Below, piece after piece: positions 1-64,000 of a stretch of 64,000 bases of DNA. Both the position numbers and the translations under genes were made by a program. The stretch comes from Paramesorhizobium salinisoli. GTDB taxonomy: Bacteria > Pseudomonadota > Alphaproteobacteria > Rhizobiales > Rhizobiaceae. The DNA is taken from positions 248,001-312,000 of the forward strand of contig NZ_QOZG01000003.1 of assembly GCF_003335045.1 (NCBI RefSeq), given 5' to 3'. Numbering within the stretch: position 1 is the first letter of the stretch; each line of letters starts with the position of its first letter. Below the pieces are notes generated by a model that worked only from the letters and a program-made list of their open reading frames with translations, made no database searches and had not been told where the DNA came from.

Positions 1-738
1 CAGGGCCTGAAGATCGCTTCAGTTGTCAATGTGAAGGAATCGACTATCGCCCGAGAGTCGGATGTCGTCTTCCCGACGCTGGCCGGACCGGAAATCGGCG
101 TTGCCTCGACCAAGGCTTTCACATGCCAGCTCTCCGTCCTCGCATCGCTTGCCATCGCTGCCGGCAAAGCCCGTGGGACGATCGACGCTGCGGAAGAGCA
201 GCGCCTCATCCGCCATTTGTCGGAAGTGCCGCGTTTCGCCAATGAGGTGCTGCGTCTCTCACCGCAGATCGAGGCCGTCTGCCGCGAATTGATGCTGGTC
301 AAGCACGCGCTTTATCTCGGTCGCGGAACCAGCTTCCCGCTCGCCATGGAAGGCGCGCTGAAGCTGAAGGAAATCTCATACATCCACGCCGAAGGCTATG
401 CGGCCGGCGAGCTGAAGCATGGTCCGATCGCGCTGATCGACGAGACGATGCCCGTCATCGTCATTGCGCCATACGACCGGCTCTACGAAAAGACCGTTTC
501 CAACATGCAGGAAGTCGCGGCGCGCGGCGGGCGCATCATCCTGATTACGGACGCCAAGGGAGCGGCGAATGCAAATATCAAGACGCTGGATACGATCATC
601 CTGCCTCACATGCCTGAGATCATCGCGCCGCTGATCTACGCGCTGCCGGTGCAGATGCTCGCTTATTATACCGCCGTCTTCATGGGGACCGATGTCGATC
701 AGCCGCGCAATCTGGCGAAGTCGGTCACGGTGGAATAG
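1..738 (+). CDS. glmS: Glucosamine-6-phosphate synthase, C-terminal part (5' end outside window)
   Basis: The reading frame is open from base 1, so the gene enters from the left and only about the last 245 residues are visible. They match the isomerase half of glutamine:fructose-6-phosphate aminotransferase, which makes glucosamine 6-phosphate for peptidoglycan and LPS. The visible part holds the end of the first SIS domain (VASTKAF) and the second SIS domain with EGALKLKEISYIHAEGY, the sugar-phosphate site, and ends in the family-typical KSVTVE. In related genomes glmS follows glmU; that neighbour is not visible here. A DUF502 gene follows on the same strand after about 95 bases. Confidence 0.95.
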   Translation, partial: QGLKIASVVNVKESTIARESDVVFPTLAGPEIGVASTKAFTCQLSVLASLAIAAGKARGTIDAAEEQRLIRHLSEVPRFANEVLRLSPQIEAVCRELMLVKHALYLGRGTSFPLAMEGALKLKEISYIHAEGYAAGELKHGPIALIDETMPVIVIAPYDRLYEKTVSNMQEVAARGGRIILITDAKGAANANIKTLDTIILPHMPEIIAPLIYALPVQMLAYYTAVFMGTDVDQPRNLAKSVTVE

Positions 739-832
739 CCAAGATTCCGGTTCATTTTGTCAAAGCCCTGCGCTAGACCATTCAGAACGAAATGGTCAGG
801 GCAGGGCCGATGCATTTACCGGAGACAGCGAC

Positions 833-1504
833 ATGATGCGGCTCAGGAACTATTTCCTGACGGGAATTGTCGTGACGGCGCCGGTAGCGATTACCGCCTA
901 TCTCGTGTGGGGTTTCATCGGCTGGGTCGATGGTTGGGTGAAGCCTCTTATCCCCCACGCTTATAATCCCGACAATTATCTGCCATTTACGATCCCCGGC
1001 TTCGGATTGGTCGTCGCCATCGTCCTGCTGACCCTGGTGGGTTTCCTGACGGCGAATTTTATCGGCAGGGCCGTCATCAGGCTCGGCGAGTATGTGCTCG
1101 GCCAGATGCCGCTTGTTCGCAGCGTCTATCGCGGGCTGAAACAGATTTTCGAAACGGTGCTTTCGGGAAAATCCAATACCTTTAAGCATGTCGGCCTTAT
1201 CGAATATCCGCGCAAAGGCGTGTGGTCGATCGTGTTTCTCTCCACCGATGTTGAAGGCGAGATTTCCGATACGCTGATGGATAAAGCCGGGAAAATGACT
1301 GCCGTTTTCCTGCCGACGACACCAAACCCCACTTCCGGATTCCTGCTTTACGTCCCGAAGTCCGATATTATCAATCTTTCGATGACGGTGGAGGAGGGCG
1401 CCAAACTGGTCATTTCAGCCGGACTTGTTTCGCCTGAGTTTCAGGCCCGAACGAAAGCCCTGGACCACACGACGGACCCAATTGTCAAACCGGAGCAGGA
1501 ATAA
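833..1504 (+). CDS. DUF502 family membrane protein
   Basis: This 223-residue protein starts with a hydrophobic segment (LTGIVVTAPVAITAYLVWGF), followed by a second one near residues 60-85 (GFGLVVAIVLLTLVGFLTA), and then a soluble domain typical of DUF502. The conserved LVRSVYRGLKQ stretch and the FLPTTPNPTSGFLL motif are present. The molecular function of the family is not established; rhizobial members usually sit next to glmS and recG, as here. I chose the ATG at 833 because GGAG lies 8 bases upstream and the membrane segment follows directly. A second ATG at 836 is possible. The longer upstream extension overlaps the end of glmS and looks non-coding. Confidence 0.85.
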   Translation: MMRLRNYFLTGIVVTAPVAITAYLVWGFIGWVDGWVKPLIPHAYNPDNYLPFTIPGFGLVVAIVLLTLVGFLTANFIGRAVIRLGEYVLGQMPLVRSVYRGLKQIFETVLSGKSNTFKHVGLIEYPRKGVWSIVFLSTDVEGEISDTLMDKAGKMTAVFLPTTPNPTSGFLLYVPKSDIINLSMTVEEGAKLVISAGLVSPEFQARTKALDHTTDPIVKPEQE

Positions 1505-1546
1505 AGCGTTTCCTGTTTTGATGGAATCGCCTGGCCCTGATCGATT

Positions 1547-3655
1547 CTATCCGGCCCGCAACAGCCGCACGGCCTCGTCGCGCCCGAAAATGTAGAGCAG
1601 GAGCCGCAATGCTGCACCGCGCTCGCTGGCAAGATCCGGATCGCGCTCGAGCAGCAGGCGCGCGTCCTTGCGGGCGATCTCCAGAAGATCGCTGTGCGCT
1701 TCGATTGCGGCCAGCCGGAATCCTGGTGTTCCCGATTGCCGTGTGCCGAGCAATTCCCCTTCGCCGCGAAGCTTCAAATCTTCCTCGGCGATGCGGAAGC
1801 CATCCTCGGTCTCGCGCATGACCTGCAGTCGCGCCCGGGCGATTTCGCCGAGCGGCCCCTTGTAGAGAAGCAGGCAGGTCGATGGCTTGTCGCCGCGCCC
1901 GACCCGGCCGCGCAACTGATGCAATTGCGCCAGCCCGAAGCGCTCCGCATGTTCGATGACGATGACCGTTGCGTCGGGCACGTCCACCCCCACCTCGATG
2001 ACTGTCGTAGCGATGAGAATCCGCGTTTCACTGTTCTTGAAGGCGCGCATCGCCTCGTCCTTCTCCGGGCCGCCCATGCGCCCGTGGATAAGGCCGATCC
2101 GTTCGCCAAAAATCGGTTGCAGCGACTGGAAACGCTCTTCGGCTGACGTGAGTTCGACCAGTTCGGATTCCTCCACCAGGGGGCATATCCAGTAGATTTT
2201 CTGTCCTTCTGCGATGGCCATCCGCATCCGTTCCACCAGTTCGTCCATCCGCTCCATCGGAATCGTGGCGGTGGTGATGGGGCGGCGTCCCGCCGGTTTC
2301 TCCGTGAGCTTGGAAACATCCATGTCGCCGAAGGCTGTCAGCACCAGCGTACGGGGAATGGGCGTCGCGGTCATCACGAGCATGTCGGGCGCAGTGCCCT
2401 TGGCGGTCAGTTGCAGGCGCTGGTGCACGCCGAAACGGTGCTGCTCGTCGATGATGACCAGCACCAGATCGTGATACTCGACCTTTTCCTGGAAAAGCGC
2501 GTGAGTGCCAATGATGATATGGATCGCGCCGTTTTTCAGATCGTCAAGGATCTGCTGGCGTTCGCGGCCTTTTTCACGGCCCGTGAGGAGTGCTGCCCTG
2601 AGCCCCGCCTTCTGCGCCAATGGCGCGATGGTCGCATAGTGCTGGCGTGCCAGCACCTCAGTCGGCGCCATCAGCGCGGACTGGCCGCCGGCCTCCGCAG
2701 CATGCGCCATGGCTAGCAGCCCGACCACCGTCTTGCCAGACCCCACATCGCCCTGCAGGAGCCGCAGCATCCGTTCCGGTTCCCTCAGATCGGCAATGAT
2801 ATCCTCGACGGCCTTTTGCTGGCTGCCGGTCAGCGTATAGGGCAGGGCCTCCAGCACTTTGCCAACCAATTGCCCGTCGCCATCGAGCGGCCTCCCGGAA
2901 AGTCTCCGCGTTTTCAGCCGCACGAGGCCGAGCGCAAGCTGTCCCGCCAGAAGCTCGTCATAGGCGAGCCTGCGCCGCGCCGGGCTTTCCAGCGCGATAT
3001 CAACGGGGTCTTCAGGCTGATGAAGCGTTGTCAGCGCCTGCTCGTGACTGGGAAATTGTTCACGCGCCAGGAGCGCCGGCTCCACCCATTCGGGCAGCGG
3101 CGGGATGCGTGTCAGCGCTTCGCGGATCGCGCGGATCAGCGTCTTGGGCGACAGGCCCGCGGTCAGCGGATAGACGGGCTCGACCAGTGGTAGCGAAGCC
3201 GCGTCGGCGACGCTGGTGATATGATCGGGATGCACCATCGAGGCGCGGCCGTTAAACCATTCCATCCGGCCGGAGACGATGATCGTCTCGCCCTCCGGCA
3301 TCATTTTCTCGAGCCAGGGCTGTTGCGCATGGAAGAACACCAGCGCGATTTCCCCCGTATCGTCATGAGCGAAAACGCGATGCGGAACATTGCCGCGTCC
3401 GCGCGGCGCGGGCTGGTGCCGGTCGACGCGCACTTCCAGCGTGACGATGGCGCCTTCCTGCGCAAAGGCGATGCCCGGACGGTTGCGCCGGTCGATGACG
3501 CTGTGCGGCGGCAGGAAGAGAAGCTGGCCGACGCGAGGCTCCGCCCCTGGTGCATCGGTTCCGAGCAGCTTTGCCAGAAGGGCCGCCACTTTCGGGCCAA
3601 TGCCGGAAAGCGAACGGGCGGAGGCGAAGAAGGGATCGAGCAGGGAGGGACGCAT
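1547..3655 (-). CDS. recG: ATP-dependent DNA helicase RecG
   Basis: The 702-residue product has the full RecG layout. An N-terminal wedge/OB region contains GIGPKVAALLAKLLG. Helicase motif I is GDVGSGKT, the DEQH box is IIDEQHRFGVHQR, motif III is MTATPIPRT, and the C-terminal helicase domain has TTVIEVGVDVP and QLRGRVGRG. RecG remodels stalled replication forks and Holliday junctions. I start the protein at MRPSLLDPFFA (3655); the frame stays open for 18 more codons, but that extension is not typical of the family. It converges with the DUF502 gene and is divergent from sdhE, whose start lies 124 bases away. Confidence 0.95.
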   Translation of the reverse strand: MRPSLLDPFFASARSLSGIGPKVAALLAKLLGTDAPGAEPRVGQLLFLPPHSVIDRRNRPGIAFAQEGAIVTLEVRVDRHQPAPRGRGNVPHRVFAHDDTGEIALVFFHAQQPWLEKMMPEGETIIVSGRMEWFNGRASMVHPDHITSVADAASLPLVEPVYPLTAGLSPKTLIRAIREALTRIPPLPEWVEPALLAREQFPSHEQALTTLHQPEDPVDIALESPARRRLAYDELLAGQLALGLVRLKTRRLSGRPLDGDGQLVGKVLEALPYTLTGSQQKAVEDIIADLREPERMLRLLQGDVGSGKTVVGLLAMAHAAEAGGQSALMAPTEVLARQHYATIAPLAQKAGLRAALLTGREKGRERQQILDDLKNGAIHIIIGTHALFQEKVEYHDLVLVIIDEQHRFGVHQRLQLTAKGTAPDMLVMTATPIPRTLVLTAFGDMDVSKLTEKPAGRRPITTATIPMERMDELVERMRMAIAEGQKIYWICPLVEESELVELTSAEERFQSLQPIFGERIGLIHGRMGGPEKDEAMRAFKNSETRILIATTVIEVGVDVPDATVIVIEHAERFGLAQLHQLRGRVGRGDKPSTCLLLYKGPLGEIARARLQVMRETEDGFRIAEEDLKLRGEGELLGTRQSGTPGFRLAAIEAHSDLLEIARKDARLLLERDPDLASERGAALRLLLYIFGRDEAVRLLRAG

Positions 3656-3778
3656 GATGCAAACCTTTACCGCGTTCGTTTTGCCTTGCAAGGCTGACAG
3701 AAGCATCATCCCGCGCTATATGCAGCGGAACATCCTTTTCGCTTCAATACCAAAGCGATAATCCGGAGACATCACGGC

Positions 3779-4066
3779 ATGACGGGCAGCACGTGTAATA
3801 GCGCTGATCTCGACCCACGGCGGCGCAAACTTCTGTTTCGCTCCTGGCATCGCGGTATGCGCGAGACGGATCTGATCCTGGGCCAATATGCCGATGCGCA
3901 TATCGCGCAAATGTCAGACACCGATCTCGACGAATATGAAATGCTGATGGAAGCGCTCGACCGCGATCTCCTGCAATGGGTGACGGGCGAAGTCACCACG
4001 CCTGAAGAATACGATACGCCGCTTTTCCGCGACATCGTCGCTTTTCGTCAAAGAATGAAATTCTGA
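3779..4066 (+). CDS. sdhE: FAD assembly factor SdhE
   Basis: This 95-residue protein belongs to the SdhE/DUF339 family (SDH5 in mitochondria), which helps attach FAD covalently to the flavoprotein subunit of succinate dehydrogenase. The signature RGMRE is present in FRSWHRGMRETDLILGQY, followed by the usual acidic helices (LDEYEMLMEALDRDLLQWV). Its position between divergent recG and downstream mfd is the arrangement commonly seen in rhizobia. The ATG at 3779 has GGAGA about 11 bases upstream. An acidic C-terminal half and a length near the family norm support the call. Confidence 0.92.
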   Translation: MTGSTCNSADLDPRRRKLLFRSWHRGMRETDLILGQYADAHIAQMSDTDLDEYEMLMEALDRDLLQWVTGEVTTPEEYDTPLFRDIVAFRQRMKF

Positions 4067-4127
4067 AGCATTTCCAGCAAAAGTGTGTAGCGGTTTTGCG
4101 TCCGGAAACGCGTAAAATAAAGTAACA
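4067..4127. repeat. Remnant of a rhizobial intergenic mosaic-type repeat
   Basis: The spacer between sdhE and mfd contains CATTTCCAGCAAAAGTG, then AGCGGTTTTGCGTCCGGAAA and GCGTAAAA. This string resembles the intergenic repeat (RIME-like) that I know from memory to be scattered through Brucella, Ochrobactrum and Rhizobium genomes. I saw only this one copy in the window, so the assignment rests on recognition and not on internal repetition. It ends just before the mfd start and probably supplies its 5' untranslated region. Confidence 0.45.
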
Positions 4128-4130
4128 ACC

Positions 4131-7100
4131 ATGCCTGTTTTTTCCAAAATCGGACTGAAGCTCAGTGTCGCGCGCCATATCGTCATTGATGGCGTGGCGG
4201 ATGGCTATGAGGCGTTCTGCCTTGCGCGTATTGTCGAAGAGAAGGGCGAGGGCGGTCCGGTCCTCTTCATCGTTCGCGATAGCCATCGCGCCGCCGATAT
4301 CGAGCAGGTTCTTGCCTTCGTGCGTCCCGATCTTCCGGTTCTGAATTTCCCGGCCTGGGACTGCCTGCCTTATGATCGTGTTTCGCCTGGCGCCGATGCC
4401 GCTGCCCGCCGCCTGACGGCAATGGCGGGCATGGCGGCGTTAAGGCAGAAGAAACATCCCGGCGTCATCATCGCCACCGCCAATGCGGTGCTTCAAAAGC
4501 TGCCGCCGCGCGAGGCCATAGCCGAGCAGGTTTTCGTGGCGCGTCCGGGCAACCGCGTCGACATGAACGAACTGGCGCAAAGGCTTGAACGAAATGGCTT
4601 TGAGCGCGTATCGACGGTGCGCGATGTCGGTGAATTCGCCGTGCGCGGCGGCATTCTCGATCTCTATGTACCGGGCACCGAGGAGCCGCTGCGCCTTGAT
4701 TTCTTCGGCGATACACTGGAGACCATCCGCGCCTTCGATCCGGCTTCACAGCGCACCACCGGCACCCATAAGGAATTCTCGCTTCAGCCGATGAGCGAAG
4801 TGACGCTTTCACCCGAAGCAATCAGCCGCTTTCGGACCAATTATATCCAGGCCTTCGGCGCGCCTTCGCGCGATGATGCGCTCTATCAGGCGATCACCGA
4901 GGGCAGACGCTTCGCAGGCATGGAACACTGGCTGCCGCTCTTCTACGACAAGCTGGAAACGGTGTTTGACCATGCCGGCGATATGCCGGTTGTCTTCGAC
5001 CATTTGGCGCATGAGGCGCTGGCCGAACGCCACAAGATGGTGCTGGATCACTATGGGGCGCGCAGGCGTCAGGCGGACGGCAAGGAGCCGGGCGACGCCG
5101 TGCCTTACAAGCCGGTGGTGCCCAATACGCTCTATCTTTCGCCCGAAGCGGTTGAACGTGCGGCTTTCGGCACCGGTATCCGCATTGACCTGACGCCCTT
5201 TGGCCAACCGGATACGCCGGGGCGCCATGTCATCCATGCAGATGTGCACAAGGGCCGCAACTTCGCGGAGGAGCGCGCGCAGCAGGAGGTCAATCTCTTC
5301 GAAAGCGTGGTCAGCTATCTCGGGACTTTGCGCGCTGAAGGCAAGAAGGTGCTGCTGGCGGCCTGGAGCGAGGGATCGCTTGACCGGCTGATCCAGGTTC
5401 TGGCCGAACACGGGCTGGAAAAGATCGAGACGGTGCAGAATCTCGCAACCGTCAAGGCGTTGTCGCGCGACAAGATCACGGCGACGGTTCTCTTTATCGA
5501 AAGCGGCTTCGATGCCGGCGATCTTGTAGTCGTCGCCGAGCAGGATATTCTGGGCGACCGGCTGATCCGGCATTCGAAGCGCCGCAAGCGCGATCGCGAT
5601 TTCATCAGCGAAGTTGGCGCGCTGGCGGCGGGCGATATTGTGGTCCATGTCGATCACGGCATTGGGCGCTTCATCGGCCTGCGCACCATCATGGCGGCAG
5701 GCGCGCCGCATGATTGCCTGGAACTGCATTATGCGGGCGATGATCGCCTGTTCCTGCCGGTCGAGAATATCGAGCTGCTTTCGCGCTTCGGCTCCGAAGG
5801 CTCGGATGTGGCGCTTGACAAGCTGGGCGGCGGCGCATGGCAGGCGCGCAAGGCCAAGCTCAAGAAACAGCTTCTCCAGATCGCCGGACATCTGATCCGC
5901 ATCGCCGCCGAGCGGCAGATGCGCGGTGCGCCGGTGCTTGCTCCGCCGGACGGCATCTACGGCGAATTCGCTGCGCGTTTCCCTTATGACGAAACCGAGG
6001 ACCAGCAGAGCGCGATTGATGCCGTTTTCGACGACCTGTCGCAGGGCAAGCCGATGGATCGCCTCATCTGCGGCGATGTCGGCTTCGGCAAGACGGAAGT
6101 CGCGCTCCGCGCCGCCTTTGTCGCCGCGCTCAATGGCTATCAGGTGGCCGTGGTGGTTCCGACCACGCTTTTGTCGCGCCAACATTTCAAGACATTCTCG
6201 GCGCGGTTCCACGGACTGCCCATCAATGTCGCGCAGGCCTCGCGTCTCGTTGGTTCAAAGGAATTGGCCGAGGTCAAGAAGGGGGCAGCCGAAGGCAAGA
6301 TCGATATCGTCGTCGGCACCCACGCGCTTCTGGGACAAGGGATCAAGTTCAACAATCTCGGCCTTCTCATCATCGATGAGGAGCAGCATTTCGGCGTTAA
6401 GCACAAGGAACGGCTGAAGGAGCTGAAATCCGATATTCACGTGCTGACGCTTTCGGCAACGCCAATCCCGCGCACGTTGCAACTGGCGCTGACGGGTGTG
6501 CGCGAGCTTTCGCTGATCACCACGCCGCCGGTCGATCGCATGGCGGTGCGCACCTTCGTCTCGCCCTTCGACCCGCTCGTCATCCGCGAGACGCTGTTGC
6601 GCGAGCGCTATCGCGGCGGACAGAGCTTCTATGTCGTCCCGCGCATTGCCGATCTCACCGAGGTGAAGGAATTCCTCGACGGTCACGTGCCGGAGTTGAA
6701 GGTGGCTGTCGCGCATGGCCAGATGCCGCCGGGCGAACTCGACGACATCATGAATGCCTTCTATGACGGTCAGTACGACGTGCTGCTTTCCACCACGATC
6801 GTCGAATCGGGCCTCGACATTCCGGCTGCCAACACCCTGATCATTCACCGTGCCGATATGTTCGGCCTGGCGCAGCTCTACCAGTTGCGTGGGCGCGTCG
6901 GGCGCTCCAAGCAGCGCGCCTTCGCGCTCTTCACCCTGCCGCCCAACAAGATGCTCACCCCGCAGGCCGAGCGCCGCCTGAAGGTGCTGCAATCGCTGGA
7001 CACACTTGGCGCGGGCTTCCAGCTCGCCAGCCACGACATGGATATTCGTGGGGCCGGCAATCTTCTGGGCGAGGAGCAATCCGGTCATATCCGCGAGGTC

Positions 7101-7631
7101 GGCTTCGAGCTTTACCAGCAGATGCTGGAAGAGGCCGTGGCCGAGCTGAAGGGCACGGGCGAGATAGAGGACGCGCACTGGTCGCCGCAGATCTCCATCG
7201 GCACGGCGGTGATGATTCCCGAATCCTACGTGCCGGATCTGCAACTGCGTCTTGGCCTCTATCGCAGGCTTGCCGATCTGGAGGAGCCGCAGGAGATCGA
7301 CGGCTTCGGCGCGGAACTCATCGACCGCTTCGGCCCGCTGCCGGACGAAGTCCAGCACCTGCTCAAGATCGTCTTCATCAAGGCGCTTTGCCGCAAGGCC
7401 AATGTCGAGAAGCTCGATGCCGGGCCGAAGGGCGTGGTCATCCAGTTCCGCAACAAGACTTTCGCAAATCCGGCGGCGCTGGTGAAAATGATTGGCGAGC
7501 AGGGATCGTTGGCGAAGATCCGCCCTGATCAGGGCATCGTCTTCATCCGGGACTGGCCGACGCCTGAGAAGCGCCTCAACGGTGCGGCGGTGATCATGGC
7601 GCAGCTAGCCAAAATCGCAACGGCCTCCTGA
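4131..7631 (+). CDS. mfd: Transcription-repair coupling factor Mfd
   Basis: The 1166-residue product is a full-length Mfd, the ATP-driven translocase that removes RNA polymerase stalled at DNA lesions and recruits UvrA. In order there are the UvrB-like N-terminal module (FPAWDCLPYDRVSP, GGILDLY), the RNA polymerase interaction domain (GDIVVHVDHGIGRFIGL, DRLFLPVENI), the RecG-like helicase core with Walker A GDVGFGKTE, the DEEQHFG box and LSATPIPRT, then QLRGRVGRS and the C-terminal TRCF domain. The ATG at 4131 gives the usual N-terminus. It follows sdhE by 64 bases and is convergent with the FrnE-like gene, with only 4 bases between the two stops. Confidence 0.97.
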   Translation: MPVFSKIGLKLSVARHIVIDGVADGYEAFCLARIVEEKGEGGPVLFIVRDSHRAADIEQVLAFVRPDLPVLNFPAWDCLPYDRVSPGADAAARRLTAMAGMAALRQKKHPGVIIATANAVLQKLPPREAIAEQVFVARPGNRVDMNELAQRLERNGFERVSTVRDVGEFAVRGGILDLYVPGTEEPLRLDFFGDTLETIRAFDPASQRTTGTHKEFSLQPMSEVTLSPEAISRFRTNYIQAFGAPSRDDALYQAITEGRRFAGMEHWLPLFYDKLETVFDHAGDMPVVFDHLAHEALAERHKMVLDHYGARRRQADGKEPGDAVPYKPVVPNTLYLSPEAVERAAFGTGIRIDLTPFGQPDTPGRHVIHADVHKGRNFAEERAQQEVNLFESVVSYLGTLRAEGKKVLLAAWSEGSLDRLIQVLAEHGLEKIETVQNLATVKALSRDKITATVLFIESGFDAGDLVVVAEQDILGDRLIRHSKRRKRDRDFISEVGALAAGDIVVHVDHGIGRFIGLRTIMAAGAPHDCLELHYAGDDRLFLPVENIELLSRFGSEGSDVALDKLGGGAWQARKAKLKKQLLQIAGHLIRIAAERQMRGAPVLAPPDGIYGEFAARFPYDETEDQQSAIDAVFDDLSQGKPMDRLICGDVGFGKTEVALRAAFVAALNGYQVAVVVPTTLLSRQHFKTFSARFHGLPINVAQASRLVGSKELAEVKKGAAEGKIDIVVGTHALLGQGIKFNNLGLLIIDEEQHFGVKHKERLKELKSDIHVLTLSATPIPRTLQLALTGVRELSLITTPPVDRMAVRTFVSPFDPLVIRETLLRERYRGGQSFYVVPRIADLTEVKEFLDGHVPELKVAVAHGQMPPGELDDIMNAFYDGQYDVLLSTTIVESGLDIPAANTLIIHRADMFGLAQLYQLRGRVGRSKQRAFALFTLPPNKMLTPQAERRLKVLQSLDTLGAGFQLASHDMDIRGAGNLLGEEQSGHIREVGFELYQQMLEEAVAELKGTGEIEDAHWSPQISIGTAVMIPESYVPDLQLRLGLYRRLADLEEPQEIDGFGAELIDRFGPLPDEVQHLLKIVFIKALCRKANVEKLDAGPKGVVIQFRNKTFANPAALVKMIGEQGSLAKIRPDQGIVFIRDWPTPEKRLNGAAVIMAQLAKIATAS

Positions 7632-7635
7632 CGGG

Positions 7636-8307
7636 CTACCGATCCTCCGCCAGCCCCGGCTCGAAACCGTCGGCGGCCTGGCGTATCGCGTCAGCCAAGA
7701 CAACGGCGGGCTGCGCGCCCATCACGGCGTATTTCTGGTCGATGATAAAGCAGGGCACGCCGCGCACGCCGATGCGGTTCGCCGTCTCGATTTCCTGCAA
7801 GACGCTCTCGCGGTCTGCATCGGAGGCAAGCAGGCTCGCCACGATCTGGCCGTCCATTCCCGATGCTACGGCGGCATCGACCAGCACCTCGTGATCGCCG
7901 ATGTTCAGGCCCTGTTCGAAGTAGAACGAAAAGAGCTTGCCCACCAGCCGGTCCTGCGTTTCGGGCCCTGCCTGTGAGGCCCATTGTATGACGCGATGTG
8001 CGTCGAGCGTGTTGGGGGCAATTTCTATCGCGTCGAAATCGAACTCGATATCCTCTTCCTCGCCAAGCTTGATCAACTGGTCGTGGATTTCGTCGGAACG
8101 CGACGTGCTGCCGAATTTATCCTTGAGATAGGCCTTGCGATCCTTGCCTCTGGGCGGAATGGTGGGGTCGAGCTGAAACGGCCGCCAGCGAACGAGAACG
8201 TCGAGCTCAGGCATGAGATCGAGCGCCTGCTCGAGCCGCTTGCGGCCGACGAAGCACCATGGGCATACGACATCGGAAACGACATCGATGGTGATCTGCT
8301 TGTTCAT
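7636..8307 (-). CDS. DsbA-family oxidoreductase, FrnE-like
   Basis: The 223-residue protein has a thioredoxin-fold start with a CPWC motif (DVVCPWCFVGRKRLEQAL), followed by the DsbA-type helical insertion and the cis-proline region GVRGVPCFII. This layout matches the FrnE branch of cytoplasmic DsbA-like proteins, which act as thiol-disulfide oxidoreductases and are linked to oxidative stress. There is no signal peptide, so it is probably cytoplasmic. 2-Hydroxychromene-2-carboxylate isomerases share the fold but usually lack the CxxC motif. It lies 48 bases downstream of the peptide-binding protein gene on the same strand and could be co-transcribed. Confidence 0.85.
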   Translation of the reverse strand: MNKQITIDVVSDVVCPWCFVGRKRLEQALDLMPELDVLVRWRPFQLDPTIPPRGKDRKAYLKDKFGSTSRSDEIHDQLIKLGEEEDIEFDFDAIEIAPNTLDAHRVIQWASQAGPETQDRLVGKLFSFYFEQGLNIGDHEVLVDAAVASGMDGQIVASLLASDADRESVLQEIETANRIGVRGVPCFIIDQKYAVMGAQPAVVLADAIRQAADGFEPGLAEDR

Positions 8308-8355
8308 TGTGCCGTTCTCCCATGGTAGCCGATGATAACCGAATCCTTCTGCAAA

Positions 8356-10179
8356 CTATTTGGGATCATGCCACCATGTTGGCAACCGGAAACCATAGAG
8401 GGACGTCTGTTCCGGATGCTTTATTCGCGACCATCGCGCCACCCATTGTTTCGGCAGATGATAGAGCGGAACATAGTAGTTGCCGGAAATGAGGATGCGG
8501 TCCAGCGCACGCACTGCGCTGACGAAATCCTCCTGGCTGCGGGCCGCAATCAGGGCTTCGATCATCGCATCGACGGCGGGATCCGCCACGCCGGGATAGT
8601 TGAAACTGCCCTGGACATCGCGCGAGGCCGAGCCCCAGCGCCTCCATTGCTCGTTGCCGGGCGATAGCGAGGAGGTGAGGGCGCCGAGGATCATGTCGTA
8701 ATCGAAGGTCTGCAGCCGCTGCTGGTACTGCGCATCATCGACCGTGCGGACCTTGATGGAGATGCCGAGCCTCCCCAGCGTGCGTGCATAGGCAAGGCTG
8801 ACCTTCTCTTCTTCCGGCGTACGCGTCATGATCTCGAAGGTAAGCGGCTCGCCTGATGGGGCGAACGCCTGCTCGTCGTGGAACGTGTATCCCGCTTGCT
8901 TTAGCAGGTCGAAGGCTTTCCTGGTGGCATCGCGGTCGCGTCCGGTGCCGTCGGTCGTCGGCGGGCGATAGGTGCCGTTCATGACATCGGGCAGCACGGC
9001 GTTGGGGAATTTCGCCAGCAGGGCTTTTTCCCGCGCATCCGCGGGATGGCCGATGGAAGAAAGCACCGAACCGTCCCAGAACCCGCCGGTACGCTCGTAA
9101 CGGCCATCGAAAAGGTTGCGATTGACCCATTCGAAATCGAAGAGCTCGGAGAGCGCTTGCCTGACCCTGCGATCGGCAAATTTTTCCCGTCGCGTATTGA
9201 AAACGAAGCCCAGCGTATTTGCAGGCGTCCCCTTGGAGAATTGGTCCTTGATGACCAGCCCCTGACGGACAGCCGGAAAATCATAGGACTTTTCCCATCG
9301 TATCGGATCGCCCTCGATCAGGACATCGACGATACCCTTCTTGAACGCTTCAAAAAGCGAGGTCTCGTTGCGAAAATATTCGACAGTGATCGTATCGAAA
9401 TTATCGATGCCGCGCTTGGAAGGCAGGTCCTTGGCCCAGTAATCGGGATTGCGCTTGTAGATGATGCGCTGACCTGGCTGAACCTTGGAGACCAAATAGG
9501 GGCCGCTGCCCACGGGCGGCTTCAAAGAAGCATTGCCGAACGTGGCAGGATCGATGGCATGTTGCGGCAGAACCGGCATCGTCGTGGCGACGAGCAATGG
9601 AAACTCGCGATCCGATTTGTCGTTGAACGCAAACCGCAGGCCGTGTTCTCCGACTTTCTCGATGCTGGCGATCCTATCCATGCGGTTGTTGAAGGGAGGG
9701 CGTCCCTTTTCCGCCAGAAGCTTGAAGGAGAAAATAACGTCGTCCACGGTGACCGGCTGGCCATCGGACCATTTAGCGTCGGGATTGAGAGTGAATTCGA
9801 TCCAATTGCGATCCGGATCCATTTCGACCTTTTGCGCGATCAGCCCGTAAAGCGTGAAAGGCTCGTTGGAGGAACGCTCCATCAGCGGCTCGAAGAGGAG
9901 GTTGCCGTATTCTGCGTCGAGGAAGAGGCCGCGTGCCGTGGTGCGCATGCTTTTCAGCACGAAAGGATTGAGGCTGTCGAAGGTGCCCACGACGCCATAG
10001 GTGATGCTGCCGCCTTTCGGTGCATCGGGATTGACGTATGGAAAATGGGTGTAGTCGGCCGGGAGCGCCGGCTCTCCATGCATGGCGATGCCATAGGTCG
10101 GTTCGGCGTGTGCCGACAGCATCCCTGCAATGCCTGTGGCCATGGCGATGGATATGGTTCGAATAAATCTGCCGAGCAT
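8356..10179 (-). CDS. ABC transporter substrate-binding protein, family 5 (YejA-like)
   Basis: The 607-residue precursor starts with a signal peptide (IAMATGIAGMLSAHA) and continues with MHGEPALPADYTHFPYVNPD, as in the YejA/oligopeptide branch of family 5 solute-binding proteins. Later segments such as WSDGQPVTVDDVIFSFKLL and VGSGPYLVSKVQPGQRI are characteristic of the family. It should bind peptides in the periplasm for an inner-membrane ABC importer. No permease or ATPase gene is next to it, so it is an orphan or works with a transporter encoded elsewhere. The ATG at 10179 is preceded by GGAAG; the open frame extends 90 codons further upstream but that stretch looks non-coding. Confidence 0.9.
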   Translation of the reverse strand: MLGRFIRTISIAMATGIAGMLSAHAEPTYGIAMHGEPALPADYTHFPYVNPDAPKGGSITYGVVGTFDSLNPFVLKSMRTTARGLFLDAEYGNLLFEPLMERSSNEPFTLYGLIAQKVEMDPDRNWIEFTLNPDAKWSDGQPVTVDDVIFSFKLLAEKGRPPFNNRMDRIASIEKVGEHGLRFAFNDKSDREFPLLVATTMPVLPQHAIDPATFGNASLKPPVGSGPYLVSKVQPGQRIIYKRNPDYWAKDLPSKRGIDNFDTITVEYFRNETSLFEAFKKGIVDVLIEGDPIRWEKSYDFPAVRQGLVIKDQFSKGTPANTLGFVFNTRREKFADRRVRQALSELFDFEWVNRNLFDGRYERTGGFWDGSVLSSIGHPADAREKALLAKFPNAVLPDVMNGTYRPPTTDGTGRDRDATRKAFDLLKQAGYTFHDEQAFAPSGEPLTFEIMTRTPEEEKVSLAYARTLGRLGISIKVRTVDDAQYQQRLQTFDYDMILGALTSSLSPGNEQWRRWGSASRDVQGSFNYPGVADPAVDAMIEALIAARSQEDFVSAVRALDRILISGNYYVPLYHLPKQWVARWSRIKHPEQTSLYGFRLPTWWHDPK

Positions 10180-10511
10180 TGCGGTACTTCCAGTCGATGC
10201 AGTCCAGTCGGTAGAACCGGCCTTTTGATTCGCGGTCAAATTAACACGGGTCTTATAAGCACCAATATGGTAGGTTATTGGTAGGTACGAATATGACACG
10301 GTGCTGGTGCCAAGCGACGATTCCTCCCGAACTGGCCCGGAACTGGCCCGAACTGGGATGCATCGGACAAAAGGACGCTGGATTTGCCCGAGCAAGCAGT
10401 GTAACACCGCCTGCGAGCAAAAGGGGTCACGCTGTTGCCGCATTTTCACACCACTGACAGGCCAATCGTGACCAAAAATGGGATCAGACCGTTGAAAGGA
10501 ACCTGTTGATC
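10180..10511. other. Divergent intergenic region with short 11-base-period repeats
   Basis: No credible gene is seen in these 332 bases between the divergent binding-protein and ialB-like genes. Two direct-repeat features stand out. TGGTAGGT occurs at 10268 and again 11 bases later at 10279. GAACTGGCCCG occurs twice in tandem at 10329-10350, followed by a partial third copy. Both have one-helical-turn spacing, which could suit a regulator binding site, but no known consensus was recognised. Promoters for both flanking genes must lie here. Confidence 0.5.
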
Positions 10512-11126
10512 ATGTCCAAGACGAAGACAATCGCTGCCGCCTCCGCAGTCGCTGGCGCGTTCGCTTTGCTTGCAACCGCGACCTTCCCGGCATCTGCGCA
10601 GCAGCCTCCGCAAGGATGGTTCAAGGTCTGCTCGAAGCAGGAAGACAACGATATCTGCAACACACAGAACATCGTCACCGCGGATTCAGGCCAGCTTCTG
10701 ACTGCCGTCAACCTGATCGAGATCAAGGGCAAGATCAACCGTAAGATCTTCCAGGTTTCCGTTCCCACAGGCCGCCTGATCCAGGCTGGAGTTGGTCTGC
10801 AGATCGACGCGAACAAGACCCAGAAGATCGACTACGGCATCTGCTTCCCCGATCGCTGCATTGCCGAGGTCGTTCTGTCGGACGATTTGATCAATGCGCT
10901 GAAGAAGGGCGGAAAGCTGACGCTCACCTCCGTCAATTTCCAGAACAAGCCGAACCCGATAAACGTCTCCCTCACGGGTTTCTCGGGCGCGCTAACCGGT
11001 CCCGGCCTGCAGCAGCCGGAATTGGAAGCCCGTCAGAAGGAACTGCAGGACGCGGTCCAGAAGCGTCAAAAGGAATTTGAGGCCAAGATGAAGGCGGAGC
11101 AGGAAAAGGCCAAGGCCGGCAACTGA
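10512..11126 (+). CDS. Invasion-associated locus B (IalB) family protein
   Basis: The 204-residue precursor has a signal peptide (TIAAASAVAGAFALLATATFPASAQQ) and then the IalB-type domain, seen in GWFKVCSKQEDNDICNTQNI, the KIFQVSVPTGRLIQAGVGLQ segment and the YGICFPDRCIAEV cysteine pair. IalB proteins of Bartonella and Brucella are exported and linked to host-cell entry, while related proteins occur widely in free-living rhizobia, so virulence cannot be assumed. The C-terminus is a charged, likely coiled-coil tail rich in Lys, Gln and Glu. AAAGGA lies about 10 bases before the ATG at 10512. A clear terminator follows. Confidence 0.85.
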   Translation: MSKTKTIAAASAVAGAFALLATATFPASAQQPPQGWFKVCSKQEDNDICNTQNIVTADSGQLLTAVNLIEIKGKINRKIFQVSVPTGRLIQAGVGLQIDANKTQKIDYGICFPDRCIAEVVLSDDLINALKKGGKLTLTSVNFQNKPNPINVSLTGFSGALTGPGLQQPELEARQKELQDAVQKRQKEFEAKMKAEQEKAKAGN

Positions 11127-11151
11127 TCTGATTGAAGCCTTGCAGAATAAG

Positions 11152-11178
11152 AAAAGGGACGCCAGGCGTCCCTTTTTT
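11152..11178 (+). terminator. Rho-independent terminator after the IalB-like gene
   Basis: GGGACGCC at 11156 and GGCGTCCC at 11165 form a perfect inverted repeat that is followed directly by six T residues. It lies about 30 bases after the stop codon of the IalB-like gene. The gene beyond it (hspQ) is convergent, so the hairpin also helps to separate the two transcripts. Confidence 0.85.
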
Positions 11179-11208
11179 AATTTGTGAGGCGGCAGGTTCG
11201 AGGTGATC

Positions 11209-11547
11209 TCAATGCGCGTGTTGCGCCTTGACCCTGTAAAGACCATTCTCCACTTTTTCGAACAGATCCCTTATCTGAGGATGGCGCAGCGGTTCGCCGC
11301 TGGTATCCGGCAGCAAATTCTGTTCCGAGACATAGGCGACGTATTCGCTTTCCGCATTCTCTGCGAGCAGATGGTAAAACGGCTGGTCACGGTGCGGCCG
11401 CACCTCTTCGGGGATCGATTGATACCATTCTTCGGTATTGGCGAATTCCGGATCGACGTCGAAGATGACGCCGCGAAAGGGGAATAGCCGATGCTTGACG
11501 ACCTGCCCGATCTGGAACTTAGCATGCTTGATCTGTGTTATGCCCAT
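11209..11547 (-). CDS. hspQ: Heat shock protein HspQ / hemimethylated-DNA-binding family
   Basis: This 112-residue protein matches the HspQ/YccV family: KFQIGQVVKHRLFPFRGVI, then the FANTEEWY and RPHRDQPFYHLLAE motifs, and YVAYVSEQNLLPD. In enterobacteria HspQ promotes degradation of selected proteins by the Lon protease and was also described as binding hemimethylated oriC DNA. I start it at MGITQIKHAKF (11547); an in-frame ATG seven codons upstream (11568) is possible because neither site has a strong ribosome binding site. It is convergent with the IalB-like gene and starts far upstream of the UbiH-type gene stop, which is on the same strand. Confidence 0.88.
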   Translation of the reverse strand: MGITQIKHAKFQIGQVVKHRLFPFRGVIFDVDPEFANTEEWYQSIPEEVRPHRDQPFYHLLAENAESEYVAYVSEQNLLPDTSGEPLRHPQIRDLFEKVENGLYRVKAQHAH

Positions 11548-11746
11548 TGTCTTTGATATCACAACCATATGCTGAACGCGGGTTGTCCTTGACCTATCAG
11601 TCCTTGGCGCCATTGTATCCATGAAAATCAACGGTTTGGCCGTATGTCGTCGCGGCGCCGGGGCTGAATGAATGCCTTTCCATGGCTTATGTGGCGTTGC
11701 TCGCCCGGTTTTTCCACCCTTCTTCAAGGTGCGGGGTGGCGGATGT

Positions 11747-12955
11747 TCAGCGATGGTGCTGGCGCGACGATGAGAAGATACCGCTGAAGCCGCTGCCGGG
11801 GCGCAGTCCCTCGCGCATGAAGAAGCCGCGCAGCGGCGCGAACGAGCGCAGGAGTTCCAGCCCCAGGCTGCGTGCGACCTGCGCTGGCAGGAAGCCTGTC
11901 AGGAGCGAACGGTTTAAGGCGTCGACGGATCCGGTGCGCGCGAGTACATCGGGACGCCGCAGCCTGTCATAGGCGCAGGTGACGTTTTCGCTGCCGGCAT
12001 CGTCTGAATCATCCTGCAATGCCTTCAAAAGCGTTTCGACATCGCGGATGCCGAGATTGAGGCCTTGTGCGCCGATGGGAGGGAAAACATGCGCAGCCTC
12101 GCCGACAAGTACCGTCCGATGGGCGGCAAAGGCGGTCGGCACGAGCCCGGACAGCGGCCAGGCCTGCGGTTTCGTCTCGACCGTGACCTTACCGAGCATC
12201 GAGTGCATCCGTTCCTCGACATGGCTCCCCAGCGCGGCCGTATCGAGCGCCATCAGCCTGTCGGCGAGCGCTGGATTGGCGACCCAGACGAGGCTTGATC
12301 TGCGGCCGGGCAGGGGGACCTGGGTAAAAGGTCCGTCCTCGGTGTGAAACTCGGTCGAAATGTTCTCATGCTCGCGCGCATGCGCGAAGGACAGGACGAC
12401 AGCGGTCTGCGGATAGTTCCAGCGGCGCGTTTGGATACCTGCCGATTCCCGGGCCAGCGAGCCGCGCCCGTCGCAGGCGACGAGAAGCCGCGCGACCATT
12501 TCCTGACCGCCTTCAGTTTCGATGACAACCCCATCCGGCGTGTGGCTATAGGCGGTCGCCGGTGAGAAGACGCGATCGATGCGCCCGTCAGCATCGGCGG
12601 CATCGGAAAGAGCCTTGTTCAGGACGGAATTCGGCATGTTGTACCCGAACGCGGCCTCGCCGATCTCGCCGGCATGGAAAGTGACGGCAGGGCTCCTGAT
12701 CAGACGGCGCGTGGCATCGACGATCCGCATGGTTGCGAGTGGCGCGGCCTTTGGGGAAATGGCGTTCCATATACCCAGGCTTTCCAGAAACCCGATCGCG
12801 GGGATCATGAGCGCCGTGGTCCGTTGGTCGTTTTCATCAACGGCAGGCCCGACGAGCGTCACGTCATGCCCGTCGGCGGTCAGCGCCAGAGCCGCGATCA
12901 TTCCCGCCGGGCCGCTGCCCGCGACGACGATTTCCTTCTCAATCCTGCCGGCCAT
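11747..12955 (-). CDS. UbiH/UbiF/VisC-family FAD-dependent hydroxylase
   Basis: The 402-residue flavoprotein has an N-terminal Rossmann motif (VVAGSGPAGMIAALAL), the central DG motif (LLVACDGRGSLARESAG), and the second FAD motif (VLVGEAAHVFPPIGAQGLNLGIRD) of ubiquinone-biosynthesis aromatic hydroxylases. It probably hydroxylates a ring carbon of a ubiquinone precursor, but which position cannot be told from sequence. I chose the ATG at 12955 because GAGG lies 8 to 11 bases upstream; an ATG two codons earlier (12961) is too close to that site. The open frame extends 97 codons further upstream without gene-like content. It is divergent from pcs. Confidence 0.85.
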   Translation of the reverse strand: MAGRIEKEIVVAGSGPAGMIAALALTADGHDVTLVGPAVDENDQRTTALMIPAIGFLESLGIWNAISPKAAPLATMRIVDATRRLIRSPAVTFHAGEIGEAAFGYNMPNSVLNKALSDAADADGRIDRVFSPATAYSHTPDGVVIETEGGQEMVARLLVACDGRGSLARESAGIQTRRWNYPQTAVVLSFAHAREHENISTEFHTEDGPFTQVPLPGRRSSLVWVANPALADRLMALDTAALGSHVEERMHSMLGKVTVETKPQAWPLSGLVPTAFAAHRTVLVGEAAHVFPPIGAQGLNLGIRDVETLLKALQDDSDDAGSENVTCAYDRLRRPDVLARTGSVDALNRSLLTGFLPAQVARSLGLELLRSFAPLRGFFMREGLRPGSGFSGIFSSSRQHHR

Positions 12956-13187
12956 CTTCATATCCTCGTGTCCGGTATCATCGAAACCGGCAACTGCATG
13001 ATCCCACCACAGCACATTTATGCCCGGACAGGTGAAAAGGCACGGAAAATTTGGGGTGTGGGCGATCTTCCGTGGGACGAAATGCGTTTTATGGGATAAC
13101 TCCCTTGCTCTTTCGAGATTATTTGAGAAAAGCTGATCCCATGGAAACGCCCTGTATTCGGATCGGCAGAAAGAATCGGCAAAACAC

Positions 13188-13970
13188 GTGAAAGCGAAGT
13201 TGTCTGAAAAAATGAAAACCAAGAGAGTGACGGCCCCGCAGGCCAAAGCTTTCTCGGTTCATCTGCTGACGGCGTCCGGTTCGTTCCTGGCGTTCCTGTC
13301 CATCGTCGCTGCGAGCGAGGAGCGCTGGACCGCCATGTTCTGGTGGCTCGGCCTGGCTCTTTTCGTCGATGGCATAGACGGCCCTATCGCCCGCAAGCTC
13401 GATGTGAAGTACGTCCTGCCGACCTGGTCCGGCGAACTCCTCGACAATATCATCGACTATGTCACCTATGTGTTGATCCCGGCCTTTGCGCTCTATCAGA
13501 GCGGCTTCATGGGCGAGGGACTTTCCTTCCTGTCGGGCGCAATCATCGTGATATCGAGCGCGATCTATTATGCCGACACGAGCATGAAGACGAACGAGAA
13601 CTTCTTCAAAGGCTTCCCCGTCGTCTGGAACATGGTGGTTTTCACGCTGTTCATCGTCAAGCCGGGCGAATGGATCGCCTTCGCGACGGTGGTATTCTCG
13701 GCAATCCTGTCATTCGTGCCGATCTATTTCCTACACCCGGTGCGGGTCGTTCGACTGCGGCCGCTCAACCTCGCGGTTTTTCTAGTGTGGTGCGCCCTTG
13801 GCGTTCTGGCGCTTTTCTATCAGCTCGACGCGCCGCTCTGGCTGCGCATCAGCATATCCGTCACCGGCATCTATCTCTATTGCATCGGTGGCTTGATGCA
13901 GTTCTTCCCGCGATTGGGGCATTTCGGCCCCGATGAGATTGGCCCTGGCAATAATGGAGCGCAACCATGA
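13188..13970 (+). CDS. pcs: Phosphatidylcholine synthase
   Basis: Pcs condenses choline with CDP-diacylglycerol to form phosphatidylcholine in the inner membrane, a pathway typical of Brucella, Sinorhizobium and related bacteria that take choline from a host or the environment. The CDP-alcohol phosphotransferase signature is present as DGPIAR followed by GELLDNIID, and about eight membrane segments follow (for example FLSGAIIVISSAIYYAD and NLAVFLVWCALGVLALFY). The start is uncertain: the GTG at 13188 gives 260 residues, while the ATG at 13212 gives 252; neither has a strong ribosome binding site. The stop overlaps the start of the quinone reductase gene, so the two are probably translationally coupled. 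Confidence 0.93.
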   Translation: MKAKLSEKMKTKRVTAPQAKAFSVHLLTASGSFLAFLSIVAASEERWTAMFWWLGLALFVDGIDGPIARKLDVKYVLPTWSGELLDNIIDYVTYVLIPAFALYQSGFMGEGLSFLSGAIIVISSAIYYADTSMKTNENFFKGFPVVWNMVVFTLFIVKPGEWIAFATVVFSAILSFVPIYFLHPVRVVRLRPLNLAVFLVWCALGVLALFYQLDAPLWLRISISVTGIYLYCIGGLMQFFPRLGHFGPDEIGPGNNGAQP

Positions 13971-14941
13971 TCCAAGCCGTTCGCGTCCATCGAGTAGGTG
14001 GTCCCGAGGTTCTTGTCTATGAGCCGATGGAAATCGGAGAGCCGGGGCCAGGGGAGGCCAAGGTCCGCCACGAAGCCATCGGCCTCAATTTCATCGACGT
14101 CTATTTTCGCACCGGCCTCTACAAGGCAGCCTCGCTGCCCTTTATTCCCGGCAGCGAAGGTGCCGGCGTCGTCATGTCTGTCGGACCCGACGTCACCCAT
14201 GTGAAGCCCGGCGACCGCGTCGCCTATGTCACGACGCCAGGATCCTATGCCGATGAGCGCATTGTCGCGGCCGATCGTCTGGTGATCGTGCCGGAGGCGA
14301 TCGATCTCAAGACCGCCGCCTCGGTCATGCTCAAAGGCATGACGGCGCAATATCTTTTGCGCCGCACCTTCAAGGTCAAGAAAGGCGACACGATTCTGTT
14401 CCATGCCGCGGCCGGCGGCGTCGGCCTGATTGCCGGACAATGGGCGAAGCATCTGGGCGCAACCGTGATCGGAACCGCCGGATCGCCGGAGAAATTGGAA
14501 CTCGCCAAGTCCCATGGCTACGATCACGTCATCAATTACCGCACTGAAGATTTCGTCGAGCGCGTCAAGGAACTGACCGGCGGGCAGGGTGTCGATGTGG
14601 TCTACGATTCGGTTGGCAAGGATACTTTTCCCGGCTCGCTCGATGTGCTGAAGCCGTTCGGCATGTTCGTCAGCTTCGGCCAGTCCTCCGGCTCGATCCC
14701 GCCCTTCGACATTGCCGTTCTGCAACAGAAGGGATCGCTCTTCGCCACTCGCCCAACGCTCAATAATTATATCGCCAAGCGGCAGGACCTTGAAGCCACG
14801 GCGAAGGATCTGTTTTCAGTTATCGAGAGCGGAGCGGTCTCGGTGAGGTTAAACCAGACCTATGCGCTGAAGGATGCCGCCCAGGCCCACGCCGACCTGG
14901 AAGGCCGCAAGACGACAGGGACGACGGTGCTTATTCCATAG
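13967..14941 (+). CDS. NADPH:quinone oxidoreductase, zinc-independent MDR family
   Basis: The 324-residue protein belongs to the QorA branch of medium-chain dehydrogenases/reductases. It has the N-terminal GroES-like fold (HEAIGLNFIDVYFRTGLY, PGSEGAGVV) and the nucleotide-binding motif AAAGGVGLIAGQWAK, and it lacks the usual zinc-ligand cysteines. It should reduce quinones with NADPH in the cytoplasm. Its ATG overlaps the pcs stop in an ATGA arrangement, so the two genes are likely co-transcribed, though no direct pathway link to lipid synthesis is known. The ABC importer genes begin 115 bases downstream. Confidence 0.9.
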   Translation: MIQAVRVHRVGGPEVLVYEPMEIGEPGPGEAKVRHEAIGLNFIDVYFRTGLYKAASLPFIPGSEGAGVVMSVGPDVTHVKPGDRVAYVTTPGSYADERIVAADRLVIVPEAIDLKTAASVMLKGMTAQYLLRRTFKVKKGDTILFHAAAGGVGLIAGQWAKHLGATVIGTAGSPEKLELAKSHGYDHVINYRTEDFVERVKELTGGQGVDVVYDSVGKDTFPGSLDVLKPFGMFVSFGQSSGSIPPFDIAVLQQKGSLFATRPTLNNYIAKRQDLEATAKDLFSVIESGAVSVRLNQTYALKDAAQAHADLEGRKTTGTTVLIP

Positions 14942-15056
14942 GCGGGCATCGTTGCTGCATCTTTGATGTGCGAATCTCACGGCGTGTGAGCTTTTCCACT
15001 TCCCAATATTGAGGGTGCTGTCATAAGATCACCTGCAATAATGCCTCTGGGGAACC

Positions 15057-16637
15057 ATGTCAGCCATTTCCACGGACCAGCCACTTCTGGATGTTCGCCG
15101 GATCACCAAGAATTTCGGTAATCTCGTAGCCTGCAACGCGATCGATCTCGTCATCAGGGCAGGCGAGATCCATGCGCTGCTGGGCGAAAACGGCGCCGGG
15201 AAATCGACTTTCGTAAAAATGCTGTTCGGTTCGCTGCAGCCGGTCTCGGGTCAGATAATCTGGAAAGGCCGGCCCGTCAGCATTTCCAGTCCCGCGGTGG
15301 CGCGTTCGCTGGGCATCGGCATGGTCTTTCAGCATTTTTCGCTGTTCGATTCCCTCACTGCCGCGGAAAACATCGCACTTTCGCTCGATAAAGCGATTCC
15401 GCTATCGGATATCGCCAGCCGCGCCCGCGATATCGGCAACGCATATGGGCTGCCGCTTGATCCCAATGCGCTGGTTGGCGATCTCTCGGTGGGCGAGCGC
15501 CAGCGCATCGAGATCATCCGTTGTCTTCTTCAGGAGCCGGATCTGATCATATTGGACGAGCCGACATCGGTTTTGACCCCGCAGGAGGCCGATCGCCTGT
15601 TCGTCACGCTGGAGCGATTGCGGTCCGAGGGAAGATCGATCCTCTATATCAGCCACAGGCTCGAGGAGGTGAAGCGGCTCTGCGACCGGGCGACGGTGTT
15701 GCGCCACGGCAAGGTGGTGGCGCAATGCGATCCCCGCCGGGAAACGGCGGCGTCGCTGGCGCGGATGATGGTCGGTAACGACATCGGGATCGTCCGTCGC
15801 GACGCACCGGCGATCGGAGAGGGCAGCGCACTGCTTGAAATAGCCGGGCTGAGCCAGCCGTCGCGCGGGCCATTTTCCACAGCCCTGCGCGACATGCGGC
15901 TTTCCGTGCATGCAGGCGAGATCGTCGGGATCGCCGGTGTCGCCGGCAATGGGCAGGGCGAGTTCTTCGAGGCGATATCGGGCGAGGTGACGCAGGCTGG
16001 CCCCGATACCATCCGCATCGGCGGCGTTGCCGCCGGGCAGGCAGGCATTTCGCGGCGCAGGCAGCTTGGCGCGGCATTCGTGCCCGAGGAGCGCCTGGGA
16101 CATGGCGCCGTGCCGGAACTGCCGCTGACGGACAATCTATTCCTCTCGCGCTACAGCACGGACAGCAGAACATACCTGCGGGGTCGATCGCTGAAGATAC
16201 TTGCGCAGGACGCGTTGCAATCGGCCGTCAAGCGCATCGTCAAGATGATGGATGTCCGCAAAAGCGGAGAAAACCCCGATGCATCAGCACTTTCCGGCGG
16301 AAATTTGCAAAAATTCATCATCGGTCGTGAATTGGACCGCAAGCCGGCAGTTCTCGTCGTCAACCAGCCGACATGGGGCGTCGATGCGGGAGCGGCGGCG
16401 CATATCAGGCAGGCTCTGATCGATCTGGCGCGCAGCGGATCCGCGGTTCTCATCATCAGCCAGGATCTGGATGAATTGCTGGAAATCTGCGACAGGGTAG
16501 CGGTGATGAATCACGGCACGCTTTCCGATGCCCTTCCCATAGGCGAGGTTACGCTGGAGAAGATCGGGCTGATGATGGGCGGTGTCGATGCGGGGCATTC
16601 AGTTGCAGGGCAGGCGAGTGTGGGCGGAATGGCATAA
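15057..16637 (+). CDS. BMP-type ABC importer, duplicated ATPase subunit (NupO/YufO-like)
   Basis: The 526-residue protein holds two ABC domains, as in ribose and nucleoside importers. The first has Walker A GENGAGKST, signature LSVGERQR and Walker B LIILDEPTS. The second has the degenerate Walker A GVAGNGQGE and signature LSGGNLQK. It should power uptake through the two permeases encoded directly downstream. The gene order ATPase, permease, permease, binding protein and the type of binding protein (BMP family) point to a nucleoside or related substrate; the exact ligand cannot be read from the sequence. The stop shares one base with the next start (TAATG). Confidence 0.93.
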   Translation: MSAISTDQPLLDVRRITKNFGNLVACNAIDLVIRAGEIHALLGENGAGKSTFVKMLFGSLQPVSGQIIWKGRPVSISSPAVARSLGIGMVFQHFSLFDSLTAAENIALSLDKAIPLSDIASRARDIGNAYGLPLDPNALVGDLSVGERQRIEIIRCLLQEPDLIILDEPTSVLTPQEADRLFVTLERLRSEGRSILYISHRLEEVKRLCDRATVLRHGKVVAQCDPRRETAASLARMMVGNDIGIVRRDAPAIGEGSALLEIAGLSQPSRGPFSTALRDMRLSVHAGEIVGIAGVAGNGQGEFFEAISGEVTQAGPDTIRIGGVAAGQAGISRRRQLGAAFVPEERLGHGAVPELPLTDNLFLSRYSTDSRTYLRGRSLKILAQDALQSAVKRIVKMMDVRKSGENPDASALSGGNLQKFIIGRELDRKPAVLVVNQPTWGVDAGAAAHIRQALIDLARSGSAVLIISQDLDELLEICDRVAVMNHGTLSDALPIGEVTLEKIGLMMGGVDAGHSVAGQASVGGMA

Positions 16638-17752
16638 TGCGTATCGAACTGGTCAAGCGGCCACAGCATTCAGTCCTGTTCAGCGCGCTTTCCCCGCTTA
16701 TCGCGCTGCTGCTGACGCTGGTTGCTGGCGCCGTGCTTTTTGCCCTCATGGGCAAGGCTCCGCTGACATCGCTCTATGTCTATTTCGTCGAGCCGCTTCT
16801 CGATGTCTGGTCGCTGCATGAGCTGATGGTCAAGGCGGCCCCGCTGATCCTCATCGCGGTCGGCCTTTCCCTTTGCTATCGTTCCAACAACTGGAACATT
16901 GGCGCCGAAGGCCAGTTCATCGCCGGCGCCATCGCAGGGTCGATCCTTCCCGTGATGTTTCCGGACTTCCAGTCCTGGATCGTTCTGCCGCTGATTTTGC
17001 TGATGGGCATGGCCGGTGGCGCAGCCTATGGCTCCATTCCGGCCTTTCTGAAAGTACGCTTCAACACCAATGAAATCCTGACGAGCCTGATGCTGGTCTA
17101 TGTAGCGCAGTTTTTCCTGGATTGGCTCGTGCGCGGCCCCTGGCGAAATCCCGAGGGCTATAATTTTCCGGAGACGCGGCAGTTCAACGATTCGGCCATA
17201 CTGCCGGAGATATGGACGGCATCCGGCCGCGCCCATTGGGGCATCGTCCTGGCTCTTATCGCAGCGCTCGGGCTCTGGTTCCTCCTGTCGCGGACGATGA
17301 AGGGCTTTGAGATCCGGGTCTTGGGGAGCAGCCCGCGAGCAGGGCGATTCGCGGGTTTCAGTGCCGGTAAAATGACGTTTTTCGTATTTCTGGTCTCCGG
17401 CGCTCTGGCCGGGCTTGCCGGAATATCGGAGGTATCGGGTGCAATCGGCCAGCTGCGAACGAGCATTTCGCCGGGATATGGCTTCACGGCTATCATCGTC
17501 GCCTTTCTGGGAAGGCTCAATCCGCTGGGGATCGTGGCCGCCGGATTTGTCCTGGCGTTGTCCTATCTCGGTGGAGAGGCGGCCCAGGTGGCTATCGGCA
17601 TTTCAGAAAAATCGGCCCGCGTCTTCCAGGGGATGATCCTGTTCTTCGTCCTGGCCAGCGACACCTTGATCCATTACCGAATCCGGCTTGTTCCCACACC
17701 GGTCGGCAAGCTTGCGGGGAAGACGGCCGCCAAATCTGCGGAGAAGGAATGA
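16637..17752 (+). CDS. BMP-type ABC importer, permease 1 (NupP/YufP-like)
   Basis: This 371-residue integral membrane protein belongs to the BPD_transp_2 (branched-chain amino acid/ribose-like) permease family. About eight to ten hydrophobic segments are visible (LIALLLTLVAGAVLFAL, WIVLPLILLMGMAGGAA), together with the family segment NNWNIGAEGQF and the loop region FNTNEILTSLML. It should form one half of the membrane channel. It starts at an ATG overlapping the ATPase stop and overlaps the start of permease 2 by four bases, which indicates an operon with translational coupling. Confidence 0.92.
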   Translation: MRIELVKRPQHSVLFSALSPLIALLLTLVAGAVLFALMGKAPLTSLYVYFVEPLLDVWSLHELMVKAAPLILIAVGLSLCYRSNNWNIGAEGQFIAGAIAGSILPVMFPDFQSWIVLPLILLMGMAGGAAYGSIPAFLKVRFNTNEILTSLMLVYVAQFFLDWLVRGPWRNPEGYNFPETRQFNDSAILPEIWTASGRAHWGIVLALIAALGLWFLLSRTMKGFEIRVLGSSPRAGRFAGFSAGKMTFFVFLVSGALAGLAGISEVSGAIGQLRTSISPGYGFTAIIVAFLGRLNPLGIVAAGFVLALSYLGGEAAQVAIGISEKSARVFQGMILFFVLASDTLIHYRIRLVPTPVGKLAGKTAAKSAEKE

Positions 17753-18675
17753 CGATGGAAATGACGCAGGCCATTCTCCTGACGATTGCCACGGCTGCCA
17801 CGCCGCTGCTCATCGCGGCGATGGGAGAACTCGTGGTGGAGCGCTCCGGCGTTCTCAATCTCGGCGTCGAGGGCATGATGATCATGGGCGCTGTGACGGG
17901 ATTTGCCGTTGCGCAGATAACAGGTTCGGCCTGGTTGGGCATGTTTGCCGCTATCCTCGCGGGCGCCGCCTTCTCGCTGCTGTTCGGTTTTCTGACGTTG
18001 ACCCTGGTGACCAACCAGGTCGCAAGCGGTTTGGCGCTGACCCTTCTTGGTCTCGGTGTCTCGGCCATGATCGGAGAGCCTTTCGTCGGCCTGCCGGGCG
18101 TCCGCCTGGAGCCCATCCATATTCCTTATCTCACGGAGCTTCCCCTCATCGGACGGTTCGTCTTCGGGCAGGATCCGATCTTCTATCTCTCGATCCTGCT
18201 GGTCGTCGGCGTCAGCTGGTTCCTCTTCAGAACGAGGGCGGGACTGACACTGCGCGCCATCGGCGACAATCATAATTCGGCGCACGCGCTCGGCGTTCAT
18301 GTGGTCCGCACCCGCTATCTCGCCGTGCTTTTCGGCGGTGCCTGTGCCGGTCTTGCCGGAGCGCAGCTATCGCTCGTCTATGTGCCGCAATGGGTCGAGA
18401 ACATGACGGCCGGGCGGGGCTGGATCGCGCTTGCGCTCGTCGTCTTTGCCTCGTGGCGGCCATGGCGGGCCCTGGTTGGAGCATATATTTTCGGCGCCGT
18501 GACGATCGGGCAACTGCATGCACAGGCGCTTGGAATAGGCCTGCCGTCCCAGTTTCTTTCTTCGCTGCCCTATCTGGCAACGATACTGGTTCTTGTTCTA
18601 ATCTCGAGGAACAGGCGCTTGACGATGATGAACACCCCGGCCTCGCTCGGGAAACCGTTCGTTCCGGACCGCTGA
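17749..18675 (+). CDS. BMP-type ABC importer, permease 2 (NupQ/YufQ-like)
   Basis: The 308-residue membrane protein is the second permease of the importer. It has the conserved start LLIAAMGELVVERSGVLNLGVEGMM, the segment ITGSAWLGMFAAILAGAAFS, and the cytoplasmic loop AIGDNHNSAHALGV, all typical of the NupQ/RbsC-like subfamily. The ATG at 17749 overlaps the previous stop (ATGA); an alternative ATG two codons later at 17755 is equally well placed after GGAG. The binding-protein gene follows after 63 bases. Confidence 0.92.
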   Translation: MTMEMTQAILLTIATAATPLLIAAMGELVVERSGVLNLGVEGMMIMGAVTGFAVAQITGSAWLGMFAAILAGAAFSLLFGFLTLTLVTNQVASGLALTLLGLGVSAMIGEPFVGLPGVRLEPIHIPYLTELPLIGRFVFGQDPIFYLSILLVVGVSWFLFRTRAGLTLRAIGDNHNSAHALGVHVVRTRYLAVLFGGACAGLAGAQLSLVYVPQWVENMTAGRGWIALALVVFASWRPWRALVGAYIFGAVTIGQLHAQALGIGLPSQFLSSLPYLATILVLVLISRNRRLTMMNTPASLGKPFVPDR

Positions 18676-18738
18676 ATTGGACAATCAAGGGAACATTCCT
18701 GTCAAACAGGATGCGTTATCAACAGGAGAACAGGTAAT

Positions 18739-19806
18739 ATGAAAAAGATGCTTCTGGCGCTGGCCGCGGTAGCGAGCTTGGCTGTGGGGGGCGCCGCCCA
18801 TGCTCAGGAGAAGCTCAAGGTGGGCTTCATCTATATCGGCCCGCCCGGCGATTACGGCTGGACCTATCAGCACGATCAGGGCCGAAGAGCGCTGCAGGAT
18901 ACACTCGGCGACAAGGTCGAAACGACTTTCCTGGAGAGTGTGCCGGAAGGCGCGGATGCCGAGCGCTCCATCGAGCGACTGGCGCGTGCGGGCAACAAGC
19001 TGATCTTCACGACATCGTTCGGCTATATGGATCCTACGATCAAGGTCGCCAAGAAATTCCCTGACGTAAAGTTCGAGCACGCGACCGGCTATAAGACGGC
19101 CAAGAACGTTTCGGTTTATAATTCGCGCTTCTATGAAGGCCGCTATATCCAGGGCCAGATTGCCGCCAAGATGTCGAGGGTCGGTGTCGCCGGCTATATC
19201 GGTTCAATGCCGATCCCCGAAGTCGTACAGGGCATCAATGCCTTCATGCTCGGCGCGCAATCGGTCAATCCGGATTTCAAGGTGAAGGTAGTCTGGGTGA
19301 ATTCCTGGTTCGATCCCGGCAAGGAAGCCGACGCCGCCAAGGCGCTGATCGATCAGGGCGTCGATATCATCACCCAGCACACCGATTCCACCGCACCCAT
19401 GCAGGTGGCGGCGGAGCGCGGCATCAAGGCTTTCGGACAGGCGTCGGACATGATCAAGTTCGGCCCAAAGACGCAGTTGACCTCCATCGTCGACGATTGG
19501 GCCCCTTATTACATCGAGCGCGCCAAAGCCGTTCTTGACGGTACGTGGAAGTCGCAGAACATCTTCCACGGCATGCGTGAAGGTTTCGTCGTCATGGCGC
19601 CTTACACCAACATGCCTGACGATGTGAAGAAGATGGCTGAGGAGACCCAGGCGAAGATCACGTCCGGAGAACTGAAGCCCTTCACCGGCCCGATCAAGAA
19701 ACAGAATGGATCGGAATGGCTGAAGAAGGGCGAGACCGCCGATGACAAAGCCATCCTCAGCATGAACTTCTATGTCGCCGGCGTCGACGACAAGCTGCCA
19801 AAATAA
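18739..19806 (+). CDS. BMP-family substrate-binding protein
   Basis: The 355-residue precursor begins with a signal peptide (MLLALAAVASLAVGGAAHAQ) and continues with KVGFIYIGPPGDYGWTYQHD, the hallmark start of the basic membrane protein (BmpA/PnrA) family. These periplasmic proteins bind nucleosides or similar ligands for ABC uptake. The absence of a lipobox cysteine fits a soluble periplasmic form. AGGAGA lies about 9 bases upstream of the ATG. It is the last gene of the four-gene operon and is followed by a strong terminator. The substrate is unknown; no purine or sugar catabolic gene lies nearby. Confidence 0.93.
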   Translation: MKKMLLALAAVASLAVGGAAHAQEKLKVGFIYIGPPGDYGWTYQHDQGRRALQDTLGDKVETTFLESVPEGADAERSIERLARAGNKLIFTTSFGYMDPTIKVAKKFPDVKFEHATGYKTAKNVSVYNSRFYEGRYIQGQIAAKMSRVGVAGYIGSMPIPEVVQGINAFMLGAQSVNPDFKVKVVWVNSWFDPGKEADAAKALIDQGVDIITQHTDSTAPMQVAAERGIKAFGQASDMIKFGPKTQLTSIVDDWAPYYIERAKAVLDGTWKSQNIFHGMREGFVVMAPYTNMPDDVKKMAEETQAKITSGELKPFTGPIKKQNGSEWLKKGETADDKAILSMNFYVAGVDDKLPK

Positions 19807-19825
19807 GGGATTTCGATCTCGAAGC

Positions 19826-19854
19826 GGGGCGCCGGGAAACCGGCGCCTTTTTTT
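19826..19854 (+). terminator. Rho-independent terminator of the BMP importer operon
   Basis: GGCGCCGG at 19828 pairs with CCGGCGCC at 19840 around a short GAAA-like loop, and seven T residues follow. It lies about 20 bases after the binding-protein stop and just before the convergent acetyltransferase gene. Confidence 0.9.
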
Positions 19855-19864
19855 ATGCGCCCTA

Positions 19865-20335
19865 CTACAACGTCAGCTTCATTCCCTCGTGGCTGTCGAC
19901 AAAGCCGAGAGATTTATAAAAGCGGTGGGCATCGGAACGTGATTTGTCCGTCGCAAGCTGCACGACGCCGCAAGCGCGCGCCCGGCATTGCTCGATCGCC
20001 CAACCGATCATCTTGCGGCCGAAACCGTCGCCGCGGAAATCGCGCGCGATCCTCACGCTTTCGATCTGGCCGCGCCAGAGGCCGATACGCGATAGGCCCG
20101 GAATGAAGGATATCTGCAGGCAGCCGACGATCTTGTCTTCAGCCTCTGCGACGGCGAGCAACTGGTTGGGATCGCTGTCGATCGCCTCGAAAGCACAAAG
20201 ATATTCGTTGCGCAGGGGGAGGGTCGTATCCTCCCGCCGGGCTCCGAGTTCGTCATCCGCCAGCATCGCGACGATCATGGGCAGATCGTCAAAGACGGCC
20301 TTCCTGAATACCAGCGCGCCTTCCTTCTCCTGCAT
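19865..20335 (-). CDS. GNAT-family N-acetyltransferase
   Basis: The 156-residue protein has the GNAT fold: an N-terminal FRKAVFDDLPMIVAML, beta-strand IVGCLQISFIPGL, and the acetyl-CoA binding motif A in SVRIARDFRGDGFGRKMIGW, ending with AHRFYKSLGFVDSHEGMKL. It should transfer an acetyl group from acetyl-CoA to an unknown amine. Its ATG overlaps the rimO stop by one base (TGATG), so it is probably translated together with rimO. A GTG one codon upstream is also in frame. A role in modifying a ribosomal protein is conceivable from the neighbour but not shown. Confidence 0.85.
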   Translation of the reverse strand: MQEKEGALVFRKAVFDDLPMIVAMLADDELGARREDTTLPLRNEYLCAFEAIDSDPNQLLAVAEAEDKIVGCLQISFIPGLSRIGLWRGQIESVRIARDFRGDGFGRKMIGWAIEQCRARACGVVQLATDKSRSDAHRFYKSLGFVDSHEGMKLTL

Positions 20336-21648
20336 CACACCGCGATTCCGTGCAGGTCGTAAGCGTCGCTTTGCTCGATCTTGACCGTGACGATATCGCC
20401 GGCGCGTAGCGGACGCCGGGACTGGATATGAACCGAACCGTCGATCTCGGGCGCGTCATAGCGCGTGCGGCCCTTGGCAACTGTGCCGTTCGCCTCATCG
20501 ATGATGACGGGCAGGCGCTTGCCCACTTTTTTCTTCAATAGATTGGCCGAAATCTGCTGCTGCTTGGCCATGAAACGGTGCCAGCGGCTTTCCTTGACCT
20601 CCTCCGGCACCATTTCGAGGCCCAGATCATTGGCTTTCGCGCCTTTCACCGCTTCATATTTGAAGCAGCCTGCGCGATCGATCTTCGCTTCGTCGAGCCA
20701 ATCTAGCAACATCTGGAAATCTTCCTCCGTCTCGCCGGGGAAGCCGACGATGAAGGTGGAGCGCACGGCGAGGTCGGGGCAAGTCTCGCGCCAAGCTTGA
20801 ATGCGGCGCGAGGTCTTTTCCTGATGGGCAGGGCGACGCATGGATTTCAGCACCGCGGGCGAGGCGTGCTGGAAGGGGATGTCGAGATAGGGCAGGATCT
20901 TGCCTTCCGCCATTAGCGGAATGACTTCGTCGACATGCGGGTAGGGGTAGACGTAATGCATACGCACCCAGGCGCCCATTTCGCCCAATTCGCGCGCCAG
21001 GTCGATGAACTTGGCGCGAACCTGCCGGTCCTGCCAGACGCTTTCCTGGTATTTGATATCGACGCCATAGGCGCTGGTATCCTGCGAGATGACCAGGATT
21101 TCCTTCACCCCGGCCTTCACCAGCTTTTCAGCTTCACGCAGGACATCGCCCGCGGGCCTGGAAACCAGATCGCCGCGCAGCGCAGGGATGATGCAGAAGG
21201 AACAGCGGTTGGAGCAGCCTTCCGAAATCTTGAGATAGGCGTAATGGCGCGGCGTCAGCTTGACGCCCTGTGGCGGTACAAGATCGAGATAGGGATCGTG
21301 CGCGGGCGGAACGGCCTCGTGGACTGCCGTCATGACGCTCTCATAGGCCTGCGGACCCGTGATCGCCAGAACGTTGGGATGCCGTTCCCTGATGACATCG
21401 GGCTCAGCGCCGAGGCAGCCGGTGACGATGACCTTGCCGTTCTCATTGAGCGCCAGGCCGATGGCCTCCAGCGATTCATCGCGCGCGGAATCCAGGAAGC
21501 CGCATGTGTTGACGATCACCAGATCCGCGCCGTCATGCTTGCGCGATATCTCATAGCCTTCCGACCGGAGGCTGGTGATGATGCGTTCTGAATCGACAAG
21601 TGCCTTGGGGCAGCCGAGAGAGACGAAGCTGACGCGCGGAGCGTTCAT
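20335..21648 (-). CDS. rimO: Ribosomal protein S12 methylthiotransferase RimO
   Basis: The 437-residue radical-SAM enzyme adds a methylthio group to an aspartate of ribosomal protein S12. The N-terminal MTTase domain holds the auxiliary cluster cysteines ([32 protein letters not shown]). The radical-SAM motif CxxxCxxC is present as [18 protein letters not shown], and a C-terminal TRAM domain follows ([14 protein letters not shown]). The LGCPKA motif distinguishes RimO from MiaB. I start it at [12 protein letters not shown] (21648); an in-frame start 8 codons upstream is less typical. Confidence 0.95.
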
Positions 21649-21812
21649 GAATACCGGTCCTGCTTGGAGCATTTGCAGCCAAGTGAAGCTCGGCGTCGCA
21701 CAATGCAGCTAGATAAGTGAAATCCGGCGCGCAATAGCACGAAGCCGGCCATTTCGTAAATGCCTGCGCCTATGCCGCTCGGCATAACATTCGCAGACGC
21801 AGCCATAAAGCC

Positions 21813-21842
21813 GAACGACCGAGCTTCTCAGCCCGGTCGTTC
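21813..21842 (-). terminator. Hairpin after bfr, possible terminator
   Basis: GAACGACCG at 21813 and CGGTCGTTC at 21834 form a 9-base-pair stem with a 12-base loop. It lies about 30 bases beyond the bfr stop on the minus strand. The T-tract on that strand is short and interrupted, so termination is likely but not certain. Confidence 0.5.
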
Positions 21843-21873
21843 ATATTGCTATTTCGCGATGATGCGAAGGGTA

Positions 21874-22359
21874 TTATTCGGCGGAATCCGCAGGTGCGGC
21901 GTTCAGCAATCCATAACGCTCTTCACCGATCTTGGAGAGCAGGTCGAGCTGCGTCTCGAGGAAATCGATATGGCCTTCCTCGTCCTTCAGGAGTTCGTCG
22001 AAAAGCTGCTTGGTGACGTAATCGCCGAGTTCGTCGCAGATTTCGCGGGACTTCTTGTAGGAGGTGCGGGCGTCATATTCGCCCTTGAGATCCGACTCCA
22101 GCACTTCCCTGACGTTCTGGCCGATGCGCAGCGGCGCGACGGTCTGCAAATTCGGATGGCCTTCGAGGAAGATGATACGTGTGATGATGCGGTCGGCGTG
22201 ATGCATCTCTTCGATGGATTCCGCCCGCTCCTTGTTGGCAAGGCGCGTGTAGCCCCAATCGTCGAGAAGCCTGTAGTGCAGCCAATATTGGTTGACCGCG
22301 CCCAGTTCGAGGAACAGAGCCTCGTTAAGCCGCTCGATGACCTTTATGTCGCCCTTCAT
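21874..22359 (-). CDS. bfr: Bacterioferritin
   Basis: This 161-residue protein is a heme-containing ferritin that stores iron as a mineral core in a 24-subunit shell. The ferroxidase ligands Glu18, Glu51 and His54 are in place, and Met52, the axial heme ligand between subunit pairs, is present in [10 protein letters not shown]. Length and the start [15 protein letters not shown] are standard. The start overlaps the end of the upstream bfd gene by 35 bases, so the pair is probably one transcript with coupled translation. An Irr-type palindrome lies far upstream of bfd, which fits iron-dependent control. Confidence 0.95.
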
Positions 22360-22636
22360 GCTGAATGCTCCCGTATTGCTGGCGTAGCGAACGAACACGA
22401 TCGATGAACGATATGACATCGCTATCGTTCTGGTCGTGCCGAAGATGATATTCTTCGGTCACTTTTATGATCGTTTCGACAACGTTTGGGAAGCATCCAC
22501 AGCAGCGCCCGCGCTTCTGCATGGCATGGTAGACCTTTGCCGGAACAATCAGTTGCCAGCAATCTTCATCGAGGAGGGCAATTATCGTGTCCTCGATCTC
22601 TTTTTGGGTAATAATGTTGCAGTGACATACAAGCAT
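22325..22636 (-). CDS. bfd: Bacterioferritin-associated ferredoxin (Bfd-like)
   Basis: The 103-residue protein carries a [2Fe-2S] cysteine pattern with Cys4 and Cys6 (MLVCHCN) and Cys45/Cys48 (RGRCCGCFP), as in Bfd. Bfd docks on bacterioferritin near the heme and passes electrons that reduce and release stored iron. The protein is longer than enterobacterial Bfd (about 64 residues) because of a charged C-terminal tail whose coding sequence overlaps bfr. Direct linkage to bfr supports the assignment. The ATG at 22636 has GGAG about 12 bases upstream, which is a weak ribosome binding site. Confidence 0.88.
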
Positions 22637-22872
22637 CAGGATGCACTGCTCCAGTCAGAATGGGAGACGCGCAAAGATACGATGCCCGGAGAATAAGTAT
22701 TCGTCGCGCAAGCGCCAGAATATAGGCGTGCTTCTAGCGAGGGATGTCTTTGTTTATTCCAGAGAGGTGCGGCCGTTTTATTTAACGGCCATGCTGAACC
22801 GACCACAGGTTCCTCCAATCGCAAGGGTTAAAGGCCCTAACATCAAAGGGTTACACTCAATGAGTACCCGCT

Positions 22873-22902
22873 TATATGGGGGAGAGCGAGCAGGTATGTC
22901 AA
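22873..22902 (-). promoter_or_regulatory. Candidate promoter for bfd-bfr
   Basis: On the minus strand a perfect TTGACA (22897-22902) is followed after 18 bases by CATATA (22873-22878). This resembles a housekeeping sigma factor promoter facing bfd. The distance to the bfd start is about 230 bases. Confidence 0.45.
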
Positions 22903-22938
22903 ATTCTATCTTCTGGAATAGTTCTAGATATCAAGAGC

Positions 22939-22953
22939 TTAGAATAATTCTAA
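22939..22953. promoter_or_regulatory. Irr-type iron control element (ICE box)
   Basis: TTAGAATAATTCTAA is a perfect 15-base palindrome and extends on the right to TTCTAAA. It matches the ICE consensus (TTTAGAA..TTCTAAA) bound by the heme-responsive regulator Irr of rhizobia and Brucella. It lies about 40 bases upstream of the candidate bfd-bfr promoter. Irr itself is not encoded in this window. Confidence 0.65.
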
Positions 22954-23126
22954 ACTTGAGTGGAAGTGCCAGCTTTAAGTAGGAAATTTGCTCTCGGGCG
23001 CCGAAAAATGCGGTCTGCGCGGTTGAATTCGGGCAGTGTGTCAAATCGCCTCATGGGGCGCTTCCCCCCGGGATTTTTCATCCCGAAGGACCCGTTTGGG
23101 CATTGGATAAAGACGAAGGCGCGGAA

Positions 23127-23441
23127 TCAGGCACCTTCGACGACGTTGAAACCTTCAAACTTCGGCGATCCGAGATAGAGGACCTTGTTGGCGCCTGCAT
23201 TCTTGTGCGCATTGCGAAAATGCTCGGATTTGGTCCAGGCGACGAAATCCTCCTGGCTGCGCCAGATGGTATGCGAGGCATAGAGCGTGTAGTTCTCATC
23301 GGCATTGCGCGAGCCGCGCAGGAGATGGAACTCCACGAAACCAGGCAACTCCTTCAGGGTCGAATCGCGGTTCTTCCACACGGCTTCGAATGCGTCCTCG
23401 GAGCCATCCTGAACCTTGAACCTGTTCATGGCGATATACAT
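23127..23441 (-). CDS. hmuQ: IsdG-type heme-degrading monooxygenase (HmuQ/BhuQ-like)
   Basis: This 104-residue protein belongs to the antibiotic-biosynthesis-monooxygenase fold. The residues that form the IsdG catalytic triad are present at matching spacing: Asn6 (MYIAMNRF), Trp69 (DFVAW) and His79 (FRNAHK), with Trp and His ten apart as in IsdG (67 and 77). Such enzymes open the heme ring to release iron; the rhizobial and Brucella members are called HmuQ or BhuQ. AAAGGA lies about 10 bases before the ATG. It follows the unknown exported protein by 29 bases and is divergent from the heme receptor gene, which fits a role in heme iron use. Confidence 0.85.
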   Translation of the reverse strand: MYIAMNRFKVQDGSEDAFEAVWKNRDSTLKELPGFVEFHLLRGSRNADENYTLYASHTIWRSQEDFVAWTKSEHFRNAHKNAGANKVLYLGSPKFEGFNVVEGA

Positions 23442-23470
23442 TCATGCATTCCTTTCAGAGGCGGCAACAG

Positions 23471-23929
23471 TCAGATGCCGAAGCGGACGGACGACTTGGA
23501 GCTCGTCTTCAACTGGCGAATGCAGGCGCCTTCAGCAAGACCTTCCCCCGAGCATTCCGTCGCGTCATTGATCAATATGCGGCTGATGCTGTCGCATGCG
23601 ATATTGGCAAGATCGAAGCGGCGCACCTTGGTCTTTCCCGCGGGCAACGTCTTGAAATCGAGCAGTGCCAGACGCTCCACCCGTTGTTCGGCATTGAAGA
23701 GAACCATCTCGAACGTCACCTTGTCTAGCTGGACGTTCATTTCGTTTGCGGCGACGAAGGTCAGGCGACATCCCTTTTCAGACGTGTCGAGCGCGTTCAG
23801 CTCAAGACTTAAGGCAGGCGCCTGGCTGGTTCCCTGAGGGGATTCCTGGCCAGGCGCCCGCCCGGCCGCACCCAGCGAAAAAGCCAAAGCCGCGGTCAGA
23901 ACTCGGCATGTCTTCATCGGGTGCAGCAT
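23471..23929 (-). CDS. Exported protein of unknown function, co-transcribed with hmuQ
   Basis: I do not recognise a family. The 152-residue product has a signal peptide (VLTAALAFSLGAAGRAPGQ) and a mature part of about 130 residues with four cysteines (GCRLTF, ANIACDS, ATECSGE, GACIRQL), which could form two disulfides in the periplasm. Its pattern of alternating hydrophobic strands (VTFEMVLFN, VERLALLDF) suggests a beta-sandwich. GGGGAG precedes the ATG at 23929; an ATG four codons later is possible. It is the first gene of a two-gene unit with hmuQ and shares the iron-box divergent promoter region with the heme receptor, so a role in heme uptake is inferred. Confidence 0.75.
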   Translation of the reverse strand: MLHPMKTCRVLTAALAFSLGAAGRAPGQESPQGTSQAPALSLELNALDTSEKGCRLTFVAANEMNVQLDKVTFEMVLFNAEQRVERLALLDFKTLPAGKTKVRRFDLANIACDSISRILINDATECSGEGLAEGACIRQLKTSSKSSVRFGI

Positions 23930-24003
23930 CTCTTCTCCCCTGTTTCGATACGGCCCAGTCATTGTTCCAAAAAGGTTATTTCAAAGCGAAATGGCTCGCA
24001 ACT

Positions 24004-24009
24004 ATTATC
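24004..24009 (-). promoter_or_regulatory. Candidate -10 element for the hmuQ unit
   Basis: GATAAT is read on the minus strand at 24009-24004, about 75 bases before the ATG of the exported-protein gene. The RirA-type box begins two bases upstream of it, so an occupied box would block this promoter. Confidence 0.4.
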
Positions 24010-24038
24010 TTGACTAAAAATATCATATTTCGTAATTC
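24010..24038 (+). promoter_or_regulatory. Candidate heme receptor promoter
   Basis: TTGACT (24010-24015) and TAATTC (24033-24038) are separated by 17 bases and face the receptor gene. The -35 hexamer overlaps the left half of the RirA-type box, an arrangement suited to repression. The leader would be about 120 bases long. Confidence 0.45.
24011..24025. promoter_or_regulatory. RirA-type iron-responsive operator (IRO)
   Basis: TGACTAAAAATATCA matches the rhizobial iron-responsive operator pattern TGA-N9-TCA exactly. The right part also lies in the perfect palindrome AAATATCATATTT (24018-24030). It is placed between the divergent hmuQ unit and the heme receptor gene, overlapping candidate promoters of both. 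RirA, encoded 6.7 kb downstream, is the expected ligand. Confidence 0.7.
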
Positions 24039-24163
24039 CGGTCTGCTCGTCGGGGATGACGGTTCAAAATCTCAACCGGTCCGAAACAAGCATAGCCAGC
24101 CGGGCTCCAGCCCTTCGCCAGCCAACGTCGTTTTCTAAAATTTGAAGCGGGTTAGGTGGGGCC

Positions 24164-26383
24164 ATGAGCAACATTTCAAAAAGATTCTGGTTAGGCTGCG
24201 CGGCAGTCGGCGCGTTGAACGCATCCATGATGACAAGCGCTGCAGCACAGGAGGCGGACCAGCAGGCGCCGATCGAGCTCAAGCCGATTGTCGTCGAAGG
24301 GGCGAAGAAAACCGGTATCGACACGCCCACCGTGCTGACGGAGAGGGTAACCCGTGCGGATTTGCAGGAGCGGCAGGTCGATCGCATCGAGGATATCGGG
24401 CGTCTCGATCCCGGCATCAACTACAACCGTACCAGCGACAGCATCAATATCCGCGGCCTTGGTGACAACCGTGTCCTGACGACCATCGACGGAATCAGGG
24501 TGCCATGGCTCGACGATGGCGCGCGCGGTGTGAAAGGCGGCATCTCCAGCATCGATTTCGATACGCTGTCGACGCTCGACATCATCCAGGGAGCAGATTC
24601 CAGCCTGTTCGGCTCGGGCGCGCTCGGCGGCGTAATCTCATTGCGCACGCTCAACCCTGAGGATTTGCTGACGGAGGGCAAAAACTGGGGCAGCTTGACC
24701 AAGGGCTCCTATGACAGCGCCGACAGAAGTTGGAACATCAATCAGGCACTCGCCGCTCGGGCGAACAACACCTATGTCCTTTTCCAGGGTGGCTATCGCG
24801 CCGGCAAGGAACGCGAGAACATGGGCGACATCGGCGGCTTCGGCGTCACCCGCACCGAAAAGAACCTGGCCGAATACGACCAGAACAATCTGTTGTTCAA
24901 ACTGCATCAGCATGTCGACGGCGGACACCGCTTCGGATTTACGGCGGAGCGGTTCGACCTCGATCGGGACATCCACAAGCTCGATGCCTCTTCTTTTCCT
25001 ATGGATGGTCCAAGAGCGACATACTGGCCTGGAACGTACTGGGAAACGAAAACGCGCAAGCGTGAGCGGATCTCGGCGACCTATGATTACGACGGCACAG
25101 GCGACGCCTGGCTCGATCAGGCTTCCGCGATTCTCTATTGGCAGCGTCTGACGCAGGGCGACGATATAAGCGCGATACGCCGCACATATCCCGTGGGCAA
25201 CTATCGCCGCGACAATACGATGGAGGAGACAGATGTCGGCATCAACGCTACGGGCCTGAAGGCGGTCGAGCTAGGTGCCTATAGCCATACCTTCAAATTT
25301 GGAATCGACGGATATCTCAGCACGGTGAAGCAGAAGGCGCTGGGCGAGGACAACTGCATTGGTCCAAACGATCCCCGTTGCGCCTTCCTGCATACCAACC
25401 AGGCTGAAATGCCTGAGGTTGAGGGTGGGACTCTGGGCCTGTTCGTGGAGGACCAGATCGCCCTTTATGACGACCGCCTGCGCATCACGCCGGGACTGCG
25501 TTTCGATTGGTATGAGCGCAATCCTCAGAAAACACCGCTTTTTGAAGAGAACCCCAACTTCCGGGGCTATCCCGCTGATTCCAGCGATTCACGCTTCTCG
25601 CCCAAGCTGCGAGCCGAATGGGACGCCACCGAAAATGTCGTGCTCTATGCGCAATGGGCACAAGCCTTCCGCGCGCCGAGTTCGACGGAACTCTACATGA
25701 CCTATGGCGGCCCTGGAACCTATCTCAATATCGGCAATCCGGATCTGAAGCCAGAAACCAGCAATGGATTCGATATCGGCGCGAAATTCGGCGACGACCG
25801 GTTCGGCGGATCGGTCAGCATTTACAACAATTATTATAAGAACTTCATCGACAATGTCAGCGTGACCGCCGCCGAAGCCGGTGTGCCGCCCGGCATGTTC
25901 CCGATGGGCATCACCCGATATGTCAACCGCGCCCATGTGCAGATCTATGGCGCGGAAGCCAAGGCGCATTACGCCTTCTCGAACGGTTGGAAGACCTGGG
26001 GTGGGATTGCCTTCGCACAGGGCAAGGATACGGACGCGGACGTATATCTGAACTCCATCCCGGCGCTGAAGGGCATTGTAGGCGTCGGCTATGCGACCGA
26101 GACCTGGGGAACGGATTTCTCGATGACCGCGGCGGCGGCACGCAACAAGGTCGAGAACCCGAGCTCCGATTATAACAAGACACCCGGCTACACGCTTTTC
26201 GATGTCACGGGCTGGTGGGAACCGGAACAGTTGAAGGGCATGCGCATCCAGGCGGGCGTCTACAATATCTTCGACAGGAAATATTGGAACGCACTCGATA
26301 TCCCAGACAGCGGCTCGGTACCCAAGGACTATTTCACCGAGCCGGGCCGCACATTCAAAATCTCCATGACGCAGCGGTTCTAG
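24164..26383 (+). CDS. TonB-dependent heme/hemoglobin receptor (HmuR/BhuA/HutA-like)
   Basis: The 739-residue precursor has a signal peptide (FWLGCAAVGALNASMMTSAAAQ), a candidate TonB box (LKPIVVEG), a plug domain (NIRGLGDNRVLTTIDGIR, GADSSLFGSGALGGVI) and a 22-strand-type barrel ending in the aromatic FKISMTQRF. The heme-receptor boxes FRAP (502-505) and NPDL (525-528, usually NPNL) are present. It should bring heme across the outer membrane with energy from TonB, which is not encoded here. AGGTGGGG precedes the ATG. No histidine lies between the FRAP and NPDL boxes, unlike classical heme receptors. The hmuPSTUV genes follow. Confidence 0.92.
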   Translation: MSNISKRFWLGCAAVGALNASMMTSAAAQEADQQAPIELKPIVVEGAKKTGIDTPTVLTERVTRADLQERQVDRIEDIGRLDPGINYNRTSDSINIRGLGDNRVLTTIDGIRVPWLDDGARGVKGGISSIDFDTLSTLDIIQGADSSLFGSGALGGVISLRTLNPEDLLTEGKNWGSLTKGSYDSADRSWNINQALAARANNTYVLFQGGYRAGKERENMGDIGGFGVTRTEKNLAEYDQNNLLFKLHQHVDGGHRFGFTAERFDLDRDIHKLDASSFPMDGPRATYWPGTYWETKTRKRERISATYDYDGTGDAWLDQASAILYWQRLTQGDDISAIRRTYPVGNYRRDNTMEETDVGINATGLKAVELGAYSHTFKFGIDGYLSTVKQKALGEDNCIGPNDPRCAFLHTNQAEMPEVEGGTLGLFVEDQIALYDDRLRITPGLRFDWYERNPQKTPLFEENPNFRGYPADSSDSRFSPKLRAEWDATENVVLYAQWAQAFRAPSSTELYMTYGGPGTYLNIGNPDLKPETSNGFDIGAKFGDDRFGGSVSIYNNYYKNFIDNVSVTAAEAGVPPGMFPMGITRYVNRAHVQIYGAEAKAHYAFSNGWKTWGGIAFAQGKDTDADVYLNSIPALKGIVGVGYATETWGTDFSMTAAAARNKVENPSSDYNKTPGYTLFDVTGWWEPEQLKGMRIQAGVYNIFDRKYWNALDIPDSGSVPKDYFTEPGRTFKISMTQRF

Positions 26384-26452
26384 ACCCGTAACCGGCCGCA
26401 CGCGCATCCATAAAAGTTGAAAAAACTCTTCTATTGCGCAGGCGTGAAAAGG

Positions 26453-26467
26453 TGATAATTTTACTCA
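26453..26467. promoter_or_regulatory. RirA-type iron-responsive operator (IRO) before hmuP
   Basis: TGATAATTTTACTCA matches TGA-N9-TCA exactly. It lies 62 bases upstream of the hmuP ATG and overlaps a weak -10-like TAATTT with TTGCGC 16 bases before it. This suggests that hmuPSTUV has its own iron-controlled promoter besides read-through from the receptor gene. Confidence 0.6.
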
Positions 26468-26477
26468 ACAATAGGGT

Positions 26478-26505
26478 CGGGCGCCCGGTGCAGCCGGTGC
26501 GCCCG
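26478..26505 (+). promoter_or_regulatory. Strong hairpin between receptor gene and hmuP
   Basis: CGGGCGCCCGG pairs with CCGG-T-GCGCCCG around the loop TGCAG, giving an 11-base-pair stem with one bulged T. No T-tract follows, so it is not a simple terminator. It may protect the receptor mRNA 3' end or shape the hmuP leader, whose ribosome binding site starts about ten bases later. Confidence 0.55.
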
Positions 26506-26528
26506 TCTCAGACGGAAAGGGGTGCGCA

Positions 26529-26768
26529 ATGAACAGACGCAGTTTCATCGATATGAAGGTTCAGTTGCCGCGCGGGGCCGGATCATCCTCCGGCTCGATC
26601 GCCGCGTCAGCGCCATATGCAGAACCGCACAACCGGGTGCAGCACCCGATGAAAACCTATGGCAGCGGCGAGCTCTTCGACGGTTCCACCGAAGTGGGCA
26701 TCGAGCATGCCGGGGCGCTTTACCGTCTCAAGATCACCCGTCAGGGCAAACTCATTCTGAATAAATAG
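26529..26768 (+). CDS. hmuP: Hemin uptake protein HemP/HmuP
   Basis: The 79-residue protein ends with the HemP family signature: IEHAGALYRLKITRQGKLIL, in the last 25 residues. The N-terminal half is low in conserved features. In rhizobia and Bradyrhizobium HmuP is needed for expression of heme uptake genes and acts as a co-activator with Irr at the receptor promoter. AAAGGGG lies about 7 bases before the ATG at 26529. It precedes hmuS by 22 bases in the same operon. Confidence 0.9.
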   Translation: MNRRSFIDMKVQLPRGAGSSSGSIAASAPYAEPHNRVQHPMKTYGSGELFDGSTEVGIEHAGALYRLKITRQGKLILNK

Positions 26769-26790
26769 CTGAATAGACAGGCGACATGAC

Positions 26791-27849
26791 ATGACTGGTA
26801 TTTCCAAGCCTTCCCCCCAGGAAATTCTGCGCGCGCGCGCCGAAAATCCGAAACTGCGTGAACGCGAGTTCGCCCAGCTCCTGAACATATCCGAAGCCGA
26901 CTATGTCGCCGCCCAATGCGGTGACGCCGTTATGCGCATCCGGCCTGACGTCGATGCGCTGCTGGGCGGCATTGGCGCGGTCGGTGAAGTGATGGCGCTG
27001 ACCCGCAATGAAAGTGCCGTGCACGAGAAAATCGGCGTCTATGACAAGATCGTGCAGGGCAACCGCGCGGCGATGGTGCTTGGCGCACAGATCGACCTGC
27101 GCATTTTCCCGAATGCATGGAAGCATGGTTTTGCGGTTGAAAAACGCGACGGCGACGATGTGCGCCGCAGCCTGCAGTTCTTTGATGAAGCGGGTGAGGC
27201 CGTCCACAAGATCCACTTGCGCACGCAATCCGATCTCGATGCATATCGAACTTTGGTCGAGACGATGCGCTCCGACGACCAGTCGCGAACGATCGAGACG
27301 GTTGCGCCGGGCGCCAGGGAGGTGCTGGACGGCATCGAGCAACTCGATCGCGACGATTTCCGCCATCGCTGGAGCCAGATGACCGATGTGCACCAGTTCG
27401 CCGGCCTCCTGCGCGATTTCAAGCTGGACAGACAACAGGCGCTCAATGTGATCGGCGAGGAATATGCCTGGCACCTCGATACGCAGGCGGTCGGCGCTAT
27501 GATGAGTCATGCAGCGCAAACCGCGCTTCCGATCATGTGCTTTGTCGGAAATCGCGGCTGTATCCAGATCCATTCCGGACCGATCAGCGAACTGAAGACG
27601 ATGGGACCGTGGCTCAACGTGCTCGACCCGACATTCCATCTTCACCTGCGCGCCGATCATATCCACGAGGTCTGGGCTGTCCGCAAGCCGACCAAGGACG
27701 GCCATGTGACGTCGCTGGAAGCCTATGATGCAAACCACGAGATGATCATCCAGTTCTTCGGCAAGAGGCATGAAGGGCAGGGTGAGCGGGAAGACTGGCG
27801 TTTCCTGATCGAGAACCTGCCGCGCGTGCGCCAATCGACGGCCGCCTGA
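26791..27849 (+). CDS. hmuS: Hemin-degrading/trafficking factor HmuS
   Basis: The 352-residue protein belongs to the HemS/HmuS/ChuX family, made of two similar halves that bind heme in the cytoplasm. Recognisable stretches are ENPKLREREFAQLLNISEAD, the MALTRNESAVHEKIGVY segment, and in the second half WSQMTDVHQFAGLLRDF and VGNRGCIQIHSGPI. HmuS proteins pass heme on or break it down in a reductant-dependent reaction. It is notable that an IsdG-type enzyme is also encoded in this locus. The stop codon is directly followed by in-frame ATGs of hmuT. Confidence 0.93.
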   Translation: MTGISKPSPQEILRARAENPKLREREFAQLLNISEADYVAAQCGDAVMRIRPDVDALLGGIGAVGEVMALTRNESAVHEKIGVYDKIVQGNRAAMVLGAQIDLRIFPNAWKHGFAVEKRDGDDVRRSLQFFDEAGEAVHKIHLRTQSDLDAYRTLVETMRSDDQSRTIETVAPGAREVLDGIEQLDRDDFRHRWSQMTDVHQFAGLLRDFKLDRQQALNVIGEEYAWHLDTQAVGAMMSHAAQTALPIMCFVGNRGCIQIHSGPISELKTMGPWLNVLDPTFHLHLRADHIHEVWAVRKPTKDGHVTSLEAYDANHEMIIQFFGKRHEGQGEREDWRFLIENLPRVRQSTAA

Positions 27850-27873
27850 ATGGCACCTGGAAGGAACAGACTG

Positions 27874-28800
27874 ATGGACAAGGGATTGCACCGCCTGGCT
27901 GGCATATCCATGAGGGCAGGGCGGGCCGCGCTGCTGTTCTCGATGCTTGCCATGGCCGTTTCCTCTGCCACTACCACGTCAGCGCTGGCGGAGGAGACCA
28001 CCCGTATCGAGGATAGTTCGAGATTGATTTCCATCGGCGGATCGCTGACGGAAATCGTCTACGCGCTCGGCGAAGAGAAGCGTCTCGTGGCGCGTGATTC
28101 CACGAGCCTCTATCCACCCGAAGCAGGCAAACTTCCCGATGTCGGCTATATGCGAGCCCTGTCGCCGGAGGGCGTCCTTTCCGTCAATCCATCGGGAATT
28201 CTCCTTCTGGAGGGCAGCGGGCCGCGCGAAGCGCTCGATGTCCTGAAGAAGGCCAGCGTTCCCATGGTCGTCGTGCCGGAGCGCTTTACCGGCCAGGGCG
28301 TGCTCGACAAGATCCACGGCGTCGGCAAGGCGCTCGGCATCCAGGACAAGGCGGACAAGCTCGCCGCGTCCGTGGGCGCTGATCTGGCCGCCGCCGAGAA
28401 GGCTGCGTCCTCGGTCAAGGAGCGCAAACGCATCCTGTTCATCTTGTCCATGCAGGGCGATCGCATCATGGCCTCGGGCAAGAACACCGCCGCGAACGGC
28501 ATTATCGAGCTTGCCGGCGGCGTGAATGCCATCGATGGCTACGAGGGCTACAAGCAATTGACCGACGAAGCGATCGGCAAGGCTGCGCCCGATGTGATCC
28601 TGATGATGGACCGCGGCGGCAATCATGCGGTCAGCCCCGAGCAGATATTCGGCAATCCGGCCTTCGCCGGCACGCCTGTGGCCAGGACGAAGAAGCTGGT
28701 GCGGATGGATGCGCTCTATCTCCTGGGCTTCGGTCCGCGCACGGCCAAGGCGGCGCATGATCTCTCGGTGGCGCTCTACGGCGACGCCGCAGAGCATTGA
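27874..28800 (+). CDS. hmuT: Heme ABC transporter periplasmic binding protein HmuT
   Basis: The 308-residue precursor has a signal peptide ending near TTTSALAEE and the TroA/FecB-like fold of heme-binding proteins (ISIGGSLTEIVYALGEEKRLV, GYMRALSPEGVLSVNPSGIL, GFGPRTAKAAHDL). It should carry heme through the periplasm to HmuUV. I start it at the ATG at 27874, which has GGAAGGAA 8 bases upstream; an ATG at 27850, touching the hmuS stop, would add 8 residues before the signal peptide. The stop overlaps the TTG that opens the hmuU frame. Confidence 0.92.
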   Translation: MDKGLHRLAGISMRAGRAALLFSMLAMAVSSATTTSALAEETTRIEDSSRLISIGGSLTEIVYALGEEKRLVARDSTSLYPPEAGKLPDVGYMRALSPEGVLSVNPSGILLLEGSGPREALDVLKKASVPMVVVPERFTGQGVLDKIHGVGKALGIQDKADKLAASVGADLAAAEKAASSVKERKRILFILSMQGDRIMASGKNTAANGIIELAGGVNAIDGYEGYKQLTDEAIGKAAPDVILMMDRGGNHAVSPEQIFGNPAFAGTPVARTKKLVRMDALYLLGFGPRTAKAAHDLSVALYGDAAEH

Positions 28801-28811
28801 GCCGCTTCGCC

Positions 28812-29915
28812 ATGCTCAAGAGAATGGAGTTCGCCGGTTCGTTCGCCGATGGAGGGGGGCAGGTGCGCGGCGACCGCTCAGGTGTCGCCCGCGCAGCGAT
28901 CGGCCTCCTCGCGGTACTGCTCCTCACGGTTATGCTCTTCAGCCTCACCGCCGGCGCATCCGATGCGTCGGCGTGGATGGTGGTCAAGCATTGGCTTTTC
29001 TCAGCGGTTTCGCCGGAGGAACTGTCACAGCGCGACCGCATCATCGTTCTGGAAATTCGCCTCCCGCGCATCATTCTCGGCGCGCTGATCGGTTCGGCGC
29101 TTGCAGTCTCGGGTGCCGTCCTGCAGGGGCTTTTCCGCAACCCGCTGGCTGATCCAGGTCTTGTCGGCGTATCGGCCGGGGCAAGCCTTGGTGCGGTCGG
29201 CACCATCGTTCTGGGTGGAACCATCCTCGCGCCTGTAGCCGCGCTTTTAAACATCTATACTCTGCCGATCATGGCATTTCTTGGCAGTCTGCTGACCACG
29301 TTCCTGCTTTATGGCATTGCCACGAGACGCGGCCAGACATCCGTTGCAACCATGCTTTTGGCGGGGATAGCAATTGCTGCATTGGCGGCAGCGCTGACGG
29401 GCGCTCTGATCTACATGGCAGATGACCAGCAATTGCGCGACCTGACATTCTGGTCGCTGGGCTCGCTTGCGGGCGCCACTTGGGCCAAGATCGGGGCCTC
29501 GGGATCGATCATCCTGCTGGCACTCGCAGCGGCGCCATTTCTGGCGCGCGGTCTCAACGGCCTATCGCTTGGCGAGGCATCGGCCAATCATCTGGGCATT
29601 CCCGTTCAGCGGTTGAAGAACGTCGCGATTGTCACGGTTGCTGCGGCGGTTGGCGCGTCCGTGGCGGTGAGCGGCGGCATCGGCTTTGTCGGCATCGTCG
29701 TGCCACATCTCCTGCGCCTGATGATCGGTCCGGACCATCGCTATCTCCTCCCGGCGTCGGCACTTCTCGGCGCCACGCTGTTGCTGCTGGCCGATGTGGT
29801 CAGCCGGACCATCGTCGCGCCCGCCGAACTGCCCATCGGCATCGTTACCGCCGCAGTCGGCGCTCCGTTCTTCCTGTGGGTTTTGCTGCGTCGGCGCGGA
29901 ATCCTCGATCTCTGA
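28812..29915 (+). CDS. hmuU: Heme ABC transporter permease HmuU
   Basis: This FecCD-family permease of about 367 residues has roughly nine membrane segments. It includes the conserved stretch IRLPRIILGALIGSALAVSGAVLQGLFRNPLADPGLVGVSAGA (given here as positions about 79-121) and GGIGFVGIVVPHLLRLMIGPDH near the end. It should form the inner-membrane heme channel with HmuV. The start is uncertain: a TTG at 28797 overlaps the hmuT stop, and ATGs at 28812 and 28824 follow; none has a strong ribosome binding site. I use the first ATG. Confidence 0.9.
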   Translation: MLKRMEFAGSFADGGGQVRGDRSGVARAAIGLLAVLLLTVMLFSLTAGASDASAWMVVKHWLFSAVSPEELSQRDRIIVLEIRLPRIILGALIGSALAVSGAVLQGLFRNPLADPGLVGVSAGASLGAVGTIVLGGTILAPVAALLNIYTLPIMAFLGSLLTTFLLYGIATRRGQTSVATMLLAGIAIAALAAALTGALIYMADDQQLRDLTFWSLGSLAGATWAKIGASGSIILLALAAAPFLARGLNGLSLGEASANHLGIPVQRLKNVAIVTVAAAVGASVAVSGGIGFVGIVVPHLLRLMIGPDHRYLLPASALLGATLLLLADVVSRTIVAPAELPIGIVTAAVGAPFFLWVLLRRRGILDL

Positions 29916-29926
29916 GGCCAATCGAC

Positions 29927-30718
29927 ATGATCAAAGCCGAAAATCTGTCCGTCGCCATTGGTAAAAAGCCGATTATCGAGAATGTCGATTTCACGGCCAG
30001 GCCGGGCGAACTGACGGCAATTGTCGGTCCGAACGGGTCCGGCAAGACGACGCTGCTACGTGCTCTTTCGGGCGAGCTACCCTCTGCTGGCCGTATCTCG
30101 ATCAATGGAAAGCAGTTTGAAGCACTGAAACCGTGGCAGATGGCGGCGCTACGCGCGGTGCTTCCCCAATCGACATCGCTCGCGTTTCCCTACACCGTGC
30201 GCGAAATCGTCCGGCTCGGCCTTACCAGCGGTTATTCCGGTGCCGGTTCCGGGGAGATCGAATCTCTGCCGGACCGCGCGCTGTCGATGGTCGATCTCGC
30301 AGGCTTTGGTGGACGGTTTTACCAGGAGTTGTCAGGCGGCGAGCAGCAGCGCGTCCAACTGGCCCGGGTGCTCTGCCAGGTCTGGCATCCGGTTCTGGAT
30401 GGCGAGCCGCGCTATCTCTTTCTCGACGAGCCGGTATCGAGTCTCGACATCAAGCACCAGTTGATCATCATGCGCATCGCCAGGAGCTTTGCTGAAAGCG
30501 GCGGGGGCGTGATCGCCATCCTCCACGATCTCAATCTCACGGCAATGTTTGCGGACAATGTCGTCATGATGCACCGCGGCCGGGTCGATGCGGCGGGAAA
30601 TCCGCGGGATATGCTATCGGATGATCGCATCCTGCGCGTTTATGAATGCGCCTTGAAGGTCGGCGTTCTGCCTCACGGCGGCACGCCTTTTATCCTGCCG
30701 CAATCTGCAGCGGTTTAG
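29927..30718 (+). CDS. hmuV: Heme ABC transporter ATPase HmuV
   Basis: The 263-residue ATPase has Walker A GPNGSGKTT, the ABC signature LSGGEQQR, Walker B YLFLDEPVSSLD and the switch histidine in ILHDLNLT. It should drive heme import through HmuU. Insertions between the signature and Walker B (CQVWHPVLDGEP) are typical of HmuV. The ATG at 29927 lies 11 bases after the hmuU stop, with TGAGG nearby as ribosome binding site. It is the last gene of the heme operon and is convergent with rirA. Confidence 0.93.
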   Translation: MIKAENLSVAIGKKPIIENVDFTARPGELTAIVGPNGSGKTTLLRALSGELPSAGRISINGKQFEALKPWQMAALRAVLPQSTSLAFPYTVREIVRLGLTSGYSGAGSGEIESLPDRALSMVDLAGFGGRFYQELSGGEQQRVQLARVLCQVWHPVLDGEPRYLFLDEPVSSLDIKHQLIIMRIARSFAESGGGVIAILHDLNLTAMFADNVVMMHRGRVDAAGNPRDMLSDDRILRVYECALKVGVLPHGGTPFILPQSAAV

Positions 30719-30744
30719 CGTAGCCAACGGGAAGGCTAACGCTA
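30716..30744. terminator. Hairpin between convergent hmuV and rirA
   Basis: TAGCGT-AGCC at 30716 can pair with GGCT-A-ACGCTA ending at 30744, giving a 10-base-pair stem with one bulge and an 8-base loop. It starts within the hmuV stop codon. It lacks a T-tract on either strand, so a role as a bidirectional terminator or mRNA end protector is only suggested. Confidence 0.4.
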
Positions 30745-30763
30745 CCCCTCTGGATGCAACCCC

Positions 30764-31225
30764 TTAGCCTGCGGCCAGTTGCGGCTGGAGTTCGTCGAGG
30801 CCGAGGAGCATTCGGACGTTCGGGCGCGCCTTGACCAGATCGGCGATGCTGTATTTCGCCAGAACCTCGAAGAAAGCGCCGAGCGCTTCACGCAGCGCCG
30901 AGTTGAGGGCGCAGCTGTCGATCAGCGGGCATTCCGCCGCATCGTTGTCGAAACATTCCGCCATGGCGAAGCTTTCCTCCGTCACGCGGACCACGTCGAA
31001 AATCGTAATGGCCGTGGCGGCCTTGCCGAGCCGCACCCCGCCATTGCGGCCGCGCACCGTCTGGACCAACCCATGTTCCACGAGCGGCTGAAGGATCTTG
31101 AAGAGAAACAGCTCAGAAACGGCATATGCCTTTGCGATGTCGGGCACGCGGCTGAGACGGCCTTCATTGGCGGCGCAATACATCAACATCCGGATTGCAT
31201 AATTGGTCTGGCGGGTAAGCCGCAT
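30764..31225 (-). CDS. rirA: Rhizobial iron regulator RirA (Rrf2 family)
   Basis: The 153-residue Rrf2-type repressor has the winged-helix N-terminus MRLTRQTNYAIRMLMYCAAN, the recognition region SELFLFKILQPL and VRGRNGGVRLG, and three cysteines at 91, 99 and 105 that match the [4Fe-4S] ligands of rhizobial RirA. With an intact cluster RirA represses iron uptake genes; cluster loss under iron shortage relieves it. I start it at the ATG at 31225; the open frame extends 14 codons further. It sits convergent to hmuPSTUV, which carries matching operator motifs. An Irr-type box lies 54 to 70 bases upstream of its start. Confidence 0.93.
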   Translation of the reverse strand: MRLTRQTNYAIRMLMYCAANEGRLSRVPDIAKAYAVSELFLFKILQPLVEHGLVQTVRGRNGGVRLGKAATAITIFDVVRVTEESFAMAECFDNDAAECPLIDSCALNSALREALGAFFEVLAKYSIADLVKARPNVRMLLGLDELQPQLAAG

Positions 31226-31278
31226 GGGATGATCCTTTTCTCTCGGAGCCTCCCGAAGGGGCGCCAAACTGAGCTCAG

Positions 31279-31295
31279 TTTAGAACTCTTCTGAA
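31279..31295 (-). promoter_or_regulatory. Irr-type ICE box upstream of rirA
   Basis: TTTAGAA-CTC-TTCTGAA matches the ICE consensus (TTTAGAA N3 TTCTAAA) in 13 of 14 half-site positions. It lies 54 to 70 bases upstream of the rirA ATG, where a bound Irr could repress rirA under iron shortage, as reported for Agrobacterium. Confidence 0.6.
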
Positions 31296-31301
31296 AATAT
31301 A

Positions 31302-31316
31302 TGAAGTCTTTTCTCA
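31302..31316. promoter_or_regulatory. Possible IRO next to the rirA ICE box
   Basis: TGAAGTCTTTTCTCA fits TGA-N9-TCA and lies seven bases beyond the ICE box. Its centre is pyrimidine-rich, unlike the AT-rich centres of the other two copies, so this one could be chance. If real, RirA would control its own gene. Confidence 0.3.
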
Positions 31317-31413
31317 TCTTTAAAGTCGATTAATGGCGTCTTTTTGCAGATCGCTAGCCAGAGGGGCTCGATGAATGGCCGCGCATCATGGGATCTGGCT
31401 TAACGTCACAAAA

Positions 31414-31446
31414 CTGCAAATAAACTGTTGTTCATCTGTCACATAG
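31414..31446 (+). promoter_or_regulatory. PhoB-type (Pho) box before ugpB
   Basis: Three consecutive 11-base units begin CTGCAAA, CTGTTGT and CTGTCAC, with AT-rich four-base spacers (TAAA, TCAT, ATAG). The last two form a good match to the Pho box (CTGTCAT-N4-CTGTCAT). A -10-like GATACT follows at 31451. This agrees with phosphate-starvation control of glycerol-3-phosphate uptake. Confidence 0.65.
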
Positions 31447-31502
31447 AACCGATACTGCCCTCAAGCGGCGCGCTCATGACGCCAGCAATAAGGGAGAGCA
31501 TT

Positions 31503-32813
31503 ATGAAGACGAGCGGTATTTCCATTGGCCTCGCTGCCGCCTTGACGTTGATGTCGTCGACATCCTCTTTCGCCGTCACGGAAATCAGCTGGTGGCACGC
31601 CATGTCCGGCGCCAACAACGAAGTCGTCAATACACTTTCAAAGGAATTCAACGAGAGCCAGAGCGAGTACAAGGTCGTTCCGGTTTTCAAGGGGACCTAT
31701 CCGGAAACGCTGAACGCCGGCATCGCCGCTTTCCGCGCCAAGCAGGCGCCCGATATAATCCAGGTTTTCGATGTCGGAACCGGCGTGATGATGGCGGCTG
31801 AAGGTGCGATCAAGCCGGTCGCGGAGATATTGTCCGAAGGCGGCGTGACTTTCGACAAGAGCCAGTATCTGCCCGGAATCGTCGCTTATTATTCGAAGCC
31901 TGATGGCACCATGCTGTCGTTCCCGTATAACAGCTCGTCGCCCATTCTCTATTATAACAAGGATATCTTCGAAAAGGCCGGGCTCGACGTCGACAACCCG
32001 CCGAAGACCTGGCCCGAGGTATGGGAAGCCGCCAAGAAGATCAAGACCAGCGGCGCCGCACCCTGTGGCTATACCTCGACCTGGCTGACATGGATTCATT
32101 TGGAGAATTTCGCCGCCTGGAACAATCTTTCCTACGGCACCAAGGAAAACGGCCTTGCGGGACTGGATGTCGAGCTTGAGATCAACGCACCGCTCTTCGT
32201 CAAGCATTTCCAGGAAATCGCCGATCTCACCAAGGATGGCGTGTTCCGCTATGGCGGACGTACGTCTGAAGCCAAACAGATATTCCTCGCCGGCGAATGC
32301 GGCATTCTCACCGAATCCTCCGGCGGCCTCGGCGATATCGTCAAATCGGGCATGAACTATGGCATCGGCCAATTGCCCTACGAGCCCGAAGCAGAAGGCG
32401 CGCCGCAGAACACCATTCCAGGCGGTGCGAGCCTGTGGGTATTCGGCGGAAAGTCGGATGAGAAGTACAAAGGCATCGCAGCCTTCTTCAATTTCCTCTC
32501 CAGCCCCGAAATCCAGGCGCGGCTCCATCAGGTATCGGGTTATCTGCCGGTCACGCTTAAGGCCTATGAGGAAACGAAGGCATCCGGCTTCTATGAGAAG
32601 AATCCAGGCCGCGAAACGCCAATTACGCAGATGATGGGCAAGGCGCCTACGGAAAACTCCCGAGGCGTGCGTCTTGTGAACCTGCCGCAGGTTCGCGACA
32701 TCGAGAATGAAGAGCTTGAAAAGATGATGGACGGCCAACAGACGGCGCAGCAGGCGCTCGACAATGCGGTCACCCGTGGCAATGCCGCTATCAAGCAGGC
32801 CATCGGCCAGTAA
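31503..32813 (+). CDS. ugpB: sn-Glycerol-3-phosphate ABC transporter binding protein UgpB
   Basis: The 436-residue precursor has a signal peptide ([19 protein letters not shown]) and the UgpB-type mature start [20 protein letters not shown]. Segments such as [20 protein letters not shown] and [21 protein letters not shown] are typical. It should bind glycerol-3-phosphate or glycerophosphodiesters in the periplasm. AAGGGAGAG lies just before the ATG at 31503. It opens the ugpBAEC operon and is separated from ugpA by a strong hairpin, which is common after binding-protein genes that need high expression. Confidence 0.93.
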
Positions 32814-32830
32814 TCCTTGACAGTCCAGAC

Positions 32831-32866
32831 GCTGCCCCGCCCGCATTGCATTGCGGACGGGGCAGC
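32831..32866 (+). promoter_or_regulatory. Intra-operon hairpin after ugpB
   Basis: GCTGCCCCG-C-CCGCA pairs with TGCGG-A-CGGGGCAGC, giving 14 base pairs with one mismatch and a 6-base loop. There is no T-tract and the operon continues 18 bases later, so it probably stabilises the upstream ugpB mRNA, or partly terminates, and so sets more UgpB than permease. Confidence 0.7.
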
Positions 32867-32884
32867 CCGTCGAAGGGACGTATA

Positions 32885-33769
32885 GTGACACCCCGCGCAA
32901 TCTTTCCCAACAAGTTCCTGCCTTATCTGCTTCTGGCGCCGCAACTCGCGATCACGGCAATATTCTTCTATTGGCCCGCGTCGCAGGCGCTCTACCAATC
33001 CATGCTGCGTGAAGATCCGTTCGGTCTTTCGACGCAATTCGTGGGATTGGCGAATTTCAGGCACGTACTGAACGATCCCAACTACCTCCATTCCTTCCAG
33101 GTCACGATCGTCTTTTCCGTCGCCACTGCACTGCTCGCCATGGTGCCGGCTCTTTTTCTGGCAGTCATGGCCGACAAGGTGGTGCGCGGACGCGGCATCT
33201 ACCGCACGTTGCTGATCTGGCCCTATGCGATTGCTCCCGCCATTGCGGGCATGCTGTGGCTGTTCCTGTTCAACCCATCGATCGGTTCAATCGCCGTCAT
33301 GCTCAGGTCGCTGGGGGTTTATTGGGATCCGCTGCTCAATGGTCCGCAAGCCGTCATCCTCGTCGTCGCGGCGGCAGCCTGGAAGCAGATTAGCTACAAT
33401 TTCCTGTTCTTTGTCGCGGGCTTGCAGGCGATACCGAAATCATTGGTGGAGGCGGCCGCGATCGACGGGGCAGGCGAGACGAAGCGCTTCTGGACCATCA
33501 TCTTTCCGCTGTTGGCGCCCACGACCTTTTTCCTTCTGGTGATCAACACCGTCTACGCCTTCTTCGACACGTTCGGCATCATCCATGCCGTGACCGGCGG
33601 CGGGCCTGGCAAGGCGACGGAGACGCTCGTCTACAAGGTCTATAATGACGGATTCGTCAATCTGCTGCTGGGGGAATCGGCCGCGCAATCGGTAATCCTC
33701 ATGGTGATCGTGGTCGCGCTGACGGCGGTTCAGTTCCGCTATGTCGAACGCCGTGTGCATTACGGGTGA
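32885..33769 (+). CDS. ugpA: sn-Glycerol-3-phosphate ABC transporter permease UgpA
   Basis: The 294-residue membrane protein is the UgpA/MalF-type permease. It has six hydrophobic segments ([38 protein letters not shown]) and the EAA loop [20 protein letters not shown] that contacts the ATPase. The start is a GTG at 32885 with AAGGGA 6 to 7 bases upstream; the next ATG would remove the first membrane segment. It pairs with UgpE, whose start lies 10 bases beyond the stop. Confidence 0.92.
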
Positions 33770-33779
33770 TGGGGACAGC

Positions 33780-34628
33780 ATGATCGACAACAGACCCTCG
33801 CGCCGCATCATCGCCCACGCCACTCTCCTGGTCGGCGTTTTCATCGTCGCCTTTCCGATCTACTACACCTTCGTCGCCTCGACGCACTCACTGCAGACGA
33901 TTCTCAGGCCGCCGCTGCCGCTCATCCCCGGAGACCGCTTTCTCGAAAACTATGCCACGGCGCTCTTCGGCGGGATCGGGCAGATCGGCGGCGTCAGCGT
34001 CGGACGGTTGCTCTGGAACAGCACTGTGGTTGCCGTCCTGATAGCTGTCGGCAAGATCCTCATTTCCATCATTTCGGCCTATGCGGTGGTTTTCTTCCGC
34101 TTCCCCCTGCGCATGACCTTCTTCTGGCTGATTTTCATCACCCTGATGCTGCCCGTCGAGGTTCGCATCCTGCCGACCTACAAGGTGATGGTCGATTTCG
34201 GGTTGATCGACACCTATGCCGGGCTGACCCTGCCGCTGATGGCGTCTGCGACCGCGACGCTCCTTTTTCGTCAGTTCTTCATGACCATCCCCGGCGAACT
34301 CCTGGAAGCTGCGCGCGTCGACGGGGCAGGGCCCTGGCGCTTCTTCTGGGATATCCTCCTGCCGCTCTCGAAAACCAATATCGCAGCACTTTTCGTCATC
34401 CAGTTCATTTATGGCTGGACGCAATATCTCTGGCCGCTGCTCGTCACCAACCGCAACGACATGGGCACGATCGTCATCGCGCTGCGCAAGATGATCTCCT
34501 TCGCCGATGCCGACACCCAATGGCATCTGGTAATGGTGACATGCATCCTTGCCATCCTGCCGCCCATTCTGGTTGTGGTCTTCATGCAGCGCTGGTTCGT
34601 CCGCGGCCTCGTAGAAACGGAGAAATAA
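33780..34628 (+). CDS. ugpE: sn-Glycerol-3-phosphate ABC transporter permease UgpE
   Basis: The 282-residue permease is of the UgpE/MalG type, with six membrane segments ([39 protein letters not shown]) and the EAA loop [20 protein letters not shown]. The ATG at 33780 has GGGGA 5 to 9 bases before it. The stop TAA overlaps the ugpC ATG by one base, so translation is probably coupled. Confidence 0.92.
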
Positions 34629-35698
34629 TGGCAACCGTCGATCTCAAGAACATCCGCAAAATCTATCCCGGCGGCTTCGAAGCCGTGAAAAAGGTCAATC
34701 TGGCGATCAGGGACGGCGCACTCTGTGTACTGGTGGGGCCTTCGGGCTGCGGAAAATCGACGCTTCTGCGCATGATCGCCGGGCTCGAATCGATCACCGA
34801 AGGTGAGATCGCGATAGACGGGCGAATGGTCAACGAACTGGGACCGGCCGAGCGCGACATCGCCATGGTATTCCAGAATTATGCGCTCTATCCGCATATG
34901 AGTGTCTATGACAACATGGCATACGGCTTGCGCAATCGTCGTATGCCCAAGCCGGAGATCGACAAACGCGTCCGTGAAGTCGCCGCGACGCTGGAACTCG
35001 ACCATCTCCTGACGCGCCGTCCGCGCGAGCTTTCAGGCGGTCAGCGCCAGCGTGTCGCCATGGGCCGCGCCATCGTTCGCAATCCGAAGCTGTTCCTGTT
35101 CGACGAACCGCTCTCCAACCTGGACGCCAAATTGCGCGGGCAAATGCGCGTCGAGATCAAGAATCTGCAGCGCTCGCTCGGAGTCACCAGCGTCTATGTC
35201 ACGCATGACCAGCTCGAAGCCATGACGCTGGCCGATGTTCTCGTCGTCATGAATGCCGGCAACGTCGAACAGATCGGCGCGCCGCTCGATATTTACGAAA
35301 AGCCGGCCACATTATTCGTGGCAAGCTTCATCGGCGCCCCGCCGATGAACCTCCTGCCATTGAGGCATGGGGAAGGGCGGGCGGCACTCGCCGATGGCAC
35401 CGAAATCGGCGGCAGCGGACTGTCGCTATCAGGCGAGGCGACTACACTCGGCATCCGCCCGGAAAACCTGTTTCTCGTGACAAACAATGACGAAATTGGC
35501 GGGAATGCCATCTTCGAGATCGTCATACGAGCCATCGAGCCAGTCGGCGCGGAAAGCTTCATCTACGGCGACGTCGGAAAGACTCGCCTCGTTGTGCGTG
35601 TCGCGGGAAAGACAGCGATGGAGCCAGGGGCGAAAATACATGTCGGCGCAAAAGTCGCCGATCTGCACGTCTTCGACGACGCAGGAATTCGGATTTAG
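34628..35698 (+). CDS. ugpC: sn-Glycerol-3-phosphate ABC transporter ATPase UgpC
   Basis: The 356-residue ATPase has Walker [10 protein letters not shown], signature LSGGQRQR, Walker [18 protein letters not shown], and a C-terminal TOBE domain ([11 protein letters not shown]), as in the UgpC/MalK family. It powers the UgpAE channel. The start overlaps ugpE in a TAATG arrangement; an open frame reaching upstream into ugpE is an artefact. It is the last gene of the operon and overlaps by four bases the end of a convergent hypothetical gene. Confidence 0.93.
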
Positions 35699-35958
35699 AG
35701 GGACGTGGGGAATTTATGGATTCTTCGCCGGAACAGGCTGAAGCTTTTGCGCTTCGGCGGGATCGGCTGAATGAATTCTTCGGAAGCCGAAAAATCATCG
35801 AGCGTGGGATCAGGCATCTTGTAGCCCGTCAGCCCGCCTAAAACGTTATCAGGAAGGCATTTATAGCAGAATGCCTCCCGGATTTCTTCACTTGCCTCGC
35901 GTTCGGCGCGGGCAAGTGCTGAAACGGCATCCCGCACATGATTTCCACGCGGCTGCAT
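35695..35958 (-). CDS. Small hypothetical protein
   Basis: No family is recognised. The 87-residue reading frame has a strong ribosome binding site (AGGAAGAGATT before the ATG at 35958), which supports real translation. The product has a charged N-terminal half ([17 protein letters not shown]), two cysteines in FCYKCLP, and a basic C-terminus ([15 protein letters not shown]). No signal peptide or membrane segment is visible. Its stop overlaps the ugpC stop on the other strand by four bases. It may be the last of three small minus-strand genes in this area. Confidence 0.55.
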
Positions 35959-36090
35959 AATCTCTTCCTGACTCGGATGACCGAATGAATATCAACGCGC
36001 TGAGATCCAGAAGGTTCCGAAAATGAGAACAGAAAAATCCAATTTATGAATCGGATGAAAAGCGGCTAAAGCTGCTGTGATATCAATGGT

Positions 36091-36396
36091 CTAGCGCTGA
36101 TCATTGTAAGGACGCTTCGTCTCGCCAACCAGTTTTGCCAGATGTGAGAACGACCAGGGATCCTCGGCTCCTGCGCTGTTTGCGATTTGCAACAGGCGGA
36201 TGGGAAAGCACACTGCATCCCGATTGGCCGGCGACAATTGTTCGGTAATGCGTTCGTCTCCCACAATCGCGGCCTCCGACTTGCGCAATGCGATGTCAAT
36301 TTCGTCTTGCGAGAGTATGCCCTTGGCGACCAGCAAACGGTTGACGGCGGCTACGGCAAGGCAAAGCCCCTCCAACTGGAGATTGGCTGTATTCAT
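36091..36396 (-). CDS. Conserved hypothetical protein (101 residues)
   Basis: The 101-residue product resembles a conserved hypothetical protein that I recall from Brucella-type genomes; no function is known. It contains a helical segment (LCLAVAAVNRLLVAKGILSQ), then DEIDIALRKSEAA, the motif LSPANRDAVCFPIRLLQIAN, and ends in LAKLVGETKRPYNDQR. It appears soluble and cytoplasmic. The ATG at 36396 follows AAGAGAGGAA, a good ribosome binding site. It is flanked by two other small minus-strand frames about 110 to 130 bases away on each side. Confidence 0.75.
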   Translation of the reverse strand: MNTANLQLEGLCLAVAAVNRLLVAKGILSQDEIDIALRKSEAAIVGDERITEQLSPANRDAVCFPIRLLQIANSAGAEDPWSFSHLAKLVGETKRPYNDQR

Positions 36397-36505
36397 GACG
36401 AATTCCTCTCTTGGTAAATCGTCTGGTCAACCTACCACAAATGAGCGCTCTCCGCCCAAAGACGAAAGACCGGAAGTGCATATGCCCTTCCGGCTACCAG
36501 GAGGA

Positions 36506-36631
36506 TTATTTCTTTTGGGTGTCTTGCGGTTGCGGGGATGGCGGCTGCGAACCGGCGAGTGATTTCCGTAGTATCTGCCACTCTCTCTCATGGCGTTGAT
36601 AGACATCAGCGGGAATCGTCTGACTGGTCAT
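36506..36631 (-). CDS. Possible 41-residue small protein
   Basis: A short open frame runs from the ATG at 36631 to a TAA at 36506. The ATG is preceded by GGAGGTTCAT, a near-perfect ribosome binding site with suitable spacing, which is the main support. The predicted product starts MTSQTIPADVYQRHEREW and ends in a proline- and glutamine-rich tail (PPSPQPQDTQKK). It is hydrophilic, without signal or membrane segment. No family is recognised. It would be the first of three small genes on this strand. Confidence 0.5.
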   Translation of the reverse strand: MTSQTIPADVYQRHEREWQILRKSLAGSQPPSPQPQDTQKK

Positions 36632-36897
36632 ATGAACCTCCGGACTGTTGAATGCGGTTTTTAACGCCTGCCCTTCATCTTTGTTCCATATAATATTGGC
36701 CGAGGCACGGCCTTGCGGATCACTGTTTAAGACATCCAGTAATGTTTTCTGCCTTGATGCCTGGATTGCAGATTTTTACTTTAAAATGGAGTATGATTAA
36801 AGATAGATAGAATGTAGTTTTACACATTCATGATGTCTTCATAAATGCAGGCGCAGTCTGTTGCTGCAAGATGGGCAGTTTATCAACGGGAGTTGTT

Positions 36898-37413
36898 ATG
36901 AAGAAGTTCTTGTCAGCATTTTGTGCAGGAACGCTTGGCATGGCCATCGCGTTCACATCTGCCATTCCGGTGAGCGCGGCTCCTCTGGTGGTGACGCAGA
37001 TCGAAACAGGTTCGAACGTCGAGCAAATTCGAGATAGACAAATCCGACGTTCTCATGGCGGCTGGAATCATCGGCGGCCGGGTGATTGGGGCGGTCGGAG
37101 AGGTTGGAATCACCGCGGCGGCTGGCATCATCGCGGCGGCTGGAATCGTCCTGGATATTGGGGCGGGCACCGCGGCTATCGATATGGCCGTTATGGATAT
37201 CGGCGTCACCGGGATGGATGGTGGTATCCTCTGGCTGCCTTCGGCGCCGGCGCCGTGATCGGCGGAGCCATCGCCAGCCAGCCGCGGGCCGTGCCCACCT
37301 ATGGCAACTCCCATGTCCAATGGTGCGCCAACCGCTATCGTTCGTATCGTGCCTACGACAACACCTACCAGCCCTATAACGGCCCGCGCCGCCAGTGCTA
37401 TTCACCTTACTAA
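36898..37413 (+). CDS. BA14K family exported protein
   Basis: The 171-residue precursor begins with a signal peptide ([24 protein letters not shown]). A low-complexity section rich in Gly, Trp, Arg and His follows ([12 protein letters not shown] repeats, positions about 55-105), then a membrane-like stretch ([18 protein letters not shown]) and the C-terminal BA14K motif [21 protein letters not shown]14K of Brucella is an immunoreactive 14-kDa protein with lectin-like activity; the His/Gly section might bind metal. GGGAG lies about 7 bases before the ATG. The upstream 266 bases are AT-rich and hold its promoter. Confidence 0.88.
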
Positions 37414-37436
37414 GGCATTGGGGCAAAGCATTTTAT

Positions 37437-37468
37437 AGAAGGCGACTCCGCGGAGTCGCCTTCCTTTG
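37437..37468 (+). terminator. Rho-independent terminator after the BA14K gene
   Basis: AAGGCGACTCCG and CGGAGTCGCCTT form a perfect 24-base palindrome at 37439-37462, followed by CCTTTGCT. It lies 25 bases after the stop. The T-tract is interrupted, but the stem is very stable. Confidence 0.7.
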
Positions 37469-37542
37469 CTATATCGTGCAGGCGACTGGTGAACTGAATA
37501 CTAAAAATTTGATCTTAAGCATCTGAATTGTATCAGGATTCA

Positions 37543-37632
37543 TGGCGGAGGGGGTGGGATTCGAACCCACGGTACGGTCTCCCGCACGCCGGTTTTCAAG
37601 ACCGGTGCCTTAAACCGCTCGGCCACCCCTCC
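37543..37632 (-). tRNA. tRNA-Ser (anticodon UGA)
   Basis: Read on the minus strand, the 90-base gene starts GGAGGGGTGGCCGAG and ends with the matching CCCCTCC, discriminator G and an encoded CCA. The acceptor stem is seven base pairs. The anticodon loop CTTGAAA within CCGGTCTTGAAAACCGG gives anticodon TGA, and the long variable arm (TGCGGGAGACCGTA region) is characteristic of serine tRNAs. The T loop GGTTCGAATCC is standard. No integrase or repeated 3' end is seen beside it. Confidence 0.97.
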
Positions 37633-38088
37633 AACCGGATGACTTGACTGGACTATTCGCCCGACCAGCTTGCTTCAGCTGATTTGCGGCTATCGTCATC
37701 GACGCCTGTTTACAGCCTGCGGGATATCCGCGTCAACGCCTTCAGTCATGCCGATCCACCGAAACGGAACGGGGCCGTTTACCTGAAAACCATTTGTTTC
37801 AGGGGGGCGGGGAGGTTGTTTCAGATCGTTTCATGAAATCTGGAGACTGGGGCCTTGCAAAGCCGCGAGGGGTCATACAAAACTGGCGACTAGTTGGCGT
37901 CTTCTTCCTGCCGCTGGAAGGTCACAATTTTTTAATGTCGTATCAACGAATCGATGGCAAGAGTTTGGCTGGTGGGTTCTATGCCGCCGGTTGTCACGCT
38001 GATCGCATGGGTGGGAAATCCGGCACTGCAATGGTTTCAAGACGGGGGCGGCCAATTGTCGGCTGAAGATGGATTATTGATTGGGCAT
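37633..38088. other. Intergenic region between tRNA-Ser and rlpA
   Basis: These 456 bases hold no credible gene; the open frames on the plus strand lack ribosome binding sites and do not resemble proteins. The left end must carry the tRNA promoter on the minus strand and the right end the rlpA promoter. A small inverted repeat (CTGAAA at 37783 with TTTCAG at 37797) followed by a G-rich run is the only structure noticed. Confidence 0.5.
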
Positions 38089-39369
38089 ATGGATAGAGCG
38101 TCAGAAAATACGGGCCGATCGCGCTCTGTCCGCGTCAATCTGCGCTTGGCGGGGGTCGTCATTCTCGGCGCAATGGTCGCGGCGTGCGCCACGCCGCAGC
38201 CCAAGTCGAAGAGCAAACAACGCCCCAAGGAATATTTTGCCGAATCCGAATATGGCGTGAAGGCAAGTCCGCGCGTCATCTCCACCAATGTTGCGAAGAT
38301 GCCGCGCGGCGGCGGGCGCAATCAGGTGGGCAAGCCCTATCAGGTGAGGGGCAAGTGGTACTATCCCAAGGAAGAGCCTGGCTATAAGCGCGTCGGCAAA
38401 GCCTCGTGGTACGGTTCAGCCTTTCATGGGCGGCTGACGGCTAATGGCGAAGTCTACGATATGCGCCATCTCTCCGCCGCACATCCGACCATGCCCTTGC
38501 CGAGCTATGCGCGCGTCACCAATCTTTCAAACGGCAATTCACTCATCGTTCGTGTGAATGATCGCGGCCCCTATGCCAGCGACCGCGTTATCGATTTGTC
38601 CCAGCGCGCTGCGGAAATGCTCGATTACCAGCATCACGGAACGGCGAATGTAAAGGTCGAATATGTCGGCCGCGCGCCGTTGGAGGGGCATGACGATGCC
38701 TTCCTGCTGGCGTCGTTCCGCGACGGCTCCGATCCGATCGGTCAGCCCGCCAGCGGCGTCATGATCGCGATGAACGGGCCGACGCCGACGACGCCGATGC
38801 CCGGATCGCAGCCAATGTCCGCCATGGCGAATGCAGCGGGCATGCATGCCGTCCCGGTACCGTCCATGTCTCAGCCAGGCGTGCTTCAGCCGCCACCTCT
38901 GCCTGGCGCGGTAGGCGCCGGCGATCCGATCCTGCCGGCCATAGGGCCAATCGTGACCGAACGACCCACGGTTCCCTTCGGCATCGCCCGAGGCCCCGGA
39001 GGGGCGGTTACGTCGGCGCTTGCTGGGTATGCCGATGAGCGTATCGCCGCCGCCAACAGTGTCGAGGCGACGGCCTATGCCAGCGTGCTGACGCCTTCGG
39101 CGATTTCCGACGCCTGGAAAAAGCTCAACGCCGACAGGACTGATGTTTCCAGCCATGCGGAATATATCGACGCCGGCTTCTTCAACGACAGGCGCGAAGC
39201 CGATCGCATCGCCGCAGCCCTTTCCTCGCTCGGCAAGGTTCAGCGGACCAATGTGCCGACCGGGAATGGCGAACTCTACGGCGTTACGCTTGCCGGCAGC
39301 AGCGATGCCCTGCTGGAAGCTGCGTGGGCGGCAGGTGCTGCCGATGCCTTTGTGGTTCGCCCGGAATAG
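38089..39369 (+). CDS. rlpA: RlpA-type septal lytic transglycosylase/lipoprotein
   Basis: The 426-residue product starts with a lipoprotein-type signal (LAGVVILGAMVAAC, cysteine near residue 33). A double-psi beta-barrel domain follows: YKRVGKASWYGSAFHGRLTANGE, then LPSYARVTNLSNGNSLIVRVNDRGPY, with the catalytic-type residues of RlpA. A proline-rich linker leads to a C-terminal SPOR-like region (about residues 360-426) that would bind denuded peptidoglycan at the septum. I start it at the ATG at 38089; the open frame begins 45 codons earlier but lacks a signal-like start. It lies upstream of a DD-carboxypeptidase gene, and a terminator separates them. Confidence 0.88.
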   Translation: MDRASENTGRSRSVRVNLRLAGVVILGAMVAACATPQPKSKSKQRPKEYFAESEYGVKASPRVISTNVAKMPRGGGRNQVGKPYQVRGKWYYPKEEPGYKRVGKASWYGSAFHGRLTANGEVYDMRHLSAAHPTMPLPSYARVTNLSNGNSLIVRVNDRGPYASDRVIDLSQRAAEMLDYQHHGTANVKVEYVGRAPLEGHDDAFLLASFRDGSDPIGQPASGVMIAMNGPTPTTPMPGSQPMSAMANAAGMHAVPVPSMSQPGVLQPPPLPGAVGAGDPILPAIGPIVTERPTVPFGIARGPGGAVTSALAGYADERIAAANSVEATAYASVLTPSAISDAWKKLNADRTDVSSHAEYIDAGFFNDRREADRIAAALSSLGKVQRTNVPTGNGELYGVTLAGSSDALLEAAWAAGAADAFVVRPE

Positions 39370-39381
39370 GACTACCCGTTC

Positions 39382-39411
39382 ATGACGCCGCAATGGCCGG
39401 CGTCATTTCTT
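39382..39411 (+). terminator. Terminator after rlpA
   Basis: ATGACGCCG at 39382 and CGGCGTCAT at 39398 form a 9-base-pair stem with a 7-base loop, followed by TTCTTG. It starts 12 bases after the rlpA stop. Confidence 0.65.
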
Positions 39412-39532
39412 GTCGGAAGAGCCTGCAGTTTTCGGCCTAGATCATGCTCTAGCCTGAACGGCGATATTGGCGGGTGATTCGAATTCGGGTAAATTCGAAC
39501 AGGATCACGGGCAGGCAAGGGCAGGGAGCGAC

Positions 39533-40702
39533 ATGCCGTCGATCAAATATGCAGTAGCCGGTTTATGCGGGCTGATCGGTGTCATCGCCGCATCCGCTTG
39601 CCTGGCCCAGCCATTGGAAGTCAAGGCCAAGCAGGTATTGCTGATCGACGACAAGACCGGCACCGTCCTTTATTCCAAAGATCCTGACGCGGCCATTCCG
39701 CCTGCTTCATTGGCGAAGCTGATGACCATGGAGGTCGTCTTCGACGCGCTGTCGAAGGGCGAATTGTCGCTCGACCAGACATTTCCCGTCAGCGAATATG
39801 CCTGGCGCACCGGCGGCGCACCGTCCGGCACCTCGACCATGTTTGCCAAGATCAAGTCGACGCCACGAGTGGAGGACCTCATTCAGGGCGTCATCGTCCA
39901 GTCGGCAAATGACGGCTGCATCGTTTTGGCCGAAGGCATGGCAGGGACAGAGGAGCAGTTCGCCGGGCGCATGACCGACCGTGCGCGGGAGCTGGGACTC
40001 GACAAATCGGTTTTCGTCAACTCCACCGGACTGCCCGCGCCGGGCGAGAAGGTGACCATCGCGGAACTGGTCAGCCTAGCCCGCCATATTCACCGGACAT
40101 ACCCGCAGTTCTACAAATACTATGCGCAGGAGAGCTTCACCTGGAACAATATCCTCCAGCGCAACCGCAACCCGCTTCTGCGGCTGAATATCGGCGCGGA
40201 CGGGTTGGGTACCGGTTACACGCAGGAATCCGGATATGGGCTGATCGCGTCAGCCGAGCGCAATGGACGCAGGCTGTTTCTCGGCATAAGCGGCGTTCCC
40301 AGCGACAAGGAGCGTGCTGAGGAGGCGCGCAAGCTTATCGAATGGGGAATGAACAATTTCGAGGACGTGCAGTTGTTTCCAGAAAATGACGTCGTAGGAA
40401 AGGCGAGCGTCTATGGCGGCGAACATTCCGGGGTCGAACTTCGGACGGGGGAGGCGGTGGAGTTGCTGCTGCCGAAGCGGGACCGTCCGCCCCTGAAAGC
40501 CCGCATCGTCTATACCGGACCGCTGATCGCGCCTGTCGAGGCAGGCAGACAGGCCGGAACGCTGAAGATCTGGATGGGCGACGTCCTGGTTCTGGAAAAG
40601 CCTGTTTTTACCACCGGGGAAGTGAAAGAGGGCGGGATCGGCAAGAAGGCATTCGACGCCGCACTCGAACTCTCCACCGGATGGATCAGGAAATATCGCT
40701 GA
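39533..40702 (+). CDS. D-alanyl-D-alanine carboxypeptidase (penicillin-binding protein, S11 family)
   Basis: The 389-residue precursor has a signal peptide (AGLCGLIGVIAASACLAQ) and the S11 serine peptidase domain: the nucleophile motif S59-LA-K62 (PPASLAKLMT), S124-A-N126 (VQSANDG), and a C-terminal DacA beta domain. It should trim the terminal D-alanine from peptidoglycan stems in the periplasm; the C-terminal GWIRKYR suggests a membrane-anchoring amphipathic helix. The third motif, normally KTG, reads G226-T-G (DGLGTGYT), which is unusual and is listed as a finding. AGGGAG precedes the ATG at 39533. Confidence 0.88.
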   Translation: MPSIKYAVAGLCGLIGVIAASACLAQPLEVKAKQVLLIDDKTGTVLYSKDPDAAIPPASLAKLMTMEVVFDALSKGELSLDQTFPVSEYAWRTGGAPSGTSTMFAKIKSTPRVEDLIQGVIVQSANDGCIVLAEGMAGTEEQFAGRMTDRARELGLDKSVFVNSTGLPAPGEKVTIAELVSLARHIHRTYPQFYKYYAQESFTWNNILQRNRNPLLRLNIGADGLGTGYTQESGYGLIASAERNGRRLFLGISGVPSDKERAEEARKLIEWGMNNFEDVQLFPENDVVGKASVYGGEHSGVELRTGEAVELLLPKRDRPPLKARIVYTGPLIAPVEAGRQAGTLKIWMGDVLVLEKPVFTTGEVKEGGIGKKAFDAALELSTGWIRKYR

Positions 40703-40776
40703 AATCCTGACGCGCGCCTCGACCTTTATCCTGCGGATGGATAGAAAGCCCTGGACACAAGGGAGAACGCGCATCC

Positions 40777-41457
40777 GTGGCAGGATTGTTCATCACGTTC
40801 GAGGGCGGTGAAGGGGCGGGCAAATCGACTCAGATCAGGCGTCTTGCCGCGCATCTTGCCGCCGCAGGCGTCGATACGCTGGTCAGCCGCGAACCCGGCG
40901 GTTCTCCAGGCGCCGAGGCGGTACGCCACGTCATCCTGAGCGGCGCCGCCGAACAGTTTGGGCCGGCCATGGAGGCTGTGCTTTTCGCCGCTGCGCGCAA
41001 TGATCATGTGGAGCAGCTCATCCGCCCGGCGATCATGGCAGGCAAGACCGTGCTATGCGATCGCTTCATCGATTCGAGCCGTGTCTACCAAGGGGTAACC
41101 GGCAGCCTCGATCAGTCCTTCATGCGTGCGCTCGAACGCGTGGCGATCGACGGAATCGTGCCCGACCTGACTGTCATTCTGGACCTGCCGGCGGAAAAGG
41201 GGCTGGCGCGGGCGAGGCTCAGGCGAGGGGACGAGGTCGCGGATCGTTTCGAGAAGGAAACGCTCGGCCTCCATGAGGCGCGCCGCCAGGCCTATCTCAC
41301 CATCGCAGCCGCCGAGTCGGAGCGCTGCCGGGTCGTTGATGCAGATCGGCCCGAGGAAGAAGTAAGCGCCGATATCATCGCGATTGTTGACAAACTGATC
41401 GAAAACCGCTCCGAAACACTGCCGAAAACAGGAAAAACATTGGCGAAACCAGCATGA
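40777..41457 (+). CDS. tmk: Thymidylate kinase
   Basis: The 226-residue enzyme phosphorylates dTMP to dTDP. It has the P-loop [10 protein letters not shown], the DR(Y/F) motif CDRFIDSS with VYQG, the LID region ([16 protein letters not shown]) and the REPGG motif. The start is a GTG at 40777, with AAGGGAG about 11 bases upstream. The C-terminal tail after residue 205 is longer than in E. coli Tmk. It is followed after 7 bases by holB, the same order as in many proteobacteria. Confidence 0.95.
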
Positions 41458-41464
41458 TCTCCAC

Positions 41465-42538
41465 ATGATCAACGAACTTGCCGTCCAGGACACGCATGAC
41501 ACCATCGACGGTGTGCCTGCGCCATCGGCCAACGCCTTTCTGGCGGGGCATGAGGAGATACGCGCCTTTCTCGCCCGCACCTACCGCACGGGCAAGATGC
41601 ATCACGCACTGCTGTTCGAAGGGCCGCGCGGGGTTGGCAAGGCAACGCTCGCATATCATCTGGCCGGCCATATGCTGAGCCATGCCGACAGCGCGCGAGC
41701 GCCGGACGATATCGCATTTCCCGATTTCGAAAAGTCGCTTTTCCGCCAGATCGCAGGCGGCATCCATCCCGCTATCCTGCATGTGGATCGCCCGTTGGAC
41801 CAGAAGACGGCCAAGTTCAAGACAGGCATCACCGTGGAGGAAATCCGCAAGGTGACGCATTTCCTGACGCGCACCTCGCATGATGGCGCCTGGCGCATCG
41901 TCATCGTCGATCCCGCCGACGACATGAACCGGAATGCGGCCAACGCTCTCCTGAAGACGCTGGAGGAGCCGCCGGCCCGCGCGCTCTTCATTCTGATATC
42001 GCATTCCGCCGGCCGCCTGCTGCCGACGATCCGCTCCCGCTGCCAGACGCTGCAGTTCAAGCCTCTCGACAGGGCTTCGATGCAGAAGGCTCTTGCGGGA
42101 ATCGGTCCGGGAATCGGTTTCGACGTGAACGGGGAGACGGCGGCGGCCCTCATCGAGCGCTCGGAAGGCAGCGTGCGCAAGGCGGCGCTGCTGATTGCCC
42201 ATGGCGGCCTCGAAATAGCGCAAACAGCCGATGCAATTCTGGAGACGAAAAGTTTCGATCTGCCGAAGGCACAGGCGCTCGCAGCCGCCATCGGAGGGCG
42301 AGAAATGGAAATTCAGTACGATCTGTTTTTCGATCATGTTCTTCAGCGCATCGCCGATCGCGCGCGTCTGAACGCGGGCGAGGGCGCCATAATGCCGGCC
42401 AACGCATGGTCTGCTTTCTGGAATCGGGTCCGTCAGGACGGCATGGAGACGCAAGCCTTCAACCTCGACAAAAAACAGGCGGCCCTTATCCTGCTCGAAA
42501 AGGCCCACCGCGCCTTCCAGAACGGGATTCCCGGTTAG
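41465..42538 (+). CDS. holB: DNA polymerase III delta' subunit
   Basis: The 357-residue clamp-loader subunit contains the P-loop GPRGVGKAT, the switch region IVDPADDMNRNAANALLKTLEEPP (positions about 139-162) and the SRC motif in TIRSRCQTLQF (sensor region). It works with the delta and tau/gamma subunits to load the beta clamp. The lysine of the P-loop is retained, although delta' is generally not an ATPase. It lies between tmk and metG on the same strand; the metG start is 122 bases further. Confidence 0.93.
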   Translation: MINELAVQDTHDTIDGVPAPSANAFLAGHEEIRAFLARTYRTGKMHHALLFEGPRGVGKATLAYHLAGHMLSHADSARAPDDIAFPDFEKSLFRQIAGGIHPAILHVDRPLDQKTAKFKTGITVEEIRKVTHFLTRTSHDGAWRIVIVDPADDMNRNAANALLKTLEEPPARALFILISHSAGRLLPTIRSRCQTLQFKPLDRASMQKALAGIGPGIGFDVNGETAAALIERSEGSVRKAALLIAHGGLEIAQTADAILETKSFDLPKAQALAAAIGGREMEIQYDLFFDHVLQRIADRARLNAGEGAIMPANAWSAFWNRVRQDGMETQAFNLDKKQAALILLEKAHRAFQNGIPG

Positions 42539-42659
42539 TTTCAGGCCTACACAATTCCTACGACCGTAGCATTCGCAGCCGACATGCGGTATGTCAGCCG
42601 CTCGAAATCGAAAATTCAACTGAATCCGGATTATTCAGTCAGATCACGCCAGGTCCCGC

Positions 42660-44216
42660 ATGAGCCGCGAAAAATTCTATATCACCACGCCGATCTTCTA
42701 CCCCAACGGCAAGCCGCATATCGGCCACGCCTACACGGCCATCGCCACGGATGCTCTTGCACGTTTCCAGCGGCTGGATGGCCTCGACGTCTTCTTCCTC
42801 TCGGGCACCGACGAGCACGGCCTGAAGATGCAGCAGACGGCTGAAAAGGAGGGGCTCACTCCAAAGGCGCTGGCGGATCGCAACTCGGCGATATTCCGCG
42901 ACATGCTCGCAACACTCGGCTGCTCCAACGACGATTTCATCCGCACCACCGAAGAGCGCCATTACAAAGCATGCCAGGCAATCTGGCAGCGCATGGCCGA
43001 CAATGGCGATATCTACCTGGATCGGTATGCCGGCTGGTACTCCGTGCGCCAGGAAGCCTATTTCGATGAGAGCGAAACCACAGTCGGCGAGGATGGCGTC
43101 CGCCGCGAGCCTTTGGGCTCACCGGTCGAGTGGAACGAGGAAGAAACCTATTTCTTCCGCCTCTCCGCCTATCAGGACCGGCTCCTCGCGCTCTATGAAA
43201 GCCATCCGGATTTCATCGGTCCGGCCGAACGGCGTAACGAAGTGCTGAGCTTCGTCAAATCCGGCCTGCGCGATCTTTCGATCTCGCGAACCACGTTCAA
43301 CTGGGGCGTTCCCGTTCCGGGAAACGAAAAGCATGTGATGTATGTGTGGGTCGATGCGCTCACCAATTACCTCACGGCCGCCGGCTACCCCGATACCACT
43401 TCGGACAAGTGGGGCTATTGGCCCGCGACGCACATCATCGGCAAGGATATCGTGCGGTTCCATGCCGTCTACTGGCCGGCGTTCCTGATGTCGGCGGGTG
43501 TAGAACTGCCGAGCCGCGTCTTTGCGCACGGATTCCTGTTCAACCGCGGCGAGAAGATGTCGAAGTCGGTCGGCAATGTGATCGATCCTTTCACCATGGT
43601 CGAACATTACGGGCTCGACCAGGTGCGCTATTTCTTCCTGCGCGAGGTGCCGTTCGGACAGGACGGCAGCTACAGCCATGATGCGATCGTCAATCGCACC
43701 AATGCCGATCTCGCCAACGATCTCGGCAATCTGGCCCAGCGTTCGCTCTCGATGATCGCCAAGAATTGTGACGGCAAGGTGCCGCGGCCGGGCGCGTTTA
43801 CCGATGCGGACAACGCCATTCTGGATCAGGCAAGCGCTGCTTTGGAAACGGCCCGCAAGGCAATGGCCGAGCAGGGGCTCCACCACGCGCTCGCGATCAT
43901 CTTCGCGGTCGTCGCCGAAGCGAACCGCTATTTCGCCGCGCAGGAGCCCTGGGCGTTGCGCAAGACCGATCCGGATCGCATGGCGACCGTACTCTACGTT
44001 ACGGCGGAAGTGCTGCGCCGCGTCGCCATCCTCGCGCAGCCCTTCATTCCCGGCTCTGCCGGAAAGCTGCTCGATATTCTGGCTGTCCCGGCAGACCGGC
44101 GCAATTTCGCCGATCTCAAGGGCGGAGAGCTAGCGGGCGGCGCGCCGCTGCCAGCGCCGCAGCCGATCTTTCCGCGCTATGTGGAAGCCGACAAGCAGGC
44201 CGACAAGCAGGATTGA
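42660..44216 (+). CDS. metG: Methionyl-tRNA synthetase
   Basis: The 518-residue class I synthetase charges tRNA-Met. The HIGH motif is [11 protein letters not shown] and the KMSKS motif is [12 protein letters not shown]. It lacks both the C-terminal dimerisation/tRNA-binding domain and the four-cysteine zinc knuckle seen in E. coli MetG, which fits the shorter alphaproteobacterial form. The C-terminal part has the anticodon-binding helices ([23 protein letters not shown]). The ATG at 42660 has AGG 6 to 8 bases upstream. The stop almost touches tatD. Confidence 0.95.
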
Positions 44217-44221
44217 TCGGG

Positions 44222-45016
44222 ATGGCAATGCTTGTCGACAGTCATTGCCATCTGGACTTTCCGGATTTCGCCGAGGAGCGCGATGCCATCGTGCAGCGCG
44301 CCCTCGATGCCGGCGTTCGCCGCATGGTAACGATCTCCACCCGCGTCCGCCGCTTTGCCCAGATCCTCGAAATCGCGGAAAGTTATGATCAGGTCTATTG
44401 CTCCGTCGGCACGCATCCCAACAATGCGCATGAGGAGCCTGACGTTACCGCAGAGGAGTTGATCCGGCTCTCCGGGCATCCGAAGGTGGTCGCCATAGGC
44501 GAGGCCGGTCTCGACTATCACTATGATTATGCGTCGCCTGACGTGCAGGCCAGGAGTTTTCGCGCCCATATCGAGGCGGCACGCCAGACCGGATTGCCGC
44601 TGGTCATCCACGCGCGTAGCGCCGATGCGGATATGGCTGATATCTTGACCGAGGAAACGGGGAAGGGGGCATTCCCCTTCATCCTGCACTGTTTTTCCTC
44701 CGGTAAGGAACTGGCGGAAATCGGCATCGCACTGGGCGGCTATGTCTCCTTCTCCGGCATTCTGACGTTCAAGAATTCCATCGAGTTGCGAGACATCGCA
44801 CGGATCGTGCCGCGCGACCGCCTGCTCGTCGAAACCGATGCGCCCTATCTTGCGCCGGTGCCCTATCGGGGAAAACGCAACGAGCCGTCCTTCGTGCGAC
44901 ATACCGCCGCCGTCCTGGCCGAGACCATCGGCATCGAGGCGGATGAACTGGCTGCGATCACAACCGAAAACGTCTTCCGGCTGTTCTCCAAAATGCCGAA
45001 GCCGACGGATGCCTGA
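44222..45016 (+). CDS. tatD: TatD family metal-dependent hydrolase
   Basis: The 264-residue TIM-barrel protein has the metal-binding start VDSHCHLDF, IGEAGLDYHYD, the LVIHARSADAD segment, FILHCFSSGK, and LLVETDAPYLAPVPYRGKRN near the C-terminus, all hallmarks of TatD DNases. It probably degrades DNA or D-aminoacyl substrates; exact activity is not settled for this branch. I chose the ATG at 44222; an ATG two codons later (44228) and a TTG overlapping metG (44213) are also possible. It overlaps the next gene's first ATG. Confidence 0.92.
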   Translation: MAMLVDSHCHLDFPDFAEERDAIVQRALDAGVRRMVTISTRVRRFAQILEIAESYDQVYCSVGTHPNNAHEEPDVTAEELIRLSGHPKVVAIGEAGLDYHYDYASPDVQARSFRAHIEAARQTGLPLVIHARSADADMADILTEETGKGAFPFILHCFSSGKELAEIGIALGGYVSFSGILTFKNSIELRDIARIVPRDRLLVETDAPYLAPVPYRGKRNEPSFVRHTAAVLAETIGIEADELAAITTENVFRLFSKMPKPTDA

Positions 45017-45017
45017 A

Positions 45018-45848
45018 ATGGCTGACCGCTTACGCTTCACCATTCTCGGCTGCGGCTCTTCGCCCGGTGTGCCGCGGATCACCGGCGACTGGGGAAATTG
45101 CGATCCGGGTAATCCCAGGAACAAGCGCCGCCGCGCCGCAATGCTGGTCGAGCGCATCGCAAAAAACGGTGAGACAACAACCGTCGTCATCGACACAGGC
45201 CCGGATTTCCGTGCGCAGATGATCGACGCGGGGGCAGGGATGCTCGATGCGGCGGTCTATACCCATGCCCATGCCGACCATATCCACGGCCTGGATGATC
45301 TGCGGACCTATGTCGTCGAAAAGCGGCGGCTGATGGACATCTATGCCGACCGCATGACCCTGTCACGCATGGACGAGGCGTTCGGCTATTGCTTCGCAAC
45401 GCCGCCGGGATCGAAATACCCGCCAATCGTGCAAGCGCACCAGATCGACGAGGATACACCGTTTAGGATCGACGGCCCGGGCGGAGCCATTCCGTTTCTG
45501 CCACTGCCGCAGGTGCATGGCGACATCATGTCCCTCGGCTTCCGCATCGGCGATGTCGCTTATTGCTCCGATGTCAGCGCTTTTCCAGACAAAACCGTCG
45601 AGCGGCTTCAGGGCCTCGACGTACTCATCATCGACGCGCTACAGTATCGCCCGCATCCCAGCCATTTTTCGCTCAGTGAAGCGCTGGAATGGATCGAGCG
45701 CCTCGCGCCGAAGCGAGCGATCCTGACGCATATGCATGTACCGCTCGACTATGAGACGGTCCTGCACGAGACCCCTGATCATGTCGAGCCCGCCTATGAC
45801 GGAATGCGCATCGAGGCGGATGCCTCAAAGATCGATAGGGCTGGTTAG
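45018..45848 (+). CDS. MBL-fold metallo-hydrolase (PhnP-like)
   Basis: The 276-residue protein has the metallo-beta-lactamase fold with FTILGCGSSPGVPRITGDWG at the start, the metal motif THAHADHIHGLDD, and further ligands in PLPQVHGD, YCSDVSAF and LTHMHVPLDY. It resembles PhnP-type cyclic phosphodiesterases, but rhizobial members next to tatD are not characterised, so the substrate is unknown. The start is the ATG at 45018; another ATG three codons upstream (45009) overlaps the tatD stop. It ends the run rlpA to MBL hydrolase on the plus strand. Confidence 0.88.
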   Translation: MADRLRFTILGCGSSPGVPRITGDWGNCDPGNPRNKRRRAAMLVERIAKNGETTTVVIDTGPDFRAQMIDAGAGMLDAAVYTHAHADHIHGLDDLRTYVVEKRRLMDIYADRMTLSRMDEAFGYCFATPPGSKYPPIVQAHQIDEDTPFRIDGPGGAIPFLPLPQVHGDIMSLGFRIGDVAYCSDVSAFPDKTVERLQGLDVLIIDALQYRPHPSHFSLSEALEWIERLAPKRAILTHMHVPLDYETVLHETPDHVEPAYDGMRIEADASKIDRAG

Positions 45849-46055
45849 AGAAGCGCCCAGCAGAGTAGACCGGGTTATCCCATCGAGTCTAAATCGACTT
45901 CAAAATAGAATGTGCCCGGCCATATAATCCGATCACATAAGATAGATTATGGAACTATCGTGTTGCATCGTTTGTGCGGACGATGGCGTCACTTCCAATC
46001 TCAAAATGTGATATTTCGTTTTCAAATCAAGAGATTGGATCAGCATCCTGCGATC

Positions 46056-46877
46056 TCAGGGCAATGATTTCACCGCCAGCATCAGATGACCCGGCACCGG
46101 CTGGCCTTGTTCATGACGCACGACGATGTCGGCGCATTCGATGCTCTGCATGCCGTTGTCTTCGAGTGCCCTGCTGACATAGGCCGCTGAATGTGCAAAG
46201 CGCTGGTATGGTCCGACCATAAACGGCTGGCCATTGAAGGTCTCATCAGAAAGCGTCTCGCTTGAGAATGCGAAGGTTCCGCCTGGCTGCAGATGACCGC
46301 CGACGCCGGCGAAGAAATCGTCGAGCTCTCCCATGTACGGCAGCACGTCTGTTGCCACGATCAGGTCCCAAGCCGGGCCTTCCGTCGTCTGCAGAAAGCG
46401 GACGGCTTCGCCGACGAACAGGATATCGTAATCTCCTTTTTCATAGGCGATCTCGACCATGTTTTCCGAGATGTCGACGCCGGTCTTGTGGTCGGCCACG
46501 TCATCCAGCGCATCGGCCGACAAACCGGTGCCGCAGCCGAGATCGAGCATTCGCGTAAAATGCGCTGACGGATCACGCGTCAGCAGCATGTCGCGCAGTT
46601 GCAACGGCACGTCATAGCCGAGCTGGTCCACGAGAATGGTATCGAACATTTCCGCGTGCTGGTCGAACAGCGTCTGCACATAGGCGTCCGGCGCCTTCGG
46701 TGGCACTGCTCCGCGGCCGATGCTGGCGAGCCTGACGGCCGCACCGCCATGATCGTCCGGATCGATCTTCAGCACCTCGGCATAAGCCAGAGCAGCGCCG
46801 TCGAGGTCGCCGGATTTTTCGAGTTTCAGCGCCCGGTTATAGGCTTTTTCAAGCGCTTTCTCGTCGAAATCACTCAT
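46056..46877 (-). CDS. SAM-dependent methyltransferase with N-terminal TPR-like segment
   Basis: The 273-residue protein starts with a TPR-like helical pair (KAYNRALKLEKSGDLDGAALAYAEVLKIDPDD, residues about 11-42), then has a class I methyltransferase domain with the SAM motif MLDLGCGTGLSAD, the acidic GVDISENMVEIA and the IVATDVLPYMGELDDFF motif. The substrate is unknown. Similar TPR-methyltransferase proteins are annotated in rhizobia without tested function. It is convergent with the MBL hydrolase, and 207 AT-rich bases without a recognised gene lie between. Upstream on the same strand is a flavoprotein gene. Confidence 0.85.
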   Translation of the reverse strand: MSDFDEKALEKAYNRALKLEKSGDLDGAALAYAEVLKIDPDDHGGAAVRLASIGRGAVPPKAPDAYVQTLFDQHAEMFDTILVDQLGYDVPLQLRDMLLTRDPSAHFTRMLDLGCGTGLSADALDDVADHKTGVDISENMVEIAYEKGDYDILFVGEAVRFLQTTEGPAWDLIVATDVLPYMGELDDFFAGVGGHLQPGGTFAFSSETLSDETFNGQPFMVGPYQRFAHSAAYVSRALEDNGMQSIECADIVVRHEQGQPVPGHLMLAVKSLP

Positions 46878-46936
46878 CTCTATCGTTTCCTGATGGCGCT
46901 TTTCACGCGCAAATTCAATATGTTACAGTGACCTTT

Positions 46937-48127
46937 TCAGGCGGCCTGTCCGGCGCTCCAGCCCGATGACCAGGCCCATTGGAAATTATAGCCGCCCAGC
47001 CAGCCCGTGACATCCACGACTTCGCCGATGAAGTAAAGCCCCGGAACCGTTCGCGCCTGCATCGTCCGGGAGTCGAGCGCCTGCGTATCGACGCCGCCAA
47101 GCGTCACCTCCGCGGTGCGGTAGCCTTCCGATCCCGCCGGTTTTATGCGCCAGTCATTGACAGCGGCAGCGATGCGTCGCAAGTCCTTGTCCGAGAAATC
47201 AGCGAGATTTCCGGCGGCTTTTTCCTGTTCGGCAATATGCTGCGCCAGACGTTTTGGCAGATATGTCCCGAGTGCCGTCTGCAAGGCTTGGCGGCCATTT
47301 TGCGCACGCGCCGCTTTCAGGCGCTCGAATATATCCATCCCCGGCAGCATGGAAACGGAGATTTCCCGCCCTTCCCGCCAATAGGACGATATTTGCAAAA
47401 TGGCGGGGCCGCTGAGGCCGCGATGGGTGAACAGGATCGCTTCGGCAAAACGTGTCTTGTCGCAGCCGACCACCGCATCGACCGCGATCCCCGACAGATC
47501 CTTCAGCCGTTCCAGCGTTCGTGCCTCGAATGTCAGCGGCACCAGCGCCGGACGCGTTTCCACGAGCAGCAGGCCGAATTGCGCGGCAATCTCGTAGCCA
47601 AACCCGGTCGCACCCATCTTGGGAATGGACTTGCCGCCTGTTGCCACGACGAGCGAATGGCAGCGGACAGGGCCGCTCGACAGGCCGACGGAGAACCCCT
47701 CGCCCACTCTTTCGACATGGCCGATCTCGGTCGCCAGCCGCAAGTTAACGCCGGCATCACGCATCTCCTTGAGCAGCATATCTATGATCTGGCGCGAAGA
47801 GCCATCGCAGAAAAGCTGCCCCAGCGTCTTTTCATGATAGGCGATGCCATAGCGCTCGACCAGGCGGATGAAGTCGCGTTGCGTATAGCGCCTCAGGGCC
47901 GAGATGCAGAAGCGGGGATTGGCGGAAAGGAAGTTTTCCGGCGCCGCATTCTGATTGGTGAAGTTACAGCGCCCTCCTCCCGATATGCGAATTTTCTCGC
48001 CCGGCGCCTTCGCGTGATCGACGATCAGCACGGACCGTCCGCGTTTGCCGGCCTCGATGGCGCACATCATGCCCGCCGCCCCGGCGCCAAGCACCACGAC
48101 GTCGAAATCTTCAGGGCTGGTGTTCAA
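46937..48127 (-). CDS. BaiN/HI0933-family flavoprotein
   Basis: The 396-residue NAD(P)/FAD-dependent oxidoreductase has the FAD motif VVVLGAGAAGMMCAIEAGKRG, the family motif GEKIRISGGGRCNFTN, VVATGGKSIPKMGATGFGY, and GLYFIGEVVDVTGWLGGYNFQWAWSSG near the end. The reaction of the family is largely unknown. The start is probably the TTG at 48127, overlapping the stop of the upstream SBF-type gene; the next ATG lies inside the FAD motif and would break it. A much longer frame is open upstream but is a shadow of the transporter gene. Confidence 0.87.
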   Translation of the reverse strand: MNTSPEDFDVVVLGAGAAGMMCAIEAGKRGRSVLIVDHAKAPGEKIRISGGGRCNFTNQNAAPENFLSANPRFCISALRRYTQRDFIRLVERYGIAYHEKTLGQLFCDGSSRQIIDMLLKEMRDAGVNLRLATEIGHVERVGEGFSVGLSSGPVRCHSLVVATGGKSIPKMGATGFGYEIAAQFGLLLVETRPALVPLTFEARTLERLKDLSGIAVDAVVGCDKTRFAEAILFTHRGLSGPAILQISSYWREGREISVSMLPGMDIFERLKAARAQNGRQALQTALGTYLPKRLAQHIAEQEKAAGNLADFSDKDLRRIAAAVNDWRIKPAGSEGYRTAEVTLGGVDTQALDSRTMQARTVPGLYFIGEVVDVTGWLGGYNFQWAWSSGWSAGQAA

Positions 48128-49107
48128 GACGCGGCCTTGTCCGCTTCGAGCTTCAACTTTCTGTCCGCATATTTGCGCGCCAGCATGGCGCAGATCATGA
48201 GCTGTATCTGGTGGAACAGCATCAATGGCAGGACGACGCTGCCCACAGTCTGGCTGGGGAAAATCGCGTTCGCCATGGGCGCGCCGCTGGCGAGGCTCTT
48301 CTTCGAGCCGCAGAACATGATGGTGATCCGGTCTTCCAGGGGAAACCCAAGCCATTTGCTGCCATAGGCGGTGATGATCAATACGAGGGCCAGGAGCACC
48401 ATATCGACGGCCACCATCATGGCGAGGTCGTGCCCGGATACGCTGTGCCACAGGCCCGCCACCACTGCCTCGCTGAAAGCGAGATAAACCACCATCAGGA
48501 TCGATCCACGATCGACGAGACCCAGCGCCTTGTGATGCCGACGCATGAAATTGCCGATCAGGGGCTGCAGCAGTTGCCCCAGCACGAAGGGTGCCAGCAA
48601 TTGCAGGAGGATCGATTCCAGCGCATGGAGCGACATGCCATGGCTGCCCTGCACGGTAAGGAGTAGGCCGACCAGCAGCGGCGTTAGGAACATGCCGAGG
48701 AGGTTCGACGCGGACGCCGAAACGACTGCCGCCGGGACATTGCCGCCCGCGATCGCTGTGAATGCGATCGAGGACTGCACCGTCGACGGCAGCACGCAGA
48801 GAAACAGGATGCCGGTATAGAACGCGGAAGCCCTGAGGTCCGGCACAAGCCACCCCGCCGCTAGCCCCAGAAGCGGGAACAGCACGAACGTGGTGGCGAG
48901 CACGAGGAGATGCAGCCGCCAGTGCGTAACCCCGGCCACCACCGCCTGACGCGACAGGCGCGCGCCGTGCAGGAAGAACAGGAGCCCGACCGCAATCTTC
49001 GTGGCGATGGCGAACCATTCTGCAAATTCTCCCCTGACCGGCAGGAAAGATGCAGCAATGATCGCCGCGATAAGGGCGAGGATGAATTTGTCAGGGAGAA
49101 ATCGCAT
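48124..49107 (-). CDS. Bile acid:sodium symporter family transporter (YfeH-like)
   Basis: The 327-residue membrane protein has about nine to ten hydrophobic segments and the SBF-like motifs LLFFLHGARLSRQAV, LPSTVQSSIAFTAIAGGNVPAAVVSASASN (positions about 107-136) and FCGSKKSLASGAPMA. The YfeH subgroup is annotated as putative sodium-dependent transporters; the substrate is unknown. The ATG at 49107 is chosen because AGGGAGAAATCGC precedes it on the coding strand. Its stop overlaps the start of the BaiN-like gene, and galE lies just upstream on the same strand. Confidence 0.88.
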   Translation of the reverse strand: MRFLPDKFILALIAAIIAASFLPVRGEFAEWFAIATKIAVGLLFFLHGARLSRQAVVAGVTHWRLHLLVLATTFVLFPLLGLAAGWLVPDLRASAFYTGILFLCVLPSTVQSSIAFTAIAGGNVPAAVVSASASNLLGMFLTPLLVGLLLTVQGSHGMSLHALESILLQLLAPFVLGQLLQPLIGNFMRRHHKALGLVDRGSILMVVYLAFSEAVVAGLWHSVSGHDLAMMVAVDMVLLALVLIITAYGSKWLGFPLEDRITIMFCGSKKSLASGAPMANAIFPSQTVGSVVLPLMLFHQIQLMICAMLARKYADRKLKLEADKAAS

Positions 49108-49121
49108 GAAGAAAATAAAGC

Positions 49122-50129
49122 CTATTCGTATCCATTCGGGTTCTTGACCTGCCAGTTCCACATGTCCTGGCACATCTCACGCAGACCTTTGGTAGCAGAC
49201 CAGTCGAGCAAATCCTTCGCATGAGACGGGTCGGAATAGCAAACCGCCACATCGCCCGGACGGCGCGGTGCCATTTCATGGTCGATCTTGCGGTTCGAGA
49301 CATGCTCGAATGCCTTGATGACGTCCCTGACGCTATAGCCCTGCCCCGTCCCCAGGTTGACGGCAAAGCATTGCGGCTCATCCAGCCTGTCCAATGCCTT
49401 CAGATGCCCCTTCGCAAGATCGACCACGTGGATATAATCGCGGATGCCGGTGCCGTCGGGCGTCGGATAATCGTTCCCCCAGACATTGAGCTTCTCGCGC
49501 CGTCCACTGGCGACCTGGGCGATAATAGGCATCAGATTGTTCGGAATGCCTTTCGGATCCTCGCCGATAAGGCCGCTCTCATGCGCGCCGACAGGATTGA
49601 AATAACGCAGGATAGCGATATGCCATGACGGATCGCTGTTGTGCAGATCGCGCAGCATCTCCTCGATCACCAGCTTCGTCCGTCCATAGGGATTGGTGGC
49701 CGACAGCGGGTGATCCTCCTCCAGCGGCAGCCTCTGCGGCTCGCCATAGACGGTGGCGGAAGAACTGAACACGAGCTTGCGCACCCCAACGGCCTGCATG
49801 GCCTGCAACAGACGCAGCGTGCCGACGACATTATAATCGTAATAGAGCAACGGTTTCTCGCCGGATTCGCCGACCGCTTTCAGCCCGGCAAAATGGATGA
49901 CCGAGGTGCAGCCATGGCGGCGCAGCACGTCTTCAAGAAATGCCCGATCGCGTATGTCGCCGGTTTCACTTGCGGGTGCCCTGCCCGCGATCTCAGCGAT
50001 GCGGTTCAAGGCTTCCGGATGGCTGTTGTCAAAAGTGTCGACGATGACGACATCGTGCCCGGCCTGAAGCAGTTCGACACATGTATGGGAGCCGATATAG
50101 CCGGCGCCGCCGGTCACCAGAATCGTCAT
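49122..50129 (-). CDS. galE: UDP-glucose 4-epimerase
   Basis: The 335-residue short-chain dehydrogenase-type enzyme interconverts UDP-glucose and UDP-galactose with bound NAD. The NAD motif is VTGGAGYIGSH, the catalytic serine and tyrosine are in SSSATVYG and NPYGRTK, and RYFNPVGAHESGLIGEDP is the sugar-binding segment typical of GalE. It probably supplies precursors for polysaccharides or LPS. The ATG at 50129 gives the standard start MTILVTGG. It is divergent from mazG. Confidence 0.95.
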   Translation of the reverse strand: MTILVTGGAGYIGSHTCVELLQAGHDVVIVDTFDNSHPEALNRIAEIAGRAPASETGDIRDRAFLEDVLRRHGCTSVIHFAGLKAVGESGEKPLLYYDYNVVGTLRLLQAMQAVGVRKLVFSSSATVYGEPQRLPLEEDHPLSATNPYGRTKLVIEEMLRDLHNSDPSWHIAILRYFNPVGAHESGLIGEDPKGIPNNLMPIIAQVASGRREKLNVWGNDYPTPDGTGIRDYIHVVDLAKGHLKALDRLDEPQCFAVNLGTGQGYSVRDVIKAFEHVSNRKIDHEMAPRRPGDVAVCYSDPSHAKDLLDWSATKGLREMCQDMWNWQVKNPNGYE

Positions 50130-50274
50130 TCCGTTTTGCCTTTCGCCACAGATCTGCAGCATTTATTGGAGCGGGATGGAGTTATGCAAAATGTCCGGCG
50201 CACCGCAAGCCCGCACTGCAGCATATCCAAGAATCAGCTACGTTTATCATTCCTTCCAATCACGGATTCCACTC

Positions 50275-51099
50275 ATGAAGCCTTCCCGCGACATCACCCG
50301 CCTGATCGAGATCATGGCCGCTCTGAGGACGCCGGGGACCGGATGCCCGTGGGATCTGGAACAGGATTTCCGCTCTATCGCACCCTATACGCTCGAAGAG
50401 GCTTTCGAGGTGATCGACGCGATCGAGCGCGGCGATCTGGATGATCTAAGGGAGGAGTTGGGCGATCTCTTGCTCCAGGTCATATTCCACGCGCGTATGG
50501 CCGAGGAACAAGGCGCCTTTGATTTCGGCGATGTGGTCGATGCCATCACGACCAAGATGATCCGCCGCCATCCGCATGTTTTCGGGGACGAGGATGCACG
50601 TGGCGCGGGCATGGCCAAAGGCGCCTGGAATCGCATCAAGGCTGAGGAAAAGGCCGAACGCTTGCAACGCCGGGCAGAGCTCGGACTGGACGATGGCGAG
50701 AAGAACGGTTTCCTCGACGACGTGCCGCAGGCGTTGCCGGCGCTGATGCGGGCGCTCAAGCTGCAACAGAAAGCGGCGAAGGTCGGGTTTGACTGGTCCG
50801 AGGCTGAGCCCATCCTCGACAAGATCGCCGAAGAGACTGCCGAATTGCGGGATGCGCTGCAAAGCGGCAGGAAGTCGGATGTCGCGGAAGAATATGGCGA
50901 TCTGCTCTTCGCCATCGTCAATCTCGGCCGCCACCTCGATATCGAGCCGGAGAGCGCATTGCGCGGGACGAACGAGAAGTTCCGTTCGCGATTTCATTTC
51001 ATCGAGAAATCGTTGAAGGAGCAGGAGCGCTCGCTTGACGAGGCTTCGCTCGACGAGATGGAAGAGCTCTGGCAAAAAGCGAAAAAGCCCCGGGAATAG
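50275..51099 (+). CDS. mazG: Nucleoside triphosphate pyrophosphohydrolase MazG
   Basis: The 274-residue protein has two MazG domains. The first has LRTPGTGCPWDLEQDF, TLEEAFEVIDAI and REELGDLLLQVIFHARMA, the second has KIAEETAELRDAL and EEYGDLLFAIVNLGRHL, with the EExxE/D metal-binding pattern. It hydrolyses non-canonical or excess NTPs to monophosphates. The ATG at 50275 starts the typical MKPSRDITRLIEIM. It is convergent with hflX, with about 90 bases between the stops. Confidence 0.93.
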   Translation: MKPSRDITRLIEIMAALRTPGTGCPWDLEQDFRSIAPYTLEEAFEVIDAIERGDLDDLREELGDLLLQVIFHARMAEEQGAFDFGDVVDAITTKMIRRHPHVFGDEDARGAGMAKGAWNRIKAEEKAERLQRRAELGLDDGEKNGFLDDVPQALPALMRALKLQQKAAKVGFDWSEAEPILDKIAEETAELRDALQSGRKSDVAEEYGDLLFAIVNLGRHLDIEPESALRGTNEKFRSRFHFIEKSLKEQERSLDEASLDEMEELWQKAKKPRE

Positions 51100-51190
51100 C
51101 GGAGCTTGAGCGGTTCACATTTTTGATGGAGAGGTTGGCGGTTCTTTGCCCCTCCTCTGGCATGCCAGCGCCCCAATTGAATGTGACGTG

Positions 51191-52585
51191 CTATTTCGAG
51201 CCTTGCATCCTCTCGCGCAGGATTTTCCGCGCCGTGGCGGTCAGATCGGCCTCTATTCGCAACGACCCGTCTTCCAGATTGTCGCGGCGGATATTACTGG
51301 CGTGCTGATAGATCCAGTCAAGCATGTGCAGATCGCCGGGCGCCAGGTCGAGTTCGACATGCTCAAGGGTGCCGGAGATCCGGCTCTCGATGACAGAGAG
51401 GAGATGGTTGACGCCCTCCCCCGTCGCGGCGGAAATGGCGATGGGACGTGCATCTTCCGGCGCAGCCGCGCTCAGTCGCAGCGCTGCTTCGCGGCCGCCC
51501 TCGTCCAGCAGGTCGATCTTGTTCCAGACCTCCAATATGCGTCTGTTATCGCCGCGTTCGATGCCGAGGCTTGCGAGAATGCCCTCGACATCCTCTGCCT
51601 GCGCGGCATTGTCGGGGTCGGAAATGTCGCGCACATGCAGGATCAGATCCGCTTCCACCACCTCTTCGAGCGTCGCCCGGAAGGCTGCCACGAGATGGGT
51701 CGGCAGGTTCGAGATGAAACCGACCGTATCCGACAGGATCACTGTCTCGCCATGCGGCAGGCGGATGCGCCGCAGCGTAGGATCGAGCGTGGCAAACAGC
51801 ATGTCCTCGGCCAGCACATCTGCACCGGTCAGACGGTTGAACAGCGTCGATTTTCCGGCATTGGTATAGCCGACCAGTGCGATGATCGGATGCGGCACTT
51901 TCTTGCGCTTCTGACGATGCAGCTTGCGGGTGCGCACCACCGTCTCGAGTTCGCGGCGAAGGCGCAGGATCTTCTCCTGCAGCATGCGTCGGTCGGCCTC
52001 GATCTGCGTTTCACCCGGACCACCGAGGAAGCCGCCGCCGCCGCGCTGCCGCTCAAGGTGCGTCCAGCTTCTGACGAGACGCCCTTTCTGGTAGTTCAGA
52101 TGCGCCAGTTCGACCTGAAGCGCGCCTTCCTTCGTCTGTGCTCGCCGCCCGAAAATCTCCAGAATCAGCCCCGTCCGGTCGATGACCTTGACGTGCCATT
52201 CCTTTTCGAGGTTGCGCTGCTGCACCGGAGTCAAAGCGTGATCGACGATGACGAGCTCTGCCTCTTTTTCCTTGATGGTTTCGGCTATCGTCTCGACCTT
52301 GCCGGAACCGAGGAGAGTTGCCGGCCTTGGATTGGCGACCGTGACGATGTCGCAATGCACGAGTTCGAGATCGATCGCGCGCGCAAGCCCTATCGCCTCT
52401 TCGAGCCGGGCTTCGTTGCTGCGCCGGAATTGCGGGCGATGAGCGTCATCCCCCTGCCCTGCATCCTGCATGCGCTCGGGCAAAACCGGAACGATGACGA
52501 CAGCGCGCGTCGGGCCTTTTGCGGAAGTACCGAAACCGGTATCCGCATTCCCATCATGCGCCGAACGCCCTTTCGATTTACTCAA
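51191..52585 (-). CDS. hflX: Ribosome-associated GTPase HflX
   Basis: The 464-residue GTPase has the HflX N-terminal domain (NYQKGRLVRSWTHLERQRGG, GGPGETQIE) and the G domain with GYTNAGKSTLFNRL (G1), DTVGFISNLP (G3) and NKIDLLD (G4). HflX splits stalled or hibernating ribosomes. The start is a TTG at 52585: the preceding in-frame codons include a TGA, and AAGGA lies 8 bases upstream, so no ATG start is possible without losing the N-terminus. It follows hfq by 149 bases on the same strand, the usual order. Confidence 0.94.
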   Translation of the reverse strand: MSKSKGRSAHDGNADTGFGTSAKGPTRAVVIVPVLPERMQDAGQGDDAHRPQFRRSNEARLEEAIGLARAIDLELVHCDIVTVANPRPATLLGSGKVETIAETIKEKEAELVIVDHALTPVQQRNLEKEWHVKVIDRTGLILEIFGRRAQTKEGALQVELAHLNYQKGRLVRSWTHLERQRGGGGFLGGPGETQIEADRRMLQEKILRLRRELETVVRTRKLHRQKRKKVPHPIIALVGYTNAGKSTLFNRLTGADVLAEDMLFATLDPTLRRIRLPHGETVILSDTVGFISNLPTHLVAAFRATLEEVVEADLILHVRDISDPDNAAQAEDVEGILASLGIERGDNRRILEVWNKIDLLDEGGREAALRLSAAAPEDARPIAISAATGEGVNHLLSVIESRISGTLEHVELDLAPGDLHMLDWIYQHASNIRRDNLEDGSLRIEADLTATARKILRERMQGSK

Positions 52586-52734
52586 TGCTCAATCCTTGGG
52601 CCAACTGCTGAGGCGCCCGCGCGTCCTGTTGGACGCACAAAGACACTCTAGCACTTATAAATGCTGCATAATTCATCCTTGAATCGTATCCGATTCAGGA
52701 ACTATGCAGTAGGCCTGCGAGAAGCACAGGCGGA

Positions 52735-52974
52735 TTACTGGCCTTCTTCGCCTTCGAACATCTGCACCGGCTGGCTTGGCATGATGGTCGAGATCGCATG
52801 CTTGTAGACAAGCTGCGAATGACCGTCGCGCCGCAAAAGCACGCAGAAATTGTCGAATGAAGTTACAATTCCGGTTAGCTTGACGCCGTTGATGAGAAAG
52901 ATCGTCAATGATATCTTCTGCTTCCGAACGGAATTAAGAAAGAGATCTTGAAGATTTTGCGATCGTTCAGCCAT
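52735..52974 (-). CDS. hfq: RNA chaperone Hfq
   Basis: The 79-residue Sm-like protein forms a hexamer that pairs small RNAs with mRNAs. Conserved Sm1 ([22 protein letters not shown], positions about 6-27) and Sm2 ([16 protein letters not shown]) motifs are intact, with the YKHA proximal RNA-binding motif. The start is ATG at 52974. It lies upstream of hflX and downstream of trkA on the same strand, the standard alphaproteobacterial arrangement. Confidence 0.97.
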
Positions 52975-53342
52975 TGTTTTTATTCCTTTAATTCGATCAG
53001 CAACTGACTCACACGTGCATGTAACTCACGGCACCTGGACTAAGTCGGATACCACGACAGACGGACCAGCTAGTGGCAGAATATACGAACACTAAATCTA
53101 ACCCTCAATCCTCCGGTTAACAGGATGGGGTTTTTTCTGCAATCTCAAAAATGTCTTGTACAATGAAAGTCCTGCCGGACAGTGGCAAATCTAAAACAAT
53201 GCGCCGCTTTGGAGCGCACCGTATCCAATCGGACCAGCACTTTGAATGCCGCATAGTTTTATTCCGCATCGATCGCGATGGGAGAAATTATGCAGCAACC
53301 GACACAACTTCTGCGGCAGCTGAAGGCTGGGGTTCAGAACGT
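52975..53342. other. Intergenic region between trkA and hfq
   Basis: No protein gene is seen in these 368 bases. The hfq promoter must lie in the left part on the minus strand. A terminator-like hairpin with six T residues on the plus strand occurs at 53100-53136. The right part contains GAGCGCACCGT and AAAGCGGCGCATTG-type strings (read on the minus strand) that resemble rhizobial intergenic repeats, but only one copy is seen here. Confidence 0.45.
53100..53136 (+). terminator. Terminator-like hairpin with T-tract, plus strand
   Basis: AACCC and ATCCT can pair with AGGAT and GGGTT (with a 3-base bulge) and six T residues follow. No plus-strand gene ends nearby, so it could end an unannotated small RNA that starts opposite the hfq 5' region. 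It could also act as a weaker terminator for trkA on the other strand. Confidence 0.35.
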
Positions 53343-54719
53343 CTAGAAGAACTCGAGACTGACGCGGAACATCTGTTCCACATGCCGTACGGCTTCCGAT
53401 GTCGCGAAGATAACCACCCGGTCCTTCGGCTTGATTCGCATCGAGCCGTCGGGCTTCAGCACCTTGCCGTCGCGGTATATGGCCCCGATGCGCAAACCAT
53501 CCGGCAGGTCGAGATCACGCATGGGAGGACCGACCAGCGGCGACGTTTCCAGCGCTTCCGCCTCGATCACTTCGGCAAGCCCGCGGTGAACACTTTGCAC
53601 TGCGCGAATTCGCCCGCGGCGGACATGCTGCAACACGCGCGAGATCGTCACCGTGCGTGGATTGATATAGGCGTCTATGCCCACCGTGCGGGTAAAACTC
53701 TGGTAGGCCGGATCGTTGATGAGCGCCAGATTGGCCTTGCAGCCAAGGCGCTTGGCCATGATGCTCGCCAGGATGTTGATCTGGTCCTGATTGGTGAGCG
53801 CCACCATCAGGTCGGCATCCTGGACATCGGCCTCCCGCAGCAGGTTTTGGTCGAGCGCGCTGCCATGCAGCACCATGGTCCGGCTCAGCTGATCAGCGAT
53901 GGTCATAGCGCGACTGCGGTCAGCCTCGATGATCTTCATCTTGACGCGCGGCTGGCGCTCTTCAATGGTCTTGGCGACATAAAGGCCGACATTACCGCCG
54001 CCGGCGATGAGGATACGCGTCGCCTCCGGCTTCTCATGACCGAACAGCGCCAATGTGCGGCGCACTTGCTCGCGCGTCGTCACGACATAGGCCAGGTCGC
54101 CTGCGACAAGCTGGTCGGTGGAGTGGGGGATGAACAACTGATCGTTGCGCACGACGCCGACCACCGTTGACGGCAGATCGGGAAAAAGGTCGCTCAACTG
54201 TGCAAGCGGCGTGTTGATGACGGGGCATTCCTCCAGACATTCGATCGCAAGGACAACCACCTTGTCATCGACGAAACGCAGCACGTCCATCGCGCCGGGA
54301 AGTGCGATGCGCCGCAGCACCATCTCGCCCACTTCCAGTTCCGGTGAAATGATCACGTCGATCGGCATGTTCTCGCGAGAAAACAAGTCCTGATAATGGG
54401 CCTGGAGATAGGACTGGGCGCGTATACGCGCGATCTTGGTAGGAACGTTGAACAACGAATGCGCCACCTGACAAGCCACCATGTTGACTTCGTCATAGAG
54501 CGTCACGGCGATGATCATATCGGCTTCGTCGGCGCCTGCCGCCGCCAGAACATCCGGCTGTGAGCCGTGCCCGACAAAGCCGCGCACGTCGAGCGTGTCC
54601 TGTATCCGCTGAACGAGATCGGCCGATGTGTCAATCACGGAGATATTGTTGTTTTCCGCAGCCAAACGTTCGGCAATGCCGTAGCCGACCTGTCCCGCAC
54701 CGCAGATGATAACACGCAT
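53343..54719 (-). CDS. trkA: Trk potassium uptake regulator TrkA
   Basis: The 458-residue peripheral membrane protein has two RCK units. Each has a Rossmann motif (VIICGAGQVGYGIAERLA at the start, ILIAGGGNVGLYVAKTIE in the middle) and a TrkA_C domain (KVVVLAIECLEECPVINTPL and AEVIEAEALETSPLVG). It binds NAD(H) and gates the TrkH/G potassium channel. The ATG at 54719 starts the standard MRVIICGAGQ. It directly follows ntrX, with a gap of one base, the conserved order in rhizobia. Confidence 0.95.
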   Translation of the reverse strand: MRVIICGAGQVGYGIAERLAAENNNISVIDTSADLVQRIQDTLDVRGFVGHGSQPDVLAAAGADEADMIIAVTLYDEVNMVACQVAHSLFNVPTKIARIRAQSYLQAHYQDLFSRENMPIDVIISPELEVGEMVLRRIALPGAMDVLRFVDDKVVVLAIECLEECPVINTPLAQLSDLFPDLPSTVVGVVRNDQLFIPHSTDQLVAGDLAYVVTTREQVRRTLALFGHEKPEATRILIAGGGNVGLYVAKTIEERQPRVKMKIIEADRSRAMTIADQLSRTMVLHGSALDQNLLREADVQDADLMVALTNQDQINILASIMAKRLGCKANLALINDPAYQSFTRTVGIDAYINPRTVTISRVLQHVRRGRIRAVQSVHRGLAEVIEAEALETSPLVGPPMRDLDLPDGLRIGAIYRDGKVLKPDGSMRIKPKDRVVIFATSEAVRHVEQMFRVSLEFF

Positions 54720-54720
54720 A

Positions 54721-56082
54721 TTATACCCCGAGGGACTTAAGCTTACGATGCAACGCGGAGCGTTCCATACCAACGAATTCCGCCGTACGCGAGATGTTTC
54801 CGCCGAAGCGGTTTATCTGTGCGATCAGATATTCCTTTTCGAACAGTTCCCGCGCTTCTCGCAATGGCAGCGCCATGATGTGCTGATCGGACTCCGTTGG
54901 CGCCCGCGGCAGCGAGTCGCCGATTTCCGCCGGCAAAAGGTCGGCCGTGATCAGGGCGTCCGGATCTTCGCTTCGCGCCAAGATCAGCAGGCGCTCCACA
55001 TTGTTGCGTAGCTGGCGCACATTGCCCGGCCAGCTATGAGCCTGAAGGACAGCCATGGCGTCAGGTCCGATGCGGCGCGGCTTGATGCCTGCCTGTCCCG
55101 CGATCTGCTGCATGAAGACTTCGACAAGAACAGGGATATCTTCGCGTCGCGCCGCCAGCGCCGGAACCATGACCGGCACGACGGCCAGGCGGTGGAAGAG
55201 ATCCTCGCGGAAACGTCCCTCGGCAATCATGCCTTCCAGATTCTGTGCCGTCGATGAAATGATCCGGACATCGACCTTGACCCGCTTCGTACCGCCGACG
55301 CGTTCGAACTGCTGATCGACGAGCACGCGCAGGATCTTGTTCTGCGTCTCGCGCGGCATGTCGGCGATCTCGTCCAGATAGAGAATGCCGCCATGCGCCT
55401 CCTCGAGCGCGCCGACCTTGCGCTCGCCGCCATCCATCTCCGTGCCGAAAAGCTCGATTTCCATGCGCTCCGGCGTGATCGTCGCCGCATTCACGGTGAC
55501 GAAAGGTCCCCGCGCACGGTTTGAAAGGCCGTGAATGGCGCGAGCCACCATTTCCTTGCCGGAGCCGGAAGGTCCGAGGATCATTACACGGCTGTTGGTT
55601 GGCGCAACGCGTTCTATGGTCTGGCGCAACTGATTCATGGCGAGAGAGTTGCCATGCAGCTCCAGCGTGTCGCCACTGCGTTTGCGCAGGTCCGATACTT
55701 CGCGTCTCAGCTTGGAGTTCTCAAGCGCTCTTTCGGCAATGAGGATGAGGCGATCGGCCTTGAATGGCTTTTCGATGAAATCATAGGCGCCACGCCGGAT
55801 GGCGGAAACCGCCGTTTCGATATTGCCGTGACCTGAAATCATCACCACTGGAAGCTCCGGGTGGCGGCTCTTCAGTTCATCGAGCAACGCCAGGCCGTCG
55901 AGCCGGCTCCCTTGCATCCATATATCGAGGAAGACCAGCCGCGGCACGCGGTCGTCGATCGCCGCCAGGGCACTGTCGGCATCGAAAGCTGTGCGCGTTT
56001 CATGGCCCTCGTCGCTCAGAATGCCGGCAACAAGCTCACGGATGTCCGCTTCGTCGTCCACTACCAAAATATCAGACGCCAT
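54721..56082 (-). CDS. ntrX: Nitrogen assimilation response regulator NtrX
   Basis: The 453-residue regulator has a receiver domain with phospho-acceptor Asp53 (LVFLDIWMQ), an AAA+ domain with Walker A GPSGSGKE and Walker B YLDEIADM, and a Fis-type HTH at the C-terminus (SRTAEFVGMERSALHRKL). It partners with NtrY in nitrogen, redox and respiration control in Brucella and other alphaproteobacteria. The loop at residues 211-230 reads LFGTEMDGGERKVGALEEAH, without the GAFTGA sequence that contacts sigma-54. The ATG overlaps the ntrY stop by one base. Confidence 0.95.
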   Translation of the reverse strand: MASDILVVDDEADIRELVAGILSDEGHETRTAFDADSALAAIDDRVPRLVFLDIWMQGSRLDGLALLDELKSRHPELPVVMISGHGNIETAVSAIRRGAYDFIEKPFKADRLILIAERALENSKLRREVSDLRKRSGDTLELHGNSLAMNQLRQTIERVAPTNSRVMILGPSGSGKEMVARAIHGLSNRARGPFVTVNAATITPERMEIELFGTEMDGGERKVGALEEAHGGILYLDEIADMPRETQNKILRVLVDQQFERVGGTKRVKVDVRIISSTAQNLEGMIAEGRFREDLFHRLAVVPVMVPALAARREDIPVLVEVFMQQIAGQAGIKPRRIGPDAMAVLQAHSWPGNVRQLRNNVERLLILARSEDPDALITADLLPAEIGDSLPRAPTESDQHIMALPLREARELFEKEYLIAQINRFGGNISRTAEFVGMERSALHRKLKSLGV

Positions 56083-58340
56083 TAGTTCACCTGTCCTGCC
56101 TTCGTATGGGTTTGCTCACCACTTGCTGTTTCCACCGCTGGAAAGATCATGCGGATCATTGCCCCCTTGCCCTCATGGAAATCCGACGGTGCGTCGTGCA
56201 ACTCCATGTGGCCGCCATGCTCCTCAACGATCTTCTTGACGATGGCGAGACCGAGGCCTGTCCCCTTCTCGCGTGTCGTCATGTATGGTTCGAGAAGCCG
56301 CTGCCGGTTTTCCCCCGGCAAGCCCTTGCCATTGTCGATCACGTCGACAACGAGCGCGTCGTGTTCGCGGAACGCGCGGACCAGAATATGTCCGACGCCG
56401 CGCTCCTCTTTCGACACGGCATCAATCGCCTCGCTTGCGTTCTTGATGACATTGCCGAATGCCTGCCCAAGCAGTCGAGTATCGAAATCACCGATCAGCG
56501 GCTCATCGCTGAAAGCGTGTTCAAAGCGGATATCGTTACGGCTCACCTCGATCAGGAATGATGCCTCACGCAGCGCATCGCGCAGATCGATCGATTTAAT
56601 CTCGGGCTTCGGCATGCGCGCAAAAGCCGAGAACTCATCGACCATGCGGCCGATGTCGCCCACCTGCCGGATAATGGTTTCAATACATTGGTCGAACACC
56701 GTGCGATCCTCGGTGATGACCTTGCCATAGCGCCTGCGTATCCGCTCCGCCGACAACTGAATCGGGGTAAGCGGGTTCTTGATCTCGTGCGCGATACGCC
56801 GCGCCACGTCCGCCCAGGCGGAGGAACGTTGTGCCTGGACGAGATCGGTGATGTCGTCCACCGTCACCACATAGGAATGTTCGTCCGACGCAGCATCTTC
56901 CACCGTGATCTGCACGTTGAACGTCCGCGAGGTACCGCCGCGCGTCATCGTTACCTGCTCGCGATGGACGGAACGCCGCGTCGCCCGCGTGATCTCGAAT
57001 ACATGTCCGAGTTCAGGCACGATCCCGCTCAGATCCTTGCCGATGGTCTCGTCCGTGTCGATACCGAACATCTGCTCCGCCGAGCGATTGACGATGCTGA
57101 CCAGCCCATCGGTATCGATGCCGATGACACCGGCGGTCACGCCGGACAGAACGGCCTCTGAGAACCGCCGGCGCTCGTCGATCTGATCCTTCGCGGCAAT
57201 CAGCTCGTTGCGCTGGCTTTTCAGCTCCGCCACCATATAGTTGAACGTGCCGGCCAACGCGCCGACATCGCCATCGGAGCTTCTGACCGGCACGGATATA
57301 TCGAGATTGCCCGATGCCACATCGTCGGCAGCGCCAATCAAAAGGCGGATCGGACGAACCAATCGGTCGGCAACCGCAATGCCCGTCCAGATCGCCGAAA
57401 GCAGCACGACCAGCGTCAGGCCGAAATAGAGCAGCGCGAAGGCAATCTGCGTGGGAAGGCGGTTGGCTTCCATCTCCTGGTAGGATTGCCTGTTGGCTTT
57501 CATCAGTTTCATCGAATCCGTATATTTCGGTTCGACGGCCCGGATCGTATAGAGATAGGCGTCAGGTATCTGCCGCATCTTGATGATGGCGCCGACGAAA
57601 TTGCTGTCGCCGGGCGGTATCATGACAGGAATTCCGTCCCTTGCCGTATGGAGCGTATTCGGCGGCGGTGGCGGCAGCCCGTTTTCAGTACCGAGATCGC
57701 TCTTGAGAATGATGTCGCCATTGTCGCGCAGCAAAAAAGCCCCGAGCAGTCCGCGCCCGCGCGCCTGCAGCGACAGCATTTTGACGAATCCGCTGGGATC
57801 GAGGCTATAGAGGGTACGCTGCGCGTCGAGATCCTGCAGCATTGAATAGGTCGAGCCCTGCAGGTTGCGGGCGGCCTCGTAGATGTAAGCGTCGGCGAGA
57901 CTTTGCGAGGATTCGACGATTGTCCTGGTGTTCGTCTCGAACCAGCGGTCGAGACCGAGATTGAGCGTCACCGATGCGACGATAGCCACGATGATCGCGG
58001 GAACCGCGGCGATAAGACAGAAGAGCGCGACGATGCGCACGTGCAGCCTTGCCGCAGCCTTGCCATGTCCCCTCGCTTGAACGATGCGGTAGATCTCGCG
58101 GCAGATCAGCAGGATCAGGAACAGGATCAACGCCACATTGATCGTCATCAGCACCAGTGTGACGTTGCGGTCAGGTGTGATCGGCGTAAGATCGAGGAGA
58201 ATAACGAAAGAAACGGTGGCAGTCACCAAAGCCAGGACGACGGTGATGATGCCCGGCAAAGCCAACAACTTGCGCCCCTCGCCATTACGCGAGGATCCGC
58301 TCAATCGTCCGAAGAGACTCACCGGGTTCAATGTCGCCAT
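56082..58340 (-). CDS. ntrY: Sensor histidine kinase NtrY
   Basis: The 752-residue kinase has three or four N-terminal membrane segments (GIITVVLALVTATVSFVILL and others), a periplasmic region, a HAMP domain (ADRLVRPIRLLIGAADDVASG), a PAS domain, the phospho-acceptor histidine in [20 protein letters not shown], and the ATPase domain (VIDNGKGLP, TREKGTGLGLAIVKKI). It is expected to phosphorylate NtrX and to sense redox or oxygen state. I start it at MATLNPVSLFGRL (58340); an in-frame start 14 codons upstream is less typical. Confidence 0.94.
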   Translation of the reverse strand: MATLNPVSLFGRLSGSSRNGEGRKLLALPGIITVVLALVTATVSFVILLDLTPITPDRNVTLVLMTINVALILFLILLICREIYRIVQARGHGKAAARLHVRIVALFCLIAAVPAIIVAIVASVTLNLGLDRWFETNTRTIVESSQSLADAYIYEAARNLQGSTYSMLQDLDAQRTLYSLDPSGFVKMLSLQARGRGLLGAFLLRDNGDIILKSDLGTENGLPPPPPNTLHTARDGIPVMIPPGDSNFVGAIIKMRQIPDAYLYTIRAVEPKYTDSMKLMKANRQSYQEMEANRLPTQIAFALLYFGLTLVVLLSAIWTGIAVADRLVRPIRLLIGAADDVASGNLDISVPVRSSDGDVGALAGTFNYMVAELKSQRNELIAAKDQIDERRRFSEAVLSGVTAGVIGIDTDGLVSIVNRSAEQMFGIDTDETIGKDLSGIVPELGHVFEITRATRRSVHREQVTMTRGGTSRTFNVQITVEDAASDEHSYVVTVDDITDLVQAQRSSAWADVARRIAHEIKNPLTPIQLSAERIRRRYGKVITEDRTVFDQCIETIIRQVGDIGRMVDEFSAFARMPKPEIKSIDLRDALREASFLIEVSRNDIRFEHAFSDEPLIGDFDTRLLGQAFGNVIKNASEAIDAVSKEERGVGHILVRAFREHDALVVDVIDNGKGLPGENRQRLLEPYMTTREKGTGLGLAIVKKIVEEHGGHMELHDAPSDFHEGKGAMIRMIFPAVETASGEQTHTKAGQVN

Positions 58341-58444
58341 GCTCACCACGCTAACCGAATGCGTTGCACTGATGCAACGCATTGTGGCGAAAGTGCAACG
58401 CTTTTGATGAAGTCAGGGCTTATGCACTAAGGAATTGAGAAAAT

Positions 58445-59898
<1,454 letters not shown>

Positions 59899-59902
<4 letters not shown>

Positions 59903-61068
59903 TCGTCAGTTCCTGTCGTATGGAGGGAAGAAGAACCACCTGTGTTGCTCTCGGGATCCTGCCCGCGCCATGCGGGCATCAGGATGCGAAACGTGGTGCG
60001 CCGCGACTGTGAATCGCATTCGATCACGCCACCATGATCGCCAACGATCTTGGCGACCAGGGCCAGGCCAAGCCCGGAGCCATTGGGCTTCGTCGTAACG
60101 AACGGATCGAACAGATGCGGCAGCATATCGGTCGGCACGCCAGGCCCGCTATCGTGCACGCAGAATTCGAGCGGCAACGCCACCCGGTCCCGCACGCCGG
60201 GCACGGAAAGCCGGATGCCCGGGCGATAGGCTGTCGAAAGCGTAATCTCGCCCGGCTCCTCATGGCCGATCGATTCGGCGGCATTTTTGACGAGGTTGAG
60301 AAAAATCTGCACCAGCTGGTCGCGGTTCGCAAAAACCGGCGGAAGCGATGGATCATAGTCCTCGTTGAATTTGATATGGCTGGCGAAGCCGTTGCGGGCG
60401 ATGGCCTTTACATGATCGAGCACGACATGGATGTTGACCGCCTCGCGGTCGATCGGCCTTTCATCGGAAAAGACCTCCATGCGATCGACCAGCGAGACGA
60501 TCCTGTCGGTCTCATCGGTGATCAGCCGCGTCAGCGAGCGGTCCTCGTCGCTGACGACGCTTTCGAGAAGTTGCGCAGCGCCACGAATGCCGGAGAGCGG
60601 GTTCTTGATCTCATGCGCCAGCATCGAGGCCAGGCCTGTGACCGAGCGCGCGGCTCCGCGGTGCGTCATCTGCCGGTCGAGTTTTTCGGCCATCGACTTT
60701 TCCTTGAAAAGAATGACGACAGAACCCGGAAATTCGTTCACCGGCGTTACATAGATGTCCACCACACGATCGTTGCCAAGCTTGGGCGAAGAAATATCGA
60801 CGCGGTATTCGTTGACCGGCGAAGGGTTGGCCCGCACCTGCTCGACCAGCGCCTGAAGCGGGCTGCCGAACGGCAGAAAGGACTGCAACTTGTTGCGCGC
60901 CAGGATGTTTGAGCTCGAACGAAAGAACTGTTCCGCATCGGCATTGGCAAAGGAGATATAGCCTTCGGGATCAACCATGATGACGGGGTGGCTGATCGTA
61001 TTGAGCACGATCGAGGCTACCGTTGCCTCTGGTCTGTCTGATAGCACGGAACTTTCGCGCGCGTTCAT
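59899..61068 (-). CDS. ntrB: Nitrogen sensor kinase NtrB
   Basis: The 389-residue cytoplasmic kinase has an N-terminal PAS domain ([27 protein letters not shown] region, residues about 24-50), the HisKA motif [21 protein letters not shown], and a HATPase domain with VHDSGPGVP and [14 protein letters not shown]. It controls NtrC phosphorylation in response to PII protein. The ATG at 61068 overlaps the dusB stop by one base (TGATG); a GTG directly before it is also in frame. Confidence 0.95.
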
Positions 61069-62072
61069 CACGCCACCTTCTTTAGTTCGGTTGATCGCGA
61101 GCGGGAAAGGGCCTGCCCGATTTTCTTGATGACAATCGACGAATTGTTTTCGGTCATGATTGCGGCGCGTTCGGCGGCGGAGAAATCGCTACCGGCATGT
61201 CGGTCCAGATACCAGCCGAGATGCTTGCGCGCGTGACGGGTGCCGGTGGAAGCACCATAATGATCGAGCATTGCTTCATAATGCGCGATCACATAGTCGC
61301 AGATTGTGTCCGGTTTGGCGGCCTGTTCCGACAATCCACAGGCAATCATGCCGGCAAGCCAGGGTTGGCCGTAGCTCCCTCGGCCGATCATCACCGCATC
61401 CGCGCCGGATCGAGCCAGAATTTCCTCGGCATCGGCCACGGACAACACATCGCCATTGGCAACCAGAGGGATACTGACCGCCTGCCGTACGGCGCGAATG
61501 GCGTCCCAGTCCGCCTTGCCTTCATAGAACTGGCAGCGTGTGCGGCCATGCACCGTCACCATCCGGATCCCGCCATCCTCGGCCCGGCGGGCCAGTTCCG
61601 GTGCGTTGATGCTGTGTTCGTCCCAGCCGAGCCGCATCTTCAAGGTGACGGGCACACGAACTGCCGCGACGGTTGCCTCGATGAGGGTCATCGCATGGTC
61701 GAGATCGCGCATCAGGGCCGATCCGGAATAGCCGCCCGTAACCTTCTTGGCGGGGCACCCCATGTTGATGTCGATGATATGCGCGCCTTCGGCTTCGGCA
61801 ATGCGGGCTGCCTCACCCATCCAGTAAGCCTCCCGCCCGGCGATCTGCACCACATGCGTATCGAGCCCCTCGCCTTTCAGGCGCATCAGGCTTTCGCGGT
61901 CGCGCGAGCAAAGCTCCGCGCTCGCCACCATCTCCGAAACCACCATCCCGGCGCCCGCCGCCCAGGCAAGCTTTCGGAAGGGCAGATCCGAAACACCCGA
62001 CATCGGCGCGAGAAACACCCGGTTGCGCAAACGGACATCGCCTACGTATAAAGCTTCACCCAGAATGGTCAC
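61068..62072 (-). CDS. dusB: tRNA-dihydrouridine synthase DusB (NifR3)
   Basis: The 334-residue flavoenzyme reduces uridines in tRNA D-loops. It has the FMN-binding start [20 protein letters not shown], the catalytic cysteine in [26 protein letters not shown], the [15 protein letters not shown] motif and GRGSYGQPW. It is the first gene of dusB-ntrB-ntrC, the classical nifR3-ntrBC operon. The ATG at 62072 gives the standard start. It is divergent from ispDF. Confidence 0.96.
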
Positions 62073-62255
62073 GACGGCTGTGCCTGTTTCATGTGCATTT
62101 TTCCTGTCGCACAGTGTTTAGACAGGATGATGTCTTTCCGCAAGGAAAAGCAGCGTTGACAACGGATAGTATTGATTCCTTCTGGTGTTTGGACGCCACA
62201 GGCATTAATCGCAACTCGCTCTAGCATCAAATCATGACACAGAAGGCATAGGACC

Positions 62256-63449
62256 ATCAAAGTAGCAGCCGTCATTGTCGCAGCCGGCCGGGGGGAACGG
62301 GCGGGACAGAGCACCGAAGGGCCGAAGCAATATCGCCGGATCGGCGGCGAAGCCGTGCTTTCGCATACGCTGCGGGCGTTTCTCGACTGTTCACATGTTG
62401 GCCTGATCGTATCTGTAATCCATCCGGAAGACCGGCATCTCTACGAACAGGCGACCGGCGCGGTTGGCGCACGGGCCATCACCGTTATCGGCGGTCCGAC
62501 GCGGCAGGAATCGACCCGGCTGGGTTTACTGGCGCTGATCGAGCATCAGCCGGATTTCGTCCTGATTCATGATGGCGTGCGGCCGTTCATCGCGCAGGAC
62601 TTGTTGCAGCGCATCGTCCAGACGCTGCATCCCGCAATCGGCGTGCTTCCGGCTCTCGCGGTTTCCGATACACTGAAGCAGGCGGGCCCGGATGCGCATG
62701 TGGTTGCCACGGTGCCGCGCGCCGGGCTTTACGCCGCGCAGACGCCGCAGGCGTTTCCGTTCGCACCCATTCTCGACGCCCATGAAGCCGCTTATCGCGC
62801 CGGGCGCTCGGATTTCACCGATGACGCCGCCATCGCCGAATGGCATGGCCTCGCCGTACGGGTAGTCGAGGGCTCGGCCGACAACACGAAACTCACCTGG
62901 GCGAAGGATATCGAAATGGCCGACAAGCGTTTTGCGCAGGATCATGGCGGATTTCCCGATATCCGGACCGGCAATGGCTATGATGTCCATGCCTTCGAGC
63001 CAGGCGATCATGTGACGCTGTGCGGCGTGGAAATACCCTACACATTGAAACTGTCAGGCCATTCGGATGCCGATGTCGGCTTGCATGCGCTGACGGATGC
63101 GTTGCTTGCCACGCGCGGCGCCGGCGATATCGGCACGCATTTCCCGCCGTCCGATCCGCAGTGGAAGGGCGCTGCCTCGCGCATCTTCGTCGAACATGCC
63201 GCGAGTATTGTCCGGCAGGCCGGCGGACGCATCGCCAATGCGGATATCACGCTGATTTGCGAAGCGCCGAAGATCGGCCCGCATCGCGAGGCGATGACCG
63301 CCTCCCTGTCGCAGATGCTGGGTATCGCTCCGGATCGCGTTTCGATCAAGGCGACCACCAATGAGAAGCTTGGCTTCGTCGGGCGCGGCGAAGGCATCGC
63401 CGCGATCGCCACGGCGACCGTCATCTATCCCGGCGAGGTGCCGGAATGA
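62256..63449 (+). CDS. ispDF: Bifunctional IspD/IspF of the MEP isoprenoid pathway
   Basis: The fused enzyme has an N-terminal cytidylyltransferase ([41 protein letters not shown]) and a C-terminal cyclodiphosphate synthase ([33 protein letters not shown]), typical of alphaproteobacteria. No ATG, GTG or TTG lies in frame between the stop at 62235 and a GTG at 62355, which would remove the nucleotide-binding glycine loop. I set the start at ATC 62256, which has AGAAGG 9 bases upstream. Alternatively an ATG at 62234 would read into this frame if one base near 62249 were absent. Confidence 0.88.
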
Positions 63450-63937
63450 GCCTGATAGCCGAGGAAAAAGCCAAGGCGGTGCTGGATGCCTGCCGCCGGG
63501 ACGGTATCATGCTGGCGACGGCAGAATCATGCACCGGCGGCCTTATCGCAGCCGCGCTGACCGACATAGCGGGATCGTCCGATGTGGTCGATCGCGGCTT
63601 TGTGACCTATTCCAACGCGGCCAAGGAAGAAATGATCGGCGTCCCCTCTCCGCTTATCGCGGAGTTCGGCGCGGTATCGAAGGAAGTGGCGCTGGCCATG
63701 GCCGAGGGCGCGCTCGCCCATTCGCGCGCTGGCATATCGGTCGCAGTCACGGGTATTGCCGGCCCCGGCGGCGGCACGCCGGAAAAGCCAGTGGGCCTCG
63801 TCCATATCACAGCAATGCGTGAGAGCGGTACGGTGCTTCACCGCGAATGCCGCTTCGGCGACCTAGGACGCGACGGCATCCGCCATGCAACGGTGATTGC
63901 GGCGCTCGACCTGATGCTCGAAATCCTGGCCGCCTAA
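63446..63937 (+). CDS. pncC: Nicotinamide-nucleotide amidase / CinA C-terminal family
   Basis: The 163-residue protein is a stand-alone CinA C-terminal domain. It has the signatures [35 protein letters not shown] and [19 protein letters not shown]. PncC deamidates nicotinamide mononucleotide to nicotinate mononucleotide in NAD recycling. Its ATG overlaps the ispDF stop (ATGA), so it is coupled to it. It is convergent with the RatA-like gene, and the two stop codons overlap. Confidence 0.92.
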
Positions 63938-64000
63938 CCGTAAATCGTGTCGGCGCGCCGCTCGAAAGCTTCAGTGAACTTGCGGAAGGCGAGGTCAAAC
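63934..64000 (-). CDS. RatA/COQ10-like START-domain protein, C-terminal end only
   Basis: Only the last 21 codons before a TAG at 63934 are inside the window. The translation ([17 protein letters not shown] at the end) resembles the C-terminus of the RatA/COQ10 START-domain proteins that follow ispDF and cinA in Brucella-type genomes. The gene extends beyond the right edge. Its stop overlaps the pncC stop by three bases on the other strand. The call rests on a short stretch and on expected gene order. Confidence 0.6.
   Translation of the reverse strand, partial: FDLAFRKFTEAFERRADTIYG

Follow-up and report, generated by a model that had tools for sequence, protein, structure and literature searches.

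Sequence comparison points to an AUC start codon for ispDF in Paramesorhizobium salinisoli and to AUH starts in related genera

Abstract

Translation of the ispDF gene of Paramesorhizobium salinisoli most probably starts at an AUC codon. The codon (ATC, positions 62256..62258, forward strand) lies in a 64,000-nucleotide stretch of DNA, which was analysed as a whole and is termed the window below. As judged from sequence comparison, it appears to be one species' form of an AUH start common to the window's genus, the Brucella/Ochrobactrum-like group, the group g112 and Bartonella (ATH denotes ATT, ATA or ATC, and AUH the same codons in RNA). The assignment draws on the presence of ATH at the same place in relatives, on the onset of three-base periodicity, and on ATG or TTG codons in the same alignment column in related lineages. 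Very likely, ispDF thus represents a lineage-wide new member of the class of AUH starts that includes infC and pcnB.

Materials and methods

The family search covered 394 genomes, 385 of which contained a match. Further sampling took in the genera of G111, G011 and G021, selected genomes and named genome contigs. The DNA flanking ispDF was collected for 235 loci, and 231 of them were parsed (the remaining four are L021, L030, L198 and L201); L038 is cut at a contig edge. Groups are designated g1 (the window's genus), g17 (Brucella/Ochrobactrum/Falsochrobactrum, assigned through L232 and L233), g107 (Bartonella, assigned through L092/L206), g112 and so forth. All six genomes of g1 were read, as were 34 of 35 from g17 (G482, with a partial match, was left out) and 60 of 61 from g107 (G425 had no match), a genus that is larger than our draw. 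The outgroup loci are near relatives rather than a random draw and include the best 80 of 572 matches from one search and the best matches from others.

The start column was defined as the codon four positions before the loop anchor, or five positions in g17, whose genes carry one extra codon. An IspDF tree was calculated from 81 chosen rows with the start left out. In this tree, the outgroup loci L060, L077 and L102, which have ATH at the corresponding offset, were scored as canonical since an ATG lies upstream. Shine-Dalgarno (SD) pairing was scored against an assumed anti-SD tail and compared with shuffled sequences.

A few genomes carried irregular copies of the gene. At G441:C1:433285-434474 (g107), IspD and IspF occur as two adjoining pieces in separate open frames, perhaps because the gene is split or its frame is broken. 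The ispDF matches of G466 and G471 (both g17) and of L164 (g7) have internal stops or fall into several pieces; completeness is 85% for G466 and 69% for G471, and both may hold sequencing errors.

Results

The ispDF reading frame of the window

The frame running from the ATC codon to a TGA at 63447-63449 (62256..63449, forward strand) encodes a bifunctional IspD/IspF protein of 397 amino acids, an isoprenoid synthesis enzyme that is normally essential. Translated from position 62256, the product matched NCBIfam NF006899 over its full length with 531.8 bits (cut-off 417), and both Pfam domains, IspD (PF01128) and YgbB (PF02542), scored above their cut-offs. Structures of IspD/IspF have been solved. 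A search of the same genome returned this gene as the single match. The glycine-rich loop of IspD, 12 residues long, is encoded at 62271..62306 on the forward strand, as recognised from the translation and from relatives with a similar loop.

The original prediction had stated that this frame lacks an ordinary start codon ahead of the loop, and a recheck of the sequence bore this out. Between the in-frame TGA at 62235-62237 and the loop there is no ATG, GTG or TTG, and the first such codon, the GTG at 62355, lies beyond the loop. The TGA is followed by CAC AGA AGG CAT AGG ACC, then by the ATC, and then by AAA GTA GCA GCC and the codons GTC ATT GTC GCA GCC GGC CGG GGG GAA CGG. The AGAAGG stretch at 62241-62246, for which an ideal distance had been claimed, sits 9 nt upstream of the ATC. 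Three explanations had been offered for this arrangement: a rare ATC start, an ATG at 62234 followed by a one-base shift at GCA-TAG, and a sequencing indel. Only the first agrees with the data presented below.

An ATH codon is kept at the start column in relatives

All six species sampled from the window's genus have ispDF, and all six carry ATH at the start column: ATC in the window, ATA in L002-L005 and ATT in L006. The column reads ATT in 34 of 34 loci of g17 and in all seven of g112, and ATH in each of the 60 Bartonella loci (52 ATT, 8 ATA). Group g7 has ATT in three of four loci and ATG in the fourth (L165), and the single g6 locus has ATT. Canonical codons at the same column were found in g79 (ATG in 4/7; the rest are CTG, CCG and one locus cut by a contig edge), g94 (TTG, 1/1) and g88 (ATG, 1/1). 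At the same offset, 8 of the 95 outgroup loci have ATH. The comparison with relatives that had been proposed as a check yielded a conserved ATH, which is not ATC in every case.

Many of these genes lack a canonical start codon altogether. From the last in-frame stop to the loop, no ATG, GTG or TTG occurs in five of the six species of the window's genus; in the sixth, L002, the nearest one lies 30 codons before the loop. An in-frame canonical start is missing from 69 of the 231 parsed loci (66 distinct places), and every one of the 69 has ATH at the column. They comprise 51 of 60 loci in g107, 5/6 in g1, 4/7 in g112, 2/34 in g17, 2/4 in g7 and the one locus of g6. Another four occur among the 110 loci outside these six groups. 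Three of them, L040, L092 and L167, duplicate loci that are in the count (the identical pairs are L017/L167, L040/L233 and L092/L206), and the fourth, L087, is a further Bartonella. No such locus was found among the 95 outgroup loci outside the clade. In several species, then, no canonical codon is able to give the full-length protein.

These counts bear directly on the proposal that a sequencing or assembly indel hides an ordinary in-frame ATG. The source genome is a draft assembly of 187 contigs, in which such an error might occur. Yet five of six species in the genus and 66 distinct places overall share the missing start, and separate errors would not cluster at one codon. We therefore consider an indel highly improbable as the cause. 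Since ATH is kept at the column across relatives, a conserved start of an unusual kind seems a better explanation than a sequencing error.

The exact position of the start is uncertain by one or two codons in L002 and in some loci of g107 and g17, because ATH codons stand in a row there. Two or three successive ATH codons are present, for example, in L002 (g1), L134-L139 and L141-L143 (g107) and L111 (g17). The codons flanking the column are nevertheless not rich in ATH: the one directly upstream is ATH in 1/6 loci of g1, 8/34 of g17, 13/60 of g107 and 0/7 of g112. On the IspDF tree, the column must have switched between ATH and other states at least five times. We claim no ancestral state for the column, because many forks of the tree are weakly supported. 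The plasmid collection, among the matches listed, contained sequences of at most 62.5% identity and no close relative with an annotated start.

Coding begins at the start column

We compared nucleotide diversity at codon positions 1/2/3 on both sides of the column. In g17, the eight codons upstream gave values of.34/.39/.41 and the 14 codons downstream.08/.09/.47. The corresponding values were.47/.49/.48 and.10/.03/.35 for g107 and.44/.50/.38 and.00/.02/.23 for g1. In all three groups, three-base periodicity thus sets in at the ATH column, although the count was anchored there without gaps, and upstream indels also flatten the signal. In the last four codons before the column, diversity at position 3 did not exceed that at position 2 in g17 (.23/.46/.42) or g1 (.17/.40/.35) and exceeded it only slightly in g107 (.35/.42/.44). 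The five distinct sequences of g112 vary too little for periodicity to be judged.

Codon choice at the column was compared with that at other isoleucine columns. Among the 32 distinct genes of g17, 17 columns consist of isoleucine codons throughout; of these, the start column alone never changes its third base, being ATT in a group in which ATC is the commoner isoleucine codon elsewhere (57%). Such invariance holds in g17 only: the column varies between ATA, ATC and ATT in g1 and between ATT and ATA in g107 (23 ATT and 7 ATA in 30 genes). A Bartonella subset, 'eu', had been picked for ATT at the column, so that its invariance arises by construction, and it was not used as evidence. In g1, ATA accounts for 4/6 codons at the start column versus 4% at the other all-isoleucine columns. 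In g112, 12 of 24 all-isoleucine columns are invariant, and the group is hence uninformative in this respect.

Where a canonical codon does exist further upstream, the ATH might be an ordinary isoleucine codon within a longer protein. An upstream in-frame ATG, GTG or TTG is present in 32/34 loci of g17, 9/60 of g107 and 3/7 of g112, and in L002 the frame stays open back to an in-frame ATG at a distance of 84 nt. Against translation from these codons, there is no three-base periodicity upstream of the column, and the third base of the ATT is invariant in g17. The upstream codon, moreover, differs between species and is missing in L118 and L233, and in L234 a TAG separates the ATG from the ATT, albeit in a genome (G471) of low completeness. 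An upstream start is accordingly very unlikely in these species, and it cannot apply to the window because the TGA at 62235 closes the frame.

Ribosome-binding stretch and leader

In the window, the AGAAGG at 62241..62246 (forward strand) forms a weak SD-like stretch 9 nt before the ATC. Its pairing score was -4.2 kcal/mol, and 11 of 100 shuffled sequences were equally good, which makes it usable but weak. The same motif occurs in L002-L004, and L005 has AAAAGG. For g1 as a whole, pairing before the ATH averaged -3.95 versus -3.03 for shuffled sequences, with a median of 38% of shuffles equally good. A scan with a six-base anti-SD gave -2.1 versus -1.9 for this genus, and the longer anti-SD tail still leaves it weak. 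Pairing was far stronger in Bartonella (mean of -7.4 kcal/mol versus -1.7 shuffled) and in g112 (-7.2 versus -2.9). In g17, it amounted to -5.1 at the ATT versus -2.7 shuffled (median of 19% of shuffles equally good), and the nearest upstream canonical codon averaged -1.7 in 31 sequences. The SD stretch is therefore strong in g107, g112, g7 and g6, moderate in g17 and weak in the window's genus, and it is here that the argument for an ATC start in the window itself is weakest.

The leader of the window contains an out-of-frame mini-ORF, ATG ACA CAG AAG GCA TAG (62234..62251, forward strand), which terminates 4 nt ahead of the ATC. In L003-L005, the mini-ORF is longer, and its TAA overlaps the ATA start as ATAA. 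A mini-ORF ending at the start codon is thus found in four of the six species and is absent in L002 and L006. According to the second of the proposed explanations, translation would begin at the ATG at 62234 and enter the ispDF frame through a programmed one-base shift at GCA-TAG-G. Shifts by +1 at stop codons are known elsewhere (RF2), and the window has both the ATG and the TAG (62249-62251). The ATG and the ATH, however, are 22 nt apart in the window but 23 nt apart in L003-L005, so that different shifts would be required, and L003-L005 have no TAG at this place, their mini-ORF ending in TAA at the ATA codon. The nearest ATG lies 84 nt away in L002 and 79 nt away in L006, with none within 78 nt. 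Neither an upstream start of fixed phase nor a shift site is conserved in the genus. Because the leader ATG is out of frame by differing amounts among the species, we reject both the frameshift, which is extremely unlikely, and a one-off indel.

The same mini-ORF could serve another purpose in the window's genus, in that ribosomes translating it might re-initiate at the adjoining ATH. Such a process would be compatible with an AUC start and concerns only how the codon is reached. Its presence in four species, the ATAA overlap and the short spacing of 4 nt in the window would fit re-initiation; the two species without the mini-ORF do not, and in the Bartonella-like loci an SD stretch that pairs strongly stands immediately ahead of the ATH, which favours direct initiation there. 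We regard re-initiation as unlikely.

No match to a known RNA element was obtained at E<=1 in the leader region (61950-62450). The leader did not appear structured: it folds worse than most shuffled sequences, with z values of +2.26 for 62190-62300 and +0.74 for 62226-62290. A simple consensus scan of 62060-62300 found neither a sigma-70-type promoter nor a terminator (0.2 of each expected by chance), and the ispDF promoter was consequently not located.

Upstream, the divergent dusB (nifR3) gene occupies 61068..62072 on the reverse strand, its start being provisional (TIGR00737, 341.5 bits, cut-off 293.3), so that ispDF receives no ribosomes from a gene upstream. Downstream, a cinA/pncC-type gene (63446..63937, forward strand; PF02464, 175.1 bits) begins within the end of ispDF, its ATG and the ispDF stop codon overlapping as ATGA (63446-63449). 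Through this overlap, cinA could share any effect on ispDF.

Discussion

According to PMC5472188, experimental characterisation is available for very few non-canonical start codons. An AUH start is known from infC, in which it is ATT in E. coli and ATC in Streptomyces (PMC5472188) and AUA in S. aureus (PMC13009471). In all 14 genomes examined here, the place where infC should start reads ATT CGY CGA (loci L236-L249; that of the window's genome is L243), and in ten of the 14 the examined stretch has no in-frame ATG, GTG or TTG. The two genes would be alike in having an AUH start codon. They differ in that infC encodes the very factor that discriminates its own start, which results in autoregulation, whereas ispDF encodes a metabolic enzyme and not IF3, and therefore any effect of IF3 on ispDF would be one-way.

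Outside infC, a start of the AUH class has a precedent in E. coli pcnB, whose AUU start reportedly holds expression down (cited in PMC1780047 and PMC13009471). In 2007, infC and pcnB (printed pncB) were cited as the two cases in which AUU had been shown to initiate (PMC1780047, excerpt). The genes pcnB and ispDF are unrelated, and the ispDF codon persists in several genera, with ATG or TTG taking its place in related lineages. Streptomyces sigR starts with GTC and is repressed by IF3 (PMC5472188, excerpt); this case was shown experimentally, whereas the AUH start of ispDF is proposed here from comparing sequences. For S. aureus, the excerpted text of PMC13009471 describes conserved non-canonical starts in cvfC1 (AUU) and ccpN (AUA), which go along with extended SD motifs and a lower yield of protein. 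Bartonella ispDF resembles these genes in pairing a strong SD stretch with ATT; cvfC1 and ccpN, however, have other functions and belong to another phylum, and the window's genus has only a weak SD stretch. Among the titles and abstract beginnings of the open-licence literature, we found no paper linking ispDF with a non-canonical start, and a corrected annotation for Brucella or Bartonella may already exist.

A plausible course of ispDF expression can be outlined from these observations. The start lies behind a noncoding leader with the weak AGAAGG ribosome-binding stretch, and the initiator tRNA would read the AUC at 62256 as methionine. Initiation of this kind would presumably keep IspDF output low. 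In other bacteria, IF3 represses AUH-type start codons; IF3 may likewise set the amount of IspDF, and infC, which encodes it, reads ATT in these lineages. It is conceivable, and we put this forward tentatively, that selection keeps the AUH start of ispDF as a control, by which the synthesis of IspDF and, in the window, of cinA via the ATGA overlap would follow the ratio of IF3 to ribosomes together with infC.

The start codon also has consequences for annotation. A gene finder restricted to ATG, GTG and TTG would start the window's protein at the GTG at 62355, thereby losing the nucleotide-binding loop, and could choose a false upstream codon in relatives. Judging from the beginnings of abstracts, the IspDF enzyme is being discussed as an anti-infective target. 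The AUH start of ispDF would be a rare start on a metabolic gene that has lasted across several genera, and the question of IF3 targets beyond infC becomes directly testable. If control through IF3 proved true, the supply of isoprenoids would be coupled to the condition of the translation apparatus in the window's genus as well as in Brucella- and Bartonella-like bacteria.
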